Below, piece by piece: positions 1-64,000 of a stretch of DNA of 64,000 bases. The DNA comes from Anaerolinea sp. (GTDB lineage: Bacteria; Chloroflexota; Anaerolineae; Anaerolineales; Anaerolineaceae). The position numbers and the translations under genes were made by a program. The stretch lies in the NCBI GenBank assembly GCA_020725865.1, contig DYEC01000011.1:62001-126000 (forward strand), given 5' to 3'. Below the pieces are notes generated by a model that saw only the letters and a program-made list of their open reading frames with translations, was not told the origin of the DNA and made no database searches. The number at the start of each line of letters is the position of its first letter. Position 1 is the stretch's first letter.

Positions 1-162
<162 letters not shown>

Positions 163-204
163 GGTTCTCTGCGCGATTGTGTAGCGCGGAGGTGGGAGGT
201 TCTT

Positions 205-2577
205 ATGGAGACAAAAGATTTCAAGATTGTGGGTAAGGTTACCCCGCGCAAGGATGGCGTGGCGAGAGTAACCGGGCAAGAGATTTACTCTACCGATGTC
301 ATTCTGCCGCGCATGCTGCATGCGCGCACGGTGGCTTCACCTTATGCGCACGCAATCGTTAAGAGCATTGATACCAGCGAGGCGGAAGCAATGGGCGCGG
401 TAGTGATCACCTTTGATGATATTCCCAAGGTGCGCTACAACGAGCGGGTCATTACCGTACCCTGGGTATTGCACAAAGACCGTTATGTGCTGGAAAACCG
501 CGCCCGCCGCATGGGCGAGGCGGTGGCGGCGGTGGCGGCTGAAACTGAAGAACTGGCAGAGAAAGCCGCCCGGGCAGTGAAAGTGGAATATGAGCCGCTG
601 CCGGTGGTTCTTGACCCGTTTGAGGCAATGAAACCCGGCGCCCCCCAGCTTTATGAGACCGTGATGTACGGCGAGAAGGAAATCCCGGTGGTGAACAACA
701 TTGCCTGTCAGCGTGAGCTGGTGGAAGGTGACGCGGACAAAGCCTTTGCTGAAGCCGACATCATCGTCGAAGGTACCTTCGACACAGGAAAAATCTATCA
801 TGCTCAAATGGAACCCAAGACAGCGGTTGTCCAGCCCGAACCTAACGGCGGGATAAGCGTTTGGGCGACGGTGCAGTCCATCCACAATACCCGCATCGTG
901 CTGGGGCAGATTTTTGGCATCCCGCTGAGCAAAATCAACGTCCACCGCATGACGGTCGGCGGGTCATTTGGCTCCAGCATTCAAATGAACACCGTCATCC
1001 CGATTTGCGCCGCGCTGGCGCTCAAAGCGCGCCGTCCGGTCAAGCTGATGTCCACCCGTGAAGAAGACATGAATGACCACACCCGCTACCCGATGCACAT
1101 GCACCTGCAATTGGCGGCAAAAAAAGACGGCACGCTGATCGGCGCCAAAGAAGAGGTGGTGGTGGATATTGGCGCACATATCCTTCAGGCGTATTCCTAT
1201 CTGGGTGTGATGGTCGGCTGGCTGGTTTCGCTTTACCGCATTCCCAACATCTACTACCGCGGCGTGGCGGTCTACACCAACAAGCCGCCGTCCTGCGCCA
1301 TGCAGGGGTATGGCAACCCGCAGGTTACCTTCGCGGCGGAATCGTTGATGGAAGAACTGGCGGAAAAGCTGGGAATGGATCCGCTTGAACTGAAGCTGAA
1401 GAACTATGTTGGTCTGGGGGATACCTTCTGGGGACAGGGTCCCATGGTGCGCTCGATCGTGCGCAGTGACGGCGTACCGGAAATGCTGCGCCGCGGGGCA
1501 GAACTGATTGGCTGGTATCGCCGTCAGCCGAGCGGTTCGCAGAGCGGCCGTTACCGCCGCGGGATCGGTATGGCGCGCGGTTTCCATACTTCCAGCGCCG
1601 GCGCCCCCAAGCCGGGGGATGTGATTGACTTCTCCGGCGCAATGGTCAAAATCAACCCGGATGGCTCGGTGGATGTGGTTTCGGCTGTGGTGGATCACGG
1701 CGGTGGTACGCTGGAGGCGATGGCAAAGCTGGTTGCTGAAACGCTGTGTGTTCCGCTGGATAAGGTGAATGTTGCGCCGGCTGAAACCACCTCGACACTG
1801 TATGATGTTTGCACGCATGCCACGCGCGGCGTTTATGCCGGCGGCGGTGCGGCAGTACGGGTTGCACAGATGGTACGCAAGGAATTACTGGAAACTGCCG
1901 CAGGGTATCTGGGTGTTTACCCGGAGGCGCTGGAGCTGAAGCTGGATGAGGAAGCCGGCGAGGGTGTAATCTTCTGTCCGGCGATCCCGGAGAAACGCAT
2001 GACCGTGCGCGAGGTAGCACATCGCTGCTGGACGGATAGCTGGAAGACAATTGCCGCCTTGGATAGCTACCGACCGACCAACTGCCCGCCGGCGTATGTA
2101 AGCATATTTGTCGAAGTGGAAGTGGATACCTGGACGGGCATCGTCCGCACGGTCAAAGCCGTAATGGGCGGTGATGCCGGCACGGTGGTTAACCCGGACA
2201 TGGCACACGGTCAACTGGAAGGCGGTCTGTCCCGCGGTAGCGGTTTTGCGCTCTATGAATCCAATGCTTGGGATAAGGACGGCGCATTAGTTTCAAAGGG
2301 CTTTTGGGTAGATGCGAAGACTCCTGGCATCACTGAAACGCCCCCATTGAAAGATTTTACGTCGTTTTTTGCCACATCGTATGAACCAACAGGTCCTCTG
2401 GGCGCCAAGGGGTTAGGAGAAGCGGCAACCAACCCGGTAGCGGCGGCGTTTGCCAATGCCATTTACAACGCCATCGGCATCCGCTTCTATGAGCTGCCCA
2501 TTACGCCGGAGAAGATCCTTAAAGCATTGGAAGAAAAAGAAAAAGCACAGGGCGCAGCAGTTGCGCAGGAGCGGTAA
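205..2577 (+). CDS. Molybdopterin-binding large subunit, xanthine dehydrogenase family, divergent active site
   Basis: This 790-residue protein has the full length of a Mo-binding subunit of the XDH/CO dehydrogenase family, which hydroxylates heterocycles or aldehydes at a Mo-pterin centre. The C-terminal loop GAKGLGEAATNP keeps the catalytic base glutamate (E739). Two substrate-pocket positions differ from purine-oxidising XDH. The GGGFGGKE loop reads GGSFGSSI (residues 252-259), so the glutamate is Ile, and the RGFG motif reads QGYG (Q367), so the arginine is Gln. The usual XDH substrate is therefore unlikely. It heads a run of five hydroxylase genes. The start is ATG after a purine-rich GGTGGGAGG. 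It lacks the CoxL active-site signature with cysteine, so it is not a true CO dehydrogenase. Confidence 0.85.
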   Translation: METKDFKIVGKVTPRKDGVARVTGQEIYSTDVILPRMLHARTVASPYAHAIVKSIDTSEAEAMGAVVITFDDIPKVRYNERVITVPWVLHKDRYVLENRARRMGEAVAAVAAETEELAEKAARAVKVEYEPLPVVLDPFEAMKPGAPQLYETVMYGEKEIPVVNNIACQRELVEGDADKAFAEADIIVEGTFDTGKIYHAQMEPKTAVVQPEPNGGISVWATVQSIHNTRIVLGQIFGIPLSKINVHRMTVGGSFGSSIQMNTVIPICAALALKARRPVKLMSTREEDMNDHTRYPMHMHLQLAAKKDGTLIGAKEEVVVDIGAHILQAYSYLGVMVGWLVSLYRIPNIYYRGVAVYTNKPPSCAMQGYGNPQVTFAAESLMEELAEKLGMDPLELKLKNYVGLGDTFWGQGPMVRSIVRSDGVPEMLRRGAELIGWYRRQPSGSQSGRYRRGIGMARGFHTSSAGAPKPGDVIDFSGAMVKINPDGSVDVVSAVVDHGGGTLEAMAKLVAETLCVPLDKVNVAPAETTSTLYDVCTHATRGVYAGGGAAVRVAQMVRKELLETAAGYLGVYPEALELKLDEEAGEGVIFCPAIPEKRMTVREVAHRCWTDSWKTIAALDSYRPTNCPPAYVSIFVEVEVDTWTGIVRTVKAVMGGDAGTVVNPDMAHGQLEGGLSRGSGFALYESNAWDKDGALVSKGFWVDAKTPGITETPPLKDFTSFFATSYEPTGPLGAKGLGEAATNPVAAAFANAIYNAIGIRFYELPITPEKILKALEEKEKAQGAAVAQER

Positions 2578-2579
2578 AA

Positions 2580-4052
2580 ATGGGCGAGAACGGACATCCT
2601 CACTTTCAGACCAATTCACATATTCTGGTCAATGAGTTTGATTATTATGAACCGACTTCGGTGGATGAGGCGATTGCATTGCTGCAGCAGCACGGCGAAC
2701 ATGCCCAGCTGATCGCCGGCGGTACGCATCTGCTCGTTTTGATGAAAATGGAGCGCGAACTGCCGAAGGTGCTGATCAGCCTGAACAAGATTCCCGGTCT
2801 GGATTCCATCACGGTCAACGCGGATGGCAGTCTAACCATCGGCTCGCGGGTCAATATTCGCACGCTGGGCGAGCATCCGGTGATACGGACACGTTATAGC
2901 GGTCTGGCGCAGGCTTGTGAATCGTTTGGCAGTATGCAGATTGAGATCATGGGAACGGTGGGCGGCAACGTGTGCAACGGCTCGCCGGCGGCTGATCTGG
3001 TGCCGCCGTTGCTGGTGTTCGGTGCAGAGGTGCTGCTTAAAGGCGCATTTGGCGAGCGCAAAGTACCGCTGGAGAAGTTTCTGGTAAAGCCGGGTGTGAC
3101 CGCCATCCGATCGGATGAGGTAATGCTGGGTGTTATCCTGCCGCCGGTACCGGATGGTACGGTGAGCGCGTTTCACAAGATGGTGCGCGTGGTGGCGGAT
3201 TTGGCAAAAGCCAGCCTTGGGTTGATGCTGGTGCGTGATGGTGACCGGGTGGCAGACCTTCATCTGGCGTATGGGGCAGTAGCCCCAACGGTGATCCGCA
3301 TCCCGGAGGCAGAAGCGGCGCTGATCGGCAAGAATTTCACCCCCGAACGCGCGGCTGAGGCGGCAAAAATTGCTTCAGAGCGAATCACCCCGATTGATGA
3401 TGTGCGTTCGAGCGCCTGGTATCGCCGGCGTGTGGTCAGCGTGATGACACAGGATGCCCTGAATGCCCTCTGGGAAGAGGCAGGGCGGGTACATGCACAG
3501 CCCTTAGTGACCTTACCCGATGGTGCAAAGAGCGCGGTTGCCGGAACAATTGTCCCGCAAATCAAGCGCGGCGAACAGCGCGAGATCGAGTTTACAGTAA
3601 ACGGTGTAAAACAGCGGGTTCGGGTTTCTGCCAATGACCTGCTCTTAAATGTGCTGCGCGAAAAATTACAGCTTACCGGTACAAAATACGGCTGTGGCGT
3701 TGGTGAATGCGGTGCCTGTACGGTACAATTGGATGGCAAGGCGGTGTTTTCCTGCCTGACGCTGGCAGTGGAGGCAGCCGGTCGTGACGTTGTCACAGTT
3801 GAGGGCATGGCAAAACCTGACGGAACACTGCACCCTCTCCAGGAAGCTTTTATTAGTCAGGGTGCATTTCAGTGTGGTTACTGCACGCCCGGTATGTTAA
3901 TGACATTAAAGGCACTGGTCGAGGAAAATCCACAGCCCAGCGAAGAGGATATTCGCAGTTATCTAAAGGGTAATCGTTGCCGCTGTACGGGCTACTATAG
4001 TATTGTGCGGGCGGTGCTGGCGGCAACTGGGCAACCAGTGCCAGAACGATAA
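2580..4052 (+). CDS. Fused FAD-binding and [2Fe-2S] subunit of a molybdenum hydroxylase
   Basis: This 490-residue protein joins two electron-transfer modules in one chain. Residues about 15-300 are a CoxM-type FAD domain (AGGTHLLVLMK, then GTVGGNVCNGSPAAD). Residues about 330-490 are a CoxS-type double [2Fe-2S] domain, with GCGVGECGACT for the plant-ferredoxin-like cluster and QCGYCTPGM and NRCRCTGY for the second. The order FAD then Fe-S is the reverse of the usual XdhA small subunit (Fe-S then FAD). The start lies 2 bases after the preceding stop, with AGGAG eight bases upstream, so translation is probably coupled to the Mo subunit. It should pass electrons from Mo to FAD for that subunit. 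Confidence 0.88.
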   Translation: MGENGHPHFQTNSHILVNEFDYYEPTSVDEAIALLQQHGEHAQLIAGGTHLLVLMKMERELPKVLISLNKIPGLDSITVNADGSLTIGSRVNIRTLGEHPVIRTRYSGLAQACESFGSMQIEIMGTVGGNVCNGSPAADLVPPLLVFGAEVLLKGAFGERKVPLEKFLVKPGVTAIRSDEVMLGVILPPVPDGTVSAFHKMVRVVADLAKASLGLMLVRDGDRVADLHLAYGAVAPTVIRIPEAEAALIGKNFTPERAAEAAKIASERITPIDDVRSSAWYRRRVVSVMTQDALNALWEEAGRVHAQPLVTLPDGAKSAVAGTIVPQIKRGEQREIEFTVNGVKQRVRVSANDLLLNVLREKLQLTGTKYGCGVGECGACTVQLDGKAVFSCLTLAVEAAGRDVVTVEGMAKPDGTLHPLQEAFISQGAFQCGYCTPGMLMTLKALVEENPQPSEEDIRSYLKGNRCRCTGYYSIVRAVLAATGQPVPER

Positions 4053-4073
4053 ATTCTCAGAGGAGGGCAGGCG

Positions 4074-4946
4074 ATGTTGCCGGAGTTTGATCTGGTGATG
4101 CCTCGTTCACTGAATGAGGCGCTGCAAGTATTGGCTGCTGGTTCACCGGAGGTACTGCCGATTGCTGGGGGAACGAACCTCACGGTGGACATGCGCAGCG
4201 GACGTTACGAACCTAAGGTAGTTGTGGATATTGAGAAACTTCCCGAACTCAAGGGCATTCGACGCGAGAATGGACAAATCTGTGTTGGCGGCGGCGTCAC
4301 GATTGCCGAGCTGCTCAAAGATGGTCTAGTGGCAGAGACAGCACCGGTGTTGAAATCTGCCTGTGCACTCTTTGCCAATCCGCTGATCCGCAACCGCGCA
4401 ACCGTGGGCGGCAATCTGGTGGATGGCTCGCCAGCGGCGGATACGGCGCCTTCGCTGCTAGCGCTGGATGCTGAAATTGAACTGACCAGTCAGGATGGCA
4501 AACGCCGTCTGCCGCTGGATGAATTCTTCATCCATGTTCGTAAGACGGCGCGCCAACCCAATGAGCTGGTTACCGCGTTGCGCTGGGCGTTGCCCAAACC
4601 CGGCACGGGAAGCGCATTCTACAAGCTGGGGCTGCGCAAGGCGGATGCGATTTCGGTGGTCAGCGTGGCGGTGGTGTTGGAAGCTGAAAAAGGCGTCTGC
4701 CGGAAAGCGCGAATTGCTTTGGGTTCGGTGGCGCCGCGTCCTGTTCGGGCGAAAAACGCCGAAGAGTTTTTGACTGGTAAGTTGTTGAAAAAGGAAGTGT
4801 TTGAAGAAGCGGCGGCGCTAACGGCACAGGCGGTTTCACCGATTTCGGATGTGCGCGCTTCGGCAGAGTATCGCCGCCGCATGTCCGCAGTGCTGACCCG
4901 CCGCATGTTAGAGCAGGCGGCTGAACAAACCGGCTGGAAGGAGTGA
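4074..4946 (+). CDS. FAD-binding subunit of xanthine dehydrogenase family enzyme (CoxM/XdhB type)
   Basis: This 290-residue protein has the normal length of a stand-alone FAD subunit. It shows the N-terminal FAD pyrophosphate loop AGGTNLTVDMR and the second FAD motif TVGGNLVDGSPAAD, followed by the CO-dehydrogenase flavoprotein C-terminal domain ending in SAEYRRRMSAVLTRR. It starts the second hydroxylase set: separate FAD, Fe-S and Mo subunits in that order. An AGAGGAGGG Shine-Dalgarno stands just before the ATG. Gaps of 21 bases upstream and 3 bases downstream indicate one operon. The physiological acceptor (NAD or other) cannot be read from this sequence. Confidence 0.88.
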   Translation: MLPEFDLVMPRSLNEALQVLAAGSPEVLPIAGGTNLTVDMRSGRYEPKVVVDIEKLPELKGIRRENGQICVGGGVTIAELLKDGLVAETAPVLKSACALFANPLIRNRATVGGNLVDGSPAADTAPSLLALDAEIELTSQDGKRRLPLDEFFIHVRKTARQPNELVTALRWALPKPGTGSAFYKLGLRKADAISVVSVAVVLEAEKGVCRKARIALGSVAPRPVRAKNAEEFLTGKLLKKEVFEEAAALTAQAVSPISDVRASAEYRRRMSAVLTRRMLEQAAEQTGWKE

Positions 4947-4949
4947 GAC

Positions 4950-5435
4950 ATGGAGCCCAAAGTGATTACCTTGACGGTAAACGGACGCAAGCATCAGGTA
5001 GCGCTGCCGCCCAATATTACCCTATTGCGCGCACTGCGCGAGTATCTGCACTACACCGATGTTAAAAACGGTTGCGAGAAAGGCGATTGCGGCGCCTGCA
5101 CGGTCATTTTGAACGGTAAGGCGGTGAACAGTTGTCTGGTGCTGGCATGGCAGGCAGATGGCGGTGAGATTCTTACTGTCTCCGGATTAGGGACAACGAG
5201 CAACCCGCATCCCATTCAGGAAGCCTTCGCCGATACCGGCGCGGCGCAGTGTGGTTTCTGTACGCCGGGCATGGTGCTTGCGGCAAAGGCATTGCTGGAT
5301 GAGAACCCGCATCCAACGGAAGAAGAAATCCGCGAAGCAATTTCCGGCAATCTATGCCGCTGTACTGGATATGGTCCGATTGTTGAGGCGATTCAGATTG
5401 CTGCTGAACGGCTGGCGGAAGGAGGACAGAAATGA
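4950..5435 (+). CDS. [2Fe-2S] subunit of xanthine dehydrogenase family enzyme (CoxS/XdhC type)
   Basis: This 161-residue protein has the standard length for the small Fe-S subunit. The first cluster is bound by [12 protein letters not shown] plus a later cysteine in NSCLVLA. The second, four-helix domain carries [17 protein letters not shown] and [11 protein letters not shown]. All eight expected cysteines are visible. The gene overlaps the start of the following Mo-subunit gene by four bases (ATGA), so the two are translationally coupled. It carries electrons from the Mo centre to the FAD subunit encoded just upstream. Confidence 0.92.
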
Positions 5436-7765
5436 AGTACAAAGCCAAACCCTTACCACCTGTCAACCTGCCGGAGCTGCGCGTTGTAGGCAAACCCTTG
5501 CGCCGCGTGGATGCGCTGGGCAAGTCAGTGGGCGCAACAATCTATGCTGATGACTTCAGCCTTCCTGGGATGCTGTATGCCAAAGTGTTCCGTAGTACGG
5601 TGCCCTCGGCGCGCATCAAACGTTTGGATGTCAGCAAGGCGCGCGCCCTGCCGGGCGTGGCATGTGTGATTACCCATGCCGAACTGCCGCAGGCAGTGCT
5701 GGTCACGGATATGCCCGGGCAGACCGGACAGAAACGCCGTGCCGGCTCGGACGCGCATGTGCTGGCGAAGGATGTAGTACGCTTTGTCGGTGACCCGATT
5801 GCCCTGGTGGCGGCTGAAACGCTGGATATTGCTGAAAAAGCCCTCAAGTTAATTGAGGTTGAATATGAGCCTCTGCCGGCGGTTTTCGATCCGCTGGAAG
5901 CGATGAAACCCGGTGCTCCAATTGTCACCCCGCCGGACAATATTGTTAGCAAATACAAAGTGCGGCGTGGCAACGTACAGGCAGGATTTGAAGCGGCTGA
6001 TTTGATTGTTGAGAACACTTTCAACGTGCAATTTGTGGATCATATCTATCTGGAGCCTGAGTCGGGGGTTGCCTGGGTCGATGACCGCGGTGTGGTCAAC
6101 ATCCGGGTTTGTACGCAGGTGGTGGAACACTTCCGCAGTATTGCGCTGGCGCTGGGCGTGCCGCACAACAAGGTACACATTCAAGGCACAATGGTTGGCG
6201 GCGGATTTGGCGGCAAAGAGGATATTACGGTCGAGATATTTATCGGCTTGCTGGCACTGGCGACCCGCCGCCCAGTCAAACTGACCTATACGCGCGAAGA
6301 ATCGATCATGGCGCATTCCAAGCGTCATCCGTATGTGATTACCCATCGCACCGGCGTGACCCGCGATGGCAGAATCACCGCAGCTGAGATCAAACTGATT
6401 GCCGATTCGGGTGCGTATGTCTATCTCAGCCCGTATGTATTGCTTTACAGTGTCGGCACCGCTACCGGACCTTACCGGGTGGATAATCTATCTATTGATG
6501 CCTACGCCGTGGCAACCAATCAGGTATTTACCAGTGCTTTTCGCGGCTTTGGCGCGCCGCAGGCGATCTTTGCCGCGGAGTGTCAGATGGATGATATTGC
6601 CCAAAAACTGGGCATGGATCCTTATGAATTCCGTTGCCGCAACTATCTGAAGACCGGTGATATCGGTGTCAACCAGCAAATCAAGAGCGCTGCATGGCTG
6701 GAGGAGACTGCCTCGCGCGCACTGGAAGCGCTGGGCGAAAAAACCCCCGCTCACGGGCATATCAAGGTAGGACAGGGATTTGCCTCGTATATGCAGAGCT
6801 ACGGGCGTATCATGTGGTTTCATGATACCTCACAGGCATGGGTGGGACTGGAATTGGATGGTACCGTGGTCATCCGTTCTGGCATCCCAGATTTGGGTGC
6901 CGGGCAGGTTTCGGCAGTCTGCCAGATTGCCAGCGAATTGCTTGGGGTGCCGCTGGACAAAGTCCAGATTTACCATACCGACTCTGCACTGACCCCGCTG
7001 GCAGGAACCTCAACGGCAACGCGCCAGTTGTATATGTCGGGCAATGCGGTGCATCAGGCTGCGAGTAATTTGCGCAAAGTACTGCTGGAGCGTGCCTCTA
7101 AAGATCTTGAAGAAGACCCTGCCAATCTGGATATGGCGGACAGTAAAGTGTTCGTTAAGAGCAATCCAGAGCATTTCATGCCTCTGACCGAACTGCTGGC
7201 AAAGTGCGCTTCGGAGGGTATTCACCTTTCCAATCTGGCGATCTTCCGCGCTCCGTTCACCTCGCCGATTGACCCGGAAAATGTACAGGGTGATATCTGG
7301 CCCGATTTCACTTTTGGCGCAATGGCGGTTGAGGTTGCAGTGGATACCGAGACCGGCGAAGTGACCGTCCTGAAGAGTGTTGCCTGCCATGACGTCGGCC
7401 GGGCAGTTAACCCAAAGGCAGTGGCTGGTCAAATCGAAGGCGGTGCAGTGCAGGGTATCGGCTATGCGCTGATGGAAGATTGTATGATCAAAGAGGGATA
7501 CATTCAGGCGCAAACGCTGTCAGAATATCTGATTCCGACCGCGGTGGATGTGCCAAAAACCAAAGTGATTATTCTGGAATCCGGCACAGGTGTGGGTCCG
7601 TTTGGTGCAAAGGGTGTCGGTGAACCTGCCATTACCCCGGCGGCGCCGGCGGTGGCGAATGCTGTTTCGAATGCAATTGGTGTGCGTATTAAGTCACTGC
7701 CGATCACGCCGGAGAAAGTTTTGGAGGCGTTGGAAAGCCTCAAACAAAAAGAGAAGGTGGGCTGA
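5432..7765 (+). CDS. Xanthine dehydrogenase, molybdopterin-binding subunit (canonical active site)
   Basis: This 777-residue Mo-binding subunit retains the residues used by purine-oxidising XDH. GGGFGGKE gives glutamate E263, SAFRGFGAPQ gives arginine R371, and GVGEPAITP gives the base glutamate E731. It therefore fits hypoxanthine/xanthine oxidation much better than the first large subunit in this cluster, although related enzymes act on other heterocycles. It overlaps the Fe-S subunit gene (ATGA) and is followed three bases later by a dihydropyrimidinase-like gene. The enzyme needs a sulfurated molybdopterin cofactor; no maturation gene (XdhC-like chaperone) is seen nearby. Confidence 0.88.
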   Translation: MKYKAKPLPPVNLPELRVVGKPLRRVDALGKSVGATIYADDFSLPGMLYAKVFRSTVPSARIKRLDVSKARALPGVACVITHAELPQAVLVTDMPGQTGQKRRAGSDAHVLAKDVVRFVGDPIALVAAETLDIAEKALKLIEVEYEPLPAVFDPLEAMKPGAPIVTPPDNIVSKYKVRRGNVQAGFEAADLIVENTFNVQFVDHIYLEPESGVAWVDDRGVVNIRVCTQVVEHFRSIALALGVPHNKVHIQGTMVGGGFGGKEDITVEIFIGLLALATRRPVKLTYTREESIMAHSKRHPYVITHRTGVTRDGRITAAEIKLIADSGAYVYLSPYVLLYSVGTATGPYRVDNLSIDAYAVATNQVFTSAFRGFGAPQAIFAAECQMDDIAQKLGMDPYEFRCRNYLKTGDIGVNQQIKSAAWLEETASRALEALGEKTPAHGHIKVGQGFASYMQSYGRIMWFHDTSQAWVGLELDGTVVIRSGIPDLGAGQVSAVCQIASELLGVPLDKVQIYHTDSALTPLAGTSTATRQLYMSGNAVHQAASNLRKVLLERASKDLEEDPANLDMADSKVFVKSNPEHFMPLTELLAKCASEGIHLSNLAIFRAPFTSPIDPENVQGDIWPDFTFGAMAVEVAVDTETGEVTVLKSVACHDVGRAVNPKAVAGQIEGGAVQGIGYALMEDCMIKEGYIQAQTLSEYLIPTAVDVPKTKVIILESGTGVGPFGAKGVGEPAITPAAPAVANAVSNAIGVRIKSLPITPEKVLEALESLKQKEKVG

Positions 7766-7768
7766 TTT

Positions 7769-9133
7769 ATGGAAAAACCGTTTGACCTTCTGTTCACTGG
7801 GGGTGTGGTCGTTACTGGCCATGGCATGCAGGCGGCGGACGTTGGGGTGCGCGATGGTAAAATCGCCGAAGTTGGGCGCAATCTTCCTGCCGAAGGCTGC
7901 AAACAGGTGATAGATATTACTGGGAAGTATTTGCTGCCCGGCGTGATCGACGTACACGTCCATCCAGTGTATCTGGATGATGTCGAAGCCTGTTCGCGCG
8001 TGGCGGCTTATGGCGGCACGACCACGTTGATCCATTTTGCCTATGCGCGCAAAGGTGAAAGCCTGCTGGAACAGGTCAGCAAGATGCTGGAAGATGCTTC
8101 GCGGCGCTCTCGGCTGGATTTTGGACTGCACGGCGGGATGTTCGATGCACCGATTCAGGTGCCGGAAATCCGCAAGGTAATGGAGCTGGGCGTTAGGACG
8201 CATAAGTTTTTCCTTACCTATCTCAAACAGGGCTGGTACACGGATGATTATCAGCTCATCAAGGCAATGGACATCCTGGCGGAAAACCGCGGGATGGCGA
8301 TGGTTCATGCCGAAAACGGCGGCGGGATAGATTATCTGGAAGATAAATATCTCAAAGGACCGAATGCGTCGGCAAAATATTTCAACGCTTCCCGCCCGGC
8401 GGCTTTTGAGGAAGAGGCGATTTTCCGTTCGGTTTGTCTGGCGGAAGTTGCTCGCTGTCCGCTGTATATCCCGCATGTGACATCGGAGCGCGCGTTGCGA
8501 GCGATCCGCCTTGCCCATGAGCGCCGTCTGCCGGTGTATGCCGAAACCTGTCCGCAGTATCTTAACCTGACGGAGGAGATTCTGGAAACGCGCGGCGCGC
8601 TGGCGAAGATCGGTCCGCCCATCCGCACTCAGCAGGATCAGGATGCGCTCTGGGCGGCACTGCGCGACGGCACACTGCAGGTGGTGGCTTCCGATCACGC
8701 GCCAAAAGCAAAGGATGTCAACGGTAATTTTCTGGAGCAGGGTTTTGGCTCGCCGCAGATTGAGACGTTACTGCCAATGACCTATCACGGCGGGATCAAT
8801 GGCGGCAAAATCAGTCTGGTGCGGCTGGTGCAGGTGTTGAGCGAAAACCCCGCACGTATCTTTGGCTTTTACCCGCGCAAGGGCACCATTGCCGCCGGTG
8901 CGGATGCTGATCTGGTGGTGTTTGACCCGCGGCGCGAGTTTACCATCCGGGCGGAGAACCAGCACAGTAATGTCGGCTATACGCTATATGAGGGTGTGAC
9001 AGTGCTGGGCTGGCCTGAGATGACCTTCCAGCGCGGGCATCCTGTTTTACAAAATGGCGAGGTCGTTGCCCAACCCGGCAGCGGTGAGTTTCTACCTACC
9101 GAACCGGGGCGCATCCCCTTATTGCGACCATAA
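7769..9133 (+). CDS. Dihydropyrimidinase / hydantoinase-like amidohydrolase
   Basis: This 454-residue cyclic amidohydrolase carries the binuclear-zinc ligands of the dihydropyrimidinase-hydantoinase-allantoinase group. DVHVHP lies on strand one, and a lysine in THKFFLTYLK is the expected carbamylated bridge. The remaining ligands are the histidines of MVHAENGG and YIPHVTSE and the aspartate of ASDHAP. Such enzymes open cyclic ureides such as dihydrouracil, hydantoin or allantoin. The carboxylated-lysine context and HAEN motif favour dihydropyrimidinase over dihydroorotase. It is the last gene of the hydroxylase operon, three bases after the XDH Mo subunit, and ends at a strong terminator. The context suggests N-heterocycle breakdown; the exact substrate is open. 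Confidence 0.85.
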   Translation: MEKPFDLLFTGGVVVTGHGMQAADVGVRDGKIAEVGRNLPAEGCKQVIDITGKYLLPGVIDVHVHPVYLDDVEACSRVAAYGGTTTLIHFAYARKGESLLEQVSKMLEDASRRSRLDFGLHGGMFDAPIQVPEIRKVMELGVRTHKFFLTYLKQGWYTDDYQLIKAMDILAENRGMAMVHAENGGGIDYLEDKYLKGPNASAKYFNASRPAAFEEEAIFRSVCLAEVARCPLYIPHVTSERALRAIRLAHERRLPVYAETCPQYLNLTEEILETRGALAKIGPPIRTQQDQDALWAALRDGTLQVVASDHAPKAKDVNGNFLEQGFGSPQIETLLPMTYHGGINGGKISLVRLVQVLSENPARIFGFYPRKGTIAAGADADLVVFDPRREFTIRAENQHSNVGYTLYEGVTVLGWPEMTFQRGHPVLQNGEVVAQPGSGEFLPTEPGRIPLLRP

Positions 9134-9140
9134 TGATAAT

Positions 9141-9180
9141 AACACCTCACGGGTGCTGAAAATCCGTGAGGTGTTTTTTT
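9141..9180. terminator. Strong intrinsic terminator, probably bidirectional
   Basis: A 12-bp perfect stem (AACACCTCACGG at 9141-9152 with its complement at 9164-9175) has an 11-base loop and is followed by a run of T. It closes the hydroxylase/dihydropyrimidinase operon and lies between convergent genes. The CCTCAC stem core recurs in the terminators near 10.8 and 51.65 kb. Confidence 0.92.
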
Positions 9181-9655
9181 ATTCCCTCTCCAGCTCCCTG
9201 ATTTTTTCACGCAGGGCTTTAACCCGCTTCAGCCACGCAGCGGTGGGGCTTTGGGGGTTGGCATTGTAAAGATCAATCAATTTTTGCAGTTGTTCCAGCG
9301 TCAGATTGCGGAAGACCTTTTCCAGCCGTTCCTGACCGCGTGCAAAGGTTGCTTCCCAGCCTTTGATGGCGCCGATTTTGACAAAATCGTAGCGCAGCAA
9401 CTGATAGGCGGGTACATCCAGCATTTGAAACTGTATCTCGCGCTCCAGTTCCCTGCGCAGATGTGCAAGCTCTGCCTCCCGAACACGGCTTGCCATTTGC
9501 TGAGCGGTTTCGGTATCCTCGGCGAGATAGGCGATCCCGCCACTGCGTTCCAGACGAAGCGGCGTCCCGCACTGCTCGCAGGCAAAACGCTGCACAGTAT
9601 CCGGGATAGAAAGCTGTGCACCGCAATTGGTGCAGGAAAGGAGAATATTCGGCAT
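9179..9655 (-). CDS. Zinc-ribbon protein of unknown function
   Basis: This 158-residue cytoplasmic protein has an N-terminal zinc ribbon (SCTNCGAQLSIP, then FACEQCGTPLRLE, residues about 8-40). It continues with a charged, probably helical and coiled-coil region (REAELAHLRRELEREIQFQ) and a C-terminal tail rich in Arg, Glu and Lys. I chose the ATG at 9655 because GGAG lies upstream with good spacing and a promoter (-35 TTCACT, -10 TATAAT) sits just before it; a longer frame would run over that promoter. It is transcribed divergently from a Rieske oxygenase gene. I do not recognise a defined family; a metal-binding or nucleic-acid-binding role is only a guess. Confidence 0.72.
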   Translation of the reverse strand: MPNILLSCTNCGAQLSIPDTVQRFACEQCGTPLRLERSGGIAYLAEDTETAQQMASRVREAELAHLRRELEREIQFQMLDVPAYQLLRYDFVKIGAIKGWEATFARGQERLEKVFRNLTLEQLQKLIDLYNANPQSPTAAWLKRVKALREKIRELERE

Positions 9656-9676
9656 TGAAATTTTCTCCGTAATCAT

Positions 9677-9704
9677 ATTATACAGTGTGGGGTGGGTGAG
9701 TGAA
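9677..9704 (-). promoter_or_regulatory. Sigma70-type promoter for the zinc-ribbon gene
   Basis: On the minus strand, TTCACT (9704-9699), a 16-base spacer and a perfect TATAAT (9682-9677) lie 22 bases before the ATG at 9655. It is back to back with the promoter of the Rieske gene. Confidence 0.65.
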
Positions 9705-9736
9705 TCGTTGTATTTTGGCTGTTTTCCTGACCACAA

Positions 9737-9764
9737 TTGACAGTCTGGTGAAAATATCTATACT
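9737..9764 (+). promoter_or_regulatory. Sigma70-type promoter for the Rieske oxygenase gene
   Basis: A perfect TTGACA (9737-9742), a 16-base spacer and TATACT (9759-9764) place the start site near 9771. This supports the ATG at 9817 rather than any upstream in-frame start. Confidence 0.8.
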
Positions 9765-9816
9765 GAACCTTAACAATTCGCTGATTGAGAAGAACGCTTT
9801 TTTTAGGAGAACAATA

Positions 9817-10803
9817 ATGATTCGCAACCAGTGGTATGCAGTCCTTGAATCCAGAGAGGTCAAAACCGGCAGGCCGGTGGGTGTGACCCGCATGGGAGAA
9901 AAACTGGTATTCTGGCGCACTGCGGATGGACAGGTAGTATGTATGTCTGATATTTGTCCACATATTGGTGCGCCGCTGCATAAAGGGAAAGTAAAACAAG
10001 ATCGGCTGACGTGTCCGTTTCATGGTTTTGAGTTTGACCAAGGAGGGCAGTGTCAGCGAGTGCCGGCGCTCGGAACAGCGGCAGCTATCCCGCGCGCCTT
10101 GCGTACCCGTGTTTACCCAACCCACGAAACGCATGACCTGATTTTCATCTTCTGGGGCGAGGCAGACCAACCGCCCACCCCGCCGCGCTTTTTTGAGTCA
10201 ATTGGTGAGGATTTCAGCTACGCCAGCTTTCGCCAGCACTGGCCTGTGCATTACTCGCGCATGGCGGAAAACCAGCTAGATGTAGCCCATCTGCCGTTTA
10301 TCCATGCCAGCACCATCGGGCGCGGCGGGCGGATGGTGGTGGACGGTCCGCTGGTGAAGCCGGATGGTGAAGACGGCTTCAGCTTGTGGGTGTATAACCG
10401 GTTGGATGATGGCACGCCGGCGCGGCGCGCAGAGGATTTGCCCGAGCCGGAACGCCATCCGTTTTTGCAGTTCCGGTTTGGCAATATCTGGCATAACTGG
10501 ATTTCCGATGACATCCGCGTTTTTATCGCTTTTGTGCCGGTGGATGAGGAAAATACACTGATGTATGGGCGTTATTATCAGCGCGTGGTGCGCCTTCCGC
10601 TGTTGCGTGAGTTGTTCAATCTGGCAGGCAAGCTGGGTAGCATTGTCATTGCCAATCAGGACCGGCGTATCGTCAGCGGTCAGCTTCCCAAAAAGAGCGT
10701 TCTCAAAAAAAGCGGCGAGAAAATTCTGCCCGGCGATGGCGGAATTCTTTACTACCGCCAGCGCCGCTACGAGTTGAAGCGGGCAGCCGGGCAGGAAGAA
10801 TAA
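9817..10803 (+). CDS. Rieske [2Fe-2S] mononuclear iron oxygenase
   Basis: This 328-residue protein has an N-terminal Rieske domain (CPHIGAPLHKG then CPFHGFEFD, the CxH and CxxH ligands). The catalytic domain carries the mononuclear iron motif ENQLDVAHLPFIH, of the NxxDxxHxxxxH type. This layout is that of the pheophorbide a oxygenase / vanillate demethylase group, which hydroxylates or demethylates aromatic compounds with O2. The start at 9817 is preceded by AGGAGAACAATA and by a good promoter. No reductase or ferredoxin gene is adjacent, so the electron donor is unknown. The presence of an oxygenase suggests at least occasional exposure to oxygen. Confidence 0.87.
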   Translation: MIRNQWYAVLESREVKTGRPVGVTRMGEKLVFWRTADGQVVCMSDICPHIGAPLHKGKVKQDRLTCPFHGFEFDQGGQCQRVPALGTAAAIPRALRTRVYPTHETHDLIFIFWGEADQPPTPPRFFESIGEDFSYASFRQHWPVHYSRMAENQLDVAHLPFIHASTIGRGGRMVVDGPLVKPDGEDGFSLWVYNRLDDGTPARRAEDLPEPERHPFLQFRFGNIWHNWISDDIRVFIAFVPVDEENTLMYGRYYQRVVRLPLLRELFNLAGKLGSIVIANQDRRIVSGQLPKKSVLKKSGEKILPGDGGILYYRQRRYELKRAAGQEE

Positions 10804-10833
10804 AAACCTCACAGGTTTCAAATTCCTGCGAGG
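10801..10833 (-). terminator. Intrinsic terminator of the Mrp gene
   Basis: The arms CCTCACAGG (10807-10815) and CCTGCGAGG (10825-10833) pair with one mismatch. Read on the minus strand the hairpin is followed by TTTTT, so it best serves the Mrp-type gene. Its sequence is close to the terminator at 51.65 kb. Confidence 0.75.
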
Positions 10834-10852
10834 GGTCAATGGAAGCATGGGG

Positions 10853-11899
10853 TTATTTTGGTTCGGTCAGGATTTCCACCAGTGCATCCAGTTCACCGAT
10901 TTCTGCCCGCTCGATCTGTCCGCTGTCACCCAGTGTTGCCAGAGAGGGCTGCAACGGCAGACGCACTACTGGAGGCGGGCTGGCAAAGGCGGCAGTGATC
11001 TCGTTCAGGTGGCTGGGACCAAATAGATCATGCATACTGCCGCACTCCGGACAGCGAAAATAGCTCATGTTTTCGACCACGCCTACCACCGGGATATTGA
11101 CCTGTTCGAGCAGGTGCGCCGCTTTGCGCACAACCATGGTCGCCAGTTCCTGCGGTGTGGTAACCAGAATGACGCCTTTTATTGGCAGGCTTTGTACCAC
11201 CGTTAGGGCAGCATCCGAGGTGCCCGGCGGCAAGTCCACCAGCAGCATATCCAGCTTGCCCCAGAGCACATCCGTCCAGAACTGCTGAATGGCGGAGCTG
11301 ATGAGAGGTCCGCGCCAGATGACGGCGGTATCTTCGGCTTGCAGCAACAGGTTGGTCGAGATGACTCGGATGCCGCCGGCTGTGGCAGCAGGCAGAATGC
11401 CTTGCTCACTGCCTCGCAAACCGCCGGGGGGCAGACCAAACAGCTTGGGAATGCTCGGACCAGTGATATCGGCATCCAGAATGCCGACTTTTTTGCCGCG
11501 CCGGTTCAGTGCCACTGCCAGCAGTGCGGTGACGGAAGATTTACCCACCCCGCCTTTGCCGCTCATCACGGCGATCATCCGTTCGACTCGGTTGAACTGG
11601 TTGAGCTTGGGCATGGCTGGCTGACCACGCCCCAGCACTGCCTGACGTTCTTCGGGCGTCATCGCTCCAAAGGTAATTTCAACGCTTTTGACGCCCGGCA
11701 GGGTGGAAACAGCCCGTTCTGCCTCGCGGGCGAGCTGGTCACGCAGGGGACAGGCGGGAATGGTCAAAGCCAGCACAAAGCTGACGCGTCCATCCTGCAC
11801 TTTCAATTCGCGGATCATATTTAATTCGACCAGATTGCGCCCCAATTCCGGGTCAATCACCCGGCTGAGCGCCTGCATGATCTCATTTTGTGTAGGCAT
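10853..11899 (-). CDS. Mrp/NBP35-family Fe-S cluster carrier ATPase (ApbC-like)
   Basis: This 348-residue cytoplasmic protein has an N-terminal MIP18/DUF59 domain (residues 1-95). A deviant Walker P-loop ATPase domain follows, with SGKGGVGKSS near residue 115 and DADITGPSIPKLFG after it. The CxxC pair in FRCPECGSMH is the site where family members hold a bridging [4Fe-4S] cluster between subunits. They deliver Fe-S clusters to apoproteins. The ATG is preceded by GGAGA. Several Fe-S enzymes lie near (XDH subunits, Rieske protein, MiaB), but no fixed partner can be inferred. It ends at its own hairpin terminator. Confidence 0.92.
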   Translation of the reverse strand: MPTQNEIMQALSRVIDPELGRNLVELNMIRELKVQDGRVSFVLALTIPACPLRDQLAREAERAVSTLPGVKSVEITFGAMTPEERQAVLGRGQPAMPKLNQFNRVERMIAVMSGKGGVGKSSVTALLAVALNRRGKKVGILDADITGPSIPKLFGLPPGGLRGSEQGILPAATAGGIRVISTNLLLQAEDTAVIWRGPLISSAIQQFWTDVLWGKLDMLLVDLPPGTSDAALTVVQSLPIKGVILVTTPQELATMVVRKAAHLLEQVNIPVVGVVENMSYFRCPECGSMHDLFGPSHLNEITAAFASPPPVVRLPLQPSLATLGDSGQIERAEIGELDALVEILTEPK

Positions 11900-12064
11900 G
11901 TGTTCTCCATTTCTAAGAGCTGGTTACCGTTAACGTTTGATTGATTTTACCCTGATTCATCATGAGAATGTCGGTTTTTGTAAAAAGCTTTTGATGATTG
12001 TCAGTGGGCGGAAAAGAGAGGAAAGTAGGTCTTCACGCCAGTGTTGTCAAATTTGAAAGTTGTC
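11900..12064. other. Intergenic stretch with no recognisable gene
   Basis: This stretch, AT-rich at its right end, lies between the 5' end of the Mrp gene and the promoter of the small peptide gene. I see no convincing reading frame or structured element apart from whatever drives the Mrp gene leftwards. Confidence 0.5.
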
Positions 12065-12093
12065 TTGACAAATTTGTTGGGAACTTTTAATGA
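12065..12093 (+). promoter_or_regulatory. Promoter of the 29-residue peptide gene
   Basis: A perfect TTGACA (12065-12070), a 17-base spacer and TAATGA (12088-12093) predict a start near 12100. That gives a leader of about 105 bases before the small gene. Confidence 0.65.
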
Positions 12094-12206
12094 GGTTTTG
12101 CGTTAAATAATAAAAGTGAGCAAATATCTTTTTAAACCAATTGGGGTTTTAAACCCAAAAGATAAGCAGTTTATCGTGGTTTTAGTGGAGTTACAGGAGG
12201 TGTGAG

Positions 12207-12296
12207 ATGGCAAACATTGTTTATGTAGCAGTAGTCGTTGTGAGCCTCGTCTTTGCCGTGATGAGTCTGACCAGCCTCCGTTCAGAGCGCAAGTGA
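12207..12296 (+). CDS. Small single-span membrane peptide (29 residues)
   Basis: ATG at 12207 follows a near-perfect AGGAGGTGTGAG ribosome binding site. The 29-residue product is a hydrophobic segment (NIVYVAVVVVSLVFAVMSL, residues 3-21) with a basic tail (RSERK), which predicts one membrane span with the C-terminus in the cytoplasm. The gene has its own promoter (12065-12093) and intrinsic terminator (12369-12396), so it is a separate transcription unit rather than noise. I do not recognise the family. Short peptides of this build often stabilise or tune membrane complexes, or act as toxins, but nothing here decides which. The fit of promoter, Shine-Dalgarno, composition and terminator makes it credible. 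Confidence 0.6.
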   Translation: MANIVYVAVVVVSLVFAVMSLTSLRSERK

Positions 12297-12368
12297 GTTT
12301 TGTTTTGTCTGGGAGCTGGTGCGTTTGTTTGCGCGCTTTCTCTGCCCGGAACAAAAAACTGTTAGTTG

Positions 12369-12396
12369 CCGCCCGTCACACGGGCGGTTTTCTTTT
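12369..12396 (+). terminator. Intrinsic terminator after the small peptide gene
   Basis: CCGCCCGT (12369-12376) pairs with ACGGGCGG (12380-12387) around a three-base loop and is followed by TTTTCTTTT. Confidence 0.88.
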
Positions 12397-12446
12397 AGTT
12401 ATTTATAGTTTACTCTTTTGTAAGGTTGTGGTTTTGTAATAAATAC

Positions 12447-12475
12447 TTGCAATCTGCATATACAGGCATTATGAT
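12447..12475 (+). promoter_or_regulatory. Promoter of the PAS-GGDEF gene
   Basis: TTGCAA (12447-12452), a 17-base spacer and TATGAT (12470-12475) lie about 60 bases upstream of the GTG start of the diguanylate cyclase gene. Confidence 0.6.
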
Positions 12476-12537
12476 TATAGAAAGTTTTTCAGCACCTTGA
12501 GAAGGGGTGAGGTCTTAAGAAAAAAGGGGTCAAAAAA

Positions 12538-14547
12538 GTGCGTTCATCTTCTGTTCGTCTGGCATTGATCATCACGTTCGTATATGTGCTGGTATTTGTA
12601 ATCTGGATTGCCGGCGTTTATAGGTTAATGACACAGACGTCGCCCGAAGCCAGCCAATCCTGGAGAGCGAACGTTCCTTTGGTTATGATCTTTGCGCTCA
12701 GCAGTGGGCTGTTGATTTACTTCCTGGTGTATCGGGAGCTGACCGCCCGCGATCGGTCTCAGCAAGCATTGCGCGAAAGCGAAACCCGTTTCCGTTACTT
12801 GTTTGAGAATTCTCCCATCTCGCTCTGGGAAGAGGACTTTTCCGGTGTCAAAAACCGCCTTGATAAACTGCGTGCTGAAGGGGTGCGGGATTTGGAAGCC
12901 TATCTTCAGCAGAACCCGGATTTTGTCTGGCGTTGTGCTTCGCAGTTGAGGGTGCTGGATGTCAACCGGGCAACGCTTGAGCTCTACAGGGCGAAGACCA
13001 AAGAACAACTGTTGGGCAATATTGTGCATATTCTGGGCGATGAAGGCATGCAGATCATTCGCGAGGAACTGTTGGCAATCTGGGACGGCGCAGGCGAGTT
13101 TCAGTCGACAGGCGTTAATTACAGGCTGGACGGCAGGCGGATTGAGTTTCAATTGCGCTGGTCGGTAGTACCGGGGTATGAAGATACGATGTCACGGGTG
13201 GTGGTCTCTATTCTGGATATCACCGAACAGCGTGCCGCAGAAGCATTACAACGCATTGCTGAGGAGCAATACCGCCTGCTGGTGGAACAAGTTTCGGCAG
13301 TTGTCTATACCGATCAACTGGACGAACATGGCAGTAATATTTACTCTAGCCCGTACATCGAGCAGTTGACCGGTTATACGCCCGAAGAATGGCGCTCTAT
13401 TCCCGATTTGTGGAAGCGGGTCATTCATCCGCAGGATCGGGAGCGGGTACTGGCGGAACATGAACGTACCAACCGAACTGGAGAACCGTTCCAGATGGAA
13501 TACCGCATGATCCGCCGCGATGGCAGAGTGATCTGGGTGCGGGATGTTGCCACGCTGGGATGGGATCCGCATTTTCAAGGCACTGTCTGGCGCGGGGTTT
13601 TACTGGACGTCACCGAGACCAAACAGGCAGAGGAAGCATTGCAACGCAGTGAGGAACGCTTGCGGGCTTTGCTGGAAGGGCAGGGTGAGGGTACCCTGCT
13701 GGTTAACCTGAGCGGTCAGTTTGTCTTTGCCAACCCGGCGGCTGAGGCACTGTTTGGCGTGTCGCCGGGAACACTGTTGAGCTGTGAAATGAATGATTTC
13801 ACTTCGACACGTGAGTTGAACCAGCTGGTGACGGAGGTACTGCGTTGCGAGCGCGGCGCCAGCATTACCCGTGAATTGTCCATCCGCACATTTCGAGGCG
13901 AAAAACGCATTTTATTAAGCACCCTGACTCCATGGTATGAAGCACAGGGTCAGCTCTCGGGAATGTTGATGGTATGCCGCGATGTCACGCATCTGAAGAA
14001 GCTGGAAGGTGAATTACGCTATCAAAGCACACATGACGCTCTGACCGGGCTGTACAACCGCCGCTATTTTGAAGAACAGCTTGAGCAGACTATCCAACAG
14101 CGCAGTTTGCCGGTCAGTCTGGTGATATGCGATGTGGATGGTATGAAGCAGACCAACGACACATACGGCCACTTGGCGGGGGATGAGCTGCTACGTCAGG
14201 CGGCGCGTGGACTACGTCACGCCTGCCGTGAGCGGGATGTAATCGCCCGCGTGGGCGGGGATGAGTTTGCGGTACTGTTGCCTTTCACTGATCGGTTGGC
14301 TGCCGAAAGAGTTGTTGAGCGTTTGCGCGAGGTGCTATCGCAAATGAGCATTCTGGATGGCAAGGTAGCTTTGTCCATGTCGTTGGGTGCCGCTTCTGCT
14401 GAACAGGTAGATATGCTGGCAAGCCTTTTCAGACGGGCAGATGAGGCGATGTATGCGGATAAAGCTCGCAGGCTGCGCCCTAAGGAACGCTCTGCTCGTT
14501 ACAATGGCAAGACGATTCCTTCGCGCAGGAACGGAGAAATACCCTGA
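12538..14547 (+). CDS. Membrane PAS-sensor diguanylate cyclase
   Basis: This 669-residue protein has two N-terminal membrane spans (about residues 8-29 and 46-66), which give it a membrane anchor with little outside the membrane. Three PAS-like regions follow: about 75-235 (with an insertion), 240-360 (TPEEWRSIPDLWKRVIHPQD) and 370-490. The C-terminal GGDEF domain has the catalytic motif GGDEF intact at 573-577 and the inhibitory-site motif RxxD (RERD) five residues before it. It should make cyclic di-GMP with product inhibition. The start is GTG at 12538 with an AGGGG-type site. No c-di-GMP phosphodiesterase or receptor gene is nearby. The PAS ligands are not identifiable by eye. Confidence 0.9.
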   Translation: MRSSSVRLALIITFVYVLVFVIWIAGVYRLMTQTSPEASQSWRANVPLVMIFALSSGLLIYFLVYRELTARDRSQQALRESETRFRYLFENSPISLWEEDFSGVKNRLDKLRAEGVRDLEAYLQQNPDFVWRCASQLRVLDVNRATLELYRAKTKEQLLGNIVHILGDEGMQIIREELLAIWDGAGEFQSTGVNYRLDGRRIEFQLRWSVVPGYEDTMSRVVVSILDITEQRAAEALQRIAEEQYRLLVEQVSAVVYTDQLDEHGSNIYSSPYIEQLTGYTPEEWRSIPDLWKRVIHPQDRERVLAEHERTNRTGEPFQMEYRMIRRDGRVIWVRDVATLGWDPHFQGTVWRGVLLDVTETKQAEEALQRSEERLRALLEGQGEGTLLVNLSGQFVFANPAAEALFGVSPGTLLSCEMNDFTSTRELNQLVTEVLRCERGASITRELSIRTFRGEKRILLSTLTPWYEAQGQLSGMLMVCRDVTHLKKLEGELRYQSTHDALTGLYNRRYFEEQLEQTIQQRSLPVSLVICDVDGMKQTNDTYGHLAGDELLRQAARGLRHACRERDVIARVGGDEFAVLLPFTDRLAAERVVERLREVLSQMSILDGKVALSMSLGAASAEQVDMLASLFRRADEAMYADKARRLRPKERSARYNGKTIPSRRNGEIP

Positions 14548-14574
14548 GTGGTAATGGGCAGGGCAATGAGGGGG

Positions 14575-14580
14575 TAAAAT
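14575..14580 (+). promoter_or_regulatory. -10 element for a leaderless transcript
   Basis: TAAAAT ends six bases before the GTG at 14587, and no Shine-Dalgarno is present. A start site at the usual 6-8 base distance would coincide with the start codon. No clear -35 is visible. Confidence 0.5.
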
Positions 14581-14586
14581 AGAAGT

Positions 14587-16839
14587 GTGTCATCCGATCA
14601 GCAAGACCCTAAATCTGTAAGGAAATCACAACCAGACGAGATTCGGGTTGGCAGGGCGCGGCTGCGTCTTCAGGTGGATGGAATGCCCGATCAGCCGCTT
14701 CGAATTGACCTGTGTCAGCAGGATGCCCAGGGAGAAACCATAGAGGAACGCCGGGTGTGGATCGGTTCAGTTGCGCCGCAGAGCGGCGAAGGTGGCAAAA
14801 GGCTGGGCCGGCTGACAGGGATACGCGACTGGTTGAGACGTTGGAGTTCTGAAACGTGGCTGTTTGGGCTGGCGCTGGCGGTTTATCTGCTCACCCGTTT
14901 GATTGCCCTGCCCGAATTTCCGATTTATTTCTTCACCGATGAGGCGGTGCAAACCGTGCTGGCGGCGGATCTGGTGCGCGATGGCTGGCATGGGGCGGAT
15001 AAGGTGCTACTGCCGACTTATTTTTTCAATGCTTACCAGTACAATTTGAGTGTTTCGGTTTATCTGCAGGTGCTGCCGTACCTGCTCTTTGGTAAATCCA
15101 TCTGGGTAACGCGTGGCGTTTCGGCGTTGGTGAGTCTGCTGGCAGCGCTCGCAGTGGGATTGACACTGCGTGAGGTGTTTAAAGTGCGCCATGCATGGGT
15201 GGGGATTCTGTTCCTTTCTATTACACCGGCCTGGTTTTTGCATTCCCGCACCGCTTTTGAGACTGCCATTGCAACCAGCTTTTACGCGGCTTTCCTGTAT
15301 TTTTATCTGCGCTATCGCGGCGGAAGACCCCGCGCCCTGTATGCAGCGGTGCTCATGGCGGCACTGGCGTTTTACAGCTATTCACCGATGCGTCTGGTGG
15401 TGCCGCTGACGGCTTGTTTGCTGTTCTTTTCGGATTTGCGTTACCATCTCAGCCGGCGCGCAGTGATCCTGAAGGGGCTGGCGCTGGTACTGGTGCTGGC
15501 ACTGCCGCAGGTGCGGTTTGAGATACAGCACCCGCAGGCAAATCTGGAACATCTGACACGGCTCAATTCCTACTGGGTGGCGCAAATTCCCTTGATGGAA
15601 AAACTGCGCCTGTTTTTGGTTCAATATGGGCATGGGTTTGATCCGTTTTACTGGTTTCTGGAACAGGGGGATGAGTTACCGCGCCATAGGATGATCGGCT
15701 ATGGACAGTTACTGCGGGCTTCTTTGCCGTTTGCGCTGGGCGGGATTGGGCTGGCACTGTGGCGGGTGCGGCGCTGGGAATATCGGGCAGTTCTGCTGAC
15801 ACTGCTGGCGGCACCGGCTGGGGCGGCGCTGGTGGGCGTGGGCATCACGCGCCTGCTGCCGCTGGTGATTCCGGCGGTCATTCTGACTGCGCTGGCGTTG
15901 GTGAAGGTGCTGGAATGGCTGACGTTGCGCTGGTCGTCTCGCGTGATGGCAGGGTTTTTGTTTGTTGCGATGGCTGGCTTTAACGGCTGGATGCTGAACG
16001 ATGCCCTGACGAATGCTCCATTATGGCACACCAATTACGGCTTGTATGGAATGCAGTGGGGAGCGCGGCAGGTCTTTGGCGAGATTCGCGCTATCCTGCG
16101 CGAGAAGCCGCAGACGCGCATCATTCTTTCGCCCTCATGGGCAAACGGCACGGATACCATTGCGCGCTTTTTCTTCGATGACCCACTGCCGTTCACCATT
16201 GGCAGCATCGAGGGGTATTTTGATGAAAAAAAGCAACTGGATGAGAAGACGCTTTTCATCATGATTCCGGAGGAATACGAGAAGGTACTGAAAAGCCAGA
16301 AGTTTACCGATGTTCAGATTGAGCGGATTTTGCCTTATCCCAATGGTCAGCCGGGGTTTTACTTTGTCCGTTTACACTATGTGGACAATATTGACGAAAT
16401 ACTGGAAGCCGAGCGTGAAGCCCGCCGCGTACTGCGCGAAGCGCAGGTGATGATTGATGGTGAAACGGCGCAGGTGAGATATTCTTATCTGGATGCCGGG
16501 GCGATTGAGATGATCTTTGACGGGGACTTGAATACGCTGATGCGGACAATGGAAGCCAACCCCCTGCAGGTGCAGATCACTTTCAAGCAAGCACGCACGG
16601 TCAAAGAGATAACGGCGAAAATCGGCGGTGAGCCGACCCGCTTTGTAGTGGAGTTACGCGATGCAGCCGGCAGGACGTTGCTCAAAACCCAGCAAGAAGC
16701 GCCTGCCAACCCGACGCCGCGCTGGTTGAAGCTGGAATTTGGAGAAACACCCAATGTTACACAGGTGTGGATAGACGTATTCAATCTGAATGAGCCTGCA
16801 CCAACGCATGTTCACCTGTGGGAAGTCAGTATTCGATAG
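14587..16839 (+). CDS. GT39-type membrane glycosyltransferase with C-terminal discoidin-like domain
   Basis: This 750-residue protein has a basic cytoplasmic N-terminus of about 95 residues and then roughly ten hydrophobic spans (about residues 97-470). An acidic pair in FTDEAVQTVLAADL lies in the first outside loop, as in the ArnT/PMT dolichol- or undecaprenyl-phosphate-sugar dependent transferases. The last 120 residues, soluble and probably extracytoplasmic, look like a discoidin-type beta sandwich (LDAGAIEMIFDGDLNTLMRT ... VTQVWIDVFNL). The likely role is transfer of a lipid-linked sugar to a cell-surface acceptor; the sugar and acceptor are unknown. The GTG start has no Shine-Dalgarno and sits just after a -10 element. 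A similar but shorter protein lies at 26.5 kb. Confidence 0.78.
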   Translation: MSSDQQDPKSVRKSQPDEIRVGRARLRLQVDGMPDQPLRIDLCQQDAQGETIEERRVWIGSVAPQSGEGGKRLGRLTGIRDWLRRWSSETWLFGLALAVYLLTRLIALPEFPIYFFTDEAVQTVLAADLVRDGWHGADKVLLPTYFFNAYQYNLSVSVYLQVLPYLLFGKSIWVTRGVSALVSLLAALAVGLTLREVFKVRHAWVGILFLSITPAWFLHSRTAFETAIATSFYAAFLYFYLRYRGGRPRALYAAVLMAALAFYSYSPMRLVVPLTACLLFFSDLRYHLSRRAVILKGLALVLVLALPQVRFEIQHPQANLEHLTRLNSYWVAQIPLMEKLRLFLVQYGHGFDPFYWFLEQGDELPRHRMIGYGQLLRASLPFALGGIGLALWRVRRWEYRAVLLTLLAAPAGAALVGVGITRLLPLVIPAVILTALALVKVLEWLTLRWSSRVMAGFLFVAMAGFNGWMLNDALTNAPLWHTNYGLYGMQWGARQVFGEIRAILREKPQTRIILSPSWANGTDTIARFFFDDPLPFTIGSIEGYFDEKKQLDEKTLFIMIPEEYEKVLKSQKFTDVQIERILPYPNGQPGFYFVRLHYVDNIDEILEAEREARRVLREAQVMIDGETAQVRYSYLDAGAIEMIFDGDLNTLMRTMEANPLQVQITFKQARTVKEITAKIGGEPTRFVVELRDAAGRTLLKTQQEAPANPTPRWLKLEFGETPNVTQVWIDVFNLNEPAPTHVHLWEVSIR

Positions 16840-16895
16840 AGGTTGAACTTTTATACACATCCAAAAAACTGGATATAAAAAGTCCTTTTTTGTGT

Positions 16896-16901
16896 TATAC
16901 T
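16896..16901 (+). promoter_or_regulatory. -10 element for a leaderless transcript
   Basis: TATACT ends six bases before the ATG at 16908, with no Shine-Dalgarno between. The start of transcription would fall on the start codon. No good -35 is seen. Confidence 0.5.
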
Positions 16902-16907
16902 CTTTTT

Positions 16908-18974
16908 ATGTACCTGCTTCAGCCGTTCCGCCGGCTGGTTCGTTATTTTTATCCCGCATTGGATGAGCAACCGCTTATACGTCAATGGCAAATTGGGCTG
17001 GATGCAGTCGGTATTTTGTTCTGTACTCCTCCGGTGCTTATCGGATTGATTTGGCTGGCAGCTGCCAGTGATACATCTTTGCTCGTTGCAAATTTGCCGG
17101 CGATCATGATCCTGGTGGTCGCCGTTCTGTTGTTTGCCCGTCTGCCGTATTTTATTATCTCGGAGGTTGGAAAAGGACATTTCTCGGATATGTCCGGCAC
17201 GTTGGATGAGCAGATTCTTTGGGCAGGGGTATTGATTGCCGGTCCGGTCATGTTGTGGGTGGGGGTGGGGATGACTCTATTGAGTCTGGGCCGCGAACTG
17301 ATTGCGCTGAAATCCTTTCCTCTTCGATTAAATCGTCTGAGGAATCTGATGATCAATTTGGCAGGTTTAACCGTTTGCGCATGGTTAGGGGTTGCGGTCT
17401 ACCGGATGCTGGGCGGGATGATCCCGATGCCCGGTCTTACAGAACGTGAGGTTTTGGCGGCGGCGGTGGCACTGGGGGCGCAGTTTTTTGCCAGTCGCCT
17501 GTTGTGGCTGCTGTTTCTCGGCGGGCTGTTGTATTTTCAGCAGAAGTATGAACCTCATGAACAGGTCCTTCACAGAAGGTGGATCAAATTTGCTGTGTAC
17601 GCTTTGTTTTTGCCGGCGTTGGCATTGCCAGCGGCGATTCTGGCGGCGGGGATTGATACCTCTGTTGGTTTACCTGCCTTTGTGATGTATCTAATCGGGC
17701 TGCTTGTGGCGGCATTTATTCTCAACCGCATGAGCCGGGTCTCGGAAAGCAATCGTCAGCAGCGTCAGCAGTTTGTCCGGCTGGAACAACTGGGGCGGGA
17801 TTTGTTGCTGACACCGCCGGATCAGCCAAACCTGCCTGCGTTGCTTGAAAAACATGTCCCTTCCATGTTTGCCCATACTTCCATGGAAATCCACCTTTTT
17901 CCTGATCAGGTTCTGTTTCGTCACAAAGAAGATTATCTTGGAGCACCTCAGGAAGTCTGGCAATGGCTGGCGACCCACGCCGAAAGCCGGGTGTTTTCTG
18001 CCGATCATCCTCCCCTCTGGCAGGTTCCGGAAGATGAAAGCGGCTGGGCGCTGGTGCCGATCCTTGACCCGGGCACGCAGCTGGTTGTTGGTGGAATTTA
18101 TCTGGCGCTGAGCCGCTGGCATCCGCAAAGGACTGGTGAGGTAGAACGTTTGCTGGTTGCCCTGCAAACACTGGCGGCAACTATCGCTTCTGCTCAAGCA
18201 CGTTCAAGGGAATATGAGCAAACGTTGGCTTACCAGCGGACACTGCAAGAATTGAACCTAGCGGGGCAAATCCAGCAATCCTTTTTGCCCGCTGTGTTGC
18301 CCGTGTTTTTGGGCTGGCAAATCAGTGCTGTTCTCAAACCCGCACAGCAAGCCTCGGGTGATTTTTATGATGTGATTTCACTTCCAGCGGGACGATTGGG
18401 ATTAATTGTTGCCGATGTGGCGGATAAAGGGATGGGAGCGGCGTTATTCATGGCATTGACGCGTACTCTGCTACGCACATATCTCCTCGACGCGAAAACT
18501 CCGCAGGAGACATTAAGGGCGACCAATCAGCGCATTTTGTCGGATACATCCTCAGAGCAGTTTGTCACCGCGTTTGTTGCCGTGCTGGATACCAACACCG
18601 GTGAATTAGTGTATGCCAGTGCAGGGCATAACCCGCCGCTGGCTTTATCCTGCGAACAGCCGGTTACTGCAGCCTTTTTAAATCGCACCGGCATCCCCCT
18701 AGGGATTTATGAAGATACTGTATGGAGTGAGGGGAAGCTGACCTTGCAGGCGGGTCAATCGCTGGTATGCTATACCGATGGGATGCCGGACGCGCAAAAC
18801 CCACAGGGGGAATTTTATGGGTTAGAGCGGCTTAAAATACAAGCTTGTGCCCATGCCGGAGAGGACGCTGGAGAAATTCAACGGGCTTTACTGGATGACG
18901 TAGAAGGTTTTTGTATCGGCACTGCCCAGTTTGATGATATTACCCTGCTAGTTGTAAAGCGGGAAATGGTGTAG
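16908..18974 (+). CDS. Membrane-anchored SpoIIE/RsbU-type serine phosphatase
   Basis: This 688-residue protein has about seven hydrophobic spans in residues 30-295, a GAF-like region (about 310-440), a short coiled linker and a PP2C-type SpoIIE domain (about 455-688). Metal-binding and catalytic motifs are present: ASGDFYDVISL, VADVADKGMGAALFMA, SAGHNPPLAL, CYTDGMPDAQNP and FDDITLLVV. Such phosphatases dephosphorylate STAS-domain anti-anti-sigma factors in partner-switching stress pathways. No anti-sigma kinase or STAS gene is adjacent, so the target is unknown. I start it at ATG 16908 because of the membrane-proximal position and the -10 element just before it. A second SpoIIE phosphatase lies at 32.5 kb. 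Confidence 0.85.
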   Translation: MYLLQPFRRLVRYFYPALDEQPLIRQWQIGLDAVGILFCTPPVLIGLIWLAAASDTSLLVANLPAIMILVVAVLLFARLPYFIISEVGKGHFSDMSGTLDEQILWAGVLIAGPVMLWVGVGMTLLSLGRELIALKSFPLRLNRLRNLMINLAGLTVCAWLGVAVYRMLGGMIPMPGLTEREVLAAAVALGAQFFASRLLWLLFLGGLLYFQQKYEPHEQVLHRRWIKFAVYALFLPALALPAAILAAGIDTSVGLPAFVMYLIGLLVAAFILNRMSRVSESNRQQRQQFVRLEQLGRDLLLTPPDQPNLPALLEKHVPSMFAHTSMEIHLFPDQVLFRHKEDYLGAPQEVWQWLATHAESRVFSADHPPLWQVPEDESGWALVPILDPGTQLVVGGIYLALSRWHPQRTGEVERLLVALQTLAATIASAQARSREYEQTLAYQRTLQELNLAGQIQQSFLPAVLPVFLGWQISAVLKPAQQASGDFYDVISLPAGRLGLIVADVADKGMGAALFMALTRTLLRTYLLDAKTPQETLRATNQRILSDTSSEQFVTAFVAVLDTNTGELVYASAGHNPPLALSCEQPVTAAFLNRTGIPLGIYEDTVWSEGKLTLQAGQSLVCYTDGMPDAQNPQGEFYGLERLKIQACAHAGEDAGEIQRALLDDVEGFCIGTAQFDDITLLVVKREMV

Positions 18975-18983
18975 GGTAAGGAA

Positions 18984-19006
18984 TAAAAAAAGGCTGGATA
19001 CCAGCC
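18984..19006 (-). terminator. Intrinsic terminator of the tRNA gene
   Basis: GGCTGG (18992-18997) and CCAGCC (19001-19006) form a tight hairpin with a 3-base loop. On the minus strand it is followed by seven T, so it ends the tRNA transcript. It may also end the SpoIIE gene on the plus strand, where the T run is shorter. Confidence 0.88.
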
Positions 19007-19015
19007 CTTTTCCAG

Positions 19016-19089
19016 CGCCCCCGGCGTGACTCGAACACGCAACCTTTTGCTCCGCAAGCAGACGCTCTATCCAATTGAGCTACGAGGGC
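19016..19089 (-). tRNA. tRNA-Arg, anticodon GCG (atypical)
   Basis: The minus strand folds as a 74-nt tRNA without encoded CCA. The acceptor is GCCCTCG with CGGGGGC (one U-G pair) and the D stem is GCTC/GAGC with A20 in the loop, as expected for arginine tRNAs. The T arm is GCGTG-TTCGAGT-CACGC. The anticodon loop is TTGCGGA, giving anticodon GCG at plus 53-55 of 190xx (19053-19055) for CGC/CGU codons. The anticodon stem has a C28-A42 mismatch. Most bacteria read this box with ACG (inosine), so GCG is unusual; it may be a second, minor or decaying arginine tRNA. A good terminator follows. Confidence 0.82.
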
Positions 19090-19173
19090 AAATCGCCTTG
19101 ATGCTTAAAATATACCGCGCTCCGGGCGAAACGTCAAGACGCGATTTTTCCCTGCCCTCGCATTCGTTCTTTC

Positions 19174-19390
19174 TCAGGTCAGCCGCTTACGCACTTCGGC
19201 GCTCAAAAAGTCCAGCACCCAGACGACCAGCACAATTGCCCAGATCGCTGTCCCCGCCTTGTGATAGCCGACCATGGAATTAATTTGTTCACTCAAATAA
19301 TAGCCAATGCCGCCGCCGCCGACAAAGCCAATGATGGTTGAAATGCGAACGTTAATGTCCCAATGGCAAACAGCGTGACCGCATAGGGGA
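19174..19390 (-). pseudogene. Remnant of a phosphonate ABC transporter permease (PhnE C-terminus)
   Basis: Read on the minus strand this encodes about 60 residues matching the end of PhnE. It runs WDINVRISTIIGFVGGGGIG, then YYLSEQ, a hydrophobic WAIVLVVWVLDFL and a stop at 19174. Upstream the frame is broken: a PYAVTLFAI-like stretch continues in another frame, and nothing of the first two thirds of the permease is left before the promoter of the next operon. No phnC, phnD or C-P lyase gene is present. This is a decayed 3' fragment between the tRNA and the BMP importer operon. Confidence 0.72.
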
Positions 19391-19394
19391 TTCC

Positions 19395-19436
19395 TTGACT
19401 TGAGGACAAGATTGCATTATATTTAACATATGTTAA
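19395..19436 (+). promoter_or_regulatory. Promoter with palindromic operator for the BMP importer operon
   Basis: TTGACT (19395-19400), a 17-base spacer and TATATT (19418-19423) make a strong sigma70-type promoter. A perfect 14-bp palindrome TTAACATATGTTAA (19423-19436) begins at the last base of the -10 and covers the predicted start site near 19430. A repressor bound there would block initiation. The leader to the first gene is about 190 bases and contains a possible stem CTGCGTC/GACGCAG. Confidence 0.75.
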
Positions 19437-19548
19437 GTAATGTTTAAAAAAGTGGCGGTTTGTTTAATTGCACTGCGTCTTTCTTGTCGTAAAAGCCATC
19501 ATCGAGAGGACGCAGAAACAGCCACAGCTGTTGAAAGGAGGAAGAAAA

Positions 19549-19626
19549 CTGAAACAATATTCTTCTGTCCGTCCCTCTCTGTGTTCAAATTCCAATCTGT
19601 TACATAAAAAGGAGTCTGAGAGATGA
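19549..19626 (+). other. Possible 25-codon upstream open reading frame with CTG start
   Basis: GGAGG (19537-19541) stands seven bases before CTG at 19549. From there 25 codons are open and end in a TGA that overlaps the ATG of the BMP gene (ATGA). The arrangement would couple translation of the binding protein to a leader peptide. A CTG start is rare, so this is tentative. Confidence 0.25.
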
Positions 19627-20642
19627 AACGCCTGTTGTTTCCCCTGTTTGTTTTTGTGACAGTCTTTGCCCTGCTGGCGGCTTGCGCACCAGCAGCAACC
19701 CCCCCGCCTGAACCGACCAAAGCACCCGAACAGCCTGCTAAATTCAAAGCCGGTCTGCTCGCCCCGGGTCCCGTTAATGACGGCGGTTGGAACCAAACCG
19801 CATATGAAGCCTTGAAGCGCATGGAATCCGAGCTTGGCGCAGAGATCGGCTATGTGGAAGTGGAGATGGCACCGGCGGCGTTTGAGAAAGCTTTCCGCGA
19901 TTTTGCCGATCAGGGCTACACCTTCATTCTTGGACACGGCAACGAGTTTACCGATGCCGCTAAAGCCGTTGCTCCACAGTATCCCAACACCTTCTTCTTC
20001 CTTTCCAGCAGCCGCTTCTACGATCCTGCCATCCCCAATCTGATCGGCCTGAATACCGATTCCAGCCAGCCCTGTTATTTGTTCGGTTATATCGCCGCCA
20101 AAATGGGCAAGGGCGCCGGTTTGATCGGTGGAATGGAAATCCCGCCGATTGCTGAAGCCTGGGACGGGTTCATTCTGGGTGCACATTCGGTCAACCCAGA
20201 CTTTCCGGTCAAGTACACCTATCTTGGTAACTGGACCGACACTGCTGCCGCAAAGGAAGCCGCCATCAGCTATGTGGACGGCGGAGCGGACTTCCTGATC
20301 GGAAATGCGGACTTTGCCAACAATGGTGTCTATCAGGCGATGGTGGAAAAGAACGTCTGGGGCTTTGGCATGTTTGGCGACAATACCAGCAAAGCGCCGA
20401 AAAACATCCTCGCCAACTACATCCTGAATTACGGCGAAGGCCTAGTGGAATTGGCGGCTGAGGTCAAAGCCGGCACCTTCAAACCCACCAGCAATATCGA
20501 GTTTGGTCTGAAGCACGACAAGGTCATGTGGATTACCTACAATGACGGTGCCGCCAACCCGGTACCCGCTGACCTGCGCAAAGAGGTTGAAGGCATCGCC
20601 GAGAAGATCAAAGCCGGCGAAATCAAGACCATGTCGAAGTAA
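19623..20642 (+). CDS. BMP-family substrate-binding lipoprotein of a nucleoside-type ABC importer
   Basis: This 339-residue protein starts with a lipoprotein signal (lipobox LLAAC, Cys21), followed by a short Ala/Pro-rich linker and a BMP/Med-like periplasmic binding fold. Visible family features are LLAPGPVNDGGWNQTAYEAL near the N-terminus, FILGHGNEFTDAA and IGNADFANNGVYQAM. Family members bind nucleosides or purine derivatives and hand them to a two-permease ABC importer. GGAG lies upstream of the ATG. It is the first gene of a five-gene operon. Given the molybdenum hydroxylases nearby, a purine or nucleoside ligand is a reasonable inference. Confidence 0.9.
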   Translation: MKRLLFPLFVFVTVFALLAACAPAATPPPEPTKAPEQPAKFKAGLLAPGPVNDGGWNQTAYEALKRMESELGAEIGYVEVEMAPAAFEKAFRDFADQGYTFILGHGNEFTDAAKAVAPQYPNTFFFLSSSRFYDPAIPNLIGLNTDSSQPCYLFGYIAAKMGKGAGLIGGMEIPPIAEAWDGFILGAHSVNPDFPVKYTYLGNWTDTAAAKEAAISYVDGGADFLIGNADFANNGVYQAMVEKNVWGFGMFGDNTSKAPKNILANYILNYGEGLVELAAEVKAGTFKPTSNIEFGLKHDKVMWITYNDGAANPVPADLRKEVEGIAEKIKAGEIKTMSK

Positions 20643-20681
20643 CCCTCCATGCAGGACAGTTGATGCATTGAAGAGAAGAGA

Positions 20682-20717
20682 ATGCGTTGTTGGCAAGTAA
20701 TTGCCAGCAACGCATTT
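20682..20717 (+). terminator. Intercistronic hairpin between binding protein and permease genes
   Basis: A 16-bp stem (20682-20697 with 20702-20717, one G-U pair, GTAA loop) lies between the BMP gene and the first permease gene. There is no long T run. Such hairpins commonly stabilise the upstream message and lower downstream expression, so the binding protein would be made in excess. Confidence 0.7.
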
Positions 20718-20769
20718 CTTTGGGATAATAAGGAAGATTACGCCATATACCGAAAGGATCAACAAGAAC

Positions 20770-21825
20770 ATGGATTGGGCTGCGCTTCGGGCTAGGCTTG
20801 GAAAACAACTCCGCAGCGTTTGGACGCCATTGATTGCTATTCCGATATCGCTTTTGATTGGGGCGGGAATACTGCTACTGTCCGGATATGATCCCATCGC
20901 GGCGTACCAGGCGATGTGGCAAGGAGCTTTTAAGGACCGCATTGCTGTCACAGAAGTGCTGGTCAAGGCAACCCCGCTGATATTCATTGGCGCTGGTCTA
21001 GCAGTTGCTTTTCGGTGCAGTATCTGGAACATCGGCGCTGAGGGACAGTTTTATGTCGGCGCAGTGATGGCAACCGTGGTGGGCATCTATCTGGGGAGCT
21101 TGCCCGGTTATATTCTGATGCCGCTGGTGTTGATTGTAGGTATGATCGGTGGCGCTTTTTGGGGGATGCTGGCGGCTTTTTTGAAAAATCGCTTTGGGGC
21201 GAGCGAAGTAGTGACAACCATCATGCTGAACTATATTGCTATCTATGTTACAGGCTATCTGGTCACGGGTCCGATGATTGAGACTAAAGGTCTGTTTGCC
21301 CAAACACCGAAGATCAGCGAGAGCGCGTGGTTGCCCCGTTTTTTACCCCCAACCCGTCTGCATATTGGCTTTATCCTGGCAATTATCTTTTGTATTGTGT
21401 TGTATATTTTGATATTCAAAACGAGCGTTGGTTTTGCAATTCGGGCAGTGGGTTTCAACCCGGATGCGGCTCGCTATGCCAGTATCAACGTGCGTTCGAA
21501 CATCCTGCTGGCGATGGCAATCAGCGGCGGTGCGGCTGGCCTGGGCGGGGCAGTGGAGGTCGCCGGCATCTCTTATCGCCTGTATCAATTGATTTCGCCC
21601 GGTTATGGATTTGATGGTATTGCCGTCTCCCTTCTCGTTGGTAACAATCCGTTGGGGGTGATTTTTTCCGGGATTCTGTTTGGGGCGTTGCGTTCTGGTG
21701 CGGAAGTAATGCAGTTGAGCGCCAAAGTGCCTTCGGTACTGGTCTTTGCCATTCAAGGGTTGGTAATTCTTTCTGTGGTTGCGACGGGTGCCTATCGCGC
21801 CGTTGTGAGAGAAAAAGAGGAGTAG
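20770..21825 (+). CDS. Nucleoside-type ABC importer, first permease subunit
   Basis: This 351-residue membrane protein has eight to ten spans and the conserved segment FRCSIWNIGAEGQFYVGA, typical of the larger permease of BMP-type (YufP-like) importers, followed by GFNPDAARYASINV. I start it at ATG 20770 because an upstream in-frame start would run into the intercistronic hairpin. A weak AAGGAT lies upstream. It pairs with the next gene to form the membrane channel. Confidence 0.9.
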   Translation: MDWAALRARLGKQLRSVWTPLIAIPISLLIGAGILLLSGYDPIAAYQAMWQGAFKDRIAVTEVLVKATPLIFIGAGLAVAFRCSIWNIGAEGQFYVGAVMATVVGIYLGSLPGYILMPLVLIVGMIGGAFWGMLAAFLKNRFGASEVVTTIMLNYIAIYVTGYLVTGPMIETKGLFAQTPKISESAWLPRFLPPTRLHIGFILAIIFCIVLYILIFKTSVGFAIRAVGFNPDAARYASINVRSNILLAMAISGGAAGLGGAVEVAGISYRLYQLISPGYGFDGIAVSLLVGNNPLGVIFSGILFGALRSGAEVMQLSAKVPSVLVFAIQGLVILSVVATGAYRAVVREKEE

Positions 21826-21831
21826 GTATAT

Positions 21832-22764
21832 ATGGAATTGATGCCGGCACTTCTTTTTTTGCAAAGCATGCTCGCTGCCACTTGGCGAATGGCGACGCCG
21901 ATCATCTATGCTGCAGTTGGTGAAGTGTTCACCGAGCGTTCGGGGGTGCTTAACATTGGTCTGGAAGGAATCATGCTGATCGGCGCCTTTGCCGGCTATT
22001 CTGTTGCTTATGAAACCGGCAATCTTGTGCTAGGGCTATTGGCGGCTTTAGTGAGCGGACTCTTAAGTGGGTTGATCTTTGCTATATTTACCGTCTCGGT
22101 CAAGGCTAACCAGATCGTTGTCGGGGCTGCATTCAATATGATCGGCATGGGATTGAGTGCTTTTCTCTACCGTACGATTTACTCCCAGAGTGGCAGGGTG
22201 TTGAGCCTGCAACCTTTCCGTCCTCTAGACATTCCCGGCTTGAGTGATATACCGTTTTTGGGAGAGGTGTTGTTTCGTCATAACATTATGGTCTATGGTA
22301 CGGTTGTACTGGTGGTTCTGGCGGCGTTTGTTTTGTACCGAACAGCGTTTGGTCTTTCGTTGCGATCGGTTGGTGAACATCCAAAAGCCGCTGACACGAC
22401 GGGCATTAATGTTCCCGCTACCCGCTACGTGGGTGTCTTAATTGGGGCGGTTCTGGCAGCATTGGGCGGGGCTTCCCTGACGCTGGCTTATAGCGACCAG
22501 TTTGTTGAGGGCATCGTTACCGGACGCGGGTTTATCGCGCTGGCGGTGGTGGTTTTCGGGGCTTGGTCTCCATGGGGTGCATTCTGGGCTTCGTTGCTGT
22601 TTGGATCGTTTTATGCCTTACAGCTTCGTTTGCAAGCAATGCCGGAGGTCTTGATACCCTATCAATTTCTTCAGGCACTGCCATATCTTGCGACACTTGT
22701 AGTCCTGATCAGTCTGACAAGGCGAGCACGCGCACCGCGTGCCCTTGGTGTTCCTTATCCATAG
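21832..22764 (+). CDS. Nucleoside-type ABC importer, second permease subunit
   Basis: This 310-residue membrane protein has about eight spans. The motif TERSGVLNIGLEGIMLIGAF is diagnostic for the smaller permease (YufQ-like) of BMP importers, and SVGEHPKAADTTGINV is the cytoplasmic loop that meets the ATPase. It starts six bases after the first permease gene stops and is followed closely by the ATPase gene. Confidence 0.92.
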   Translation: MELMPALLFLQSMLAATWRMATPIIYAAVGEVFTERSGVLNIGLEGIMLIGAFAGYSVAYETGNLVLGLLAALVSGLLSGLIFAIFTVSVKANQIVVGAAFNMIGMGLSAFLYRTIYSQSGRVLSLQPFRPLDIPGLSDIPFLGEVLFRHNIMVYGTVVLVVLAAFVLYRTAFGLSLRSVGEHPKAADTTGINVPATRYVGVLIGAVLAALGGASLTLAYSDQFVEGIVTGRGFIALAVVVFGAWSPWGAFWASLLFGSFYALQLRLQAMPEVLIPYQFLQALPYLATLVVLISLTRRARAPRALGVPYP

Positions 22765-22776
22765 GAGCGGGTGGCT

Positions 22777-24303
22777 ATGGAGGATTATCTGGTTCGTATG
22801 GAAAATATTTACAAGAGTTTCCCCGGCGGGGTGCAGGCAAACCGCGGGATCACGCTGGAAGTGCGCCCCGGCGAGATTCACTGTCTTCTGGGGGAAAATG
22901 GCGCCGGCAAGACAGTTTTGATGAGCATTTTGTATGGGCTGTATAAGCCCGACTCTGGCACCATTTACTATAAAGGCAAAAAACTGGACATTCACAGTAC
23001 AAAAGATGCCATAGCAAACCGCATCGGCATGGTACACCAGCACTTTATGCTGGTGCCGACCCTGACTGTGGCTGAAAACGTCGTCTTGGGGCAGTATCCT
23101 GCCTGGAAAGTCATCAATGATATGGATAAGGTGCATGAGCGCATTCGCGCCATGAGCGACGAGTTTGGGCTGGATGTTGACCCGGCAAAGATTGTTCAAG
23201 ACCTCTCGGTGGGTGAGCAGCAACGGGTAGAAATCCTCAAGGCGCTGTATCATGGGGCAGATTTGCTTATTCTGGATGAGCCAACTGCTGTGCTGACACC
23301 CCAGGAAAGCGAGCACCTGCTCAAGTTCCTGCGCGATCTGGCAAATCGCGGGCTGACGATCATCTTTATCACCCATAAGCTGGAAGAAGTCATGCAAGTC
23401 AGCGACCGGGTGACCGTTCTGCGTGATGGTAAGGTGGTCGGTACGGTCAATACATCAGATACCAACCCGCGTGAGCTGGCGCGCATGATGGTTGGGCGCG
23501 AAGTATTGATGGAATTAAAGAAAGCCCAGACGGAACCGGGCAAGGTGATCTTTTTAGTGCGTAATTTACGGGTGAAAGATGCGCGCGGACTGGAAGTTGT
23601 CAGGGGTGTTTCCTTTGAGGTGCGTGAGCGGGAAGTGTTGGGTATTGCAGGCGTCTCCGGCAATGGTCAGACCGAGCTGGCGCTGGCGCTTGCCGGGCTG
23701 ATTGAAGGCGAATTTGATGAGATGCGTTTGGACGGTCAACTGATTACCAAACGCGATTTACAGCGATTACACCGGTTGGGCATGGCGCACATCCCCGAAG
23801 ACCGCCAGAAGATGGGATTGATCCTGCCTTTCTCGGTAGCAGAAAACTTTGTGCTTAAGACTTATCGAGATGAACCCTTTGCCAGGAGAGGCTTTTTGCG
23901 CTTTGATGCCATCCGTGATTACACCCGCTCACAGGTTAGCAAATTCAGCATACGGGTGGGAGATATTGAGGAAGAAATAGCCCATCTTTCGGGCGGCAAT
24001 CAGCAGAAGGTTGTAGTGGCGCGCGAACTCGACCGCCAGCCGCGCTTTCTACTTGTCAATCAGCCGACGCGCGGGATTGATATTGGCGCGACAGAATTTG
24101 TCCGCCAGCAAATTCTGGCTGAGCGTGATGCTGGCGCGGCTATTCTGCTCATTTCCGCTGATCTGGAAGAAATCTTTGCCCTCAGTGATCGCATTCTGGT
24201 TATGTTTGAGGGACGCTTTATGGGTGAAGTGCCGCCAGATCCGGCGCTGATCGAGCAGGTGGGGCTAATGATGGCTGGCAAAACTGTACAAGTGAGTGAT
24301 TAA
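22777..24303 (+). CDS. Nucleoside-type ABC importer, double ATPase subunit
   Basis: This 508-residue protein has two ABC domains in tandem, as in YufO and RbsA-type ATPases. The first has Walker A GENGAGKT, signature LSVGEQQRVEIL and Walker B LLILDEPT. The second has the family's degenerate Walker A (GVSGNGQTEL) with LSGGNQQKV and LLVNQPTRGID. Only the first site is expected to be fully catalytic. I chose ATG 22777 over GTG 22771 because GGAG is correctly spaced only for the former. Confidence 0.92.
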   Translation: MEDYLVRMENIYKSFPGGVQANRGITLEVRPGEIHCLLGENGAGKTVLMSILYGLYKPDSGTIYYKGKKLDIHSTKDAIANRIGMVHQHFMLVPTLTVAENVVLGQYPAWKVINDMDKVHERIRAMSDEFGLDVDPAKIVQDLSVGEQQRVEILKALYHGADLLILDEPTAVLTPQESEHLLKFLRDLANRGLTIIFITHKLEEVMQVSDRVTVLRDGKVVGTVNTSDTNPRELARMMVGREVLMELKKAQTEPGKVIFLVRNLRVKDARGLEVVRGVSFEVREREVLGIAGVSGNGQTELALALAGLIEGEFDEMRLDGQLITKRDLQRLHRLGMAHIPEDRQKMGLILPFSVAENFVLKTYRDEPFARRGFLRFDAIRDYTRSQVSKFSIRVGDIEEEIAHLSGGNQQKVVVARELDRQPRFLLVNQPTRGIDIGATEFVRQQILAERDAGAAILLISADLEEIFALSDRILVMFEGRFMGEVPPDPALIEQVGLMMAGKTVQVSD

Positions 24304-24327
24304 TCCTTTATAACAGGAGACAGAGCG

Positions 24328-25353
24328 ATGACAAGGTATGCGACCTTATTCCTCACACACCGTGGCGAGCGGCATCAGCAGTCAGCTTTGCAGGCTGCGC
24401 CGCCGGAGTTTGAGATCACCATGCTGCGCGATGCAGATAAGCAAACGATCATTAACCATTTGCCTGGTAAACAATTTCTCATCACCGAACGAAGCGAGGT
24501 GATTGATGCCGAGATCATCGCTGCTGGCAAAGACCTGCGCTTGATTCAACGGCTTGGTTCACAGGTGTATGATATTGACCTGGAAGCGGCGAAGAAAGCT
24601 GGTATTCCGGTTTGTTACTATCCGGTGCGGATGACGGGCATGGTGGCAGAACATATGATGTTGCAGATGCTGGCGCTGGCAAAACGGCTGCGCGAGGCGA
24701 TGTATGTCATCACACTGGACCGCAACTGGGGACTGGAGCCAAAACAATGTGATGAGGATACCTTCGCCATTAACTTTACTGGACGACAAGGCATTGACAC
24801 GCTCAACCAAAAAACGGTCGGCATTGTCGGTTTTGGCGAAATTGGTATTGAACTGGCACGCCGCCTGAAAGGTTTCAATTGCACCGTACTGTACAACAAG
24901 CGCAACCGCCTTGCCGATTTTGCCGAAGCCGATCTCAATATCCAGTATGCAGGATTGGATGAATTGCTTGGGCGGAGTGATTTTGTTGCCATGCTGTTGC
25001 CATACGAGCCAGAGACAGCAGGCTGTGTCAACCGCTCGTTTATCAGCAAGATGAAGAAAGGAGCTTTTCTGATAAGCTGTGGCGCCAGCGGCATCTTCAA
25101 TGAAAAAGATGTGCGCGATGCTCTGGTTTCGGGTTATCTGGGCGGTGTGGCGACTGATACCTTTGCCTGGGAACCCATTCGTCAGGATAACCCCCTGTTG
25201 GAACTGGCGCGCCAGCCGGAAGCCAATATTGTACTGACGCCGCACACCGCCTCCGGCAGTATTGACCCCAACGCGCTGCCCGACCGCAGTGAGGACTACT
25301 CGAATTTGTTACGCTTGCTGCGCGGCGAACCTCTGCTCTATCGGGTGGTCTAG
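24328..25353 (+). CDS. D-2-hydroxyacid dehydrogenase, NAD-dependent
   Basis: This 341-residue protein of the D-isomer 2-hydroxyacid dehydrogenase family has the Rossmann fingerprint VGFGEIGIELARRL near the middle, a catalytic-domain loop SCGASGIFNEKDVRDAL and the catalytic histidine in LTPHTASGS. It reduces 2-keto acids or oxidises D-2-hydroxy acids. It follows the importer ATPase by 24 bases with an AGGAGACAGAGCG site, so it belongs to the same operon. That position suggests it works on a breakdown product of the imported compound, but the substrate is unknown. Confidence 0.85.
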   Translation: MTRYATLFLTHRGERHQQSALQAAPPEFEITMLRDADKQTIINHLPGKQFLITERSEVIDAEIIAAGKDLRLIQRLGSQVYDIDLEAAKKAGIPVCYYPVRMTGMVAEHMMLQMLALAKRLREAMYVITLDRNWGLEPKQCDEDTFAINFTGRQGIDTLNQKTVGIVGFGEIGIELARRLKGFNCTVLYNKRNRLADFAEADLNIQYAGLDELLGRSDFVAMLLPYEPETAGCVNRSFISKMKKGAFLISCGASGIFNEKDVRDALVSGYLGGVATDTFAWEPIRQDNPLLELARQPEANIVLTPHTASGSIDPNALPDRSEDYSNLLRLLRGEPLLYRVV

Positions 25354-25377
25354 GCGCTAAAGCTTATGCCCACATTA

Positions 25378-25404
25378 CAGGGCAGGTTGCGCAAACCTGC
25401 CCTG
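25378..25404. terminator. Bidirectional terminator between convergent genes
   Basis: An 11-bp perfect stem, CAGGGCAGGTT (25378-25388) with its complement (25394-25404) and a 5-base loop, is followed by TTTATTT on the plus strand. It separates the importer operon from the convergent alcohol dehydrogenase gene. Confidence 0.88.
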
Positions 25405-25405
25405 T

Positions 25406-26437
25406 TTATTTCCCAATCATCAGCACTTTGGCGCCGCGAATCTTGCGCTGTTTCAATTCGAGCAGGGCACGATTGGCTTCTTCCAGACGGAATAACTCCA
25501 CTTCCGGGCGGATGGGAATCTCAGCCGCCAGTTGGAGAAACTCGCTCACGTCGCTTCGGGCAACGTTAGCAACACTTTTGATCTCTTTTTCCATCCAGAG
25601 ATGTGTCGGATAATTCAGCTCCAGTAAAGCCTGTTGATCTGGTGTCTCTTTTCGGATGGCGTTGATGATCAGCCGCCCGCCCGGTGCGAGATTGCGCATC
25701 GCCTCGACAATGGGTTTCCAGACCGGTGTGGTATCTATGATAGTGTTCAGTTTTTCAGGGGCGGTATCTTCTGTATCGCCCGCCCAAACTGCGCCCAGTT
25801 CCAGAGCAAACCGGCGCTCCTGCGGACTGCGGGCAAAGACATAGACAGGACTGTTGGGAAAGCGATGACGCACCATTTTCAGCACCAGATGTGCCGAGGC
25901 GCCAAAGCCGGTCAATCCCAAACGCTGACCATCCTGCAGCCCGCTGAGGCGTAATGAGCGGTAACCGATGGCGCCGGCGCAGAGCAGCGGAGCAGCTTCG
26001 GCATCCGAAAAAATTTCCGGGATGGCATAGACAAAATCCTCCGGCGCGGTCATGTATTCGGCATAGCCGCCGTTGGTATCGCGACCGGTGGCGCGGAAAT
26101 GAGGGCAGAGGTTTTCCTGACCGCTGCGGCAGTAAGCGCAGCTTCCGCAGGCGGAGAAAATCCACGCTACGCCAACCCGTTCGCCGCCGCGCCAACGGCG
26201 AACGGCACTGCCGCAGGCTTCCACCCGTCCAATGACTTGATGCCCCAGAATTACCGGTAATTGCGGTGGCGGGGTGCGCCCTTCGATTTCATCCAGCTCG
26301 GTGTGACAGACGCCACACGCCAGCACCTTGAGCAACACTTCATGTTCACCCGGCTGCGGCATGGGTAATTCTGCCGGTTCAAGCGGGTTTGGATTTTGGG
26401 ATAAGTCGGTGAGCTGTTTCAGGATCATCGCTTTCAT
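25406..26437 (-). CDS. Zinc-dependent alcohol dehydrogenase
   Basis: This 343-residue medium-chain dehydrogenase has the catalytic zinc region VLACGVCHTELDEIEGR with GHQVIGRVEACG. The structural zinc cysteines are in CGSCAYCRSGQENLC, and the nucleotide-binding stretch is GLTGFGASAHLVL. It resembles the AdhP/AdhA-like group acting on primary alcohols, possibly with NADP. A GGAGG site precedes the ATG. It appears to be a single-gene unit ending at the shared terminator. Confidence 0.9.
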   Translation of the reverse strand: MKAMILKQLTDLSQNPNPLEPAELPMPQPGEHEVLLKVLACGVCHTELDEIEGRTPPPQLPVILGHQVIGRVEACGSAVRRWRGGERVGVAWIFSACGSCAYCRSGQENLCPHFRATGRDTNGGYAEYMTAPEDFVYAIPEIFSDAEAAPLLCAGAIGYRSLRLSGLQDGQRLGLTGFGASAHLVLKMVRHRFPNSPVYVFARSPQERRFALELGAVWAGDTEDTAPEKLNTIIDTTPVWKPIVEAMRNLAPGGRLIINAIRKETPDQQALLELNYPTHLWMEKEIKSVANVARSDVSEFLQLAAEIPIRPEVELFRLEEANRALLELKQRKIRGAKVLMIGK

Positions 26438-26504
26438 GGGTTCACCTCCGAATTACGGTGGTCAGACATAGAAGCGCGCAGTGTAGTTGTTTTTCAAGGC
26501 AGAG

Positions 26505-26510
26505 TATAAT
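26505..26510 (+). promoter_or_regulatory. -10 element of the second GT39-type gene
   Basis: A perfect TATAAT lies 16 bases before the ATG at 26527, giving a predicted leader of about 10 bases with no Shine-Dalgarno. This is a near-leaderless case. Confidence 0.5.
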
Positions 26511-26526
26511 ACACAATACTCTGAAT

Positions 26527-28068
26527 ATGACAGTTTCAACGTATCCATCCTTGCCTTTTCTTGCCCGCCGCCGCACTGTGCTGATGCTGATTTTGCTGGT
26601 CATCTTTGGGCTGGGGCTGGCGGTACGTTTGTATGACCTGACCGATCTGCCGCTGGATTTTCATGCCACCCGCCAGCTTCATTCGGCAATCATGGCGCGC
26701 GGCATGTATTACCAGCATCTGACCGATGCCCCGCAGTGGCAGCGTGAGCTGGCAATCCAGATGTGGAAAGCCGAAGGGCTGATTGAACCGCCTTTCATGG
26801 AATGGCTGACGGCATCCACCTACCGCTTGCTGGGGAATGAAGTCCTCTGGGTGGCGCGGATATATTCTATCCTCTTCTGGATGCTGGGCGGGGTTGGGCT
26901 TTTTCTGTTGGCGCGGCAGATTAGCGGTCTGGATGGGGCGGTTATTTCCGTCCTATATGCGCTGTTACTGCCTTATGGCATCATTGCCAGCCGTGCCTTT
27001 CAGCCCGATCCGCTGATGACGGCGCTGATTGTGTTCGCGTGGTGGGGAATGGTGCGCTGGCATAGTACACCCACCCGCCGCTGGACGGTAATCGCCGGAC
27101 TGCTCAGCGGATTGGCAATTCTTTGCAAGGCGACGGCGCTGTTTTTCATTGCCCCTGCCTGGGCAGGGCTCGTTCTGGCCGCCCGCGGGTTGCGCGGTGC
27201 AGTGCGGGATAAACAGGTCTGGCTATTGGCGGGATTGACCGTGTTGCCCTTTGCGCTATATCACGTTTACGGTGTCTATATCAGCGGGGTGCTGGAAAGC
27301 CAGTTCAGCTATCGTTTCTTTCCCAATCTCTGGCTTGATCCGGTGTTTTATCTGCGCTGGAAGGGAATGATTGCCAGCACGCTGGTTTTTGAATGGTTTT
27401 TGGTGGCTTTTCTTGCCAGTTTCACCATCCGCCAGCCTGCGCATCGGGCGCTGGTGCTTGGAGTTTGGACTGGCTATTTCATGTACGGGTTGACCTTTGC
27501 CTATCACGTTTCGACCCATGATTATTATCAACTGCCGATGGTCCCGCTGGTGGCGTTGGGGCTGGGGGCAGCGGCGCAGCTTGTGTTTGAAAACTTGAAG
27601 GGTCGGCGGGCACTGCTTTACCCGCTGGTTGCGGCGGCTTTGCTGGCGGTGGCGGTGGTAAACGCCTGGGATGCGCGGGTGGCGCTTAAACGCGAGGACT
27701 GGCGCGGTGAGGCGCAGTTCTGGGCAGAGCTGGGCGAGAAACTGGGACGAGAGAGCCGTGTGGTGGGCATCACCGAAGATTATGGGTACCGGCTGGCATA
27801 TTTTGGCTGGAAACCGACGACAAACTGGCTTTCATCCGGCGATATCACTGTGCGCGAGTTGAGCGGGGTGGAAATAGACACCGAAAAGCTCTTCCGCGAA
27901 CAGACTGCCGGCATGGATTTTTTTGTCGTCACCCGCTTTAAAGAGTATGATAGCCAGCCCAAACTGAAATCACTTCTGGAAAACCATTATCCGGTTTACG
28001 ATAAAAGCGGCGATTACATCATCTTTGATTTGCGTCAGCCCAAAGAAGGCGCGCAGTCTGCACCGTGA
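26527..28068 (+). CDS. GT39-type membrane glycosyltransferase
   Basis: This 513-residue integral membrane protein has about ten spans. The first outside loop, DLTDLPLDFHATRQLHSAIMAR, occupies the position of the catalytic acidic residue of ArnT/PMT-type transferases. A soluble C-terminal domain follows (about residues 395-513). I start at ATG 26527 since the longer frame would include the -10 element. The likely role is transfer of a sugar from a polyprenyl-phosphate donor. It is followed by a membrane-nuclease fusion gene. Confidence 0.75.
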   Translation: MTVSTYPSLPFLARRRTVLMLILLVIFGLGLAVRLYDLTDLPLDFHATRQLHSAIMARGMYYQHLTDAPQWQRELAIQMWKAEGLIEPPFMEWLTASTYRLLGNEVLWVARIYSILFWMLGGVGLFLLARQISGLDGAVISVLYALLLPYGIIASRAFQPDPLMTALIVFAWWGMVRWHSTPTRRWTVIAGLLSGLAILCKATALFFIAPAWAGLVLAARGLRGAVRDKQVWLLAGLTVLPFALYHVYGVYISGVLESQFSYRFFPNLWLDPVFYLRWKGMIASTLVFEWFLVAFLASFTIRQPAHRALVLGVWTGYFMYGLTFAYHVSTHDYYQLPMVPLVALGLGAAAQLVFENLKGRRALLYPLVAAALLAVAVVNAWDARVALKREDWRGEAQFWAELGEKLGRESRVVGITEDYGYRLAYFGWKPTTNWLSSGDITVRELSGVEIDTEKLFREQTAGMDFFVVTRFKEYDSQPKLKSLLENHYPVYDKSGDYIIFDLRQPKEGAQSAP

Positions 28069-28134
28069 GGACTGGACTGTTATTGATCGAGGGAGTTGAG
28101 GATGGTGCGGTTTTGTTTTAATGGAGGTGACCGA

Positions 28135-30096
28135 ATGGAAAATGCACAGCGCACCAGCAAGGGAGGCTGGGAAAAGGTACTCTTGCTGGCTTTGTTTTTT
28201 CTGCTCTTTTTCCAGCTTGTTTCAGATTTTATCGAGAGCATTTACACCTTTGGCTTGCTGGGGACGAGCATCCCGCCGGAGATTGGCGCGGTGGTGCTGT
28301 TCTTTTCCCCGCTGGGGCTGTTGGCGGTGCGGCACAGTTTTTCGCGGCGCGTGCTTGCCATCCTGATGGGAGCGGCGGCATTACTGCGCGCGCTGGAGGT
28401 CAGCTTGAGCGGGAGCGGCAGACTGCTTGCGAGCGGGGCGGGTGTCGGATGTGTGTTCTTCCTACTACCGTTGCTGGTGCAGCAGGAGGATAGCGATGCG
28501 CTTGAGACGGGCGGGGGCTTGGCGCTGGGGCTGTCGTTTTCCATCCTGCTGCGTGCGCTGACAGCCGGCAGCGATGCGACACTGGTGCATCCTGAATTAA
28601 GTTGGGCGCTGGCTATCATGGTTTTGGTTTTGCTGGTGCTTTTGGAACGCGCAGAGTTATCGGCTTTATCCCAATCGGAACGTTTGCCAGCTTCCTTCGG
28701 CAAGGTGGCTGCGTGGAGCATTGGGCTGATGGGTGTGCTGGCGGTATTGTATTTTGCCTTTGTCAGCCCGGTGGTGTTGGCGCGTTGGACTGAGGCAGAT
28801 TTCCGGCTGGTGCTGCTCTTTCTGGCGGCGGCGCTGGGACTATATCTGGCGGCGTTTAGCAGTGGTATTTTGGGGCGGCTTTCCAAAACGCAACTGCTGG
28901 TCTGGAACGGCCTTTTTCTGCTTTCTGGCACTGTTGCAATCCTGCTCAATCAGGTGAGTTTTCCCTTTGAAAGTGGTGCTTATCCGCTGGACCAGTTGCC
29001 TTCCGATTTCTGGCAAAAACTGCCGCTGTTTGTGATGATTGTACTTTCGCCGGTTGTTCTGCTCAATTTTACCTGGCTGGTGCGGGAGATGCAGGCGCAT
29101 AAAACTTCGCCGCGAATGCTTGGGGGCGGGTTTGCACTTGCCAGCCTGTTTTTGCTGGTGATTGTCTTTGGGCAGGCGTTTACCACCGTATACGATTACA
29201 TCCCGGTTGTTGGGCCGTGGTTCCGTGACCGCTTCTGGCTGGTCTTCTTGCTGGCTGGGCTGGGGATGGCGTTGCCATTGTTGCTGGTCAAATCCCGCCC
29301 GGTAGTACGAAGGCTGCCTGCACTGAGCGCAGTTATTTTCCCGTTGGGGCTGGCAGCTCTGCTGACATCGGTGGTGGCGGCGGTAATCACCGTGCCTCAT
29401 CCTGTGATGCCTGCTGAGGATGACATTCTGCGCGTGGTAACTTATAATGTTCAGCAGGGGTATTCCGCCGATGGACGGCGGGCATATGATGAGCAGCTTG
29501 CCGTGCTGCGCGAATTACAGCCGGATATTGTAGGCTTGCAGGAAACAGATGTGGCGCGCTTTTCTGGCGGCAATGCTGATCTCGTGCGCACTTTCGCCGA
29601 AGGGTTGAATGTGTATTCGTATTACGGACCGCGCACAGTCACCGGAACGTTCGGCATTGCGCTGCTTTCGCGCTATCCCATTCAAAACCCGCGTACGTTT
29701 TTTATGTATAGTGTGGGTGAGCAAACGGCAGCAATTGAAGCGGAAATTGCCGTTGCGGGTGTTCCCTATCACGTGCTGGTCACCCATCTGGGGAATGATG
29801 GACCGATCATTCAACAGCGGCAGGTGCTAGCGCGCCTTGCGGGCAAGCAAAATGTGATCGCGATGGGGGATTTCAATTTTGAGCCGACAACAGAGCAGTA
29901 TATGCTGACCCTGCAGTCGCTGGCGGATGCGTGGGTGCTGGCAGGGTCGCCGCCCACCGCAGGCTTTGATCCACAGGAACGCATTGACTACATCTTCGTT
30001 TCACCGCAGCTTTCCGTGCGGTCAGCGCGTTATGTCATCTCGCCTGCTTCTGACCATCCAGCATTGGTAGCCGAAATTGTCACCGGCATACCATAG
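28135..30096 (+). CDS. Multi-span membrane protein fused to an endonuclease/exonuclease/phosphatase domain
   Basis: This 653-residue protein is preceded by a perfect GGAGGTGA site. Residues about 15-420 contain roughly twelve hydrophobic spans of no recognised family. Residues about 425-653 are an EEP-fold hydrolase with VVTYNVQQGY, LQPDIVGLQETD, MGDFNFEPT and the final SDHPALVAEI. These carry the Asn, Glu, Asp and His used by DNase I-like and Mg-dependent phosphodiesterases. The EEP domain probably faces one side of the membrane and may act on lipids, nucleotides or DNA. The last 17 bases overlap the end of the convergent gene. Confidence 0.78.
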   Translation: MENAQRTSKGGWEKVLLLALFFLLFFQLVSDFIESIYTFGLLGTSIPPEIGAVVLFFSPLGLLAVRHSFSRRVLAILMGAAALLRALEVSLSGSGRLLASGAGVGCVFFLLPLLVQQEDSDALETGGGLALGLSFSILLRALTAGSDATLVHPELSWALAIMVLVLLVLLERAELSALSQSERLPASFGKVAAWSIGLMGVLAVLYFAFVSPVVLARWTEADFRLVLLFLAAALGLYLAAFSSGILGRLSKTQLLVWNGLFLLSGTVAILLNQVSFPFESGAYPLDQLPSDFWQKLPLFVMIVLSPVVLLNFTWLVREMQAHKTSPRMLGGGFALASLFLLVIVFGQAFTTVYDYIPVVGPWFRDRFWLVFLLAGLGMALPLLLVKSRPVVRRLPALSAVIFPLGLAALLTSVVAAVITVPHPVMPAEDDILRVVTYNVQQGYSADGRRAYDEQLAVLRELQPDIVGLQETDVARFSGGNADLVRTFAEGLNVYSYYGPRTVTGTFGIALLSRYPIQNPRTFFMYSVGEQTAAIEAEIAVAGVPYHVLVTHLGNDGPIIQQRQVLARLAGKQNVIAMGDFNFEPTTEQYMLTLQSLADAWVLAGSPPTAGFDPQERIDYIFVSPQLSVRSARYVISPASDHPALVAEIVTGIP

Positions 30097-31183
30097 CGTG
30101 GTTTTCTTGTAAAACCCCTGACTTTAAGTTGCGCCGCAGGATGTCGGTGATGGTCAGGTTGTGACGCTGCATTAGTTCGGAATTGATCATCTCAACCTGT
30201 TTGCGGGGGGAGTAAAACACTTCACTCCAGCCATAGCCGGCACAAGCGGTGTCGGCAATTTCACTGCCGGCGCTATCCCTACCCCACCAGCGGCGATAGG
30301 CTGTTTCCAGATCAGGACGAATATGCATTTCAGGGATGTTGTAATGGGCGGAGTAGTAATAATCCGGCGGGAGGGCATTGAGCAGAGTTTCGAAGACATG
30401 TACGCGCACGCGAATGTCGCGACTGCACTCTGCTTGTGCGATGCGGCACAAACCGCGGATGGTCGCCAGCGGCGCAATGACCTCAATTTGTTCAATGCGG
30501 CTGAAGCGCTCCTTGATTTTTGCAATAACTTCTTTCATTACCAGACCGCTGGCGATGCTGTCGGCGATAAAGGCGGCAGTGATGTTCTCATGTTGTTGCC
30601 TGTCGAGGTCTTTGTCTTTGAATATCCCCAATTCCACCTTGCGCTTATATACCGGCACAGAGCTGTCAAAAACGTGGTGTGCGTCCAATAAAACCTCATC
30701 GCAATAATAGCCGTAGTTGTCAAAGATTGCCTCAGAAATCTGATACTTCAGCCCCTCGCGGGCGATGGGGAAAATTGCCAGATTGTGCTGACAGCGTTCG
30801 GCAATGGTCGGGCGCAGAACAGGGGCGGCAAAGATCATGCGTGTAGCACGCTCAATGAGGTGGGAGCGAGCAGAACCCATACACAACTGTCCGGGCAGGG
30901 TCATGGTGGAGATAGAGACGATCTCTGCATCGCTCAGACCGAGCAGTTCCAACAGGCGTGCGTCGACGGGGACGGTGCGCAGGTAGATGAAAGCCGCGGT
31001 TGCCGGGTTGTGGTACAGCACGATTTCCAACTCACCGCCATCATTCAGTCGGATATGCGCGGGACGATAAAAGCCGCTTTCCTGTGCGTTGAGGGGGTAG
31101 GAAAGCGGCTCATCGAGCGTAAGTGTGCCGGTGATCTGGCTGGTTTTGTCTTCTTGAAAAGCGATAGGATACTGATAAGACAT
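30080..31183 (-). CDS. Uncharacterised 367-residue cytoplasmic protein
   Basis: The reading frame is long and follows an AAGGAG site, so it is a real gene. I do not recognise the family. It has no signal peptide or membrane span. Visible features are a beta-rich N-terminal third, a middle segment ending in a conserved-looking YCDEVLLDAHHVFDSSVPVY, and IEVIAPLATIRGLCRIAQ, faintly like the PRPP loop of phosphoribosyltransferases. Aromatic and histidine residues cluster in PPDYYYSAHYNIPEMHIRP. A PRTase-like fold is a weak guess. It converges on and overlaps the membrane-EEP gene by 17 bases and is divergent from a promoter and RNA-like element. Confidence 0.7.
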   Translation of the reverse strand: MSYQYPIAFQEDKTSQITGTLTLDEPLSYPLNAQESGFYRPAHIRLNDGGELEIVLYHNPATAAFIYLRTVPVDARLLELLGLSDAEIVSISTMTLPGQLCMGSARSHLIERATRMIFAAPVLRPTIAERCQHNLAIFPIAREGLKYQISEAIFDNYGYYCDEVLLDAHHVFDSSVPVYKRKVELGIFKDKDLDRQQHENITAAFIADSIASGLVMKEVIAKIKERFSRIEQIEVIAPLATIRGLCRIAQAECSRDIRVRVHVFETLLNALPPDYYYSAHYNIPEMHIRPDLETAYRRWWGRDSAGSEIADTACAGYGWSEVFYSPRKQVEMINSELMQRHNLTITDILRRNLKSGVLQENHAMVCR

Positions 31184-31279
31184 GAAACTCCTTGTTCTTT
31201 GTGGCTTCGTTTCCGCTGGAGCGATGGAATGATTTTTAACTATTTTATCCCAAAACCAAAAAATGTGTGCTGCGCCTGC

Positions 31280-31307
31280 TTGACTTTGGAGTAATTTTAT
31301 TTATAAT
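31280..31307 (+). promoter_or_regulatory. Strong promoter upstream of a structured leader
   Basis: TTGACT (31280-31285), a 16-base spacer and a perfect TATAAT (31302-31307) predict a start near 31314, some 200 bases before the DUF4395 gene. Confidence 0.8.
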
Positions 31308-31313
31308 ATTCCA

Positions 31314-31475
31314 AATTAGACTTATTTTGTCTTGTTACAAAAAGTGATTGGATGAACACTTACAGGTGTGCAGAGCGAGGCTTTCGTGTCACCGCTCTGT
31401 GAAAAACGAAGATAACCGGTTACAGAAAGGTGGCACGTCGTCCCGTTTTATTGGGGTTGGCCACCTTTTTATTTA
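31314..31475 (+). ncRNA. Candidate small RNA or attenuator leader with its own terminator
   Basis: Between the promoter and the DUF4395 gene is a non-coding stretch with several pairing elements. These are ACAC/GTGT (31356-31369), CAGAGCG/CGCTCTG (31371-31377 with 31393-31399) and the palindrome TAACCGGTTA (31413-31422). A terminator follows, AAGGTGGC (31427-31434) paired with GCCACCTT (31460-31467) and then TTTTATTT. It is either a free RNA of about 155 bases or a leader that controls read-through into DUF4395-thioredoxin. The string AAAGGTGGCAC recalls a T-box antiterminator, but the leader is too short for a classical T-box. No known class fits by eye. Confidence 0.5.
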
Positions 31476-31517
31476 CTACAGAGTAGAGTTGTATAAGCCT
31501 GCCTGAGAGGTGAGAAG

Positions 31518-32021
31518 ATGGCGACAGCAGAAACGTTACAAAAAGTTGATCATACTGCATTGAAAGTCAATCAGTTGACAATTATTATCCTGAACATTGT
31601 TGCGTTTGTACTCACTTTGCCTTGGTTGGCGTTGCTGGTGGCGCTGGTGATGTTGTTGGGGGTGTTGTTTAAAAGACCAGGATTTAGCTTTGTTTATTCG
31701 GGTTTCTTAAAGCCGCTCGGTTGGGCTAAGCCAGAATTGGTGATGGACAATCCACAACCGCATCGCTTTGCCCAAGGGCTTGGCGGTGTGGTCATGCTGG
31801 CGGGGGCAATGGCATTGTTTGGCGGGATAAGCGGTTTGGGCTGGGGGTTGGTGTGGCTGGTGGTGGCTCTGGCGGCATTGAATGTGTTTGCCGGTTTCTG
31901 TGCCGGGTGCTTCGTGTATTACTGGCTGAGCCGGCTGGGTGTACCCGGTTTTGACCGTCATCCTCCGCAAAACACTTTCCCCGGCATGCGGCCGAAAGGA
32001 GAAATAACAGATGACCGCTGA
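31518..32021 (+). CDS. DUF4395 membrane protein
   Basis: This 167-residue protein has about four hydrophobic segments (around residues 22-48 and 88-130) and the cysteine motif AGFCAGCFVYYWL near the end, as seen in DUF4395 proteins. A GAGGTGAGAAG site precedes the ATG. It overlaps a thioredoxin-like gene by 11 bases, a pairing that suggests a membrane thiol-disulfide or sulfur-handling unit. The function of the family is not established. Confidence 0.8.
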   Translation: MATAETLQKVDHTALKVNQLTIIILNIVAFVLTLPWLALLVALVMLLGVLFKRPGFSFVYSGFLKPLGWAKPELVMDNPQPHRFAQGLGGVVMLAGAMALFGGISGLGWGLVWLVVALAALNVFAGFCAGCFVYYWLSRLGVPGFDRHPPQNTFPGMRPKGEITDDR

Positions 32022-32418
32022 AATTTTTGAGCGCGCGTTGCTGGCACTGATGTTAATTGGGGTGGGGTTTGGGGCTTGCTGGTTGTATAACCACGTTTTT
32101 CTGTTGCATATTCGCCGGCGGCGCTTGCGGCTGGAGGGCGCTCGTCTTGACAAGCCGTTGATTCTGTACTTCACTTCTCCTACCTGCGCGCCGTGCCATA
32201 CGCTTCAACGTCCGGCAATCCAAAGGCTTGTGGAACAATTGGGGGAGACCCTGCAAGTTGTGGAGGTGGATGTCTCGCAACAGCCTGAATTGGCGCGCCA
32301 GTGGGGGATTATCAGCGTCCCTTCGACAATTGTCCTCAGTGCCAGCGGTGAGGCGCGTTACATCAATCACGGCGTGGCGCTGGCGGAGAAACTATTGAAG
32401 CAATTGAATAGTCTGTGA
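32011..32418 (+). CDS. Thioredoxin-like protein with membrane anchor
   Basis: This 135-residue protein has an N-terminal membrane span (about residues 8-30) followed by a thioredoxin fold with YFTSPTCAPCHTLQRP. The CxxC is CAPC and the cis-proline loop is SVPSTIV. It should reduce or exchange disulfides or persulfides on one face of the membrane. An AAGGAG site lies inside the end of the overlapping DUF4395 gene, so the two are co-translated and probably act together. Confidence 0.85.
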   Translation: MTAEIFERALLALMLIGVGFGACWLYNHVFLLHIRRRRLRLEGARLDKPLILYFTSPTCAPCHTLQRPAIQRLVEQLGETLQVVEVDVSQQPELARQWGIISVPSTIVLSASGEARYINHGVALAEKLLKQLNSL

Positions 32419-32458
32419 AACACCTCTAAAAGCTCCCCTTAAAACTGGATTAATCCAT

Positions 32459-32464
32459 TACAAT
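32459..32464 (+). promoter_or_regulatory. -10 element for a leaderless transcript
   Basis: TACAAT ends six bases before the ATG at 32471. There is no Shine-Dalgarno and no clear -35. Confidence 0.5.
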
Positions 32465-32470
32465 AGCGCT

Positions 32471-33709
32471 ATGGTCACTCTCCCCCTTGTCCGGGTTGTG
32501 GTGGTTTCGGATCAGGCGATTTACCGGCGCGGCTTGTCCTCGCTGGTGATTTCACTGGAAAATGTCCAGTTGATCGGCGAAGCCCAGTCTGCAACCGAAG
32601 CGATCCAGCTTTGTGAGATGGTGCAGCCGGATATTGTTCTGGTGGATTTGTGCCAGATACTGGAGTTTGGGCACGAACTCGCCAAACGCATTCATAGCCA
32701 TTGTCCAAGTGTCAAGGTGATTCTCATGCTGCGCCCTGAAATGGAAGATCAGGTGCAGGAAGAACTGGAGGCGCTGCCAGTGTATTATTTCTCGCGGGAT
32801 GTTTCTGAAGAGGAATTCAAGGCGGCGCTTCTGCAGATTCGCCAGATTTCTCCGCAATCTGAAGAGACGGCAGATACAGCCCCGTCCGTTTTTCATCATC
32901 AGGAAGAGGAGCTGGATGAGGAGGTGCTGACCTTCGAGCAACGGGCAAATCAAACCCGCTATGAAGGCTTGCTGACGCGTGAGCTGAATATGGCGGGAAA
33001 GATCCAGTTGGATATTCTGCCCGAAGAATCGCCGAGCATTCCCGGCTGGGAAATCGCGGCTGGTCTGGAGGCTGCGCATGAGATTTCCGGGGATTTCTAT
33101 GATTTCATCCCGTTAACCGAAAAGAAGCTAGGAGTGGTGGTAGCGGATGTGACGGATAAGGGCATGGGTGCAGCGTTGTTTATGGCGCTTTCGTCATCGT
33201 TGATGCGCACCTATGCAGTGCGTTTCCCCACCCTGCCGGCAATTTGCCTGAGTGCGGTGAGTAACCGTCTGCTTGCCGATACGCGCGGCGGCATGTTCGT
33301 CACAGCACTGTATGGCGTACTGGAACCGCATACCGGGCGTTTTGTTTTTGCCAATGCAGGTCATCCGCCCGGTTTTTTGATTTCCAACTGGCGGCGCAAG
33401 GAAGCGGTTGAACCGCTGCGCCCGACCGGGATGGCACTGGGAGTATCCGATCAGGCGCGCTGGAAGCAGCGCATTGCCCGCATGTCGCCGGGTGATTTAC
33501 TGGTTCTCTATACGGATGGAATTACAGAGGCACAAAATTCAAGCGGTGAATTTTATGGAGGAGATCGCCTGCTGGATATAACATTATCCATGACCGGTGC
33601 TTCAGCCAGCGAAGTTTACCGGGCTTTGCTGGAGGATGTTCATCGTTTCATCGGTTCCTGCAAGCGTCAAGATGACATTGCGCTGGTGGTCATCCGTCGA
33701 GAAGAATAG
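32471..33709 (+). CDS. Receiver-like domain fused to SpoIIE-type serine phosphatase
   Basis: This 412-residue cytoplasmic protein has an N-terminal response-regulator fold (residues 6-125) with the phospho-acceptor candidate D59 in IVLVDLCQI. The receiver is unorthodox: the acidic pair reads SD and the late lysine position reads R (FSRDVS), so phosphorylation may be weak or absent. A linker with a short helix leads to a PP2C/SpoIIE domain with SGDFYDFIPL, VADVTDKGMGAALFMA, NAGHPPGF, YTDGITEAQN and KRQDDIALVV. This RsbU/RssB-like design dephosphorylates a STAS-domain antagonist. No partner is encoded nearby. It begins directly after a -10 element. Confidence 0.87.
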   Translation: MVTLPLVRVVVVSDQAIYRRGLSSLVISLENVQLIGEAQSATEAIQLCEMVQPDIVLVDLCQILEFGHELAKRIHSHCPSVKVILMLRPEMEDQVQEELEALPVYYFSRDVSEEEFKAALLQIRQISPQSEETADTAPSVFHHQEEELDEEVLTFEQRANQTRYEGLLTRELNMAGKIQLDILPEESPSIPGWEIAAGLEAAHEISGDFYDFIPLTEKKLGVVVADVTDKGMGAALFMALSSSLMRTYAVRFPTLPAICLSAVSNRLLADTRGGMFVTALYGVLEPHTGRFVFANAGHPPGFLISNWRRKEAVEPLRPTGMALGVSDQARWKQRIARMSPGDLLVLYTDGITEAQNSSGEFYGGDRLLDITLSMTGASASEVYRALLEDVHRFIGSCKRQDDIALVVIRREE

Positions 33710-33743
33710 AAACCATATCCCCCGCGCCTCCGTCTTAGGTGCA

Positions 33744-33992
33744 CTAGTTGAATTGACCATGAAGCGCGTTGACAAAGCGAGCTCGCTGTTCAATCTCTGC
33801 CAGGCGGCAGGAGGCATAGATAGAAGCCTCTTTGAGCAGGGCTTTTGCCTGAGCTTCTGGAAGAGTACGGACGGTGCTCCAGCTCAAGCCTTTGCCGCGC
33901 AGGTATTCCTCGATATACATACGCTCCAGAGCGGCCTCCGCCATTTGCAGAGAAGACATGGTCAGGGCTTTTAACGCTTCCATTACAGCCAT
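33744..33992 (-). CDS. Small hypothetical helical protein (82 residues)
   Basis: A strong GAGGAGG site precedes the ATG at 33992, and an extended promoter with a terminator-like hairpin lies upstream, which supports a real gene. The product is helical and amphipathic (MEALKALTMSSLQMAEAALE) with no span or metal motif. I do not recognise it. It lies alone between the phosphatase gene and miaB. Confidence 0.6.
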   Translation of the reverse strand: MAVMEALKALTMSSLQMAEAALERMYIEEYLRGKGLSWSTVRTLPEAQAKALLKEASIYASCRLAEIEQRARFVNALHGQFN

Positions 33993-34015
33993 TTCTGCCT
34001 CCTCTCTTTCTAATC

Positions 34016-34117
34016 AAAAACCCGCCCGATGAATGGGCGGGTCTCTCGTCCAGTTGGCGCGGCCGGATTCTTTATCCTTTCCGGCAATCCTGAAGCCGCT
34101 TGTGTGTTCTATTCTTC
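34016..34117 (-). ncRNA. Candidate small RNA or attenuator upstream of the 82-residue protein gene
   Basis: From a strong minus-strand promoter (34152-34124) the transcript would run about 100 bases to a perfect hairpin, CCCGCCC (34021-34027) with GGGCGGG (34035-34041), followed on this strand by a T run. The body can fold as a stem GCGG/CCGC (34059-34062 with 34096-34099) enclosing GGATT/AATCC (34065-34069 with 34086-34090). No reading frame lies inside. It may be a free RNA or a premature-termination leader for the gene at 33992. The same hairpin could also stop transcripts coming from miaB. Confidence 0.55.
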
Positions 34118-34123
34118 AATTAC

Positions 34124-34152
34124 ACTATAGCATAAACGGACAGGATTTTCAA
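34124..34152 (-). promoter_or_regulatory. Extended -10 promoter of the candidate RNA
   Basis: On the minus strand, TTGAAA (34152-34147), a 17-base spacer ending in TGC and TATAGT (34129-34124) predict a start near 34117. The TG just before the -10 strengthens it. Confidence 0.72.
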
Positions 34153-34225
34153 TTAGATTTTTACTGTGATGTAAACGGGAACGGGTTTTTACAGCCCTCA
34201 CGGCACCGACGGAAGCTTGCTTTAT

Positions 34226-35590
34226 TCAGCCGATGGAGATGGAGGGTTGTATCAGTAGTTCAGGTTGCGGCTGTTGCCCGGCAAGCTGTCCCAGCATGGA
34301 CCATGGTCCTGTCCAGGTGATTTGCACCTCGCGCACCTGACCGCGCAGGTTTTCGTCGCTTTCCACGAAGACCAGTTTGTTGGTCTCAGTGCGTCCCTGC
34401 CAGCGCTGTTTCTTCTTTTCCTCAAACAGCACTTTGACGGTTTGTCCCAGATAGCGGGCGTTGGTCTCTGCGGCGATGCTTTCCTGCAATTCTTCCAGCA
34501 AGCGGAAGCGGCGCCACTTTTCCGCTTCAGGGACGCTGTCTTGCATCTGTCGGGCTGCCAGCGTTCCGGGGCGGACGGAGTAGCGCGCCAGATGCGCCAC
34601 ATCCAGCTTCAGGTCGGCAAGTTGCTGATAGGTGTGCATGAATTGTTCTTCGCTCTCGCCGGGAAAGCCGACGATAATGTCGGTGGCGATAGAGACACCG
34701 GGAATTTTGCTACGGATGCGTTCAATCAGGCGGCGGTAGTCAGCATCGGTGTAACCACGCCGCATGGCTGCCAGAATTTGATCATCGCCAGCCTGTGAGG
34801 GCACCTCGATATGCGGCATCACTTTGGGCAGTTCGGCAACCGTATCCAGCAGTTCATTACTCATCCAGTTCGGGTGTGAGGTCAAAAAGCGGATACGCTC
34901 AAGACCCTCGATGTTATGCAACATGCGCAGCAGTTGCGCCAGCGAGGGGTAACCCGGCTGATCCATGCCGTAGCGGTCCACGATTTGACCCAGCAAGGTA
35001 ATTTCTTTAACGCCCTGAGAAACCAAAGCGTGTGCCTCGGCAAGGATTTCCTGCGGCGGACGACTTCTTTCTACGCCGCGGCGGTAGGGGATGATGCAGA
35101 AGGCACAGGCGTGCGAGCAGCCATAAACGATGGGCAGAAATGCCGCCACCAGTTTACCGCGCTCGGCAAGCGGCAGTACCAGCTCATTATCCATTACCTC
35201 AAAGCGCGAGAGTGTCTCATCCAATGTCTGTTGTTGGCGCTCGCGCTGCAACAGGTGTTCGATCAACGGAGAAGGATCAGAAGGCGGGGAAAATACATCT
35301 ACAAACGGGAAGCGTTTTTTCAGCACATCGTGGTTGCGTACGCCTACCAGACAACCCATTAGGTTGATCACCAGTTCAGGACGGCGCTGCTTGAGTGGCT
35401 TGAGCGAGGACAGCCGCCCGTAGGCTTTATCCTCTGCCGACTGGCGCACCACACAGGTATTCAAGACGATGACATCTGCCTCTTCGGCGCGGCGCGTGGG
35501 CTGGTAGCCGAGGTGTTCCAGCGCAGAAGCGACACGCTGCGAATCGGCAACGTTCATTTGACAACCTTCGGTCCAGATATGATACTTCAT
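34226..35590 (-). CDS. miaB: tRNA-2-methylthio-N6-dimethylallyladenosine synthase
   Basis: This 454-residue radical-SAM methylthiotransferase has N-terminal UPF0004 cysteines C10, C46 and C80, which bind the auxiliary [4Fe-4S] cluster. The radical-SAM motif CSHACAFC (C158, C162, C165) is followed by RGVERSRP, and a TRAM domain lies near the end (residues about 380-440). It adds the methylthio group to i6A37 of tRNAs reading U-starting codons. I start it at ATG 35590 because TATAAT ends seven bases upstream, leaving no room for a leader. That it is MiaB rather than MtaB or RimO rests on the ERSRP context and length. Confidence 0.92.
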   Translation of the reverse strand: MKYHIWTEGCQMNVADSQRVASALEHLGYQPTRRAEEADVIVLNTCVVRQSAEDKAYGRLSSLKPLKQRRPELVINLMGCLVGVRNHDVLKKRFPFVDVFSPPSDPSPLIEHLLQRERQQQTLDETLSRFEVMDNELVLPLAERGKLVAAFLPIVYGCSHACAFCIIPYRRGVERSRPPQEILAEAHALVSQGVKEITLLGQIVDRYGMDQPGYPSLAQLLRMLHNIEGLERIRFLTSHPNWMSNELLDTVAELPKVMPHIEVPSQAGDDQILAAMRRGYTDADYRRLIERIRSKIPGVSIATDIIVGFPGESEEQFMHTYQQLADLKLDVAHLARYSVRPGTLAARQMQDSVPEAEKWRRFRLLEELQESIAAETNARYLGQTVKVLFEEKKKQRWQGRTETNKLVFVESDENLRGQVREVQITWTGPWSMLGQLAGQQPQPELLIQPSISIG

Positions 35591-35597
35591 GCGCTGA

Positions 35598-35603
35598 ATT
35601 ATA
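35598..35603 (-). promoter_or_regulatory. -10 element for a leaderless miaB transcript
   Basis: On the minus strand a perfect TATAAT ends seven bases before the ATG at 35590. No Shine-Dalgarno and no obvious -35. Confidence 0.55.
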
Positions 35604-35720
35604 TCAAAAAACAACGGAAATCGCACCAAACCGCTCTGGTTTTAGGAGGCGGGCGAGGCGGGTAGGGATCAGTAAGAGAAAAAGCACAAGTACAAGTTAT
35701 TTCTTGTGCTCCATCAGTGG

Positions 35721-35726
35721 TACAAT
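35721..35726 (+). promoter_or_regulatory. -10 element for a leaderless transcript
   Basis: TACAAT ends seven bases before the GTG at 35734, with no Shine-Dalgarno. Confidence 0.5.
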
Positions 35727-35733
35727 CAGGCTC

Positions 35734-36774
35734 GTGAAACGCTGGCAGTTCTGGCTGGGCATCGTCATCAGTGCGGGTTTTTTATATCTTGCCCTGCGCG
35801 GATTGAATATTGAGAAAGCGTGGGAGGCGGCGCGCACCGCAAAGTACGGCTGGCTGCTGCCCGGTATTGCGGTGTATTTTCTCGGGGTGTGGGTGCGTGC
35901 CTGGCGCTGGCATTACTTGTTGCGCCCGCTACAAAAGGTGCCGGTGCGCGAGATGTTTCCTATTGTCACCATTGGCTATATGGGCAACAATATTTATCCA
36001 GCGCGGGCAGGCGAATTATTGCGTGCGTTTATCCTGAAAGACCGCCGCAGGGTGCCGGTTTCAGCTTCGCTGGCGACGATCATCGTTGAGCGTATCTTCG
36101 ACGGCGTCGTCATGCTGGGGTTTGTCTTTCTCAATCTGGGCGAGCTGGCGCGTCTGCAGGGCGATTCGGGTTTTGTGGGCAGCATTCGCGAGGTTGCTTT
36201 GTTGGGGGCGCTGGCTTTTCTGGGCGCGCTGGGGGTGTTCCTGGCGGCGGCGATGTACCCGCACCGCAGTGAGCAAATCGTGCAGTGGGTGATTGCACAC
36301 TGGATTCCTGCCCGGCTGCGTCCGAAGGTAAGCGGGGTTTTGCTGCGTTTTCTGAGCGGGCTGGAGTCATTGCGCTCACCTGTGGATGCGCTAATGATCC
36401 TGCTCACAACTACGCTGATCTGGCTGCTTGAAACCGGCAAATACTGGTTTGTGATGCATGCCTTTCCGTTTGAGGTCAGCTTTTTTGCCTTGATGCTGAT
36501 GAATGGGATTGTTAACCTGACTACCACGCTGCCCTCTGCACCCGGCTATGTGGGCACGTTTGATGCGCCGGGCATTGCCCTGCTGAAAGCCTACAGTGTG
36601 CCGGGTGAGGTTGCGGCAGCTTATACACTGGTGCTGCATGTGGCGCTGTGGTTTCCAATCACGATGGTTGGGATTTATTATTATCTGCGCCAGCCGCTGC
36701 GCATTGGCGGATTGCGCGGTGCGCAGATCGAACCGCAAACGATTGATCCTGAAGAACCGGGAGTGAGTAAATGA
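35734..36774 (+). CDS. Lysylphosphatidylglycerol synthase-type flippase domain protein (UPF0104)
   Basis: This 346-residue membrane protein has seven to eight spans. ALRGLNIEKAWEAARTAKYG, the family start, is followed by YMGNNIYPARAGELLRAFIL, the conserved signature of the MprF/YbhN transmembrane domain, and by TTTLPSAPGYVGTFDAPGI. There is no LPG-synthase C-terminal domain. Family members flip lipids or support glycolipid and polysaccharide export. The start is GTG 35734, directly after a -10 element. It overlaps the following flavoprotein gene by four bases (ATGA). Confidence 0.85.
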   Translation: MKRWQFWLGIVISAGFLYLALRGLNIEKAWEAARTAKYGWLLPGIAVYFLGVWVRAWRWHYLLRPLQKVPVREMFPIVTIGYMGNNIYPARAGELLRAFILKDRRRVPVSASLATIIVERIFDGVVMLGFVFLNLGELARLQGDSGFVGSIREVALLGALAFLGALGVFLAAAMYPHRSEQIVQWVIAHWIPARLRPKVSGVLLRFLSGLESLRSPVDALMILLTTTLIWLLETGKYWFVMHAFPFEVSFFALMLMNGIVNLTTTLPSAPGYVGTFDAPGIALLKAYSVPGEVAAAYTLVLHVALWFPITMVGIYYYLRQPLRIGGLRGAQIEPQTIDPEEPGVSK

Positions 36775-38084
36775 AAATTGCCATCATCGGAGCCGGATTT
36801 GGCGGCATGGCTGCAGCCTATGATTTGCGGCGTGCCGGGCACGAAGTGGAAATTTTTGAGAGCGCGGCGCAGGTGGGTGGACTGGCAGCCGGTTTCAAAG
36901 AACCGCACTGGGACTGGTCGCTCGAACAGTACTATCATCACTGGTTTGCCACTGACCGGCATGTGTTGGGTTTGATTGACGAACTGGGATGGCGTGACAA
37001 AGTGCTTTTTCCCCGCCCGTATACTGTTGTCTACTGGGCGGGGAAGTTTTACCCGTTCGACTCGATATTTTCCAATATTCCGCTTTTCATCCTGCGGCAT
37101 TTCCCACTTTTGGATGCGGTACGCTATGGGCTGGCAGGGGCTTATCTGCGCTTTACGCCATGGTGGAAACCGTTGGAGCGCGTCACCGCCGAGGCATGGA
37201 CACGGCGCTGGTTTGGCGAGCGGGTGTATGCTCTGCAGTGGCAGCCGCTGTTGCAAAGCAAGTTCGGCGAGCGTTACTACCAGCAGGTCAATATGGCTTG
37301 GTTGTGGGCGCGGCTGCACGTCCGTACCACACGACTGGGAACATTCGAAGGCGGGTTTCAGGCATTTGCAGAGATGTTTGCGGCACGTTTGCGGGAAATG
37401 GGGGTGAGCATTCAGCTCAACACTTCGATATCGCAAATCCGCCAGAACCCGAACGGCGGGCTGAAGCTGACTACCGCGCAGGGTGAGCATGTGGCAGATC
37501 AATGCCTGGTAACTACCTCGCCAGCGTTGCTGGCAAAGCTGGCGCCTGAGCTGCCGGAGGAATACCTGCGCGGCGTGCTGGAATTGAAAAGCATGGGTGC
37601 AGTGGTGATGGTACTCTCGCTGACACAGCAGCTTTCACGCGAAGGATATTACTGGTTCAACCTGCCCAAGAGCGCCGGTTTTCCTTTTCTGGCTTTGGTG
37701 GAACATACCAATTTTATCTCTGCCGAGCATTATGGCGGTGATCACCTTGTCTATCTGGGGGACTATCTGGAGCCGGAGCATGAGTATTTTCAGCTCACCC
37801 ACGAGGAACTGTTACAGCGTTTCCTGCCCTCGCTGACGCGCTTCAACCCTGATTTTCGTCCAAATTGGGTGCGCAAAAGCTGGCTGTTTCGTACTAACTA
37901 TGCTCAGCCGGTGCCATTGATTAACCACTCGCAAAACATTCCAGATATTCGCACTCCCCTGCCTGGTTTATTTTTCGCCAGTATGAGTCAGGTATATCCT
38001 TGGGATCGAGGCACCAACTTTGCAGTGGAAATTGGACGCAGGGCAGCTAAGCTCATGCTGACAGGGCGAAACACGGTTGAATAG
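36771..38084 (+). CDS. FAD-dependent amine-oxidase-like oxidoreductase (protoporphyrinogen oxidase/UDP-galactopyranose mutase fold)
   Basis: This 437-residue protein has the FAD Rossmann motif IIGAGFGGMAAAYDLRRAG (residues 4-22) followed by FESAAQVGGLAAGF, and a C-terminal FAD contact YPWDRGTNFAVEIGRRAA. The family includes protoporphyrinogen oxidases, phytoene desaturase-like enzymes and UDP-galactopyranose mutases. No HemY signature decides the substrate. The tight ATGA link to the flippase-like gene suggests a role in lipid or glycolipid metabolism rather than haem. Confidence 0.78.
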   Translation: MKIAIIGAGFGGMAAAYDLRRAGHEVEIFESAAQVGGLAAGFKEPHWDWSLEQYYHHWFATDRHVLGLIDELGWRDKVLFPRPYTVVYWAGKFYPFDSIFSNIPLFILRHFPLLDAVRYGLAGAYLRFTPWWKPLERVTAEAWTRRWFGERVYALQWQPLLQSKFGERYYQQVNMAWLWARLHVRTTRLGTFEGGFQAFAEMFAARLREMGVSIQLNTSISQIRQNPNGGLKLTTAQGEHVADQCLVTTSPALLAKLAPELPEEYLRGVLELKSMGAVVMVLSLTQQLSREGYYWFNLPKSAGFPFLALVEHTNFISAEHYGGDHLVYLGDYLEPEHEYFQLTHEELLQRFLPSLTRFNPDFRPNWVRKSWLFRTNYAQPVPLINHSQNIPDIRTPLPGLFFASMSQVYPWDRGTNFAVEIGRRAAKLMLTGRNTVE

Positions 38085-38415
38085 AATAGATACCACTTTG
38101 GTGTGCCGGGTTGCCGGGAATCTCGTAATCTTAAGAATACTTTTCCAAAGAATGGACGGAAAATCGCGTCTCATCCGTCAAAAGAGGAAAACCAGCGTCT
38201 CAGACATCTTTTAGTTGTTTGTGCTAAATAGAGCTATTTATGGCTCTTGAGGGTGTAAATCGCCATATATGGCGTATCAAATGGTTGATGGATGCCATTT
38301 GCGGCAAGTACATTTGTTCTGATGTTCACCCTGAGTGCAAAAATTTCCCACAGGTTCTTTAACATTAGAAGGCTTAAAATTCGCGTTTTTTTTAGGATGG
38401 CGTAAGGTAAGCAAC
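38085..38415. other. Palindrome-rich intergenic region upstream of dnaA
   Basis: No gene is evident in these 330 bases. Inverted repeats cluster in it: AGAGC/GCTCT around 38235-38248, a perfect 14-bp palindrome CGCCATATATGGCG (38261-38274), and CAAATGG/CCATTTG (38278-38284 with 38295-38301). The only DnaA-box-like nonamer I can find is TTTCCCACA (38344-38352), two mismatches from TTATCCACA. An AT tract follows near 38390. It could be a regulatory region or part of an origin, but the box density is too low to call oriC. Confidence 0.4.
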
Positions 38416-38444
38416 TTGTTTATCAGGCTGCTTTCTGTTAGAAT
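38416..38444 (+). promoter_or_regulatory. Promoter of dnaA
   Basis: TTGTTT (38416-38421), a 17-base spacer and TAGAAT (38439-38444) predict a start near 38451. The leader of about 150 bases contains a hairpin CATTGTC/GACAATG (38528-38544) and a weaker CCCTG/CAGGG one before the start codon. Confidence 0.6.
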
Positions 38445-38604
38445 CCATTATGTCAGGAACAGATTGTCGTTCCTTCACCCAACAGGCTCAAGAGAAGCCT
38501 TTTTGAATTTGAGCTTTCACCTGATCTCATTGTCGGAGACAATGGGTTTATTTCCCTGTTGCTTTTGCAGGGTGAAATTTCAGTGAAGAAAGGCGGCAGG
38601 TGTG

Positions 38605-39951
38605 ATGAACTCAACGCAGGCTTGGCAGGCTACCTTAGGCCAGCTCCAGATGGAGATGTCGAAAGCAGCTTTTGATACCTGGGTGCGCAGCGCGGAACTG
38701 GTGTCTCACAAAGATGACCTCTTCACCATTGGCGTTCCCAACGCGTACGCCCGCGACTGGCTGGAGAATCGGCTGGCGAGTACGGTTTCGCGTATTCTGA
38801 GTGGATTATTTGAGCGCCCGCAACAGGTGCGGTTTATTGTCTGGCATAGAGATTTTGAAGGCAGTGATGCCGAAGATGGCACGCAGGAGGAGGAGCTTCC
38901 AGAAGAAGAAACTCCGCTTAAACCCAACCCGACCATCAACGCCCGTTACACCTTTGAGACGTTTGTGGTAGGCGCCAGCAATCGCCTGGCACACGCCGCC
39001 TGTATGGCGGTGGCGGATAATCCGGCGCGGGCGTATAATCCCCTGTTTGTGTATGGTGGTGTTGGTCTGGGAAAGACACACCTGCTACATGCAATTGCCA
39101 ATGTAACCCATAAAAATGGCTTGCGGGTTTTGTACGTCTCATCTGAAGAGTTCACTAACGATTTTATTAATTCAATACAAAAACACACCAATGCTGCTTT
39201 CCGTGAGCGCTATCGCCAGATTGATGTCTTGATGATAGACGATATTCAATTTATTGCCGGTAAGGAATCAACCCAAGAAGAGTTTTTCCATACCTTTAAC
39301 ACGCTGCATGGTCAGGATAAGCAAATTGTCATATCATCAGACCGCCCGCCCAAAGCGCTGGTCACGCTGGAGGAACGCCTGCGTTCGCGTTTTGAGTGGG
39401 GTCTGATTGTGGATATTCAACCCCCCGATCTGGAAACGCGCATCGCCATCTTACGCTCCAAAGCCGAGCGCGCCGGGCGTGAGGTACCCAATCACATTCT
39501 GGAGTTGATTGCCAGACTGATTCAATCCAATATTCGCGAGTTGGAAGGCGCGTTGAATCGGGTGGTGGCATTTGCCGATCTTTCGGGACAGGCATTAACC
39601 CCCGAGTTGGTCAATTCAGCACTGGCAGACCTGCTGCCGCAGCGCACGACGATCGGTCCCGGTCAGGTTGTCGAGGCTGTAGCAAGGTCATTTGGTTTAA
39701 CCATTGACCAGATCACCGGGCGCGATCGTTCGCGCGAAGTGGCGCTGCCCCGTCAGGTGGCGATGTTTTTGCTGCGCGAGAGCGGCAATATCTCCCTGCC
39801 GCAGATCGGTGAGGTGCTGGGCGGGCGTGATCATACGACGGTGATGTACGCCTGTGATAAGGTGGCTGACTTAATTGAACGGGATGACCGGCTACGCCGT
39901 CAGGTGATTCAAATTCGTGAGCAGTTATACGGTCGTGCTGTCATGGGTTAG
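38605..39951 (+). CDS. dnaA: Chromosomal replication initiator protein DnaA
   Basis: This 448-residue protein has all four DnaA domains. Domain I is residues 1-85 (helical, MSKAAFDTWVRS), II is a short acidic linker (about 90-110), and III is the AAA+ module with Walker A YGGVGLGKTHLLHAI and Walker B VLMIDDIQFIAGK. IV is the DNA-binding domain with the signature GGRDHTTVMYACDKV. It opens the origin and controls replication initiation. I prefer ATG 38605 to the GTG immediately before it. dnaN does not follow; a convergent epimerase gene does, and the stop codons overlap by four bases. Confidence 0.97.
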   Translation: MNSTQAWQATLGQLQMEMSKAAFDTWVRSAELVSHKDDLFTIGVPNAYARDWLENRLASTVSRILSGLFERPQQVRFIVWHRDFEGSDAEDGTQEEELPEEETPLKPNPTINARYTFETFVVGASNRLAHAACMAVADNPARAYNPLFVYGGVGLGKTHLLHAIANVTHKNGLRVLYVSSEEFTNDFINSIQKHTNAAFRERYRQIDVLMIDDIQFIAGKESTQEEFFHTFNTLHGQDKQIVISSDRPPKALVTLEERLRSRFEWGLIVDIQPPDLETRIAILRSKAERAGREVPNHILELIARLIQSNIRELEGALNRVVAFADLSGQALTPELVNSALADLLPQRTTIGPGQVVEAVARSFGLTIDQITGRDRSREVALPRQVAMFLLRESGNISLPQIGEVLGGRDHTTVMYACDKVADLIERDDRLRRQVIQIREQLYGRAVMG

Positions 39952-41024
39952 GGTGTTGGCTTTCCATTGCTGCCCCCCTGCTCTGGCGGGGGGGTCTTTT
40001 TTGTTTTTAGTTGTTTTTCGGGATTGAGCGGCAGTGCTCCCGTTTCCTGAAACCAGCGGTATGCTTGAAGAATGGCATCCTCAATGGGGCGGGGCGGCGC
40101 GAGATTCAGTTCCTGTTGTGCTTTTTGCGTGCTGACATAGAAGTAGTAGCCGGCCAGATTCAGGGTGCTGGAGTCAACCGGCAGGGTGAGGAAAGCTTGC
40201 AGCCAGGCGGCTGGGCGGGCAAGGGTGCGAATCAATCCGGGTGGCACGATCACTGTGGGCGGCTGAACACCAATCGTTTCCGCAATTGTGCGGATGAAAT
40301 GGGCAATGGTCATGTTGAAGCCGCCCAGAATGTACCGTTCACCGCGCTTGCCGTATGACAGCGCCGCCAGGTGACCGTCTATCACATCGTTTAGATGCAC
40401 CACATTCAGACCGCCCCGGGTCAACACCGGTAGTTTTCGTAAGGCAACCTGAACAATGTATGAGCTGGTGGTGCGGTAGAGGTCGCCTGCGCCAATGACA
40501 ATGGTGGGGTTGACAATCACTGCATCCAGACCCTGTGCCACAGCGCGTTGCACTTCCAGTTCCGCCAGATATTTTGCGTATCCGTAATGCCAGCGCTGAG
40601 GGCTGAAATTCCAGGTGTGGTTTTCATCCATCAGCCGAGGGGGTGATTGGCGATGAGGGGGTTCTTCCGGCACGCCCAGCGCTGCTATTGAGGAAGTGTG
40701 AATGAATCGTTTGACACCCGCCTGACGGGCTGCTTTGAGCAGCGAGCGCGTGCCCTCAACCGTCACACTGTAAAGCCGCCCCGGGTCGCGCGCTCTGCCC
40801 ATCAGCGCCGCAGCATGGAAAATAACTTCAATGTCCTGAACCGCGGCAGAAAGCGTGTCCGGCTGGGTCAAGTCACCGATGGCGTGTTCCACCGGCAGGT
40901 CACTGAGGCACTTGAGTGAACTGGAAGCGCGGTGAAAGGCGCGTACGTGATGCCCTGCATTGACCAGCGCCCGGCACAATGCCGAACCAATAAAACCGCT
41001 TGCCCCGGTGACCAGAATTTTCAT
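39948..41024 (-). CDS. NAD-dependent epimerase/dehydratase (extended SDR)
   Basis: This 358-residue protein has the extended short-chain dehydrogenase fold with TGASGFIGSAL at the N-terminus, a serine region HTSSIAAL and the catalytic YxxxK in HYGYAKYLAE. It resembles 3-beta-hydroxysteroid dehydrogenase / dihydroflavonol reductase-like epimerases; the substrate is unknown. It starts three bases after the thiolase gene stops, so the two form an operon. Its last residues (KTKKTPPPEQGGSNGKP) are encoded by the region that forms the dnaA terminator on the other strand, an odd basic, proline-rich tail. Confidence 0.85.
   Translation of the reverse strand: MKILVTGASGFIGSALCRALVNAGHHVRAFHRASSSLKCLSDLPVEHAIGDLTQPDTLSAAVQDIEVIFHAAALMGRARDPGRLYSVTVEGTRSLLKAARQAGVKRFIHTSSIAALGVPEEPPHRQSPPRLMDENHTWNFSPQRWHYGYAKYLAELEVQRAVAQGLDAVIVNPTIVIGAGDLYRTTSSYIVQVALRKLPVLTRGGLNVVHLNDVIDGHLAALSYGKRGERYILGGFNMTIAHFIRTIAETIGVQPPTVIVPPGLIRTLARPAAWLQAFLTLPVDSSTLNLAGYYFYVSTQKAQQELNLAPPRPIEDAILQAYRWFQETGALPLNPEKQLKTKKTPPPEQGGSNGKPTP
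39973..40003 (+). terminator. Intrinsic terminator of dnaA
   Basis: CCCCCC (39973-39978) pairs with the G run at 39988-39994 around a short loop, followed by TCTTTTTTGTTTTT. It lies entirely inside the coding sequence of the convergent epimerase gene. Confidence 0.85.
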
Positions 41025-41027
41025 TAA

Positions 41028-42245
41028 TCAACCTATCCATTCTATAATCATTGCTTCACCCTGCCCGACACCGACGCACAATGTCGCAAGCCCATAAAAG
41101 GGGCGTTTTGTATCTGCAGCGCGGCGTTTCATCTCATGCAACAGGGTGACCAGAATACGCGCTCCGGAACAGCCCAGCGGGTGTCCCAGCGCCACCGCGC
41201 CGCCGTTGACGTTGGTCAGCTCGTGTGGGAGGCCCAATTCGCGCATCACTGCCAGCGCCTGCACGGCGAAGGCTTCGTTAACCTCTGCCAGACCAATGTC
41301 GGTAATGGTCAACCCGGCGCGCGCCAGCGCTTTGCGCGTGGCAGGGACAGGACCCAGACCCATCAAGCGCGGCTCAACACCCGCAACCGCTGAAGCAACG
41401 ATGCGCGCCATAGGTTTCAGCCCCATCTGCTGAGCGCGCTCTGCGTTCATCACCAACAGCGCCGCGGCGCCATCGTTCATACCTGAAGAGTTGCCAGCAG
41501 TGACACTGCCGTCCTCGCGGAAGACAGGACGCAGTTTAGCCAGCGCTTCCAGCGTAGTATCACGGCGCGGGCGTTCATCACGGCTGACCAGTTCGCTTTC
41601 GCCTTTGCTTTTGGGAACTGACACCGGGACGATTTCCTCATCAAAACGTCCGGAGTCCTGTGCGGCGATGGCGCGGCGGTGGCTTTCCACTGCGTAAACA
41701 TCCTGTTCTTCACGACTGATGTGGAACAGCTCAGCAATGTTTTCGGCGGTTTCGCCCATCTGCTCGATGCCGTAGAGAGCTTTCATGCGCGGGTTGGGGT
41801 AGCGCCAGCCCAAAGCGGTGTCCCATGCGGTCAGGTTGCCAAAGGCAAACGGTTGTTCTGCTTTGGGAAGCGAATACGGTGCGCGTGACATGGACTCAAC
41901 CCCGCCGGCAAGGTAAACTTGTCCATCACCAGCGCGGATAGCGCGCGCTGCCATTGTTACCGCTGTCATCCCTGAAGCGCACAGCCGGTTGAACGTTGCC
42001 GCGGCAACTTCCACCGGCAGACCTGCCAGTAGAGTTGCCATGCGGGCAATATTGCGGTTATCCTCGCCCGCCTGATTGGCGCATCCCAGATACACTTCAT
42101 CGATCGTAGTTGGGTCAAGCGCGGTGCGCTCGACAACTGTTTGCAGAATATGTGCCGCTAGGTCGTCTGGGCGGACGCGCGCCAGCGAGCCACCCAGCGC
42201 TCCGATGGGTGTGCGTAATGCTTCAACGATGACTGCTTCGTTCAT
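41028..42245 (-). CDS. Acetyl-CoA C-acyltransferase (thiolase)
   Basis: This 405-residue thiolase has the acyl-accepting cysteine C89 in [11 protein letters not shown], the histidine of [16 protein letters not shown] and the second cysteine in TLCVGVGQG. It condenses two acyl-CoA molecules or cleaves 3-ketoacyl-CoA. The sequence cannot separate a biosynthetic acetoacetyl-CoA thiolase from a beta-oxidation one. It is the first gene of a two-gene operon with the epimerase. Two palindromic operators lie about 60-95 bases upstream, so expression is probably repressor-controlled. Confidence 0.92.
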
Positions 42246-42303
42246 GAGTGCCTCATTTGAAAAATTCCGTTTGCAGTTACAAAAATTTTACCACTTTCTT
42301 GCG

Positions 42304-42341
42304 CCTTACAAATTTGTAAGGTCACCTTACAAATTTGTAAT
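42304..42341. promoter_or_regulatory. Tandem palindromic operators between divergent genes
   Basis: A perfect 18-bp palindrome CCTTACAAATTTGTAAGG (42304-42321) is followed by a second copy of its 14-bp core TTACAAATTTGTAA (42327-42340). The centres are 21 bp apart, two helical turns, so dimers could bind side by side. A degenerate third site is at 42277-42290. The pair overlaps the -35 region for the plus-strand promoter and the likely promoter region of the thiolase gene. The regulator is not encoded in the window as far as I can tell. Confidence 0.8.
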
Positions 42342-42343
42342 GG

Positions 42344-42349
42344 TATAAT
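42344..42349 (+). promoter_or_regulatory. -10 element for the repeat lipoprotein gene
   Basis: A perfect TATAAT lies four bases after the second palindrome, and no good -35 is seen. The predicted start is near 42356. Confidence 0.55.
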
Positions 42350-42478
42350 ATTCTCAGTTATTTAGAACTGATGTATTTTATTATAAAGAACTCATGAACA
42401 TGGCGGGGGAAGGAGGAAAGGACACTCGATGGTCGGCGGCTCGTACTTTTGGGTACTTGAGTGCAAGGGGGTGATGTT

Positions 42479-43945
42479 ATGGTTGAGGGCAAGCGGGTAG
42501 TTGTCTTCATTATTGTTACCCTCGTGGGTCTGTTGTTCTTAACAGGCTGCTCGGAGGGTGATTTTGCGTTACCCGTACAACCCACACCGGCTGGTGCATA
42601 CCCGGTTGATCCTGTGTTTCGTGAATTCTATCATCAACTTGGTGGTGAACCGATACTGGGGGCGGCGATTTCACCGTTGTTTGCGGATGGGTTTACCCAG
42701 TGCCAGTACACGGTCAATGCGTTGATGTGTTACAACCCGCATGACAACAGTGTCAACCGCTTCTATCTGGCTTCACTGGGCAATCGGCTGGGTGTTTCCC
42801 AACCGCCGGAGGCTAACGCCGACCCCAGCCATGGATTGGTGGTTAACGGTTACACCATAGGTCCCGATTTTGTTGACCTGTACCAGAAAATGTCCGCTAT
42901 GCGGCAGGTGGGCAGTCCATTGAGCGGGGTTGTCTATAATTATAACCAGCAGCGTACCGAGCAATTCTTTGAAAACGTTGGCTTTTATCACCGTTTTGAT
43001 GATCCGCCGGGTGTATCGCACCTGCTACCGTATGGCAAATATACCTGCGGCGATATGTGTCATGCATACCAGACCCCCATTACGCTTGCCATTCCGCAAA
43101 GTGGCAGTCAATTGGGAGTACCGTTTGCCTATACAGTGGAACGATTGGGTGGTGAACGGGATTTCGGTCGTCCCCTCAGTCAGGCTTTTTCCAACGTGGA
43201 TGGCGCGATGGAACAGGTGTATGAGACAGTTGTCTTTACGGCTGCACCTGAGAACCCGGCGCAGGTCAAGCTCAAACCTATCACCAGGTTGCTGGGGATG
43301 TACGCACTCCCACCGGCACCTTTCAACCCGGAACAGCGTAATGTAGTCTTTTATCCGGTGACGCCGGATGGCCTGGGATATCATGTGCCGGTGGAGTTTG
43401 ACCGCTTTATCGTCCAGCACGGCGGTGTGGAGATTTCCGGTAATCCAATTGCCGATACGCTCTTATATCCGGAAGAGAATGCCATTCGACAATGTTATGA
43501 GAATTATTGTCTGGATTATTACCCGAATGCACCGGAGGGGCATAGGGTTCGTCTGGCGCCGCTCGGTACAAGGTATCTCAAGTTGATAGACCCATCAATG
43601 ATTGCGCCGGGGGCGGTGTTGCCTGATAAACTGGTTGCGACCATCAGTGAGGCACGCGCCCAACTGGCACCCAATGAGGTACAGCGCATTTATCTGCTGG
43701 TGACCGAGGAGACTTCCCAGAATCCTGTGGCAAATGCAGCAGCCATTCTGACGGTGAACGTGAACGGGATGCAATATACCTATGCGATGCCGCCGACGGG
43801 TGAGAATGGCATTTCCAGTATTGAAATTGCGCCCATTCCGGATTTGCCTAATGGAACTGTAGTGGGCTATTCCGTGTGTCTGGAGACGTCTTCTGGCGAT
43901 TCAGTCTGTGCTTCTGATTCTTATCTTATCTGGGCGACGGAGTAA
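42479..43945 (+). CDS. Secreted lipoprotein with four LGFP-like repeats
   Basis: This 488-residue protein has a lipoprotein signal with lipobox LFLTGC (Cys24). The mature part holds four modules of the kind GG-x4-G-x-P-x-S followed by an aromatic-rich strand: HQLGGEPILGAAISP (about 55), RQVGSPLSGVVYNYNQQRTE (about 145), RLGGERDFGRPLSQAF (about 230) and GGVEISGNPIADTL (about 325). These resemble LGFP repeats of cell-surface proteins. A C-terminal Ig-like domain follows. The start is ATG 42479 after GGGGGTGATGTT. It probably binds surface polymers; no catalytic residues are apparent. It faces the thiolase operon across shared operators. Confidence 0.75.
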   Translation: MVEGKRVVVFIIVTLVGLLFLTGCSEGDFALPVQPTPAGAYPVDPVFREFYHQLGGEPILGAAISPLFADGFTQCQYTVNALMCYNPHDNSVNRFYLASLGNRLGVSQPPEANADPSHGLVVNGYTIGPDFVDLYQKMSAMRQVGSPLSGVVYNYNQQRTEQFFENVGFYHRFDDPPGVSHLLPYGKYTCGDMCHAYQTPITLAIPQSGSQLGVPFAYTVERLGGERDFGRPLSQAFSNVDGAMEQVYETVVFTAAPENPAQVKLKPITRLLGMYALPPAPFNPEQRNVVFYPVTPDGLGYHVPVEFDRFIVQHGGVEISGNPIADTLLYPEENAIRQCYENYCLDYYPNAPEGHRVRLAPLGTRYLKLIDPSMIAPGAVLPDKLVATISEARAQLAPNEVQRIYLLVTEETSQNPVANAAAILTVNVNGMQYTYAMPPTGENGISSIEIAPIPDLPNGTVVGYSVCLETSSGDSVCASDSYLIWATE

Positions 43946-43947
43946 CT

Positions 43948-44922
43948 TCACGGTCTGGCTTCTGCCCAGGCTTTGACCTCGACTATTTCCCCTGCTAAAC
44001 TGTAAACCCAGAGCGAGAACGGCTGACCCTGACTGGCACTCAGTACGCCGCGCGTTTCCAGACGGCGCAGACCAACAGGCTGCCCGTGCTTGTCATACCC
44101 CGCCACAGCGATCCAGATTGCCTGTGCGACGGCATCGCCGTTGGCAAGCCACAGCTCTCCATTCACCTGAACACTGAGGTGGTCAGCAGCTGGTTGAATT
44201 CTGAGGTTTTCCACACGCACCGGCAGGTAGCGTGTATCATCGGCCTTGAGCGGCAAGGCGGTCAGTAGTTCGGCGGAAGCCTGAAACGGCTGGCTGAGCG
44301 GCGGCGCAAGATAAACCGCCAGCGGCATAATCTCCCCTTTGGAAAAGCGGTTGAGCGGCGCGGTGGCGACCGCTTCATTCTGGATTGTCCCATCTTGCCC
44401 GGTTGCCCGAAGGCGCGCAGAAACATTTTCTAGGTCGCTGTCTGGTGAACCATGTGCCAGAATGAAACACCAGGCGCCTCCCTCACCGGTCAGATGACAT
44501 ACGGGTGGATCAAGCTGTATGGGGATCGGGGTGGGTTGCTGGAGTTGTGTGGGGTCAGAAGGTTTTTCGATGGAAGGTGGAATAATCAGTACACTGCCAA
44601 CACTGAGCAGATAGGGATCAATGCCGGGATTAGCTTCCAGGATCGCCGAAACCGTGACACCATAACGGTAGGCAATACCGCCCAAATCTTCGCCTGCCTG
44701 CACCGTGTGAGTGCGCGGGGTAGGAGTGAGACTGGGCAATGGGGTCGGTGAGAGGAGTGGAGCAGTGGGCAGGTTGGTGGGCGTGCGCGTCCAGTAGGGT
44801 GTAAGTTGACGGTTTTGCGGTGAAGGTGTCGGTGAGGGCGTGGCAGAGTTTGTGACTGACGCGCAATTTACAAGAAACAAGCAAATCAACAGGAAAAGTA
44901 ATGTGATAGCTGTTTTTTTCAT
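43948..44922 (-). CDS. LysM-domain lipoprotein
   Basis: This 324-residue protein has a lipoprotein signal (lipobox FLVNC, Cys20), then a Thr/Pro-rich linker (residues 25-75). A LysM domain follows at about 78-125, with HTVQAGEDLGGIAYRYGV ending in SVGSVLIIPP, and then a C-terminal beta-rich domain of no recognised family. LysM binds peptidoglycan or similar glycans outside the cell. I start it at ATG 44922 because the signal peptide begins there; a TATAAT lies 28 bases upstream. The gene converges with the repeat lipoprotein gene, with only two bases between. Confidence 0.82.
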   Translation of the reverse strand: MKKTAITLLFLLICLFLVNCASVTNSATPSPTPSPQNRQLTPYWTRTPTNLPTAPLLSPTPLPSLTPTPRTHTVQAGEDLGGIAYRYGVTVSAILEANPGIDPYLLSVGSVLIIPPSIEKPSDPTQLQQPTPIPIQLDPPVCHLTGEGGAWCFILAHGSPDSDLENVSARLRATGQDGTIQNEAVATAPLNRFSKGEIMPLAVYLAPPLSQPFQASAELLTALPLKADDTRYLPVRVENLRIQPAADHLSVQVNGELWLANGDAVAQAIWIAVAGYDKHGQPVGLRRLETRGVLSASQGQPFSLWVYSLAGEIVEVKAWAEARP

Positions 44923-44965
44923 CGGATTTGCTTTATTCGGTCTGTGGTGATTATAACAGAAGCAC

Positions 44966-45475
44966 TTAGCCAAACAGGGAATATTTTGCGTTGTGGGTCT
45001 TCTCCGCTTCGAATGCTGTGTCCGGCGGTAGGTTTTTGCCTTGTGCGGCGGCACTGGCAAGCTGGTCACAGCGCTCGTTCTCCGGGTGACCAGCGTGACC
45101 TTCTACCCAGACCATCTCTACCTGATGCACTGTGCACAGTTCCAGCAGTCTTTCCCATAAATCCACATTCTCTGCTGCTTCACGGCGTGTACGCATCCAG
45201 CCGTTTGCCTGCCAGCGATGGACATCACCATTACTGTAGGCATCCACCAGATAACGCGAATCGGAATACAGCGTCACCCGGCAGGGCTTTTTAAGTGCTT
45301 CCAGCCCGGCAATCGCTGCCATCAGCTCCATGCGGTTGTTAGTCGTCTGGCGAAAGCCGCCGCTGATTTCGCGGCGGTGTTTGCCCATTTTGAGAATTGC
45401 GGCATACCCGCCCGCGCCCGGATTTCCCAGACAGGCGCCATCGGTGAACAGTTCGACATGCGCAGGATCAGGCAT
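44966..45475 (-). CDS. rnhA: Ribonuclease HI
   Basis: This 169-residue protein has the full RNase HI fold. The acidic catalytic residues are visible: D12 in [16 protein letters not shown]50 in [10 protein letters not shown]72 in [10 protein letters not shown] and D137 in ERCDQLA, with the flexible loop histidine in [10 protein letters not shown]. It cleaves RNA in RNA-DNA hybrids. ATG 45475 follows GAGG at a good distance; a GTG six codons upstream is the alternative. It runs in the same direction as the LysM lipoprotein and V4R genes. Confidence 0.95.
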
Positions 45476-45495
45476 CAGATGCCTCACAGTCACTC

Positions 45496-46128
45496 TTATC
45501 CCCCGAACGGCTGCTTGTAAATCTTCAAGCGTCCCATATCGCCGCCGTTTGCCATGCAGGAGAGAATATCAATCTTAAATTCCAGCCCGCCGGAAAGCCA
45601 TTTCAGTGCCTCATGGATGATGCCAACCGCCGTATGACAGCAAGGCTGATCCGAATTGCGTTCCCAGCACATTGAACAGCGTTCCAGCGTGTAGATAAAG
45701 TGATCCTCATGTTCGTACACATTACTGATCTGGTCGGTAATGGCATTGAACACACGGGCAATTGCCGGCATGCCAATCTTCAATTTGGTGCTTAGCGGCA
45801 GGACTTTGAATGCCAGATCGCCCGCACCAGAAAGTGCTCCAAAGTTGCGTAACCCTTCAGAAAATAATCTGCGCCCGACGCGCTGTTCGAGACCGCGCCC
45901 GCCCCGCACGCCGTAGATGGTTTCGATGGCGTCGTTCAGCGCAGCAATATAAACAAAATCAAATTGCTTATCGAGGTTATCGGGCGGATAATGGTCGATG
46001 AATTGCGGCAGATCTGCCAGACGCAAAACGGTGTTGATGCCGTTCTTACCCAGCACCTCTTCCAGCGCTGTTAAGTACAACCGTCCCATCTTGTTCGGGT
46101 AATTTAAACCGCTGAGTGGTTTTGTCAT
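45496..46128 (-). CDS. V4R (4-vinyl reductase-like) domain protein
   Basis: This 210-residue cytoplasmic protein matches the V4R fold in its C-terminal half. A cysteine cluster, [18 protein letters not shown], is followed by [13 protein letters not shown] and [14 protein letters not shown]4R domains bind small hydrophobic ligands and occur in bacteriochlorophyll reductase BchJ, ligand-sensing regulators and TRAPP-like proteins. Cys-rich members may bind zinc or a cluster. No enzyme partner is adjacent. Its start (ATG 46128) has AGGA upstream. Confidence 0.75.
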
Positions 46129-46257
46129 AAACTGCTGTCCTGACAAGCTGCTTTCTTAATTCTACTCGATTCGGGATAAAGAAAGACCTGAATTCCTTTG
46201 TCGGCGAATCGCTATACCTGTTCTTGGATGGTGTCCTTAATCTTGCCGGTGTTGGTC

Positions 46258-46286
46258 TTGACAGCAATCTCTTTTGCGCATATACT
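46258..46286 (+). promoter_or_regulatory. Consensus promoter of the PadR operon
   Basis: A perfect TTGACA (46258-46263), a 17-base spacer and TATACT (46281-46286) predict a start near 46293. The -10 is overlapped by the first operator copy and its flank. Confidence 0.85.
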
Positions 46287-46321
46287 CACTCAGCGAGTAT
46301 ATAGTCACTCGGTGAGTATAT
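46280..46321 (+). promoter_or_regulatory. Tandem operator repeats, probable PadR autoregulation
   Basis: Two 16-bp copies, CACTCAGCGAGTATAT (46287-46302) and CACTCGGTGAGTATAT (46306-46321), differ at two positions and start 19 bases apart. Each contains an ACTC/GAGT inverted repeat, and ATATACTC (46280-46287) with GAGTATAT (46295-46302) forms a longer one. They cover the -10, the start site and the whole leader up to the ATG at 46325. Confidence 0.75.
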
Positions 46322-46324
46322 CCG

Positions 46325-46879
46325 ATGTCCGAACACCGCCCTTCTGCTTCTATCTCACCTGAATTTGCGCTGCTGGGCTTTCTGGCACAGCGCCCGGCGC
46401 ACGGGTATGACCTGCATCAGCGGCTGGTGACCGAGTTGGGCGAAATCTGGCATATCCGCCTCAGCCAGACTTACAACATTCTCAACCGGCTGGAAACACA
46501 GGGGATGATTACTTCCCGGCTGCAAAAACAAGATAAACTCCCCGACCGTCATATCTTCGAGCTGACCCCTGCCGGTTTAAAACGCTTTGAGGACTGGCTG
46601 CATACGCCCACACCCTGTAGTGTGCGTGCTATTCGTGTTGAATTCACCACCCGCTTGTATTTCGCCCGCGCTGGCGATCCCCGCCTTGCGCGCGAGCTGA
46701 TCGCCGAACAGACTCGTACCGTCGAACAGGGCATTGCCCGCATAGAAACCGCACTGGGGCGTTGCTCCCCCGACCAGGCGTTCAATCGTCTGGGGTTGCA
46801 GTTGCGTATTGCGCAATTGCGTATCATTTTGGACTGGCTGAAGCAATGTGAGGTCACTCTGGGATTGGTGGAGGTTTGA
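46325..46879 (+). CDS. PadR-family transcriptional regulator
   Basis: This 184-residue protein has the PadR winged helix in residues 10-90: FALLGFLAQRPAHGYDLHQR, then YNILNRLETQGMITSRLQ and FELTPAGLKRFEDWL. A C-terminal helical dimerisation part follows (residues 95-184). PadR proteins are ligand-responsive repressors. The leader is made of operator repeats and has no Shine-Dalgarno, so the gene is probably autoregulated and weakly translated. It heads a run with trmO, molybdate permease, molybdate-binding protein and a TauE-like permease. The effector is unknown. Confidence 0.9.
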   Translation: MSEHRPSASISPEFALLGFLAQRPAHGYDLHQRLVTELGEIWHIRLSQTYNILNRLETQGMITSRLQKQDKLPDRHIFELTPAGLKRFEDWLHTPTPCSVRAIRVEFTTRLYFARAGDPRLARELIAEQTRTVEQGIARIETALGRCSPDQAFNRLGLQLRIAQLRIILDWLKQCEVTLGLVEV

Positions 46880-46881
46880 AA

Positions 46882-47337
46882 ATGGTGGCATTAACGTTTC
46901 AGATGAAAGCTATCGGCGTAATTCATACTCCCTTTAAAACCCCACAGGAAACACCCATCCAATCTGCTCGTTCCACCGCTGACGGCGAAGTGGAGGTTTT
47001 TGAGGAATACGTTGAGGGACTGGAAGGACTGGAGGGCTTCTCGCATATTTTCCTGTTCTATGTCTGGCACCTTGCTCCTGTAAAGGTGGAGCTGAAGGTC
47101 AAGCCTTTTCTGGATGAGCAAGAGTATGGGTTGTTTGCCACCCGCTACCCCTGCCGCCCCAACCCGCTGGGGTTTTCGGTGGTACGGCTGCTACAGCGCG
47201 ACCACAACCGTTTGCTGGTGCAGGGTGTAGATGTAGTGGATCAGACTCCGCTTCTGGACATCAAGCCGTACAATCCGGATTTTGACGTTCATCCGGCAGA
47301 GCGGGTTGGCTGGTATGAACATCGAGCGCATAAATGA
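46882..47337 (+). CDS. trmO: tRNA (t6A37) N6-methyltransferase TrmO-like
   Basis: This 151-residue protein of the TsaA/YaeB/VirR family has AIGVIHTPFKTPQETPIQ at the N-terminus, EGLEGFSHIFLFYVWH in the middle and the family hallmark TRYPCRPNPLGFSVVRL, then LDIKPYNPDFD. The fold is a single beta barrel that uses SAM to methylate t6A37 in tRNA. GGAGG stands seven bases upstream, overlapping the end of the PadR gene. In archaea and some bacteria this family is found beside metal and sulfur genes, so its link to the molybdate genes here is of interest. Confidence 0.88.
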   Translation: MVALTFQMKAIGVIHTPFKTPQETPIQSARSTADGEVEVFEEYVEGLEGLEGFSHIFLFYVWHLAPVKVELKVKPFLDEQEYGLFATRYPCRPNPLGFSVVRLLQRDHNRLLVQGVDVVDQTPLLDIKPYNPDFDVHPAERVGWYEHRAHK

Positions 47338-47352
47338 CGAAAGGTAAGCGGA

Positions 47353-48201
47353 ATGAATATTGAGGTTGTAACCGAAAAAACGCTCCCACGCTTGAGACTG
47401 CCGCAGGTTTCTCGACCGGGCTGGTTTGGCAGGCTGTGGATGCTGGCGGTTTTGCCGGCTCTTTTGTTGTTCACTATCCCTATTCTGACAATTTTTCTCC
47501 GTTTGTCCCTCTCGGATTTTATACACAGTCTACGGCAGGAAGCCGTTCTGCAGGCAGTGCACCTCAGCCTGATCACCTCATTCATCTCACTGTTGGGTAT
47601 CATTCTGTTTGGCACGCCGGCAGCCTATTATCTCTACCGGCGGCGTTCGCGACTGCACTGGCTGGCGGATACGCTGGTGGATTTGCCCACCGTTCTGCCG
47701 CCTGCGGTAGCAGGGGTGGCGCTGTTGCTCGCCTTTGGCAGAGAGGGATTATTCGGCCCGCTGTTGCGTTCATGGGGAATCAGTCTGCCCTTTACAACCG
47801 CAGCGGTAGTGCTGGCGCAAATGTTCATTGCCGCACCCTTCTATATTCGCTCGGCAAGTGTAGGATTCGCAGCGGTGGACTGCGAATTGAAACACGCTGC
47901 AGCGCTGGATGGCGCCAGCCGCTGGCAAATCTTTCGTTACATCGTATTGCCCATGTCTGCCCCGGCGGTTTTAAGTGGCTGTATTCTTGCCTGGTCGCGT
48001 GCATTGGGTGAATTCGGCGCCACGCTGATTTTCGCTGGCAATCTTGCCGGGCGGACGCGCACTATGCCGCTTGCCATCTACATCGGTTTTGAGACCAATT
48101 TGGAGGTTGCTCTGACTCTCTCCGCCATCTTGATTCTGGTCTCCTCATTCGCTTTGTTGATGCTAAAGGTGGTGATAAAGAACCATCTGCCTGCTAACTA
48201 A
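47353..48201 (+). CDS. Molybdate/tungstate ABC transporter permease (ModB-like)
   Basis: This 282-residue membrane protein has about six spans and a binding-protein-dependent transport signature. The cytoplasmic EAA loop reads AALDGASRWQIFRYIVLP, followed by ALGEFGATLIFAGN, the ModB hallmark. Residues 1-25 are a cytoplasmic extension. It imports molybdate or tungstate with the binding protein encoded next. No ATPase (ModC) gene is present in the cluster, so an ATPase must come from elsewhere. Confidence 0.9.
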   Translation: MNIEVVTEKTLPRLRLPQVSRPGWFGRLWMLAVLPALLLFTIPILTIFLRLSLSDFIHSLRQEAVLQAVHLSLITSFISLLGIILFGTPAAYYLYRRRSRLHWLADTLVDLPTVLPPAVAGVALLLAFGREGLFGPLLRSWGISLPFTTAAVVLAQMFIAAPFYIRSASVGFAAVDCELKHAAALDGASRWQIFRYIVLPMSAPAVLSGCILAWSRALGEFGATLIFAGNLAGRTRTMPLAIYIGFETNLEVALTLSAILILVSSFALLMLKVVIKNHLPAN

Positions 48202-48238
48202 GCACACAATAATGATCCGGGTATATTAGAGGCATCCA

Positions 48239-49075
48239 ATGAAAAAATGGCTTTTATGTCTGACGGCGTTGATCTGGCTGGCAGGCTGTACTTCCATCCC
48301 GTCAAATTCTGCTACGCAGACAAGCGATCCAGCCAGCCCGCTGTTTCCCGGGGGCGAACGAACATTACTCGTGTTCGCCGCTACTTCATTGACTGAAGCC
48401 TTTACTGAATTGAGCCAGACATTTGAAGCGCAAATGGGGACGCAGGTTGAGCTGAATTTTGCCAATGCGAACACCCTTTCGGAACAAATCCTTCAGGGTG
48501 CCCCAGCGGATGTTTTTGCCTCCGCTGCCCCTAAATTTATGGATAAGCTGGTGGAAAATGGCAAAGTGGATGCGCAAGCGGGAGAAATCTTCGCCCGCAA
48601 TCAGCTCATCGTCATCCTGCCCAGGCGCAACCCGGCTGATCTGGAAACCCTGCAAGACCTCGCAAAGCCGGGCATTAAACTGGTGATGGGGGCAAAAGAG
48701 GGTCCGCAGGGCGAATATGTAGAGGGCTTTCTGGATAAGGCATCTGCTTCAGCAAATTTTGGCGCCGGCTATAAAGATGCCGTATATTCCAACGTGGTTT
48801 CGTATGAAAGCACGGTCAAAGGTGTGGTCAACAAGGTAGCATTAGGTGAAGCTGATGCCGGTATCGTCTTTGTCACCGATGCTAAAAGTGCGTCGGAAAA
48901 GGTGCTGACCATTTCCATTCCTGATGCGTTCAACGTGGTTGCGGAATACCCCATTGCCCCGCTGAAAAATTCTTCCAACCCGCAACTGGCACGGCAGTTT
49001 GTGGATTTTGTTCTCTCGCCAGAGGGTCAGCAAATTCTGGCAAAGTATGGCTTTCTGCCGCCGGATGGTGATTAA
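48239..49075 (+). CDS. modA: Molybdate-binding lipoprotein (ModA)
   Basis: This 278-residue lipoprotein has lipobox IWLAGC (Cys17). The mature protein follows the ModA pattern LVFAATSLTEAFTELSQTFE, then QILQGAPADVFASAA and SYESTVKGVVNKVALGEADAGIVFVTDA, ending in VLSPEGQQILAKYGFLPP. It captures molybdate or tungstate outside the membrane and delivers it to the permease encoded upstream. An AGAGG site lies before the ATG. Molybdate supply fits the Mo hydroxylases at the left end of the window. Confidence 0.93.
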   Translation: MKKWLLCLTALIWLAGCTSIPSNSATQTSDPASPLFPGGERTLLVFAATSLTEAFTELSQTFEAQMGTQVELNFANANTLSEQILQGAPADVFASAAPKFMDKLVENGKVDAQAGEIFARNQLIVILPRRNPADLETLQDLAKPGIKLVMGAKEGPQGEYVEGFLDKASASANFGAGYKDAVYSNVVSYESTVKGVVNKVALGEADAGIVFVTDAKSASEKVLTISIPDAFNVVAEYPIAPLKNSSNPQLARQFVDFVLSPEGQQILAKYGFLPPDGD

Positions 49076-49112
49076 TCCGACACCGATTCTATCTTAGCTT
49101 AAGGAAGGCCGA

Positions 49113-49934
49113 TTGAACGCCATCAATAAAACTTCCCGCAGTGAACCGGTGTTTTCTTTTCTCGCCGCCATCCCCATTGCCCTGCTGGGCGGGTTGATTG
49201 GATTGGGCGGAGCAGAGTTCCGCCTGCCGGTGCTGGTAGGTTTCTTAAAACGCTCCGCTTCACGCTCGGTAACCATTAATCTGGCGGTTAGTCTGGTGAC
49301 GCTGATCGTTTCGCTGATCACCCGTCTGCGTGTGGCTTCGGCGTTTCCGCTTATGGAATTCATTGTCATCCTGATTGCCATGACCGGCGGGGCGATTCTG
49401 GCGGCTTATACCATGGCAGGACGGCTTATCCATATCTCAGAACATAAGCTGGAATTCTGGATGCGTAATCTGCTGGTGGGGATTGGCATTCTGCTCATTG
49501 TAGAAGGATTTGCAACCATTGGATCGCTTGAATTGAGCCGCTCTTCCATGATCGTTCAAGCAAGTGTTGGGGTGGGCTTTGGCGCGCTGATCGGACTGAT
49601 TAGCAGTTTGCTGGGGGTGGCGGGGGGCGAGTTGATCATTCCCACGCTGGTATTTATCTTCGGTGTCGGCATCAAGTTAGCCGGCACTGCCAGTTTGATG
49701 ATCAGCCTGCCGACGGTGTGCGCCGGCTTGATCCGCTATGCGCGTGCGGGGGCGCTGTTTGACCGCAGCGACATGATGGGCATTGTCACGCCGATGGGGC
49801 TTGGTTCGGTGATTGGTTCAGTTTTGGGCGGGCTACTGTTCGGCATTGTCTCGCCCAACCTGTTGAAAGTTCTGCTAGGGGTGGTGCTGATTTATTCGGC
49901 GCTACGTATTTTTCTGCGCCGGCGTCACGAATAG
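49113..49934 (+). CDS. TauE/SafE-family sulfite/anion exporter-like permease
   Basis: This 273-residue membrane protein has about eight spans and the internal duplication of the TauE/SafE (DUF81) family: GGLIGLGGAEFRLPVLVGF near the start and SSLLGVAGGELIIPTLVFIFG in the second half. The start is TTG 49113 after AAGGAAGG. Family members move sulfite, sulfoacetate or other anions. Sitting directly after ModA suggests oxyanion transport; whether it takes part in molybdate or sulfur handling is unknown. Confidence 0.85.
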   Translation: MNAINKTSRSEPVFSFLAAIPIALLGGLIGLGGAEFRLPVLVGFLKRSASRSVTINLAVSLVTLIVSLITRLRVASAFPLMEFIVILIAMTGGAILAAYTMAGRLIHISEHKLEFWMRNLLVGIGILLIVEGFATIGSLELSRSSMIVQASVGVGFGALIGLISSLLGVAGGELIIPTLVFIFGVGIKLAGTASLMISLPTVCAGLIRYARAGALFDRSDMMGIVTPMGLGSVIGSVLGGLLFGIVSPNLLKVLLGVVLIYSALRIFLRRRHE

Positions 49935-49979
49935 ACCGGATAACAATCGGAGCAGGTTTTTCACCAGCTCCGGCTCATG

Positions 49980-49985
49980 TATAAT
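49980..49985 (+). promoter_or_regulatory. -10 element before the adenosine-kinase-like gene
   Basis: A perfect TATAAT preceded by TG lies 50 bases before the ATG at 50035. No strong -35. Confidence 0.5.
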
Positions 49986-50034
49986 TACCATAGTAGTTCT
50001 TGTGAATACTGTTTACAGGAAGGAGCAGAAACCG

Positions 50035-50520
50035 ATGGAACTCAGCCTTGTCAAAATCGAAAAACCCGAAGAGACCAATTTCATTCTTGGACAGTCGCAC
50101 TTTATCAAAACCGTTGAGGATATGCACGAGGCGCTGGTGAGCGCCGTGCCGGGGATCAAATTTGGACTGGCGTTTTGCGAAGCCTCCGGGATGTGTCTGG
50201 TGCGCTGGACGGGCACTGATCCAGAACTGATCGAGCTGGCAAAGAAGAACGCCATGGAAATTGGCGCCGGCCATTGTTTCATCCTGTTTTTGGGCGAGGG
50301 CTTTTACCCCATCAACGTGCTCAACACAATCAAAATGCTCCCCGAAGTATGCCGTATCTACTGCGCTACCGCCAACCCGACCAGCGTGGTGGTTGCTGAA
50401 GAGGGCGAAGGGCGCGGCATTTTGGGAATTATCGAAGGCTCTAAACCCAAAGGCGTCGAGAGTGAGAAGGACATCGCCTGGCGCAAAAACTTCCTGCGCC
50501 AGATCGGCTATAAATTTTAG
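50035..50520 (+). CDS. Adenosine-specific kinase family protein (DUF355)
   Basis: This 161-residue protein matches the compact adenosine-specific kinase family (COG1839). It shows KPEETNFILGQSHFIKTVED, KFGLAFCEASGMCLVRWTG, CRIYCATANPTSVVV and the final GRGILGIIEGSKPKGVE. The start is ATG 50035 after AAGGAGCAGAAACC. These proteins occur mostly in thermophiles and archaea and are reported to bind or phosphorylate adenosine; the biological role is not firm. It appears to be transcribed alone. Confidence 0.88.
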   Translation: MELSLVKIEKPEETNFILGQSHFIKTVEDMHEALVSAVPGIKFGLAFCEASGMCLVRWTGTDPELIELAKKNAMEIGAGHCFILFLGEGFYPINVLNTIKMLPEVCRIYCATANPTSVVVAEEGEGRGILGIIEGSKPKGVESEKDIAWRKNFLRQIGYKF

Positions 50521-50660
50521 CCTTCCGCCCCGGCGGCAAGGTGGCATGAAGTTTGCACAGGTAACTACTGGACAGCGAACCTCATCTAACCGGACGGTTT
50601 TGTCCCGTCCCGCGTCTGCGCTTGCAGATGATGATCTTGTCATCATCATGGGAGTTAGCC

Positions 50661-51620
50661 ATGAAAAAATTGGCTTTGGTTTTTGCGCTATTACTGATTG
50701 CCGCTTCCGGCTGTGTGCCGCGAGGACCTTCGGACGCCGATATGGCAACGCGGGTGGCACAAATTCTGACCAGCTATCCGACCAATACCCTCAACCCGGC
50801 GATTTCGCCGACTTTGCCCGCAGAGGTGCAGGCTTCTCCCGAACAGCCGCCCACCGCCGCTCCGCCGACGGTTGAACCGCCCACTGCCACCCTGCCGCCG
50901 ACCGAAACGCCCCTGCCCAGCGAAACTCCCCTCCCTTCACTGACCCCCCTGCCTTCCATTACCCCAACGGTCACCCTGACGTTTACACCGAGCACCGTTC
51001 CCACCATGGTGCCCGGCGATCCGGTGGGCAAGCTGGGACCCGCCACCTCGACCGACCCGATGGATAGCCCGGACACCTGGCTCTGGCCCCTCGGCGCCAG
51101 CGAATTTACCGATATGCAGTTCAAAGACGGCGTCATGCTGGTTACTGCGCTCAAAGATATTTCGGGCTGGCGGCTGGAATCGAAAAAGACGCTGGAGAAC
51201 TTTTATATGGAAATGATCGCCCGACTGGAAAAATGCTCCGGCTCAGACAGCTACGGCATCATCTACCGCGTGCCGCAGCTTCAGCCTGCCGATCAGGGTT
51301 ATCTCTTTGGCTTCACTTGTGACGGGCGTTATTATCTCAAATCATGGGATGGTAAGGTACAGCCGGAAGGGCAAATGACCACTTTAATCCGCCCCACTAC
51401 CAGTTCGGCCATACAGCCGGGAGAGCGAGTCTTCAACCGGCTGGGTGTGATGGCAATCGGCAGCCGCATGATTCTTTACGCTAACGGCGTTTTGCTCACC
51501 GAGATCAATGACAGCAAATACAGCAAAGGTTACTGGGGTGTCTTTATTAATCAGGATTACACTCCTAACATGGTACTGCGCGTGGATCAGATGAGCTACT
51601 GGGAAAACCCCAGGCCGTAA
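50661..51620 (+). CDS. Lipoprotein with Pro/Thr-rich stalk and jelly-roll-like domain
   Basis: This 319-residue lipoprotein has lipobox AASGC (Cys18). Residues about 50-125 are a low-complexity stalk of TPLPS/PPTATLPP-like repeats, typical of Chloroflexota surface proteins. Residues about 140-315 are a beta-rich domain (SYGIIYRVPQ, YLFGFTCDGRYYLKSWDG) similar in shape to DUF1080/LamG-like sugar-binding folds. A GGGAG site precedes the ATG. It probably binds surface polysaccharide; no catalytic motif is visible. Confidence 0.75.
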   Translation: MKKLALVFALLLIAASGCVPRGPSDADMATRVAQILTSYPTNTLNPAISPTLPAEVQASPEQPPTAAPPTVEPPTATLPPTETPLPSETPLPSLTPLPSITPTVTLTFTPSTVPTMVPGDPVGKLGPATSTDPMDSPDTWLWPLGASEFTDMQFKDGVMLVTALKDISGWRLESKKTLENFYMEMIARLEKCSGSDSYGIIYRVPQLQPADQGYLFGFTCDGRYYLKSWDGKVQPEGQMTTLIRPTTSSAIQPGERVFNRLGVMAIGSRMILYANGVLLTEINDSKYSKGYWGVFINQDYTPNMVLRVDQMSYWENPRP

Positions 51621-51631
51621 CGTATCGCAAA

Positions 51632-51675
51632 TAAAAAAAAGCACCCCTCACAGAATTTGAAATTCTGTGAGGGGT
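51632..51675. terminator. Strong bidirectional terminator
   Basis: A 16-bp perfect inverted repeat (51643-51658 with 51660-51675) has ACCCCTCACAGAATTT as its left arm. An A run at 51633-51640 serves as the T run for the minus-strand ferritin-like gene; the plus side has a weaker T run. The core CCTCACAG resembles the terminators at 9.14 and 10.81 kb. Confidence 0.9.
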
Positions 51676-51686
51676 TTGACTATTTT

Positions 51687-52193
51687 TTACGAAAGAACGC
51701 GGATTTTCTGACGCTCCAGACGACTGTTGTAGGGAGTAGGTAGCTCGGCTAGCTTATTAATATGATCGTTCAGGACGCTCCGCAAAAGCTCCTGCGACTT
51801 AAGACGCTCCGGGGGGGTGAAGTATGTTACAACAAAAGTGAAGAGCGAGTTGACTTCCGAGTTTTCCAGCTCGGTTGCCAGTTGATATGCATCCTCCAGT
51901 GTGTGAATACTGCTGAGATGATCTTTGACCAACCGGCGGCGCAATTTCTGAACCTGTTGAAATAAACTTCCGTCGGCTGTTTCTTCCAATCTCTCTGCAC
52001 TGATTTCGCTACGCAATTCTCTCAAATATCGGGCATGCCCCGCTTCTTCATCGGCGTATGACTTCCAAAAGTGAGCAATCTGCGGATGATGCGCAAATTG
52101 TTTTTCAAAGGAACGATAAACCTTTTCGGCAGTTTCCTCTGCGGCGATGGTCAAATCAAACAGCTCATTGAAGGTTAATTTGTCCTTTGTCAT
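51687..52193 (-). CDS. Ferritin-like/rubrerythrin-type diiron protein
   Basis: This 168-residue protein looks like a four-helix bundle with two candidate iron-binding segments: AAEETAEKVYRSF with YADEEAGHARYLREL, then ATELENSEVNSLFTF with LNDHINKL. These carry Glu and ExxH ligands like erythrin-vacuolar-iron and rubrerythrin domains. There is no rubredoxin domain. It may protect against peroxide or store iron. ATG 52193 is preferred over a TTG 11 codons upstream. Confidence 0.72.
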   Translation of the reverse strand: MTKDKLTFNELFDLTIAAEETAEKVYRSFEKQFAHHPQIAHFWKSYADEEAGHARYLRELRSEISAERLEETADGSLFQQVQKLRRRLVKDHLSSIHTLEDAYQLATELENSEVNSLFTFVVTYFTPPERLKSQELLRSVLNDHINKLAELPTPYNSRLERQKIRVLS

Positions 52194-52240
52194 GTTCTTC
52201 TTTGTGTTATCAGCATTTACCGTCAAGATTGTGTTTTTAG

Positions 52241-52275
52241 AGAAAACCGCCTGAATTTTACCATGTCAGGCGGTT
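52241..52275 (-). terminator. Intrinsic terminator of the sulfur operon
   Basis: AACCGCCTGA (52245-52254) pairs perfectly with TCAGGCGGTT (52266-52275). On the minus strand the hairpin is followed by TTCT and further T, just after the DsrE2-like gene. Confidence 0.85.
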
Positions 52276-52298
52276 CATAGATAATTTTTTGGAAGTGG

Positions 52299-52799
52299 CT
52301 AGATGAAGATAATCTGTGCGCCTTCGGTCATGTCAATAAAATCTGAGGCGGTGACGATATCCTGAACGCCATCCAGAAAGTCCTCTTTCTTCAAGCCCAT
52401 CATATCTACCGTCATCTTACAGGCATAGAGCTTGGCGCCGGCATCTGCCAGCATCTGGATATATTCGCGCACCGGCGGAACGCCCAGTTCATTCATTTTC
52501 TTTTTCATCAACGCGGTGGCGAAAGCGGTCATTCCAGGCAGAACACCCATGATATTTGGAATGCCCAGATTGCCCGGGATGCCCATCATGCTCATCTTCA
52601 TGCTGGTGTTTGCCACTGGTGGGATTTCCAGATGGTCCACGCGCGCCTTGTTGATCAGGTCCAGCCCCCAGAAGGTGAAGAAGATGGTCACATCCACACC
52701 ATTGCCCAGCGCCGCCCAACCCATAATCAGCGCCGGATATGCCATATCCAGATTGCCCTTCGAGCAGATAAAAGCGATTTTTCTTGGTTCGTCAGCCAT
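52299..52799 (-). CDS. DsrE2-like sulfur carrier protein
   Basis: This 166-residue protein belongs to the DsrE/DsrF-like group, DsrE2 branch: FICSKGNLDMAYPALIMGWA at the N-terminus, TIFFTFWGLDLI, a Met/Pro-rich hydrophobic middle and C127 in AKLYACKMTVDMMG. That cysteine is the expected persulfide-carrying residue; C12 is a second candidate. DsrE2 proteins relay sulfane sulfur to TusA or TusE-type partners. It is the last gene of the operon with a TusE/DsrC-like gene (28 bases upstream), sqr and a regulator. Confidence 0.85.
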   Translation of the reverse strand: MADEPRKIAFICSKGNLDMAYPALIMGWAALGNGVDVTIFFTFWGLDLINKARVDHLEIPPVANTSMKMSMMGIPGNLGIPNIMGVLPGMTAFATALMKKKMNELGVPPVREYIQMLADAGAKLYACKMTVDMMGLKKEDFLDGVQDIVTASDFIDMTEGAQIIFI

Positions 52800-52827
52800 T
52801 GTCAGGTTCTCCTTTGATCAAATGAAT

Positions 52828-53145
52828 TTATACACAGCCTTCCGGTTTGCCCAGCCCGGCAATGCGGGCAACTTTCTTGGCGGGTCCTTTGGGGAACAGG
52901 GTGAACAGCTCTTTCGTGGGAACACCTGCGCCAGTGGTAATAGTACGCAGCGTGGGCGCTTTGCCGCTTGCCAAGCCGGCCTGACGGCAAAAATCAATCA
53001 CTTTCCAGTGAGCCTCAGTCAAAGTTTCAATGCCCTCTTCTTTGGCGATTTCGACGGCGATTTCTTTAGTCCAGTCGGCGGGATTGAGCATGAAGCCTTC
53101 TTCGTTCACTTCGACAGTTTTTCCTGCATAAGTACGTGTTGGCAT
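52828..53145 (-). CDS. TusE/DsrC-family sulfur carrier with single C-terminal cysteine
   Basis: This 105-residue protein has the standard length and fold features of TusE/DsrC (NPADWTKEIAVEIAKEEGIE, LTEAHWKVIDFCRQAG, LFTLFPKGPAKKVARIAGL). The flexible arm ends GKPEGCV with the conserved penultimate C104. The second arm cysteine of true DsrC, 11 residues earlier, is A93. It is therefore a one-cysteine TusE-type acceptor and not a substrate of dissimilatory sulfite reductase through a trisulfide. It likely accepts sulfur from the DsrE2 protein next to it. Confidence 0.9.
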   Translation of the reverse strand: MPTRTYAGKTVEVNEEGFMLNPADWTKEIAVEIAKEEGIETLTEAHWKVIDFCRQAGLASGKAPTLRTITTGAGVPTKELFTLFPKGPAKKVARIAGLGKPEGCV

Positions 53146-53181
53146 AGTTTTACCTCCAGATAGAAAATGGTCTCATACAAA

Positions 53182-54444
53182 TCAGGCGGACATGCCAGCC
53201 TGTGATTTCAACAAATCGGTACGCTTGCCGGCCATGCTCATGGTTGCCGGCAGCGGCAGTTTCAAACCGCGCATTAAGATATTCCAGTACATCCAGCTAA
53301 AGCCCAGCTTACCAATGTGGTTTATATAGGATTCCTGCAGCAATGAGAACGGTCCTAGCAAAGGCACCGGGAAACGGCCGGGTAGTGGTTCAACCTTGTA
53401 GTTGAAATCGAGCAGTAAGGCTTTGCCGTCGCCGGATTCGACAAAGCAATTGGCGTGACCGTCAAAGCTTTCTTCCAGTTCTTTGCCCTCGATATATTGC
53501 AGGAAGTTCTCGCTGAACAAGTCAACGGAATAATGCGCCACCGCGCCGGCTTTGGAAGTAGGCAGGTTTGCGGCGTCACCCAGCGCAAAGATATTGGCGT
53601 ATTTTGTAGACAGGAAAGTATGGGGATTGACGGTCACATAATTTAAGTCGTCGCCCAGTCCGGCATTGCCAACGGCTTCAGCGCCCTTGTTAAGCGGCAC
53701 AGTGACCAGCAAATCATACTCCACCTCGCGCTCGTCGTAGGAAATGATCTTCTTTGCGTCCGGGTCGGCGCGTTCGATGTAGAAATCGGGTTCGACAATG
53801 ATATTCTTGCGTTCCAGTAAATCCCCCAGCAGTTTGGAAGCGACCGGCTTGGTAAAAGCACCGGAAAGCGGTGTAGCATATACCAGTTCAACACGGTCGC
53901 GTATGCCGCGCTTGCGGAAGTAAGAATCTGCCAGCATGAGAAATTCCAGCGGCGCCACCGGGCATTTGATCGGGTTCTCAACTACATTGACCACCAGCCG
54001 CCCGCCCTGCCAGTTGCGCAGTTTTTCAGCCAGTGCCACCGCGCCGTCCAATGTGTAGAAGTTGTGGATGGATTTACCCCACTCGTGTTCTGCCAGACCA
54101 GGGGTTTCTTCGGGGTGAATATCTGTGCCGGTGGCAATGATCAGATAATCATAGTCCAGCACATCACCGTTGGTCAGGCGTACACGATTGTGGTCGGGCT
54201 CGATGGCTTCGAGCTTTGATTGAATCAATCGGGCGCGGGAAGGAATGTATTTTGCTTTGGGCTGGATGACATCATCCCTGCCATACGTACCGAAGGGGAT
54301 AAACAGGTATCCGGCCTGATAGTGATGCAGAGGGTCCTGATCCACCAGCGTTATCTGCCATTCATTCATGTTCAGCATGCGGTTGAGACGATTGGCGACC
54401 ATGGTGCCAGCAGTGCCGGCGCCCAGAATTAATAGTTTTTTCAT
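53182..54444 (-). CDS. Sulfide:quinone oxidoreductase-like flavoprotein
   Basis: This 420-residue flavoprotein has the N-terminal FAD motif LGAGTAGTMVANRL, the central VVNVVENPIKCPVAPLEF with C161 and a later GHANCFVESGDGKALLLDF with C333. These two cysteines match the redox-active pair of SQR. FALGDAANLPTSKAG binds FAD, and the C-terminal amphipathic segment would dock it to the membrane. It should oxidise sulfide to polysulfide and reduce quinone. Its ATG overlaps the stop of the regulator gene (ATGA), so the genes are coupled. Confidence 0.88.
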   Translation of the reverse strand: MKKLLILGAGTAGTMVANRLNRMLNMNEWQITLVDQDPLHHYQAGYLFIPFGTYGRDDVIQPKAKYIPSRARLIQSKLEAIEPDHNRVRLTNGDVLDYDYLIIATGTDIHPEETPGLAEHEWGKSIHNFYTLDGAVALAEKLRNWQGGRLVVNVVENPIKCPVAPLEFLMLADSYFRKRGIRDRVELVYATPLSGAFTKPVASKLLGDLLERKNIIVEPDFYIERADPDAKKIISYDEREVEYDLLVTVPLNKGAEAVGNAGLGDDLNYVTVNPHTFLSTKYANIFALGDAANLPTSKAGAVAHYSVDLFSENFLQYIEGKELEESFDGHANCFVESGDGKALLLDFNYKVEPLPGRFPVPLLGPFSLLQESYINHIGKLGFSWMYWNILMRGLKLPLPATMSMAGKRTDLLKSQAGMSA

Positions 54445-55211
54445 GGTACAAACTCCTGAGAGGTTAGTTGAGTTAAACTGGCAATTTGTTTGAGGCGCTT
54501 GATAAAGCCGGTGCGTTCACGCAGGATGCTTTCTACTGCTCGGGCAGCGGCAAAGGGCCAGCCATCTACCTGTGCCTGGCGTTCAGGATCAATGACCAGT
54601 ATGTCAGTTGCTGCTTGAAGCAAAACTTCTTGCGGCAGATTGTGCCGGCGTGCAAGGTTTTGGATAGCGATTACCTGTTGGGCGGTTTCAGGCGCCTGTG
54701 CATAAAACTGACCCGCTAGAAACCAGCCAACCAGGTTGCTTTCGTCCCGAATTGGGGCAGCCAGATACTGCAAGCCGGCGTGGCAGGTGAGATAACCTCT
54801 GCCGGCAGTACCCTGACGGGCAAACGCGCGCCAGGACTCACGGCAAGCTTGTTGCCCGGATGGGCTTTTCAGCACGGTCTGGCAGAAAGCACATGGATGG
54901 CTGGCTTCTGTCAGCGGTTCGCCCTCCATATCCACTACCAAGCCGCTCACCTGACTGACCTCGCTGAAGAGGTCTTGAATGGTCTGCACGCAGTGAACCG
55001 GGAAAATGGTTTCCTCGCCGAGGTTTTCGGGCTGTGCTGGTTCGCTCTTGCCTACTCCAAGCAGCCGCTCAATTTCCTGCGCCGGAAAGCGCCACTGTGC
55101 GCCGACCTTGACACCCTTCAGACGCCCATCGGAAAGCATCCGATAGATGGTGATGCGGTCAACCTTGAGAATATCCTGAACCTGTCGAGTGGTAAGCAAA
55201 TCGTTTATCAT
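54441..55211 (-). CDS. Excisionase-type HTH regulator with PocR sensory domain
   Basis: This 256-residue protein starts with a MerR/excisionase-like helix-turn-helix (residues 3-52: TTRQVQDILKVDRITIYRML, then KGVKVGAQWRFPAQEIERLL). It continues with a PocR domain (about 75-230) that has the cysteine set HPCAFC, QQACRESW and YLTCHAG, ending in YLAAPIRDESNLVGWFLAGQ. PocR domains sense small ligands, and their conserved cysteines may bind metal or react with thiols or sulfane sulfur. As first gene of the sqr operon it is likely a sulfide- or redox-responsive regulator of its own operon. ATG 55211 is chosen for the domain boundary and promoter distance. Confidence 0.82.
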   Translation of the reverse strand: MINDLLTTRQVQDILKVDRITIYRMLSDGRLKGVKVGAQWRFPAQEIERLLGVGKSEPAQPENLGEETIFPVHCVQTIQDLFSEVSQVSGLVVDMEGEPLTEASHPCAFCQTVLKSPSGQQACRESWRAFARQGTAGRGYLTCHAGLQYLAAPIRDESNLVGWFLAGQFYAQAPETAQQVIAIQNLARRHNLPQEVLLQAATDILVIDPERQAQVDGWPFAAARAVESILRERTGFIKRLKQIASLTQLTSQEFVP

Positions 55212-55230
55212 GTTATATCTTGCTATATCA

Positions 55231-55259
55231 TTCACTAGTGAAAAATATAACATGTTATA
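55231..55259 (-). promoter_or_regulatory. Palindromes at the -10 and start of the sulfur operon
   Basis: TATAACATGTTATA (55246-55259) is a perfect 14-bp palindrome covering part of the -10 and spacer. TTCACTAGTGAA (55231-55242) is a perfect 12-bp palindrome at the predicted start site. The half site CATGTTATA recurs at 55209-55217. These are candidate operators for the operon's own HTH regulator. Confidence 0.65.
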
Positions 55260-55272
55260 ACAAAAAAGTCAA
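55244..55272 (-). promoter_or_regulatory. Promoter of the sulfur operon
   Basis: On the minus strand TTGACT (55272-55267), a 17-base spacer and TATATT (55249-55244) predict a start near 55236, about 25 bases before the regulator ATG. Confidence 0.8.
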
Positions 55273-55274
55273 TA

Positions 55275-55288
55275 GTGACAAATGTCAC
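55275..55288 (-). promoter_or_regulatory. CRP/FNR-type operator of the sulfur operon
   Basis: GTGACAAATGTCAC fits the GTGA-N6-TCAC core of CRP/FNR-family sites. Its centre lies about 41-46 bases upstream of the predicted start, the usual position for class II activation. It implies control by a CRP/FNR-like activator in addition to the operon's own regulator. Confidence 0.7.
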
Positions 55289-55357
55289 ATTATACAAACT
55301 TATATAAACACCCATTGGTTTCAAGCAGCTGGTGCAAAACTGGCATCGCTGGCGCGT

Positions 55358-55387
55358 TAAAATCCGCGCACGCAGCAGTGTGCGCGG
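55358..55387 (-). terminator. Hairpin terminator after the acetyltransferase operon
   Basis: CCGCGCAC (55364-55371) pairs with GTGCGCGG (55380-55387). On the minus strand it is followed by ATTTTAA. A second small hairpin, GGATGC/GCATCC, lies at about 55408-55426. Confidence 0.65.
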
Positions 55388-55453
55388 GTTTGACCACCTT
55401 GCTCGAGGGATGCCTGAAAAGCATCCGGAATTACCCTATAAATAGCCTGTGTT

Positions 55454-55966
55454 CTACAACTCTTGAAACTCTTCCTGAAAGCACACCATGCCGCTTTGAC
55501 CGCTCAGCGCGCCGGGCTGTAGTTCCAGTGCCATGAAGACCTCGTCCGGCACGTCAGTGGCATAGCGTATCCCCCAGCGGCTGGCGGGCAGAAAGCCGAA
55601 GCGCGGATAATATTCAGCATGACCCAGCACGATCACCGCCGCAAAGCCGAGTTGTTTCAGCGCTTCCAATCCGGCACGCACCAGCAGCGAGCCGATGCCG
55701 CGTCGTTGCAATTCGGGCTGTACCGCCATCGGCGCCAGCCCAACTGCGTCGAAGAATGTGCCGTCTTCCTTTTCAATGGTCACGGGGGTAAAAAAGATAT
55801 GCCCCACCACCGCGCCGTCAAAATCTGCCACCAGCGAAAGCAGATATGCCCCGCGGGCGCGCAGTTTATCCACCGCCTCTGCTTCGGCTTCGGTAGGAAA
55901 GGCGCGTACATAGAGGCTGTGGACGGCGGGCAGGTCTTCAGGACGTTCCGGACGGATTTGCAGCAT
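55454..55966 (-). CDS. GNAT-family N-acetyltransferase
   Basis: This 170-residue protein has the GNAT core. LAPMAVQPELQRRGIGSLLVRAGLE is motif A, with the acetyl-CoA pyrophosphate loop QRRGIG, and VIVLGHAEYYPRFGFLPAS is the motif B region typical of the YhbS group. ATG 55966 follows AAAGGG. It overlaps the end of the preceding membrane-protein gene by 29 bases. The substrate is unknown. Confidence 0.88.
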   Translation of the reverse strand: MLQIRPERPEDLPAVHSLYVRAFPTEAEAEAVDKLRARGAYLLSLVADFDGAVVGHIFFTPVTIEKEDGTFFDAVGLAPMAVQPELQRRGIGSLLVRAGLEALKQLGFAAVIVLGHAEYYPRFGFLPASRWGIRYATDVPDEVFMALELQPGALSGQSGMVCFQEEFQEL

Positions 55967-57410
55967 CTTGTTGCCCTTTCTTTTGCAGGCGTTTTTCCCG
56001 CCAAACCAGTCCCAGCAGCACAACCAGGCTGATGGCACTTATCCCCGCGCCAATTGCCAGCAGGGTAATATAGGGCGGGTCGGGATGGTTGGCGACTGTC
56101 TTGATCGCCAGATTGACCGGCGTGGTCGGAAAGGCGGCAAAGGCTTCGGTGACCTGCCAGGCTTTCAGGTGCTGCCACAGGTCATGAATGATCAGCAGGA
56201 TGACCCCAAGCCAGGCAGTCTTTTCCGCCGGCGAGGATTTGCGCCGGTTCAGCCAGCGCTGGAATTGCACCGCTCCCAGCACCAGCAGAAAAACCAGCGG
56301 CAGGATAATCATGCGGATGCTGGCGCGCTCGCCGGAAAAGATGGGCACGGGCAGCAGGCGCATCAGGCGGTAGAAACGCCCGATGGAGAGCAATACCATG
56401 CCCCAAACCGGCAGTAACAACTGTGGGTAGAGAGTTTCGCGCCGCCTGAGCCAACCGTACACGCCAAAGGCAAATAGAAATGCTGCCCCTGCCGCTCCGA
56501 GATACAGGTCATATTCCCACCACCCCAGCGGGCTGAGCATGTTACGCACGTCCAGCGATTCGTGAGGGAATTTGATGCTGAGCATCGAATTGAATACGTC
56601 AAAGAACGTTGGATAGCCGCCGAGAAATTCACTATCGAACTCGCCCAGATGCAGGGTGGGCGGCAACAACCGAACCATTGAGAGCAAAACGGCGAAGATG
56701 CCCGCCTTCAGGATGGGCAAGAGATGCTTCCACGAAGTCACTGCCAGCAGACCCAGAAAGATCATCGCCCAGATGTACTGGTGGAACGACCCCTGCAGGT
56801 ACATAAAGAATAACAGCAGGCTGGTGCGCGCCGCCCATGCCCATGAATGGTCACCGTCCAGCAGTTGAACGATCAGTGCCGCGAAGAGTGGAAAAAGGTA
56901 ATACCCTGCCCAGGTGATATGTCCGATGCTGTAATGTGCCAGAATATGACCGTTGAAATTGAAAAGAAAGAACAGGATGGTGAATGCCGCCAGCGAAAGC
57001 CGGAAACGTCGCCGTAGCCAGAGCAGCCCCAGCACTCCCAATGCATAGAGTAACCACGTGTTGACCAGAATGAACCGTCCCACTTCCAGCCAGCGCAGCA
57101 AGATGATCTGTGGCGAGATGAGCATATCCGGCAATGCCAGATAGCGATCGGTGATGTTACGCAGTGCCGAAGCATCCGGCATGTGCAGCGGCAGCACGCC
57201 CTTGATCACCGCATCGCGCAGGAAAGCCACGCGCGGCGCGTTGACTTCTGCCCAGTCATGAAAATCAAAAGGGATATTTCCCCAGTTCAGGAATTTGCCC
57301 CACAGCGCCGCCCCCGCCAGCGCCAGCCCGATCAGCCAGAACCAGCCCAGCCAGCGAAAACCCCGCTCTTCCTGCGGGTCAAACAGCGCGTCCAGCAGGC
57401 GGCTGAGCAA
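55938..57410 (-). CDS. Multi-span membrane protein of unknown function (GT-C-like)
   Basis: The 490-residue frame from TTG 57410 encodes about eleven hydrophobic spans and a long first outside loop (NIPFDFHDWAEVNAPRVAFL) reminiscent of GT-C glycosyltransferases, but no firm family. The start is uncertain. TTG 57410 has no ribosome site, while an in-frame ATT at 57437 is preceded by GGGGAGG at five bases and would extend the protein by nine residues. It lies 76 bases after the thioesterase gene and overlaps the acetyltransferase gene, so the three form an operon. Confidence 0.72.
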   Translation of the reverse strand: MLSRLLDALFDPQEERGFRWLGWFWLIGLALAGAALWGKFLNWGNIPFDFHDWAEVNAPRVAFLRDAVIKGVLPLHMPDASALRNITDRYLALPDMLISPQIILLRWLEVGRFILVNTWLLYALGVLGLLWLRRRFRLSLAAFTILFFLFNFNGHILAHYSIGHITWAGYYLFPLFAALIVQLLDGDHSWAWAARTSLLLFFMYLQGSFHQYIWAMIFLGLLAVTSWKHLLPILKAGIFAVLLSMVRLLPPTLHLGEFDSEFLGGYPTFFDVFNSMLSIKFPHESLDVRNMLSPLGWWEYDLYLGAAGAAFLFAFGVYGWLRRRETLYPQLLLPVWGMVLLSIGRFYRLMRLLPVPIFSGERASIRMIILPLVFLLVLGAVQFQRWLNRRKSSPAEKTAWLGVILLIIHDLWQHLKAWQVTEAFAAFPTTPVNLAIKTVANHPDPPYITLLAIGAGISAISLVVLLGLVWREKRLQKKGQQDAANPSGTS

Positions 57411-57485
57411 AGCAAGCGGTCGAAACAGATAAGAAATGGCTGCCTCCCCGCCGCCGGCGTTCTTACCCCGCCGGGCGGCATCGGT

Positions 57486-57923
57486 TTATGTCTGCTGCGG
57501 TCCGGGCGGGATGCCCTCAAATTCCGAAATCACCCGGCGCCAGTGATCCGGGATAGGCAGGCTGATTTGCCGGTGATAGTCAAACCCCACCGAGACGATT
57601 TCGCAGCGCGCCAGCACCTGCCCGCTCTGCCGGTCTTCGATTTGCGTCTCGTAGCGGATGCTCTTATTGCCCAGCCGGGCAACGCGCACACCGACCTGAA
57701 TATCCTGCCCCAGCCGGATTTGCCCCACATAAGCAATGTGCACATCGGCGGTGATGGTGCCCATGTCGTGAAAACTTTTGCCGTCAAACAGCCCCAGCGA
57801 CATCATATAAGCCAGCCGCGCCTGCTCGATATACGCCAGAAAGCGGGTGTTGTTGACATGCCACTGCGGATCAAGGTCGCCGTAGCGCACCTGAATGGGG
57901 TAGTAAAACTTGAAATCAGCCAT
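57486..57923 (-). CDS. 4-hydroxybenzoyl-CoA thioesterase-type (hot-dog fold) acyl-CoA thioesterase
   Basis: This 145-residue single hot-dog protein has VRYGDLDPQWHVNNTRFLAYIEQAR near the N-terminus, with the aspartate and the HVNN motif of the 4HBT family, and RYETQIEDRQSGQVLARCE in the core. It hydrolyses acyl-CoA esters; chain preference is unknown. The ATG lies six bases after a perfect TATAAT and has no Shine-Dalgarno, so the transcript is probably leaderless. Confidence 0.88.
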   Translation of the reverse strand: MADFKFYYPIQVRYGDLDPQWHVNNTRFLAYIEQARLAYMMSLGLFDGKSFHDMGTITADVHIAYVGQIRLGQDIQVGVRVARLGNKSIRYETQIEDRQSGQVLARCEIVSVGFDYHRQISLPIPDHWRRVISEFEGIPPGPQQT

Positions 57924-57929
57924 GCCGAC

Positions 57930-57935
57930 ATTATA
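57930..57935 (-). promoter_or_regulatory. -10 element for a leaderless thioesterase transcript
   Basis: On the minus strand TATAAT ends six bases before the ATG at 57923; no ribosome binding site and no clear -35. Confidence 0.55.
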
Positions 57936-58081
57936 CCGTGAATTTACCAGAGGCAGAAATGGACGCCAGACAGCTTTCCTTCACAAAGCGGTTCTTTTAT
58001 GAGACAATTCGGCGGGTAAAACCCTGACTGCACAAAGGTCTCCCTTGTGCCGGTCGACTTCTAGAATTCAAGGCTGAAGTC

Positions 58082-59269
58082 ATGATGGAAAACACCGCTT
58101 CTCTCACTGCACCCAACCGTAAGACGGCTGCCGCCGCCATCGGCGCGGCGGCGATGCTTTACTGGGCGGGGTTGTATTTCTATGTTCCCACACTGCCGGT
58201 GTATGTTCAGGGCAAAGTGGGCAGTCTGGTAGTGACCGGCACCATCCTTTCGATGTACGGCTTGTGGCAGGCGGTCAGCCGTCTGCTGGTCGGCATGGGC
58301 GCCGACTGGCTGGGCAGGCGCAAACCTCTGCTTGTGCTCAGCCTTTCGCTGGTGCTGGTTGGCGCATGGCTGTTGAGCCGCATGGAGAGCGCACTGGGGC
58401 TGGGGTTTGCCCGTGCGTTGACCGGCCTGGGGGCGGGCGCATGGGTGCTGCTGGTGGTTATGTTCAGCGCCAGCTTTGAACCAGCGCAGGTCATCCGTGC
58501 CACCGGCATTCTCACGCTGGTAACCACGTTTAGCCGCATGGTCGCCACTTCAATGAACGGCTGGCTCAACCAGCTTGGCGGGTATTCGCTGGCGTTTCAG
58601 GTTGCCATGGCAGCCGTCGGGCTGGCGATCCTGCTCACCCTGCTGGTGAAGGAGAAACCCCTGCCGGTTCAATCGCCCTCTTTCAAAAAACTGTTTTCAC
58701 TGGTTTTGCGCCGTGATGTCCTGCTGCCGGCATTGTTAAACACGCTTCTGCAGTATTGTGTCTGGTCGGGCATTTTCAGCTTTGCGCCCATCCTTGCCCG
58801 CCGGCTTGGCGCGGGTGATTTGCTCTTGAGCGCGCTGACCAGCCTTTACCTGCTGGCAATGGTGCTGGGCAATCTGATTGTCTCGTTCATCGGCAGCCGT
58901 CTGGCAGCGACAACCATTCTGCGGGCGGGTTTTATCCTGCTGGTGAGCGGGCTGGGGCTGGCGGCACTGGCGCCTGCGGTGACCGTGCTGGTCATCTCAC
59001 AGCTCATTTGCGGGCTGGCAGAAGGCATACTTTACCCCACCGCGCTGGGCGCCAGCATCCGCTACGTCAGCGAAGAAGAGCGCGCCTCGGCGATGGGACT
59101 GCATCAGTCTATCTACGCCATTGGCATGTTCGGCGGACCGTGGCTGAGCGGCATCCTCGCCAGCCTGGTCGGCATCCAGCCGATGTTTGCACTGACCGCC
59201 GCGCTGGCGCTTGGACTGGCGCTTCTGGGCGTGCGCGCGCTGAAGGGGGAGTACTCGGGTCGGGGTTGA
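58082..59269 (+). CDS. Major facilitator superfamily transporter
   Basis: This 395-residue protein has twelve predicted spans. The loop after span 2 carries GMGADWLGRRKPLL, the MFS motif A, and span 5-6 is followed by KEKPLPVQSP. It resembles drug or metabolite efflux permeases; no substrate can be read. The ATG at 58082 has a weak AAGG. The bases just upstream (58053-58069) happen to contain three overlapping six-base restriction sites. Confidence 0.85.
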   Translation: MMENTASLTAPNRKTAAAAIGAAAMLYWAGLYFYVPTLPVYVQGKVGSLVVTGTILSMYGLWQAVSRLLVGMGADWLGRRKPLLVLSLSLVLVGAWLLSRMESALGLGFARALTGLGAGAWVLLVVMFSASFEPAQVIRATGILTLVTTFSRMVATSMNGWLNQLGGYSLAFQVAMAAVGLAILLTLLVKEKPLPVQSPSFKKLFSLVLRRDVLLPALLNTLLQYCVWSGIFSFAPILARRLGAGDLLLSALTSLYLLAMVLGNLIVSFIGSRLAATTILRAGFILLVSGLGLAALAPAVTVLVISQLICGLAEGILYPTALGASIRYVSEEERASAMGLHQSIYAIGMFGGPWLSGILASLVGIQPMFALTAALALGLALLGVRALKGEYSGRG

Positions 59270-59491
59270 CCGTCCTCGCCGCCGGTAATACAGCGGGAGA
59301 ATCAGCGGCGGGTGCGGTATTTTAAGAAAATTGTGATAAATCCCGGATTGCATCGCCCCATAAACGGCTATACAATAAATGCGGGTGGAAATGCTTATGT
59401 TATGTAACATCTTTGAACGATTAATGATGAAATACAAATCATGTAAAAGCTCGACAACAATCGGTTCATTAGTAAGAGGAAAACAAAGGTT

Positions 59492-60580
59492 ATGGAAACA
59501 ACTGTTTTCATTATCATCATTATTGCTTCACTGGTTTTGATAGCCCTGATTGCTTTGGTCATCTTATTTTTTCTACAACTCAAAAAACCTGACGATCGTG
59601 CAAAACTGGATGAAGTTAGATCAGACCTGCAAACTATTTCCCAGATTGTTCAACAAGGACAAACTCAAATTGCAGTATTATCTGAGAAGGTTGCACATCT
59701 TGAACCTGTAACCCAAAATATCGCAGTATTATCCGAGAAAGTAACTCATCTCGAACCTGTGACTCAGAGTATCAGCGCTACATTAACTAACGAATTAGCA
59801 AAAGTTCGGGAAAATCTGGCTTCGCTTCAAGAGCACGCACGAGCAAGACAAGAACTTGAAAGACAAACGATAGATTCTGTAAAACGGCTTGAATTGATTA
59901 TTGCCGGTACACAGTCTAAGGGTGCAGCAGGTGAAAACATTGTAGAATTAGTTTTTGCAAAATTGCCCGTTGAATGGCAAATTCGGAACTTTACTGTAAA
60001 AGGTAGAGCCGTCGAATTTGGGTTGAGACTTCCCAACAATCTCATTTTACCCATTGACAGCAAGTGGCCGGCTACTACTCTTATTGAGCAGATTGCCAGG
60101 ACTGAGAGTTTCGAAAAACGGGAAATTCTGAAGAAAGAGATAGAGAAAGAGATCGTTCGAAAAGCAAAAGAAGTAAGCAAGTACATCGAACCTGGAATAA
60201 CAATGCCATTCGCCATTGCAGTCATACCGGATGCCGTTTATGAGTTGTCTGCCGCCGTTCAGGGTGAAGCTTTTGAGTCAAATGTGGTTTTAGTAAGCTA
60301 TAGCATGTTTGTACCGTACCTTTTTCTGACAATTCAGACCACCCTCAAGACACTTCAAACCATTGATTTGCAAAAATTGGATGCCTATCTTGATACCATA
60401 AAAAACAGCATCAACAAATTGCAGGAAGAGCTAGACGGGAGATTTGCGAAAGCACTTATAATGCTCAATAATTCACGCGACGACATGCGGGCACATATCA
60501 GCAATGTAAGCGGAAGTATAACAAACCTGCAGATCAGCGCGCCTATGTCCTCTACATCTTTACCCGAAAGTATTGATTAA
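59492..60580 (+). CDS. RmuC-like protein with N-terminal membrane anchor
   Basis: This 362-residue protein has one N-terminal membrane span (residues 5-28) and a coiled-coil region (35-130) with a tandem 17-residue repeat. An RmuC-type nuclease-like domain follows (about 140-310): GAAGENIVELVFAKLP, VEFGLRLPNNLILPIDSKWP and FLTIQTTLKTLQ. RmuC proteins affect DNA recombination and limit inversions. The gene is clearly AT-richer than its neighbours, with many A/T third positions, which suggests horizontal transfer. The site AAGAGGAAAACAAAGG lies before the ATG. Confidence 0.78.
   Translation: METTVFIIIIIASLVLIALIALVILFFLQLKKPDDRAKLDEVRSDLQTISQIVQQGQTQIAVLSEKVAHLEPVTQNIAVLSEKVTHLEPVTQSISATLTNELAKVRENLASLQEHARARQELERQTIDSVKRLELIIAGTQSKGAAGENIVELVFAKLPVEWQIRNFTVKGRAVEFGLRLPNNLILPIDSKWPATTLIEQIARTESFEKREILKKEIEKEIVRKAKEVSKYIEPGITMPFAIAVIPDAVYELSAAVQGEAFESNVVLVSYSMFVPYLFLTIQTTLKTLQTIDLQKLDAYLDTIKNSINKLQEELDGRFAKALIMLNNSRDDMRAHISNVSGSITNLQISAPMSSTSLPESID
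59669..59770 (+). repeat. 51-bp tandem repeat inside the RmuC-like gene
   Basis: Two adjacent 51-base units (59669-59719 and 59720-59770) encode IAVLSEKVAHLEPVTQN and IAVLSEKVTHLEPVTQS. The copies differ mainly at third codon positions, so the duplication is not very recent and lengthens the coiled coil. Confidence 0.9.
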
Positions 60581-60677
60581 AGACCGCCAGATACCAGTTG
60601 GTAACAACTATTCTGCAAAGAAATGTAGCCCGCTGTTAGGTTGAGAGTAAAAAAAACAATTAGATTTGTCACTCAAT

Positions 60678-61160
60678 ATGTTCCAACTGCAAACCACTCG
60701 ACTAACATGGAATAAAACCATCCTGCTGGTGACGGGGGTTTTTCTGCTCAGCGCGGCGGTGACGTTCGTGATGCTGGCAAAAGCGTTGTATCTCGTCCCG
60801 CCGCTGACCAACGGGACGCCGTTTTTCTATCTCGTTCTGCTCTCCGCCCCCGCAGTTGTGACGCTCATCCTCTGCGCCCGCCGCCGTCCGGCAGGGTTTC
60901 GCTTCAGCGGGGTGCTGGCGGCGTTCTGGATTGCGGTTCTGGTGATGTTTTATTTAGCCCTGACCGGTCCGGTGCTGTACCGTTACACTGCCATTGAGTG
61001 TCATGCCAGCGCGCGCTCCGGCTGGGTCATTCATCATACCTGCACCTGCCGGTGGGAGTCCTACGAAGGGCGGGCGCAGGTAGACTGCTCGCTGGACGGC
61101 TTTGTCCTCTCGCCACTGCTGGCAGTGACCCAGCGGGGCGAGTGGCAGCCGGTTTGGTGA
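60678..61160 (+). CDS. Hypothetical membrane protein with cysteine-containing tail
   Basis: This 160-residue protein has three or four hydrophobic spans (about residues 15-35, 45-65 and 78-98). An outside tail contains several cysteines (IECHASARSG, HTCTCRWES, QVDCSLDG) that could form disulfides. I do not recognise the family. No Shine-Dalgarno is visible before ATG 60678, so the start is uncertain. Base composition returns to the GC-rich average after the RmuC-like gene. Confidence 0.6.
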   Translation: MFQLQTTRLTWNKTILLVTGVFLLSAAVTFVMLAKALYLVPPLTNGTPFFYLVLLSAPAVVTLILCARRRPAGFRFSGVLAAFWIAVLVMFYLALTGPVLYRYTAIECHASARSGWVIHHTCTCRWESYEGRAQVDCSLDGFVLSPLLAVTQRGEWQPVW

Positions 61161-61197
61161 GCAGGAGTGCAGATTCTTAGGACAAGCGAGGGAGAAG

Positions 61198-61578
61198 ATG
61201 GATAATCGAGACCAAGTGAACAGGGAGCTGGAACAAAAGCATCCGCACCGCGCGGCGCGGCAGTGGTACATTATTTATCGGAGGCAACCTGGAAGGAGCA
61301 AAGAAGTTATTGAGGCTCTTAAGCGCCTGAAAGCCGTGAAATATCTGGTCGAAATTGTTAAGTCACAAAAGGATGGCGGGCAAAAAGATGTGACTGGATT
61401 AATAGATGCCCTCGAGAAGGCTAACTCTTCTGTGTGGGGTCTTGATGATGCCCTCGAAGCCATACGCGAGCTAAAGGATATACCAGCCTTAAGAAGCATT
61501 GCAGAAGATGAATCGGTATTGCCACATTTGCGCGAAAAAGCCGCTCAATACCTGCGGGACTTAGAAAGGGAAGCCTGA
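61198..61578 (+). CDS. Hypothetical helical protein with HEAT-like features
   Basis: This 126-residue soluble protein is highly charged. Its second half (ALEAIRELKDIPALRSIAED, then LPHLREKAAQYLRDLE) looks like one or two HEAT-type helical hairpins used for protein contacts. A GGGAGAAG site precedes the ATG. No family or partner is identified. Confidence 0.6.
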   Translation: MDNRDQVNRELEQKHPHRAARQWYIIYRRQPGRSKEVIEALKRLKAVKYLVEIVKSQKDGGQKDVTGLIDALEKANSSVWGLDDALEAIRELKDIPALRSIAEDESVLPHLREKAAQYLRDLEREA

Positions 61579-61751
61579 CCCGCGGCATTTACCCGGCGGA
61601 AAAACGGTATTACAACGGTACCTTTAAGTAACATCCCTGTCTGACTGCAGAAGGGATAGCGGTAGAGCGTTTTTCCTTGTTTCTCTCTCCCCCAATTTCC
61701 CTATCGCATATTACAATCATAAAAATAACATCCATCCCTGCAGAGGTTGCC

Positions 61752-63227
61752 ATGCTCACGACGATCCTGATCATTGTGCTGGTTGCATTTTTGTTTCTGC
61801 TGGCGTTTGTGCTGTTGCGCACGCTGAGCTTCGCTCGTCAGCTGCCGCCCGCCGAACCCGCTCCAGAAGAAGCGGTTGATTCCGCCGCCGCCGCAGAGCA
61901 TCTTGCCGAGGCGGTGCGCTGTCAGACAATCTCTTCTCTGGACGGCAATGCCCAAAATGCCGATGCCTTTCGGGCACTGCACGCCGCGCTCGAGCGCATG
62001 TACCCCCGTGTGCATCAACACTTTGAACGGCAGGTCATTGGCAGTTTCAGCCTGCTTTACCGCTGGCAGGGCGCTCAGCCGGAGCTGCCCGGCGTCCTGT
62101 TCATGGCGCATCAGGACGTGGTGCCGGTGGATGAAGCCGCGCTGGAGAAGTGGGATCAGCCGCCCTTCTCCGGTGCCATTCATGATGGTTTTATCTATGG
62201 GCGCGGGACGCTGGACTGCAAGCATCAGCTCATCGCCGTCCTCGAAGCGGTGGAGCATCTGCTGGGCGCAGGGTTTCAGCCGCAACGCACGGTTTATCTC
62301 GCCTTTGGGGATGATGAGGAACTGGGCGGTTATCAGGGCACGCAGGCGATTGTCCAGCATCTGCAAAGTCAGGGCGTGCGCCTGCGCGCCGTACTGGATG
62401 AAGGCGGCATTCTTGCCGAGGGGATGCTGCCCGGTGTGAAGGGAGCTACCGCGCTGGTCGGCATCGGTGAAAAGGGCTACCTGACGCTGGAACTGAAAGT
62501 CGAAGGCGCGCCCGGACATTCCTCCACGCCCCCACAGCATACTGCCATCGGCGTTCTGGCGAAAGCCATCGCCCATCTGGAAGCCAACCCCCTGCCTGCC
62601 CGTCCGTCAGCCATGTTGCCGATGATGCGCGGGCTGGGCGGCGCGGCGCCGTTCCTGATGCAAATGGCGTTTGCCAACCTGTGGTTGTTTGGCGGACTGG
62701 TCAAGCGCATCATGCTGCGCAACCCGAAGACCGCCGCTACCATCCGTACCACCACCGCCGTGACCGTGATCAATGGCGGCATCCGCGATAATGTCCTGCC
62801 GGCAGAAGCCAAAGCGCATGTCAATTTCCGTCTCCTGCCCGGCGACAGCATCGCCCGCGTCTGCGAGCATGTGCGCGCCATGATTAAAGATAAGCAGGTG
62901 CGCTTCGAGCCGGTTGGTCCGACCATTGCCGAAGCCTCGCCGCTCTCGCCGGATCGCGGAGCGGTGTTTGAAACCCTGAGCCGGACAGTGCGCTCTGTCT
63001 TTGGTGCGCTCCCCGTTGCGCCGTTCCTGGTGCTGGGGATGACTGACTCTCGCTATTACACCGCTATATGCGATCACGTTTACCGCCTTTCGCCTGTGTT
63101 GCTTACTGCGGCGGATATGGAACGCGTGCACGGCAACAACGAGCGCATCTCTATTGCCGCCTTAGGCAAAATGGTGCAGTTCTACGTCCTGCTTATCCGC
63201 CGCTGGGCCGCAGATATGGAACAATGA
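61752..63227 (+). CDS. M20-family metallopeptidase/amidohydrolase with N-terminal membrane anchor
   Basis: This 491-residue protein has an N-terminal span (residues 3-25). The M20 fold follows, with zinc ligands in MAHQDVVPVD, RGTLDCKHQL and FGDDEELGG, and a dimerisation domain beginning at LKVEGAPGHSSTPPQ. The pattern is that of the PM20D1/carboxypeptidase S group, which cleaves or condenses N-acyl amino acids or peptides. The third metal-ligand glutamate would be in DEGG, and the last histidine near HGNNERI. It overlaps the next gene by four bases (ATGA). Confidence 0.9.
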   Translation: MLTTILIIVLVAFLFLLAFVLLRTLSFARQLPPAEPAPEEAVDSAAAAEHLAEAVRCQTISSLDGNAQNADAFRALHAALERMYPRVHQHFERQVIGSFSLLYRWQGAQPELPGVLFMAHQDVVPVDEAALEKWDQPPFSGAIHDGFIYGRGTLDCKHQLIAVLEAVEHLLGAGFQPQRTVYLAFGDDEELGGYQGTQAIVQHLQSQGVRLRAVLDEGGILAEGMLPGVKGATALVGIGEKGYLTLELKVEGAPGHSSTPPQHTAIGVLAKAIAHLEANPLPARPSAMLPMMRGLGGAAPFLMQMAFANLWLFGGLVKRIMLRNPKTAATIRTTTAVTVINGGIRDNVLPAEAKAHVNFRLLPGDSIARVCEHVRAMIKDKQVRFEPVGPTIAEASPLSPDRGAVFETLSRTVRSVFGALPVAPFLVLGMTDSRYYTAICDHVYRLSPVLLTAADMERVHGNNERISIAALGKMVQFYVLLIRRWAADMEQ

Positions 63228-64000
63228 GCGCACTGCGGCGGACTGCGCTTCTCATCGGCAGCTTGGGTCTGGTGGCAGGGCTGGCGTTTGCCTGCAATCT
63301 GCCGGAAAAAAATTCCCCGCCGCTGGATTTTGCCGGTCAACTTACGCTGGCGGCACAGTTATTTCCTGCCACGCCCTTTGCCGGACTGCAAACCGCCACC
63401 CCGCCGGATGCGCCCCCGCAATTTATAGCTACCGCCGATCCGAATATTTATCTCGCACAGGCAGGGGATACGCTGACCGCCCTCGCCAGACGTTACCGCA
63501 CAACGCCCGAGCAAATCATCCCGCCGTTTGCGTTGGATACCGAGGCGCTCGTCCCCGCCGGGCTGCCCCTGCGCATTCCCCCACCCGCAGGTGATTATCC
63601 CTACCGTGCCGCATTGCTGCCCGACAGCGAAATCATCTATTCGCCCACTGCAATGGATTTCGACCTTGCCGGCTATATTCGCGGTGCAGGCGGTTACCTG
63701 AGCCGGCATCAAGAAGAAGTGGACGGCGAAATCCTTGACGGAATCGAGATCGTCCGCCGCGCCGCCGTGGATACCTCGATCAACCCGCGCCTGCTGTTGG
63801 CAGCGATTGAATACCGCCGCGGCTGGGTAAGCGGCGACCTGCAGAACACCGATGACCTGATTTACCCTTTCGGCTTTGGCAACGCGCAGTACACCGGGCT
63901 GTATAAAGAGTTACTGCTGGTCACGCGCCAGCTCACATTGGGGTATTACGGCTGGCGCGCCGGCACTTTGCTGGAAGCCGAATTTGCCGATGGCAGCCGC
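63224..64000 (+). CDS. LysM-type lipoprotein, truncated by the window end
   Basis: The gene starts in the ATGA overlap with the M20 peptidase gene and is still open after 259 codons at the window edge. Residues 1-24 are a lipoprotein signal (lipobox AFAC, Cys24). Residues about 75-125 form a LysM domain (YLAQAGDTLTALARRYRTT, ending PLRIPPP). The following part (VRRAAVDTSINPRLLLAAIE) resembles the start of a lytic-transglycosylase-like or bacteriocin-associated peptidoglycan domain, but too little is visible to call an enzyme. It is probably co-translated with the peptidase. Confidence 0.75.
   Translation, partial: MSALRRTALLIGSLGLVAGLAFACNLPEKNSPPLDFAGQLTLAAQLFPATPFAGLQTATPPDAPPQFIATADPNIYLAQAGDTLTALARRYRTTPEQIIPPFALDTEALVPAGLPLRIPPPAGDYPYRAALLPDSEIIYSPTAMDFDLAGYIRGAGGYLSRHQEEVDGEILDGIEIVRRAAVDTSINPRLLLAAIEYRRGWVSGDLQNTDDLIYPFGFGNAQYTGLYKELLLVTRQLTLGYYGWRAGTLLEAEFADGSR

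Follow-up and report, generated by a model that had tools for sequence, protein, structure and literature searches.

A PocR-type protein with a BldC-like head precedes sulfide:quinone reductase in Anaerolinea and probably senses sulfur in a way not yet described for such regulators

The first gene of a sulfide:quinone reductase (SQR) operon in Anaerolinea sp. probably encodes an undescribed kind of sulfur sensor: the protein joins a BldC-like head to a PocR domain, and its family has phased repeats of its own and usually sulfur genes as neighbours. The repeat arrays are restricted to the promoters of this family, and an ArsR-type gene alternates with the regulator in front of SQR. Our explanation as a whole, a one-component regulator that would bind its own phased repeats and control the SQR operon in response to a sulfur species, seems to us somewhat more apt to be right than wrong. 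No paper on this regulator was found in the open-licence literature; the POCR of PMC3522619 stands for Pacific Ocean coral reefs and is unrelated.

The operon lies on the minus strand at 52299-55288 of the window, by which we mean the whole 64,000-nt stretch analysed (forward-strand positions 62,001-126,000 of contig DYEC01000011.1, assembly GCA_020725865.1). Its order, HTH_17-PocR regulator, type III SQR, TusE/DsrC carrier and DsrE2, confirms the four-gene operon of the first-pass annotation, with family-model support for each gene, and the first two genes overlap by ATGA at 54441-54444, where the SQR start lies on the PocR stop. The SQR scores 615.4 bits against the type III model NF049943 (cut-off 525), which is named after a selenoprotein subtype; the window protein has Cys161 and Cys333 instead. 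The TusE/DsrC carrier exceeds the cut-off of TIGR03342 (82.8 bits against 53.5) and has Cys104 as its penultimate residue, Cys53 being the sole other cysteine. DsrE2 is well above the PF13686 cut-off of 25, and at 126.1 bits it lies below the cut-off of 210 of the NCBIfam DsrE2 equivalog NF047629. For the regulator (MINDLL..., Table 1), 55211 is the most likely start because homologues begin at the equivalent place, and the longest-ORF ATG at 55253 was rejected on the same ground.

Table 1. Features of the operon and its promoter region, in window coordinates.
Feature	Position	Strand	Basis or remark
GTGA-N6-TCAC site GTGACAAATGTCAC / GTGACATTTGTCAC	55275..55288	-	conserved in SQR-linked loci; putative regulator site, with Rex rather than CRP/FNR as a candidate binder
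Predicted sigma-70 promoter TTGACT-17-TATATT	55244..55272	-	consensus scan, 10/12
Array 1: TATAACATGTTATAACA, two units 10 bp apart	55246..55262	+	contains TATAACATGTTATA; overlaps predicted spacer and -10
12-bp palindrome TTCACTAGTGAA	55231..55242		near inferred transcription start
Array 2: two TAT[ATG][AG]CA units 10 bp apart	55211..55227	-	runs into start codon
HTH_17(BldC-like)-PocR regulator, 256 aa	54441..55211	-	PF10114, PF12728, homologue starts, AF2 model
Type III sulfide:quinone reductase, Cys form (Cys161, Cys333)	53182..54444	-	NF049943, sequence
TusE/DsrC-type sulfur carrier	52828..53145	-	PF04358 112.7 bits; TIGR03342
DsrE2-type sulfur carrier	52299..52799	-	PF13686 130.5 bits

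The PocR domain of the regulator is recognised far above threshold (PF10114, 91.2 bits, cut-off 23.9), and its DNA-binding domain is of the HTH_17 type (PF12728, 46 bits, cut-off 27); the Pfam domain search reported no AraC-type HTH. Neither the PocR equivalog NF047788 (39.3 bits, cut-off 500) nor the NCBIfam BldC subfamily NF033787 (19.2 bits, cut-off 77) is reached. The AF2 model (pLDDT 91.3) matches BldC 6amk in Foldseek (TM(target) 0.82, rmsd 1.3, E 0.026), and the family profile matches BldC chains in the PDB. R24 aligns with BldC Arg30 and is invariant in both alignments; the numbering was matched through an Arg-Trp pair, and the role of Arg30 is taken from PMC5859096. The equivalents of BldC Lys26 and His46 are not kept in the family, being I/T and mostly Q. 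Structure comparison of the model gives the sensor part a GAF/IclR/CodY-like fold, a common type of small-molecule pocket. Ranked by E-value, IclR proteins lead the Foldseek matches, their whole-model TM-scores being just 0.23-0.32. The PDB structure matches cover mostly model residues 65-241, and the list therefore says little about the head. A sequence search found no solved PocR-domain structure, and the profile matches to 6uv8, 7sfs and 3w2z were judged to be chance.

What would such a head bind? The pattern TATDRCANNNTATDRCA has only two matches in the organism's own genome, and these are the two arrays of Table 1. Strict phased pairs occur at 40 of the 84 family promoters (0.05 in shuffles) and pairs with one mismatch at 63 of the 84 (0.6 in shuffles); both counts used all 84, with upstream DNA shortened in some and partly N in L134. 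Close unit pairs are 10, 20 or 30 bp apart in 87 of 90 cases (83 promoters counted), and the repeat period is 10, not 8, 9 or 11-13. Array matches number 70 in 14.2 kb of promoter DNA vs 2 in the other 968 kb of those loci, and none was found in 335 kb of control loci or in 9 SQR loci without PocR. Twenty-one of the 84 promoters have no repeat pair even at one mismatch, including four of the six loci with PsrABC-like neighbours. Across the 15 PocR-SQR genomes the strict pattern has 40 matches vs 10 for the reversed control, and 25 of the 40, by our own count, lie at PocR promoters; the 15 others are at about the level of the reversed control, and a wide regulon was rejected on that ground. A further repeat site (genome G237, contig C74) lies near GntR-like and aminotransferase-like genes, with no sulfur link by eye. 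Phased direct repeats at promoters are what a BldC-like binding mode would use, and these promoters are the putative targets of the regulator.

The family was sampled as 84 distinct proteins from 111 loci, mostly Chloroflexota (80 of 170 confirmed relatives were kept in the relatives scan, and L139, in which no motif was found, was left out), with 31 controls, PocR-domain proteins from the same order but outside the family; order-level searches are samples of 301 genomes. Neighbourhoods were read with a greedy ORF caller and tblastn, using representatives from family loci, a procedure that finds only their homologues and favours those loci. Homologues of SQR, DsrC/TusE, DsrE/DsrE2, TusA or YeeE lie within 6 kb of 69 of the 84 family genes vs none of the 31 controls (Fisher 5e-17, with related sequences that are not independent and a gene set drawn from family loci). 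SQR itself is within 6 kb at 32 of the 84 loci, and the regulator thus passed the earlier annotation's own test of conservation with sqr. The operons include SQR-TusE-DsrE2, TusA-DsrE2-DsrE-GcvH-like-NiFe hydrogenase, an octahaem tetrathionate reductase-like cytochrome with YeeE and rhodanese, and PsrABC-like sets; their type changes at least 12 times along a quick tree, and what the differing types share is sulfur chemistry. At 15 of the 84 loci none of this sulfur-gene set is in reach: nine have none of the genes sought (three of these with <250 bp of downstream DNA), four have only hydrogenase/HdrD-like matches and two only PsrABC-like ones. The family's wider tie to sulfur genes makes it plausible that a PocR-type protein senses a sulfur species. 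Named strains with the PocR-SQR pair are Levilinea saccharolytica (L070), Bellilinea caldifistulae (L075), Thermanaerothrix daxensis (L079), Longilinea arvoryzae (L080) and Leptolinea tardivitalis (L119).

The converse fails: SQR occurs in 93 of the 301 genomes and PocR adjoins it in 15, so that most SQR genomes have no PocR beside SQR. An ArsR-type gene, followed by SQR-[DUF1641]-DsrC-DsrE2, occupies the regulator slot at 17 of 20 distinct PocR-less loci vs none of 31 PocR-SQR loci (30 SQR loci from the 93 genomes were covered, the 20 among them). Two of these ArsR-type proteins reach the metalloregulator ArsR/SmtB model NF033788 (77.6 and 81.4 bits, cut-off 55) and do not reach the BigR model (42.2 and 46.5 bits, cut-off 155). 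In L037 and L045, moreover, PocR is directly followed by an ArsR-type match, and L045 has an ArsR-led SQR 7 kb away; the two kinds of regulator can therefore coexist in one locus.

The window regulator has cysteines at 74, 107, 110, 123 and 143. Cys74 is found in 83 of the 84 family proteins vs none of the 31 controls, and Cys143 in all 84. Positions 110, 123 and 143 each hold Cys in 27 of the 31 controls, and these three are general PocR residues; of the cysteine set singled out by the first-pass annotation, Cys74 thus stands as family-specific and these three do not. Cys74, 110, 123 and 143 are kept together in 75 of the 84 members. Such conservation would also suit a four-Cys metal or Fe-S site, through whose cofactor, and not through persulfide bonds between two cysteines, the protein would sense redox, oxygen or metal/sulfur supply; C74 would complete a fourfold set with the three canonical residues of other PocR domains. 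This is a serious rival, if on balance an unlikely one, and the nine exceptions speak against it: one lacks C74, three lack C110 and five lack C110 and C123, and the eight without C110 are all SQR-linked and all retain C74 and C143.

Sensing of an organic ligand, as for PocR and propanediol, with the sulfur association reflecting habitat or co-regulated carbon/hydrogen metabolism, we regard as improbable. The predicted sensor fold, with its common small-molecule pocket, would suit it, and some loci adjoin hydrogenase or oxidase genes only, but the sulfur genes recur across different enzyme sets in the family and are absent from the control loci, and C74 is missing from every other PocR domain tested.

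The predicted promoter is one of 8 promoter-like sites in the region (3.2 in shuffles) and is therefore not proven. Measured from its inferred start, the GTGA site is centred at about -44/-45, which is near the class II position claimed for it but not exact. Its sequence is strongly conserved: the 12-mer TGA[CT]A..T[AG]TCA occurs in 22 of 32 SQR-linked promoters vs 0.17 in shuffles, and the site scores 9 or 10 of 10 in 26 of the 32. The CRP/FNR assignment has fared less well. The organism's own genome (99% complete, 26 contigs) yielded no CRP/FNR protein; its four cNMP-binding proteins are without HTH in Pfam, and of ten PF13545 matches two are over the cut-off, the three ORFs read resembling SorC- or GntR-type proteins. 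On these grounds CRP was set aside as an improbable binder; a Rex-like protein is present, and Rex is a possible binder. The two perfect palindromes reported earlier are in the sequence, but neither is a family feature: inverted TATAACATGTTATA-type unit pairs occur at 2 of the 82 promoters used for the inverted-unit and GTGA test, and TTCACTAGTGAA, with a single occurrence among the 84 family promoters and two of its 10-bp core, probably belongs to this locus rather than to the family. TATAACATGTTATA (55246-55259) was therefore rejected as the family operator and is read as part of the TATAACATGTTATAACA direct-repeat array. A PocR dimer on TATAACATGTTATA acting together with a class II CRP/FNR is thus very improbable, even though both sequences exist, the GTGA site is conserved and its 12-mer core has 32 sites in the genome vs 3 for the reversed pattern, since direct repeats far outnumber inverted ones (40/84 vs 2/82) and the candidate binders are those just described.

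The reading that we prefer, a one-component regulator on its own repeats, would work as follows. In the protein, a winged HTH of the BldC type is joined to a GAF-like PocR sensor domain and a long C-terminal helix; it would bind cooperatively, head to tail, to the 10-bp-phased TAT(A/T/G)(A/G)CA repeats of its promoter. These repeats lie across the predicted -10 region and the start codon. By binding there the regulator would control its own operon (SQR, TusE-type carrier, DsrE2), and repression or a repressor-like switch is the likeliest mode. A zero-valent or persulfide sulfur species, the currency common to the operons in which the family occurs, would be the most likely signal, and Cys74 may act with Cys143. 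A more specific proposal is only tentative: the family would be undescribed reactive-sulfur sensors in which persulfidation of C74/C143 makes or breaks a BldC-type filament on the repeats, and which stand in for an ArsR-type regulator before SQR. The PocR/GAF domain would then have acquired the extra C74, and the family would serve several unrelated sulfur-respiration and sulfur-oxidation operons. If the preferred reading is true, Anaerolineae and relatives gain a predicted operator and sensor for sulfur metabolism, the PocR-type family joins the sulfur-responsive regulators, and BldC direct-repeat binding gains a ligand-controlled version; the PocR-domain ligand question becomes testable in the named strains.

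How does the regulator compare with known systems? PocR is the propanediol regulator, with propanediol as its presumed ligand. With it and other PF10114 domains the regulator has Cys at 110, 123 and 143 in common; unlike PocR, it has an HTH_17 head and the extra C74, lies in sulfur operons and does not reach the PocR equivalog. With BldC of Streptomyces and RdfS/Xis-type HTH_17 proteins it shares the HTH_17 winged helix, as the 6amk fold match indicates, and with BldC also phased direct repeats and the Arg30 equivalent; the 10-bp direct repeats that replace the palindrome reading are of a kind suited to such a head. BldC is a 68-residue protein without an effector domain, and the repeats that it binds are 9-bp AATTXXXX(C) units (PMC5859096), whereas the regulator has 256 residues with a fused PocR domain, and the repeat period at its family promoters is 10 bp. 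SqrR/BigR (ArsR family), CstR and FisR control sulfide-related genes, as we propose here, and sensing by two cysteines is suggested by analogy with them (PMC9774590); their DNA-binding and sensor domains differ from those of the regulator, whose sulfur response is predicted. The ArsR-type gene of PocR-less loci takes the same slot before the same operon (SQR-[DUF1641]-DsrC-DsrE2) and, in the two proteins compared, fits the metalloregulator ArsR/SmtB model and not that of BigR.

Do the PocR-type regulators related to the one in the window keep company with sulfur genes? Homologues of SQR, DsrC/TusE, DsrE/DsrE2, TusA or YeeE lie within 6 kb at 69 of 84 family loci, compared to none of 31 control PocR loci from the same order (p = 5e-17, a guide only, since the loci share ancestry and the query genes were picked from family loci). 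These 84 distinct proteins were pooled from a 301-genome sample of Anaerolineales, with matches in 58 genomes (full-length: 32 in 29 genomes, table count), and a contig scan of genomes that gave 170 relatives. The 80 relatives kept are mostly from Chloroflexota; a few records are labelled Calditrichota, Ignavibacteriae, Bacteroidota or Pseudomonadota, and bins of this kind may carry wrong labels. PocR controls propanediol genes.

The first-pass annotation had proposed conservation of PocR with sqr as a check, and this was borne out: SQR occurs at 32 family loci (30 with DsrC and DsrE2, two on short contigs). Where SQR was called as the next gene downstream, in 30 cases, it begins no more than 24 bp from the end of the regulator in 29. 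DsrE2, DsrE, TusA and a GcvH-like protein with NiFe hydrogenase/HdrD-like genes are found at 20 loci, plus 6 partial forms; multihaem cytochromes and YeeE at 7 (one representative passes the family model for octahaem tetrathionate reductase, 567.7 vs 375); PsrABC-like genes in some combination at 6; hydrogenase/HdrD-like matches only at 4; and none of the sought genes at 9, three having <250 bp of downstream DNA. Operon type changes at least 12 times across a quick tree, on which the SQR-linked regulators form one group (1 change; branch support 51). At L118, L137, L056 and similar loci, a single operon encodes the TusA-DsrE2-DsrE-GcvH-like set along with NiFe hydrogenase plus a DsrK/HdrD-like protein, possibly a hydrogen-sulfur respiration unit.

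All four genes of the operon originally called in the window are present, the regulator stop and SQR start sharing an ATGA. The longest regulator frame starts at 55253; since homologues start at the position corresponding to 55211, a length of 256 residues is probable for the protein. It holds the one PocR domain found in its genome (3.12 Mb, 26 contigs). The rubrerythrin-like gene immediately 3' of the operon has no match in 36 related loci searched.

Features of the operon, its surroundings and the predicted regulator
Feature	Position	Strand
Promoter and HTH_17-PocR regulator, type III SQR, TusE/DsrC-type carrier, DsrE2	52299-55288	minus
Rubrerythrin-like protein (PF02915)	51687-52226	same as operon
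TauE/SafE-type sulfite exporter family protein (PF01925) and adenosine-specific kinase (PF04008)	49113-49934, 50002-50520	opposite to operon
ORFs that, by reading alone, resemble a molybdate-type ABC permease and a binding protein	47353-49075	
Winged head (AlphaFold model)	residues 1-51	
GAF-like domain, then long C-terminal helix (AlphaFold model)	residues about 67-233	

The DNA upstream of 83 family genes has 142 TAT[ATG][AG]CA units where shuffles give 13.9. Of 90 close pairs, 87 are spaced by 10, 20 or 30 bp. Counting both strands, 14.2 kb of promoter DNA contains 70 pair matches; the other 968 kb of these loci contains 2, and neither the control loci (335 kb) nor nine SQR loci lacking PocR contain any. 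Strict pairs occur at 40 of 84 family promoters (shuffles 0.05) and one-mismatch pairs at 63 (shuffles 0.6); at other periods no locus has a strict pair and 2-6 have a one-mismatch pair. In its own genome the strict pattern lies at two places, both at this operon's promoter. The palindrome TATAACATGTTATA, singled out initially, is present as the overlap of these direct-repeat units. The arrangement of the operon as a whole is real and conserved.

The best-supported explanation, which we consider somewhat probable from sequence comparison, is that the regulator would bind its own promoter cooperatively on 10-bp-phased repeats covering the predicted -10 region and start codon, and that a reactive sulfur species would switch this autoregulation. 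Site position suggests repression.

SQR occurs in 93 of the 301 genomes, adjoining PocR in 15. An ArsR-type gene lies 8-93 bp upstream of SQR in 17 of 20 distinct PocR-less loci (duplicates counted once), versus 0 of 31 PocR-SQR loci; thus one slot before the SQR operon is filled by either of two unrelated regulators. DsrC and DsrE2 keep their order in 8 of 9 larger PocR-less loci, the ninth stopping at a contig end. At L238-L246 an ArsR/SmtB-type gene heads SQR-[DUF1641]-DsrC-DsrE2 in place of PocR. ArsR-type genes immediately follow the PocR gene at L037 (999-1307) and L045 (near 9214), both of which carry multihaem cytochromes and YeeE, and L045 has an ArsR-led SQR ~7 kb from its PocR gene; these cases speak against strict exclusion and slightly lower confidence in autoregulation through the repeats.

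The cysteine set first suggested as a sulfide or persulfide sensor is conserved, but only Cys74 is family-specific (83/84 members, 0/31 controls); Cys143 (84/84), Cys110 (76/84) and Cys123 (79/84) each occur in 27/31 controls, and Cys107 in 54/84 and 8/31. This conservation suggests a two-cysteine sensor. A serious alternative is a metal or Fe-S site formed by four cysteines. The set 74-110-123-143 is broken in nine members, eight of them SQR-linked, lacking C110 or both C110 and C123 and keeping C74 and C143; the ninth (L142) lacks C74.

A second promoter element, RTGAYATTTRTCACT, is conserved at the 32 SQR-linked loci, 26 of them scoring at least 9 out of 10 and five more scoring 8; it probably belongs to a regulator other than the PocR protein. 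Its core pattern TGAYANNTRTCA occurs at 32 places in the genome, versus 3 for the reversed control; this excess suggests that a global regulator is involved, the Rex-like protein of L288 being one possibility. The original assignment to CRP/FNR, with PocR binding palindromes, is very improbable: the site is conserved, but a Pfam scan finds no HTH domain in the genome's four cNMP-binding proteins, which lowers its chances slightly, and a Rex-like protein exists.

No paper on this regulator appears among the open-licence results listed for PocR (the domain, or paired with sulfide, sulfur or Chloroflexi), for BldC and sulfide, or for SQR together with Anaerolineae and ArsR; in PMC3522619, 'POCR' denotes Pacific Ocean coral reefs, not the domain. 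Comparison draws on sources for BldC (PMC5859096), RdfS (PMC11963761) and sulfur-responsive regulators (PMC9774590). Known parts are newly combined here, and the operator signature is sharp. In the AlphaFold model (pLDDT 91.3, pTM 0.72) the predicted head resembles BldC (6amk; TM(target) 0.82, rmsd 1.3, E 0.026), and the predicted sensor part resembles IclR, CodY and other GAF/roadblock folds (Z about 9-12), a likeness of fold, not function.
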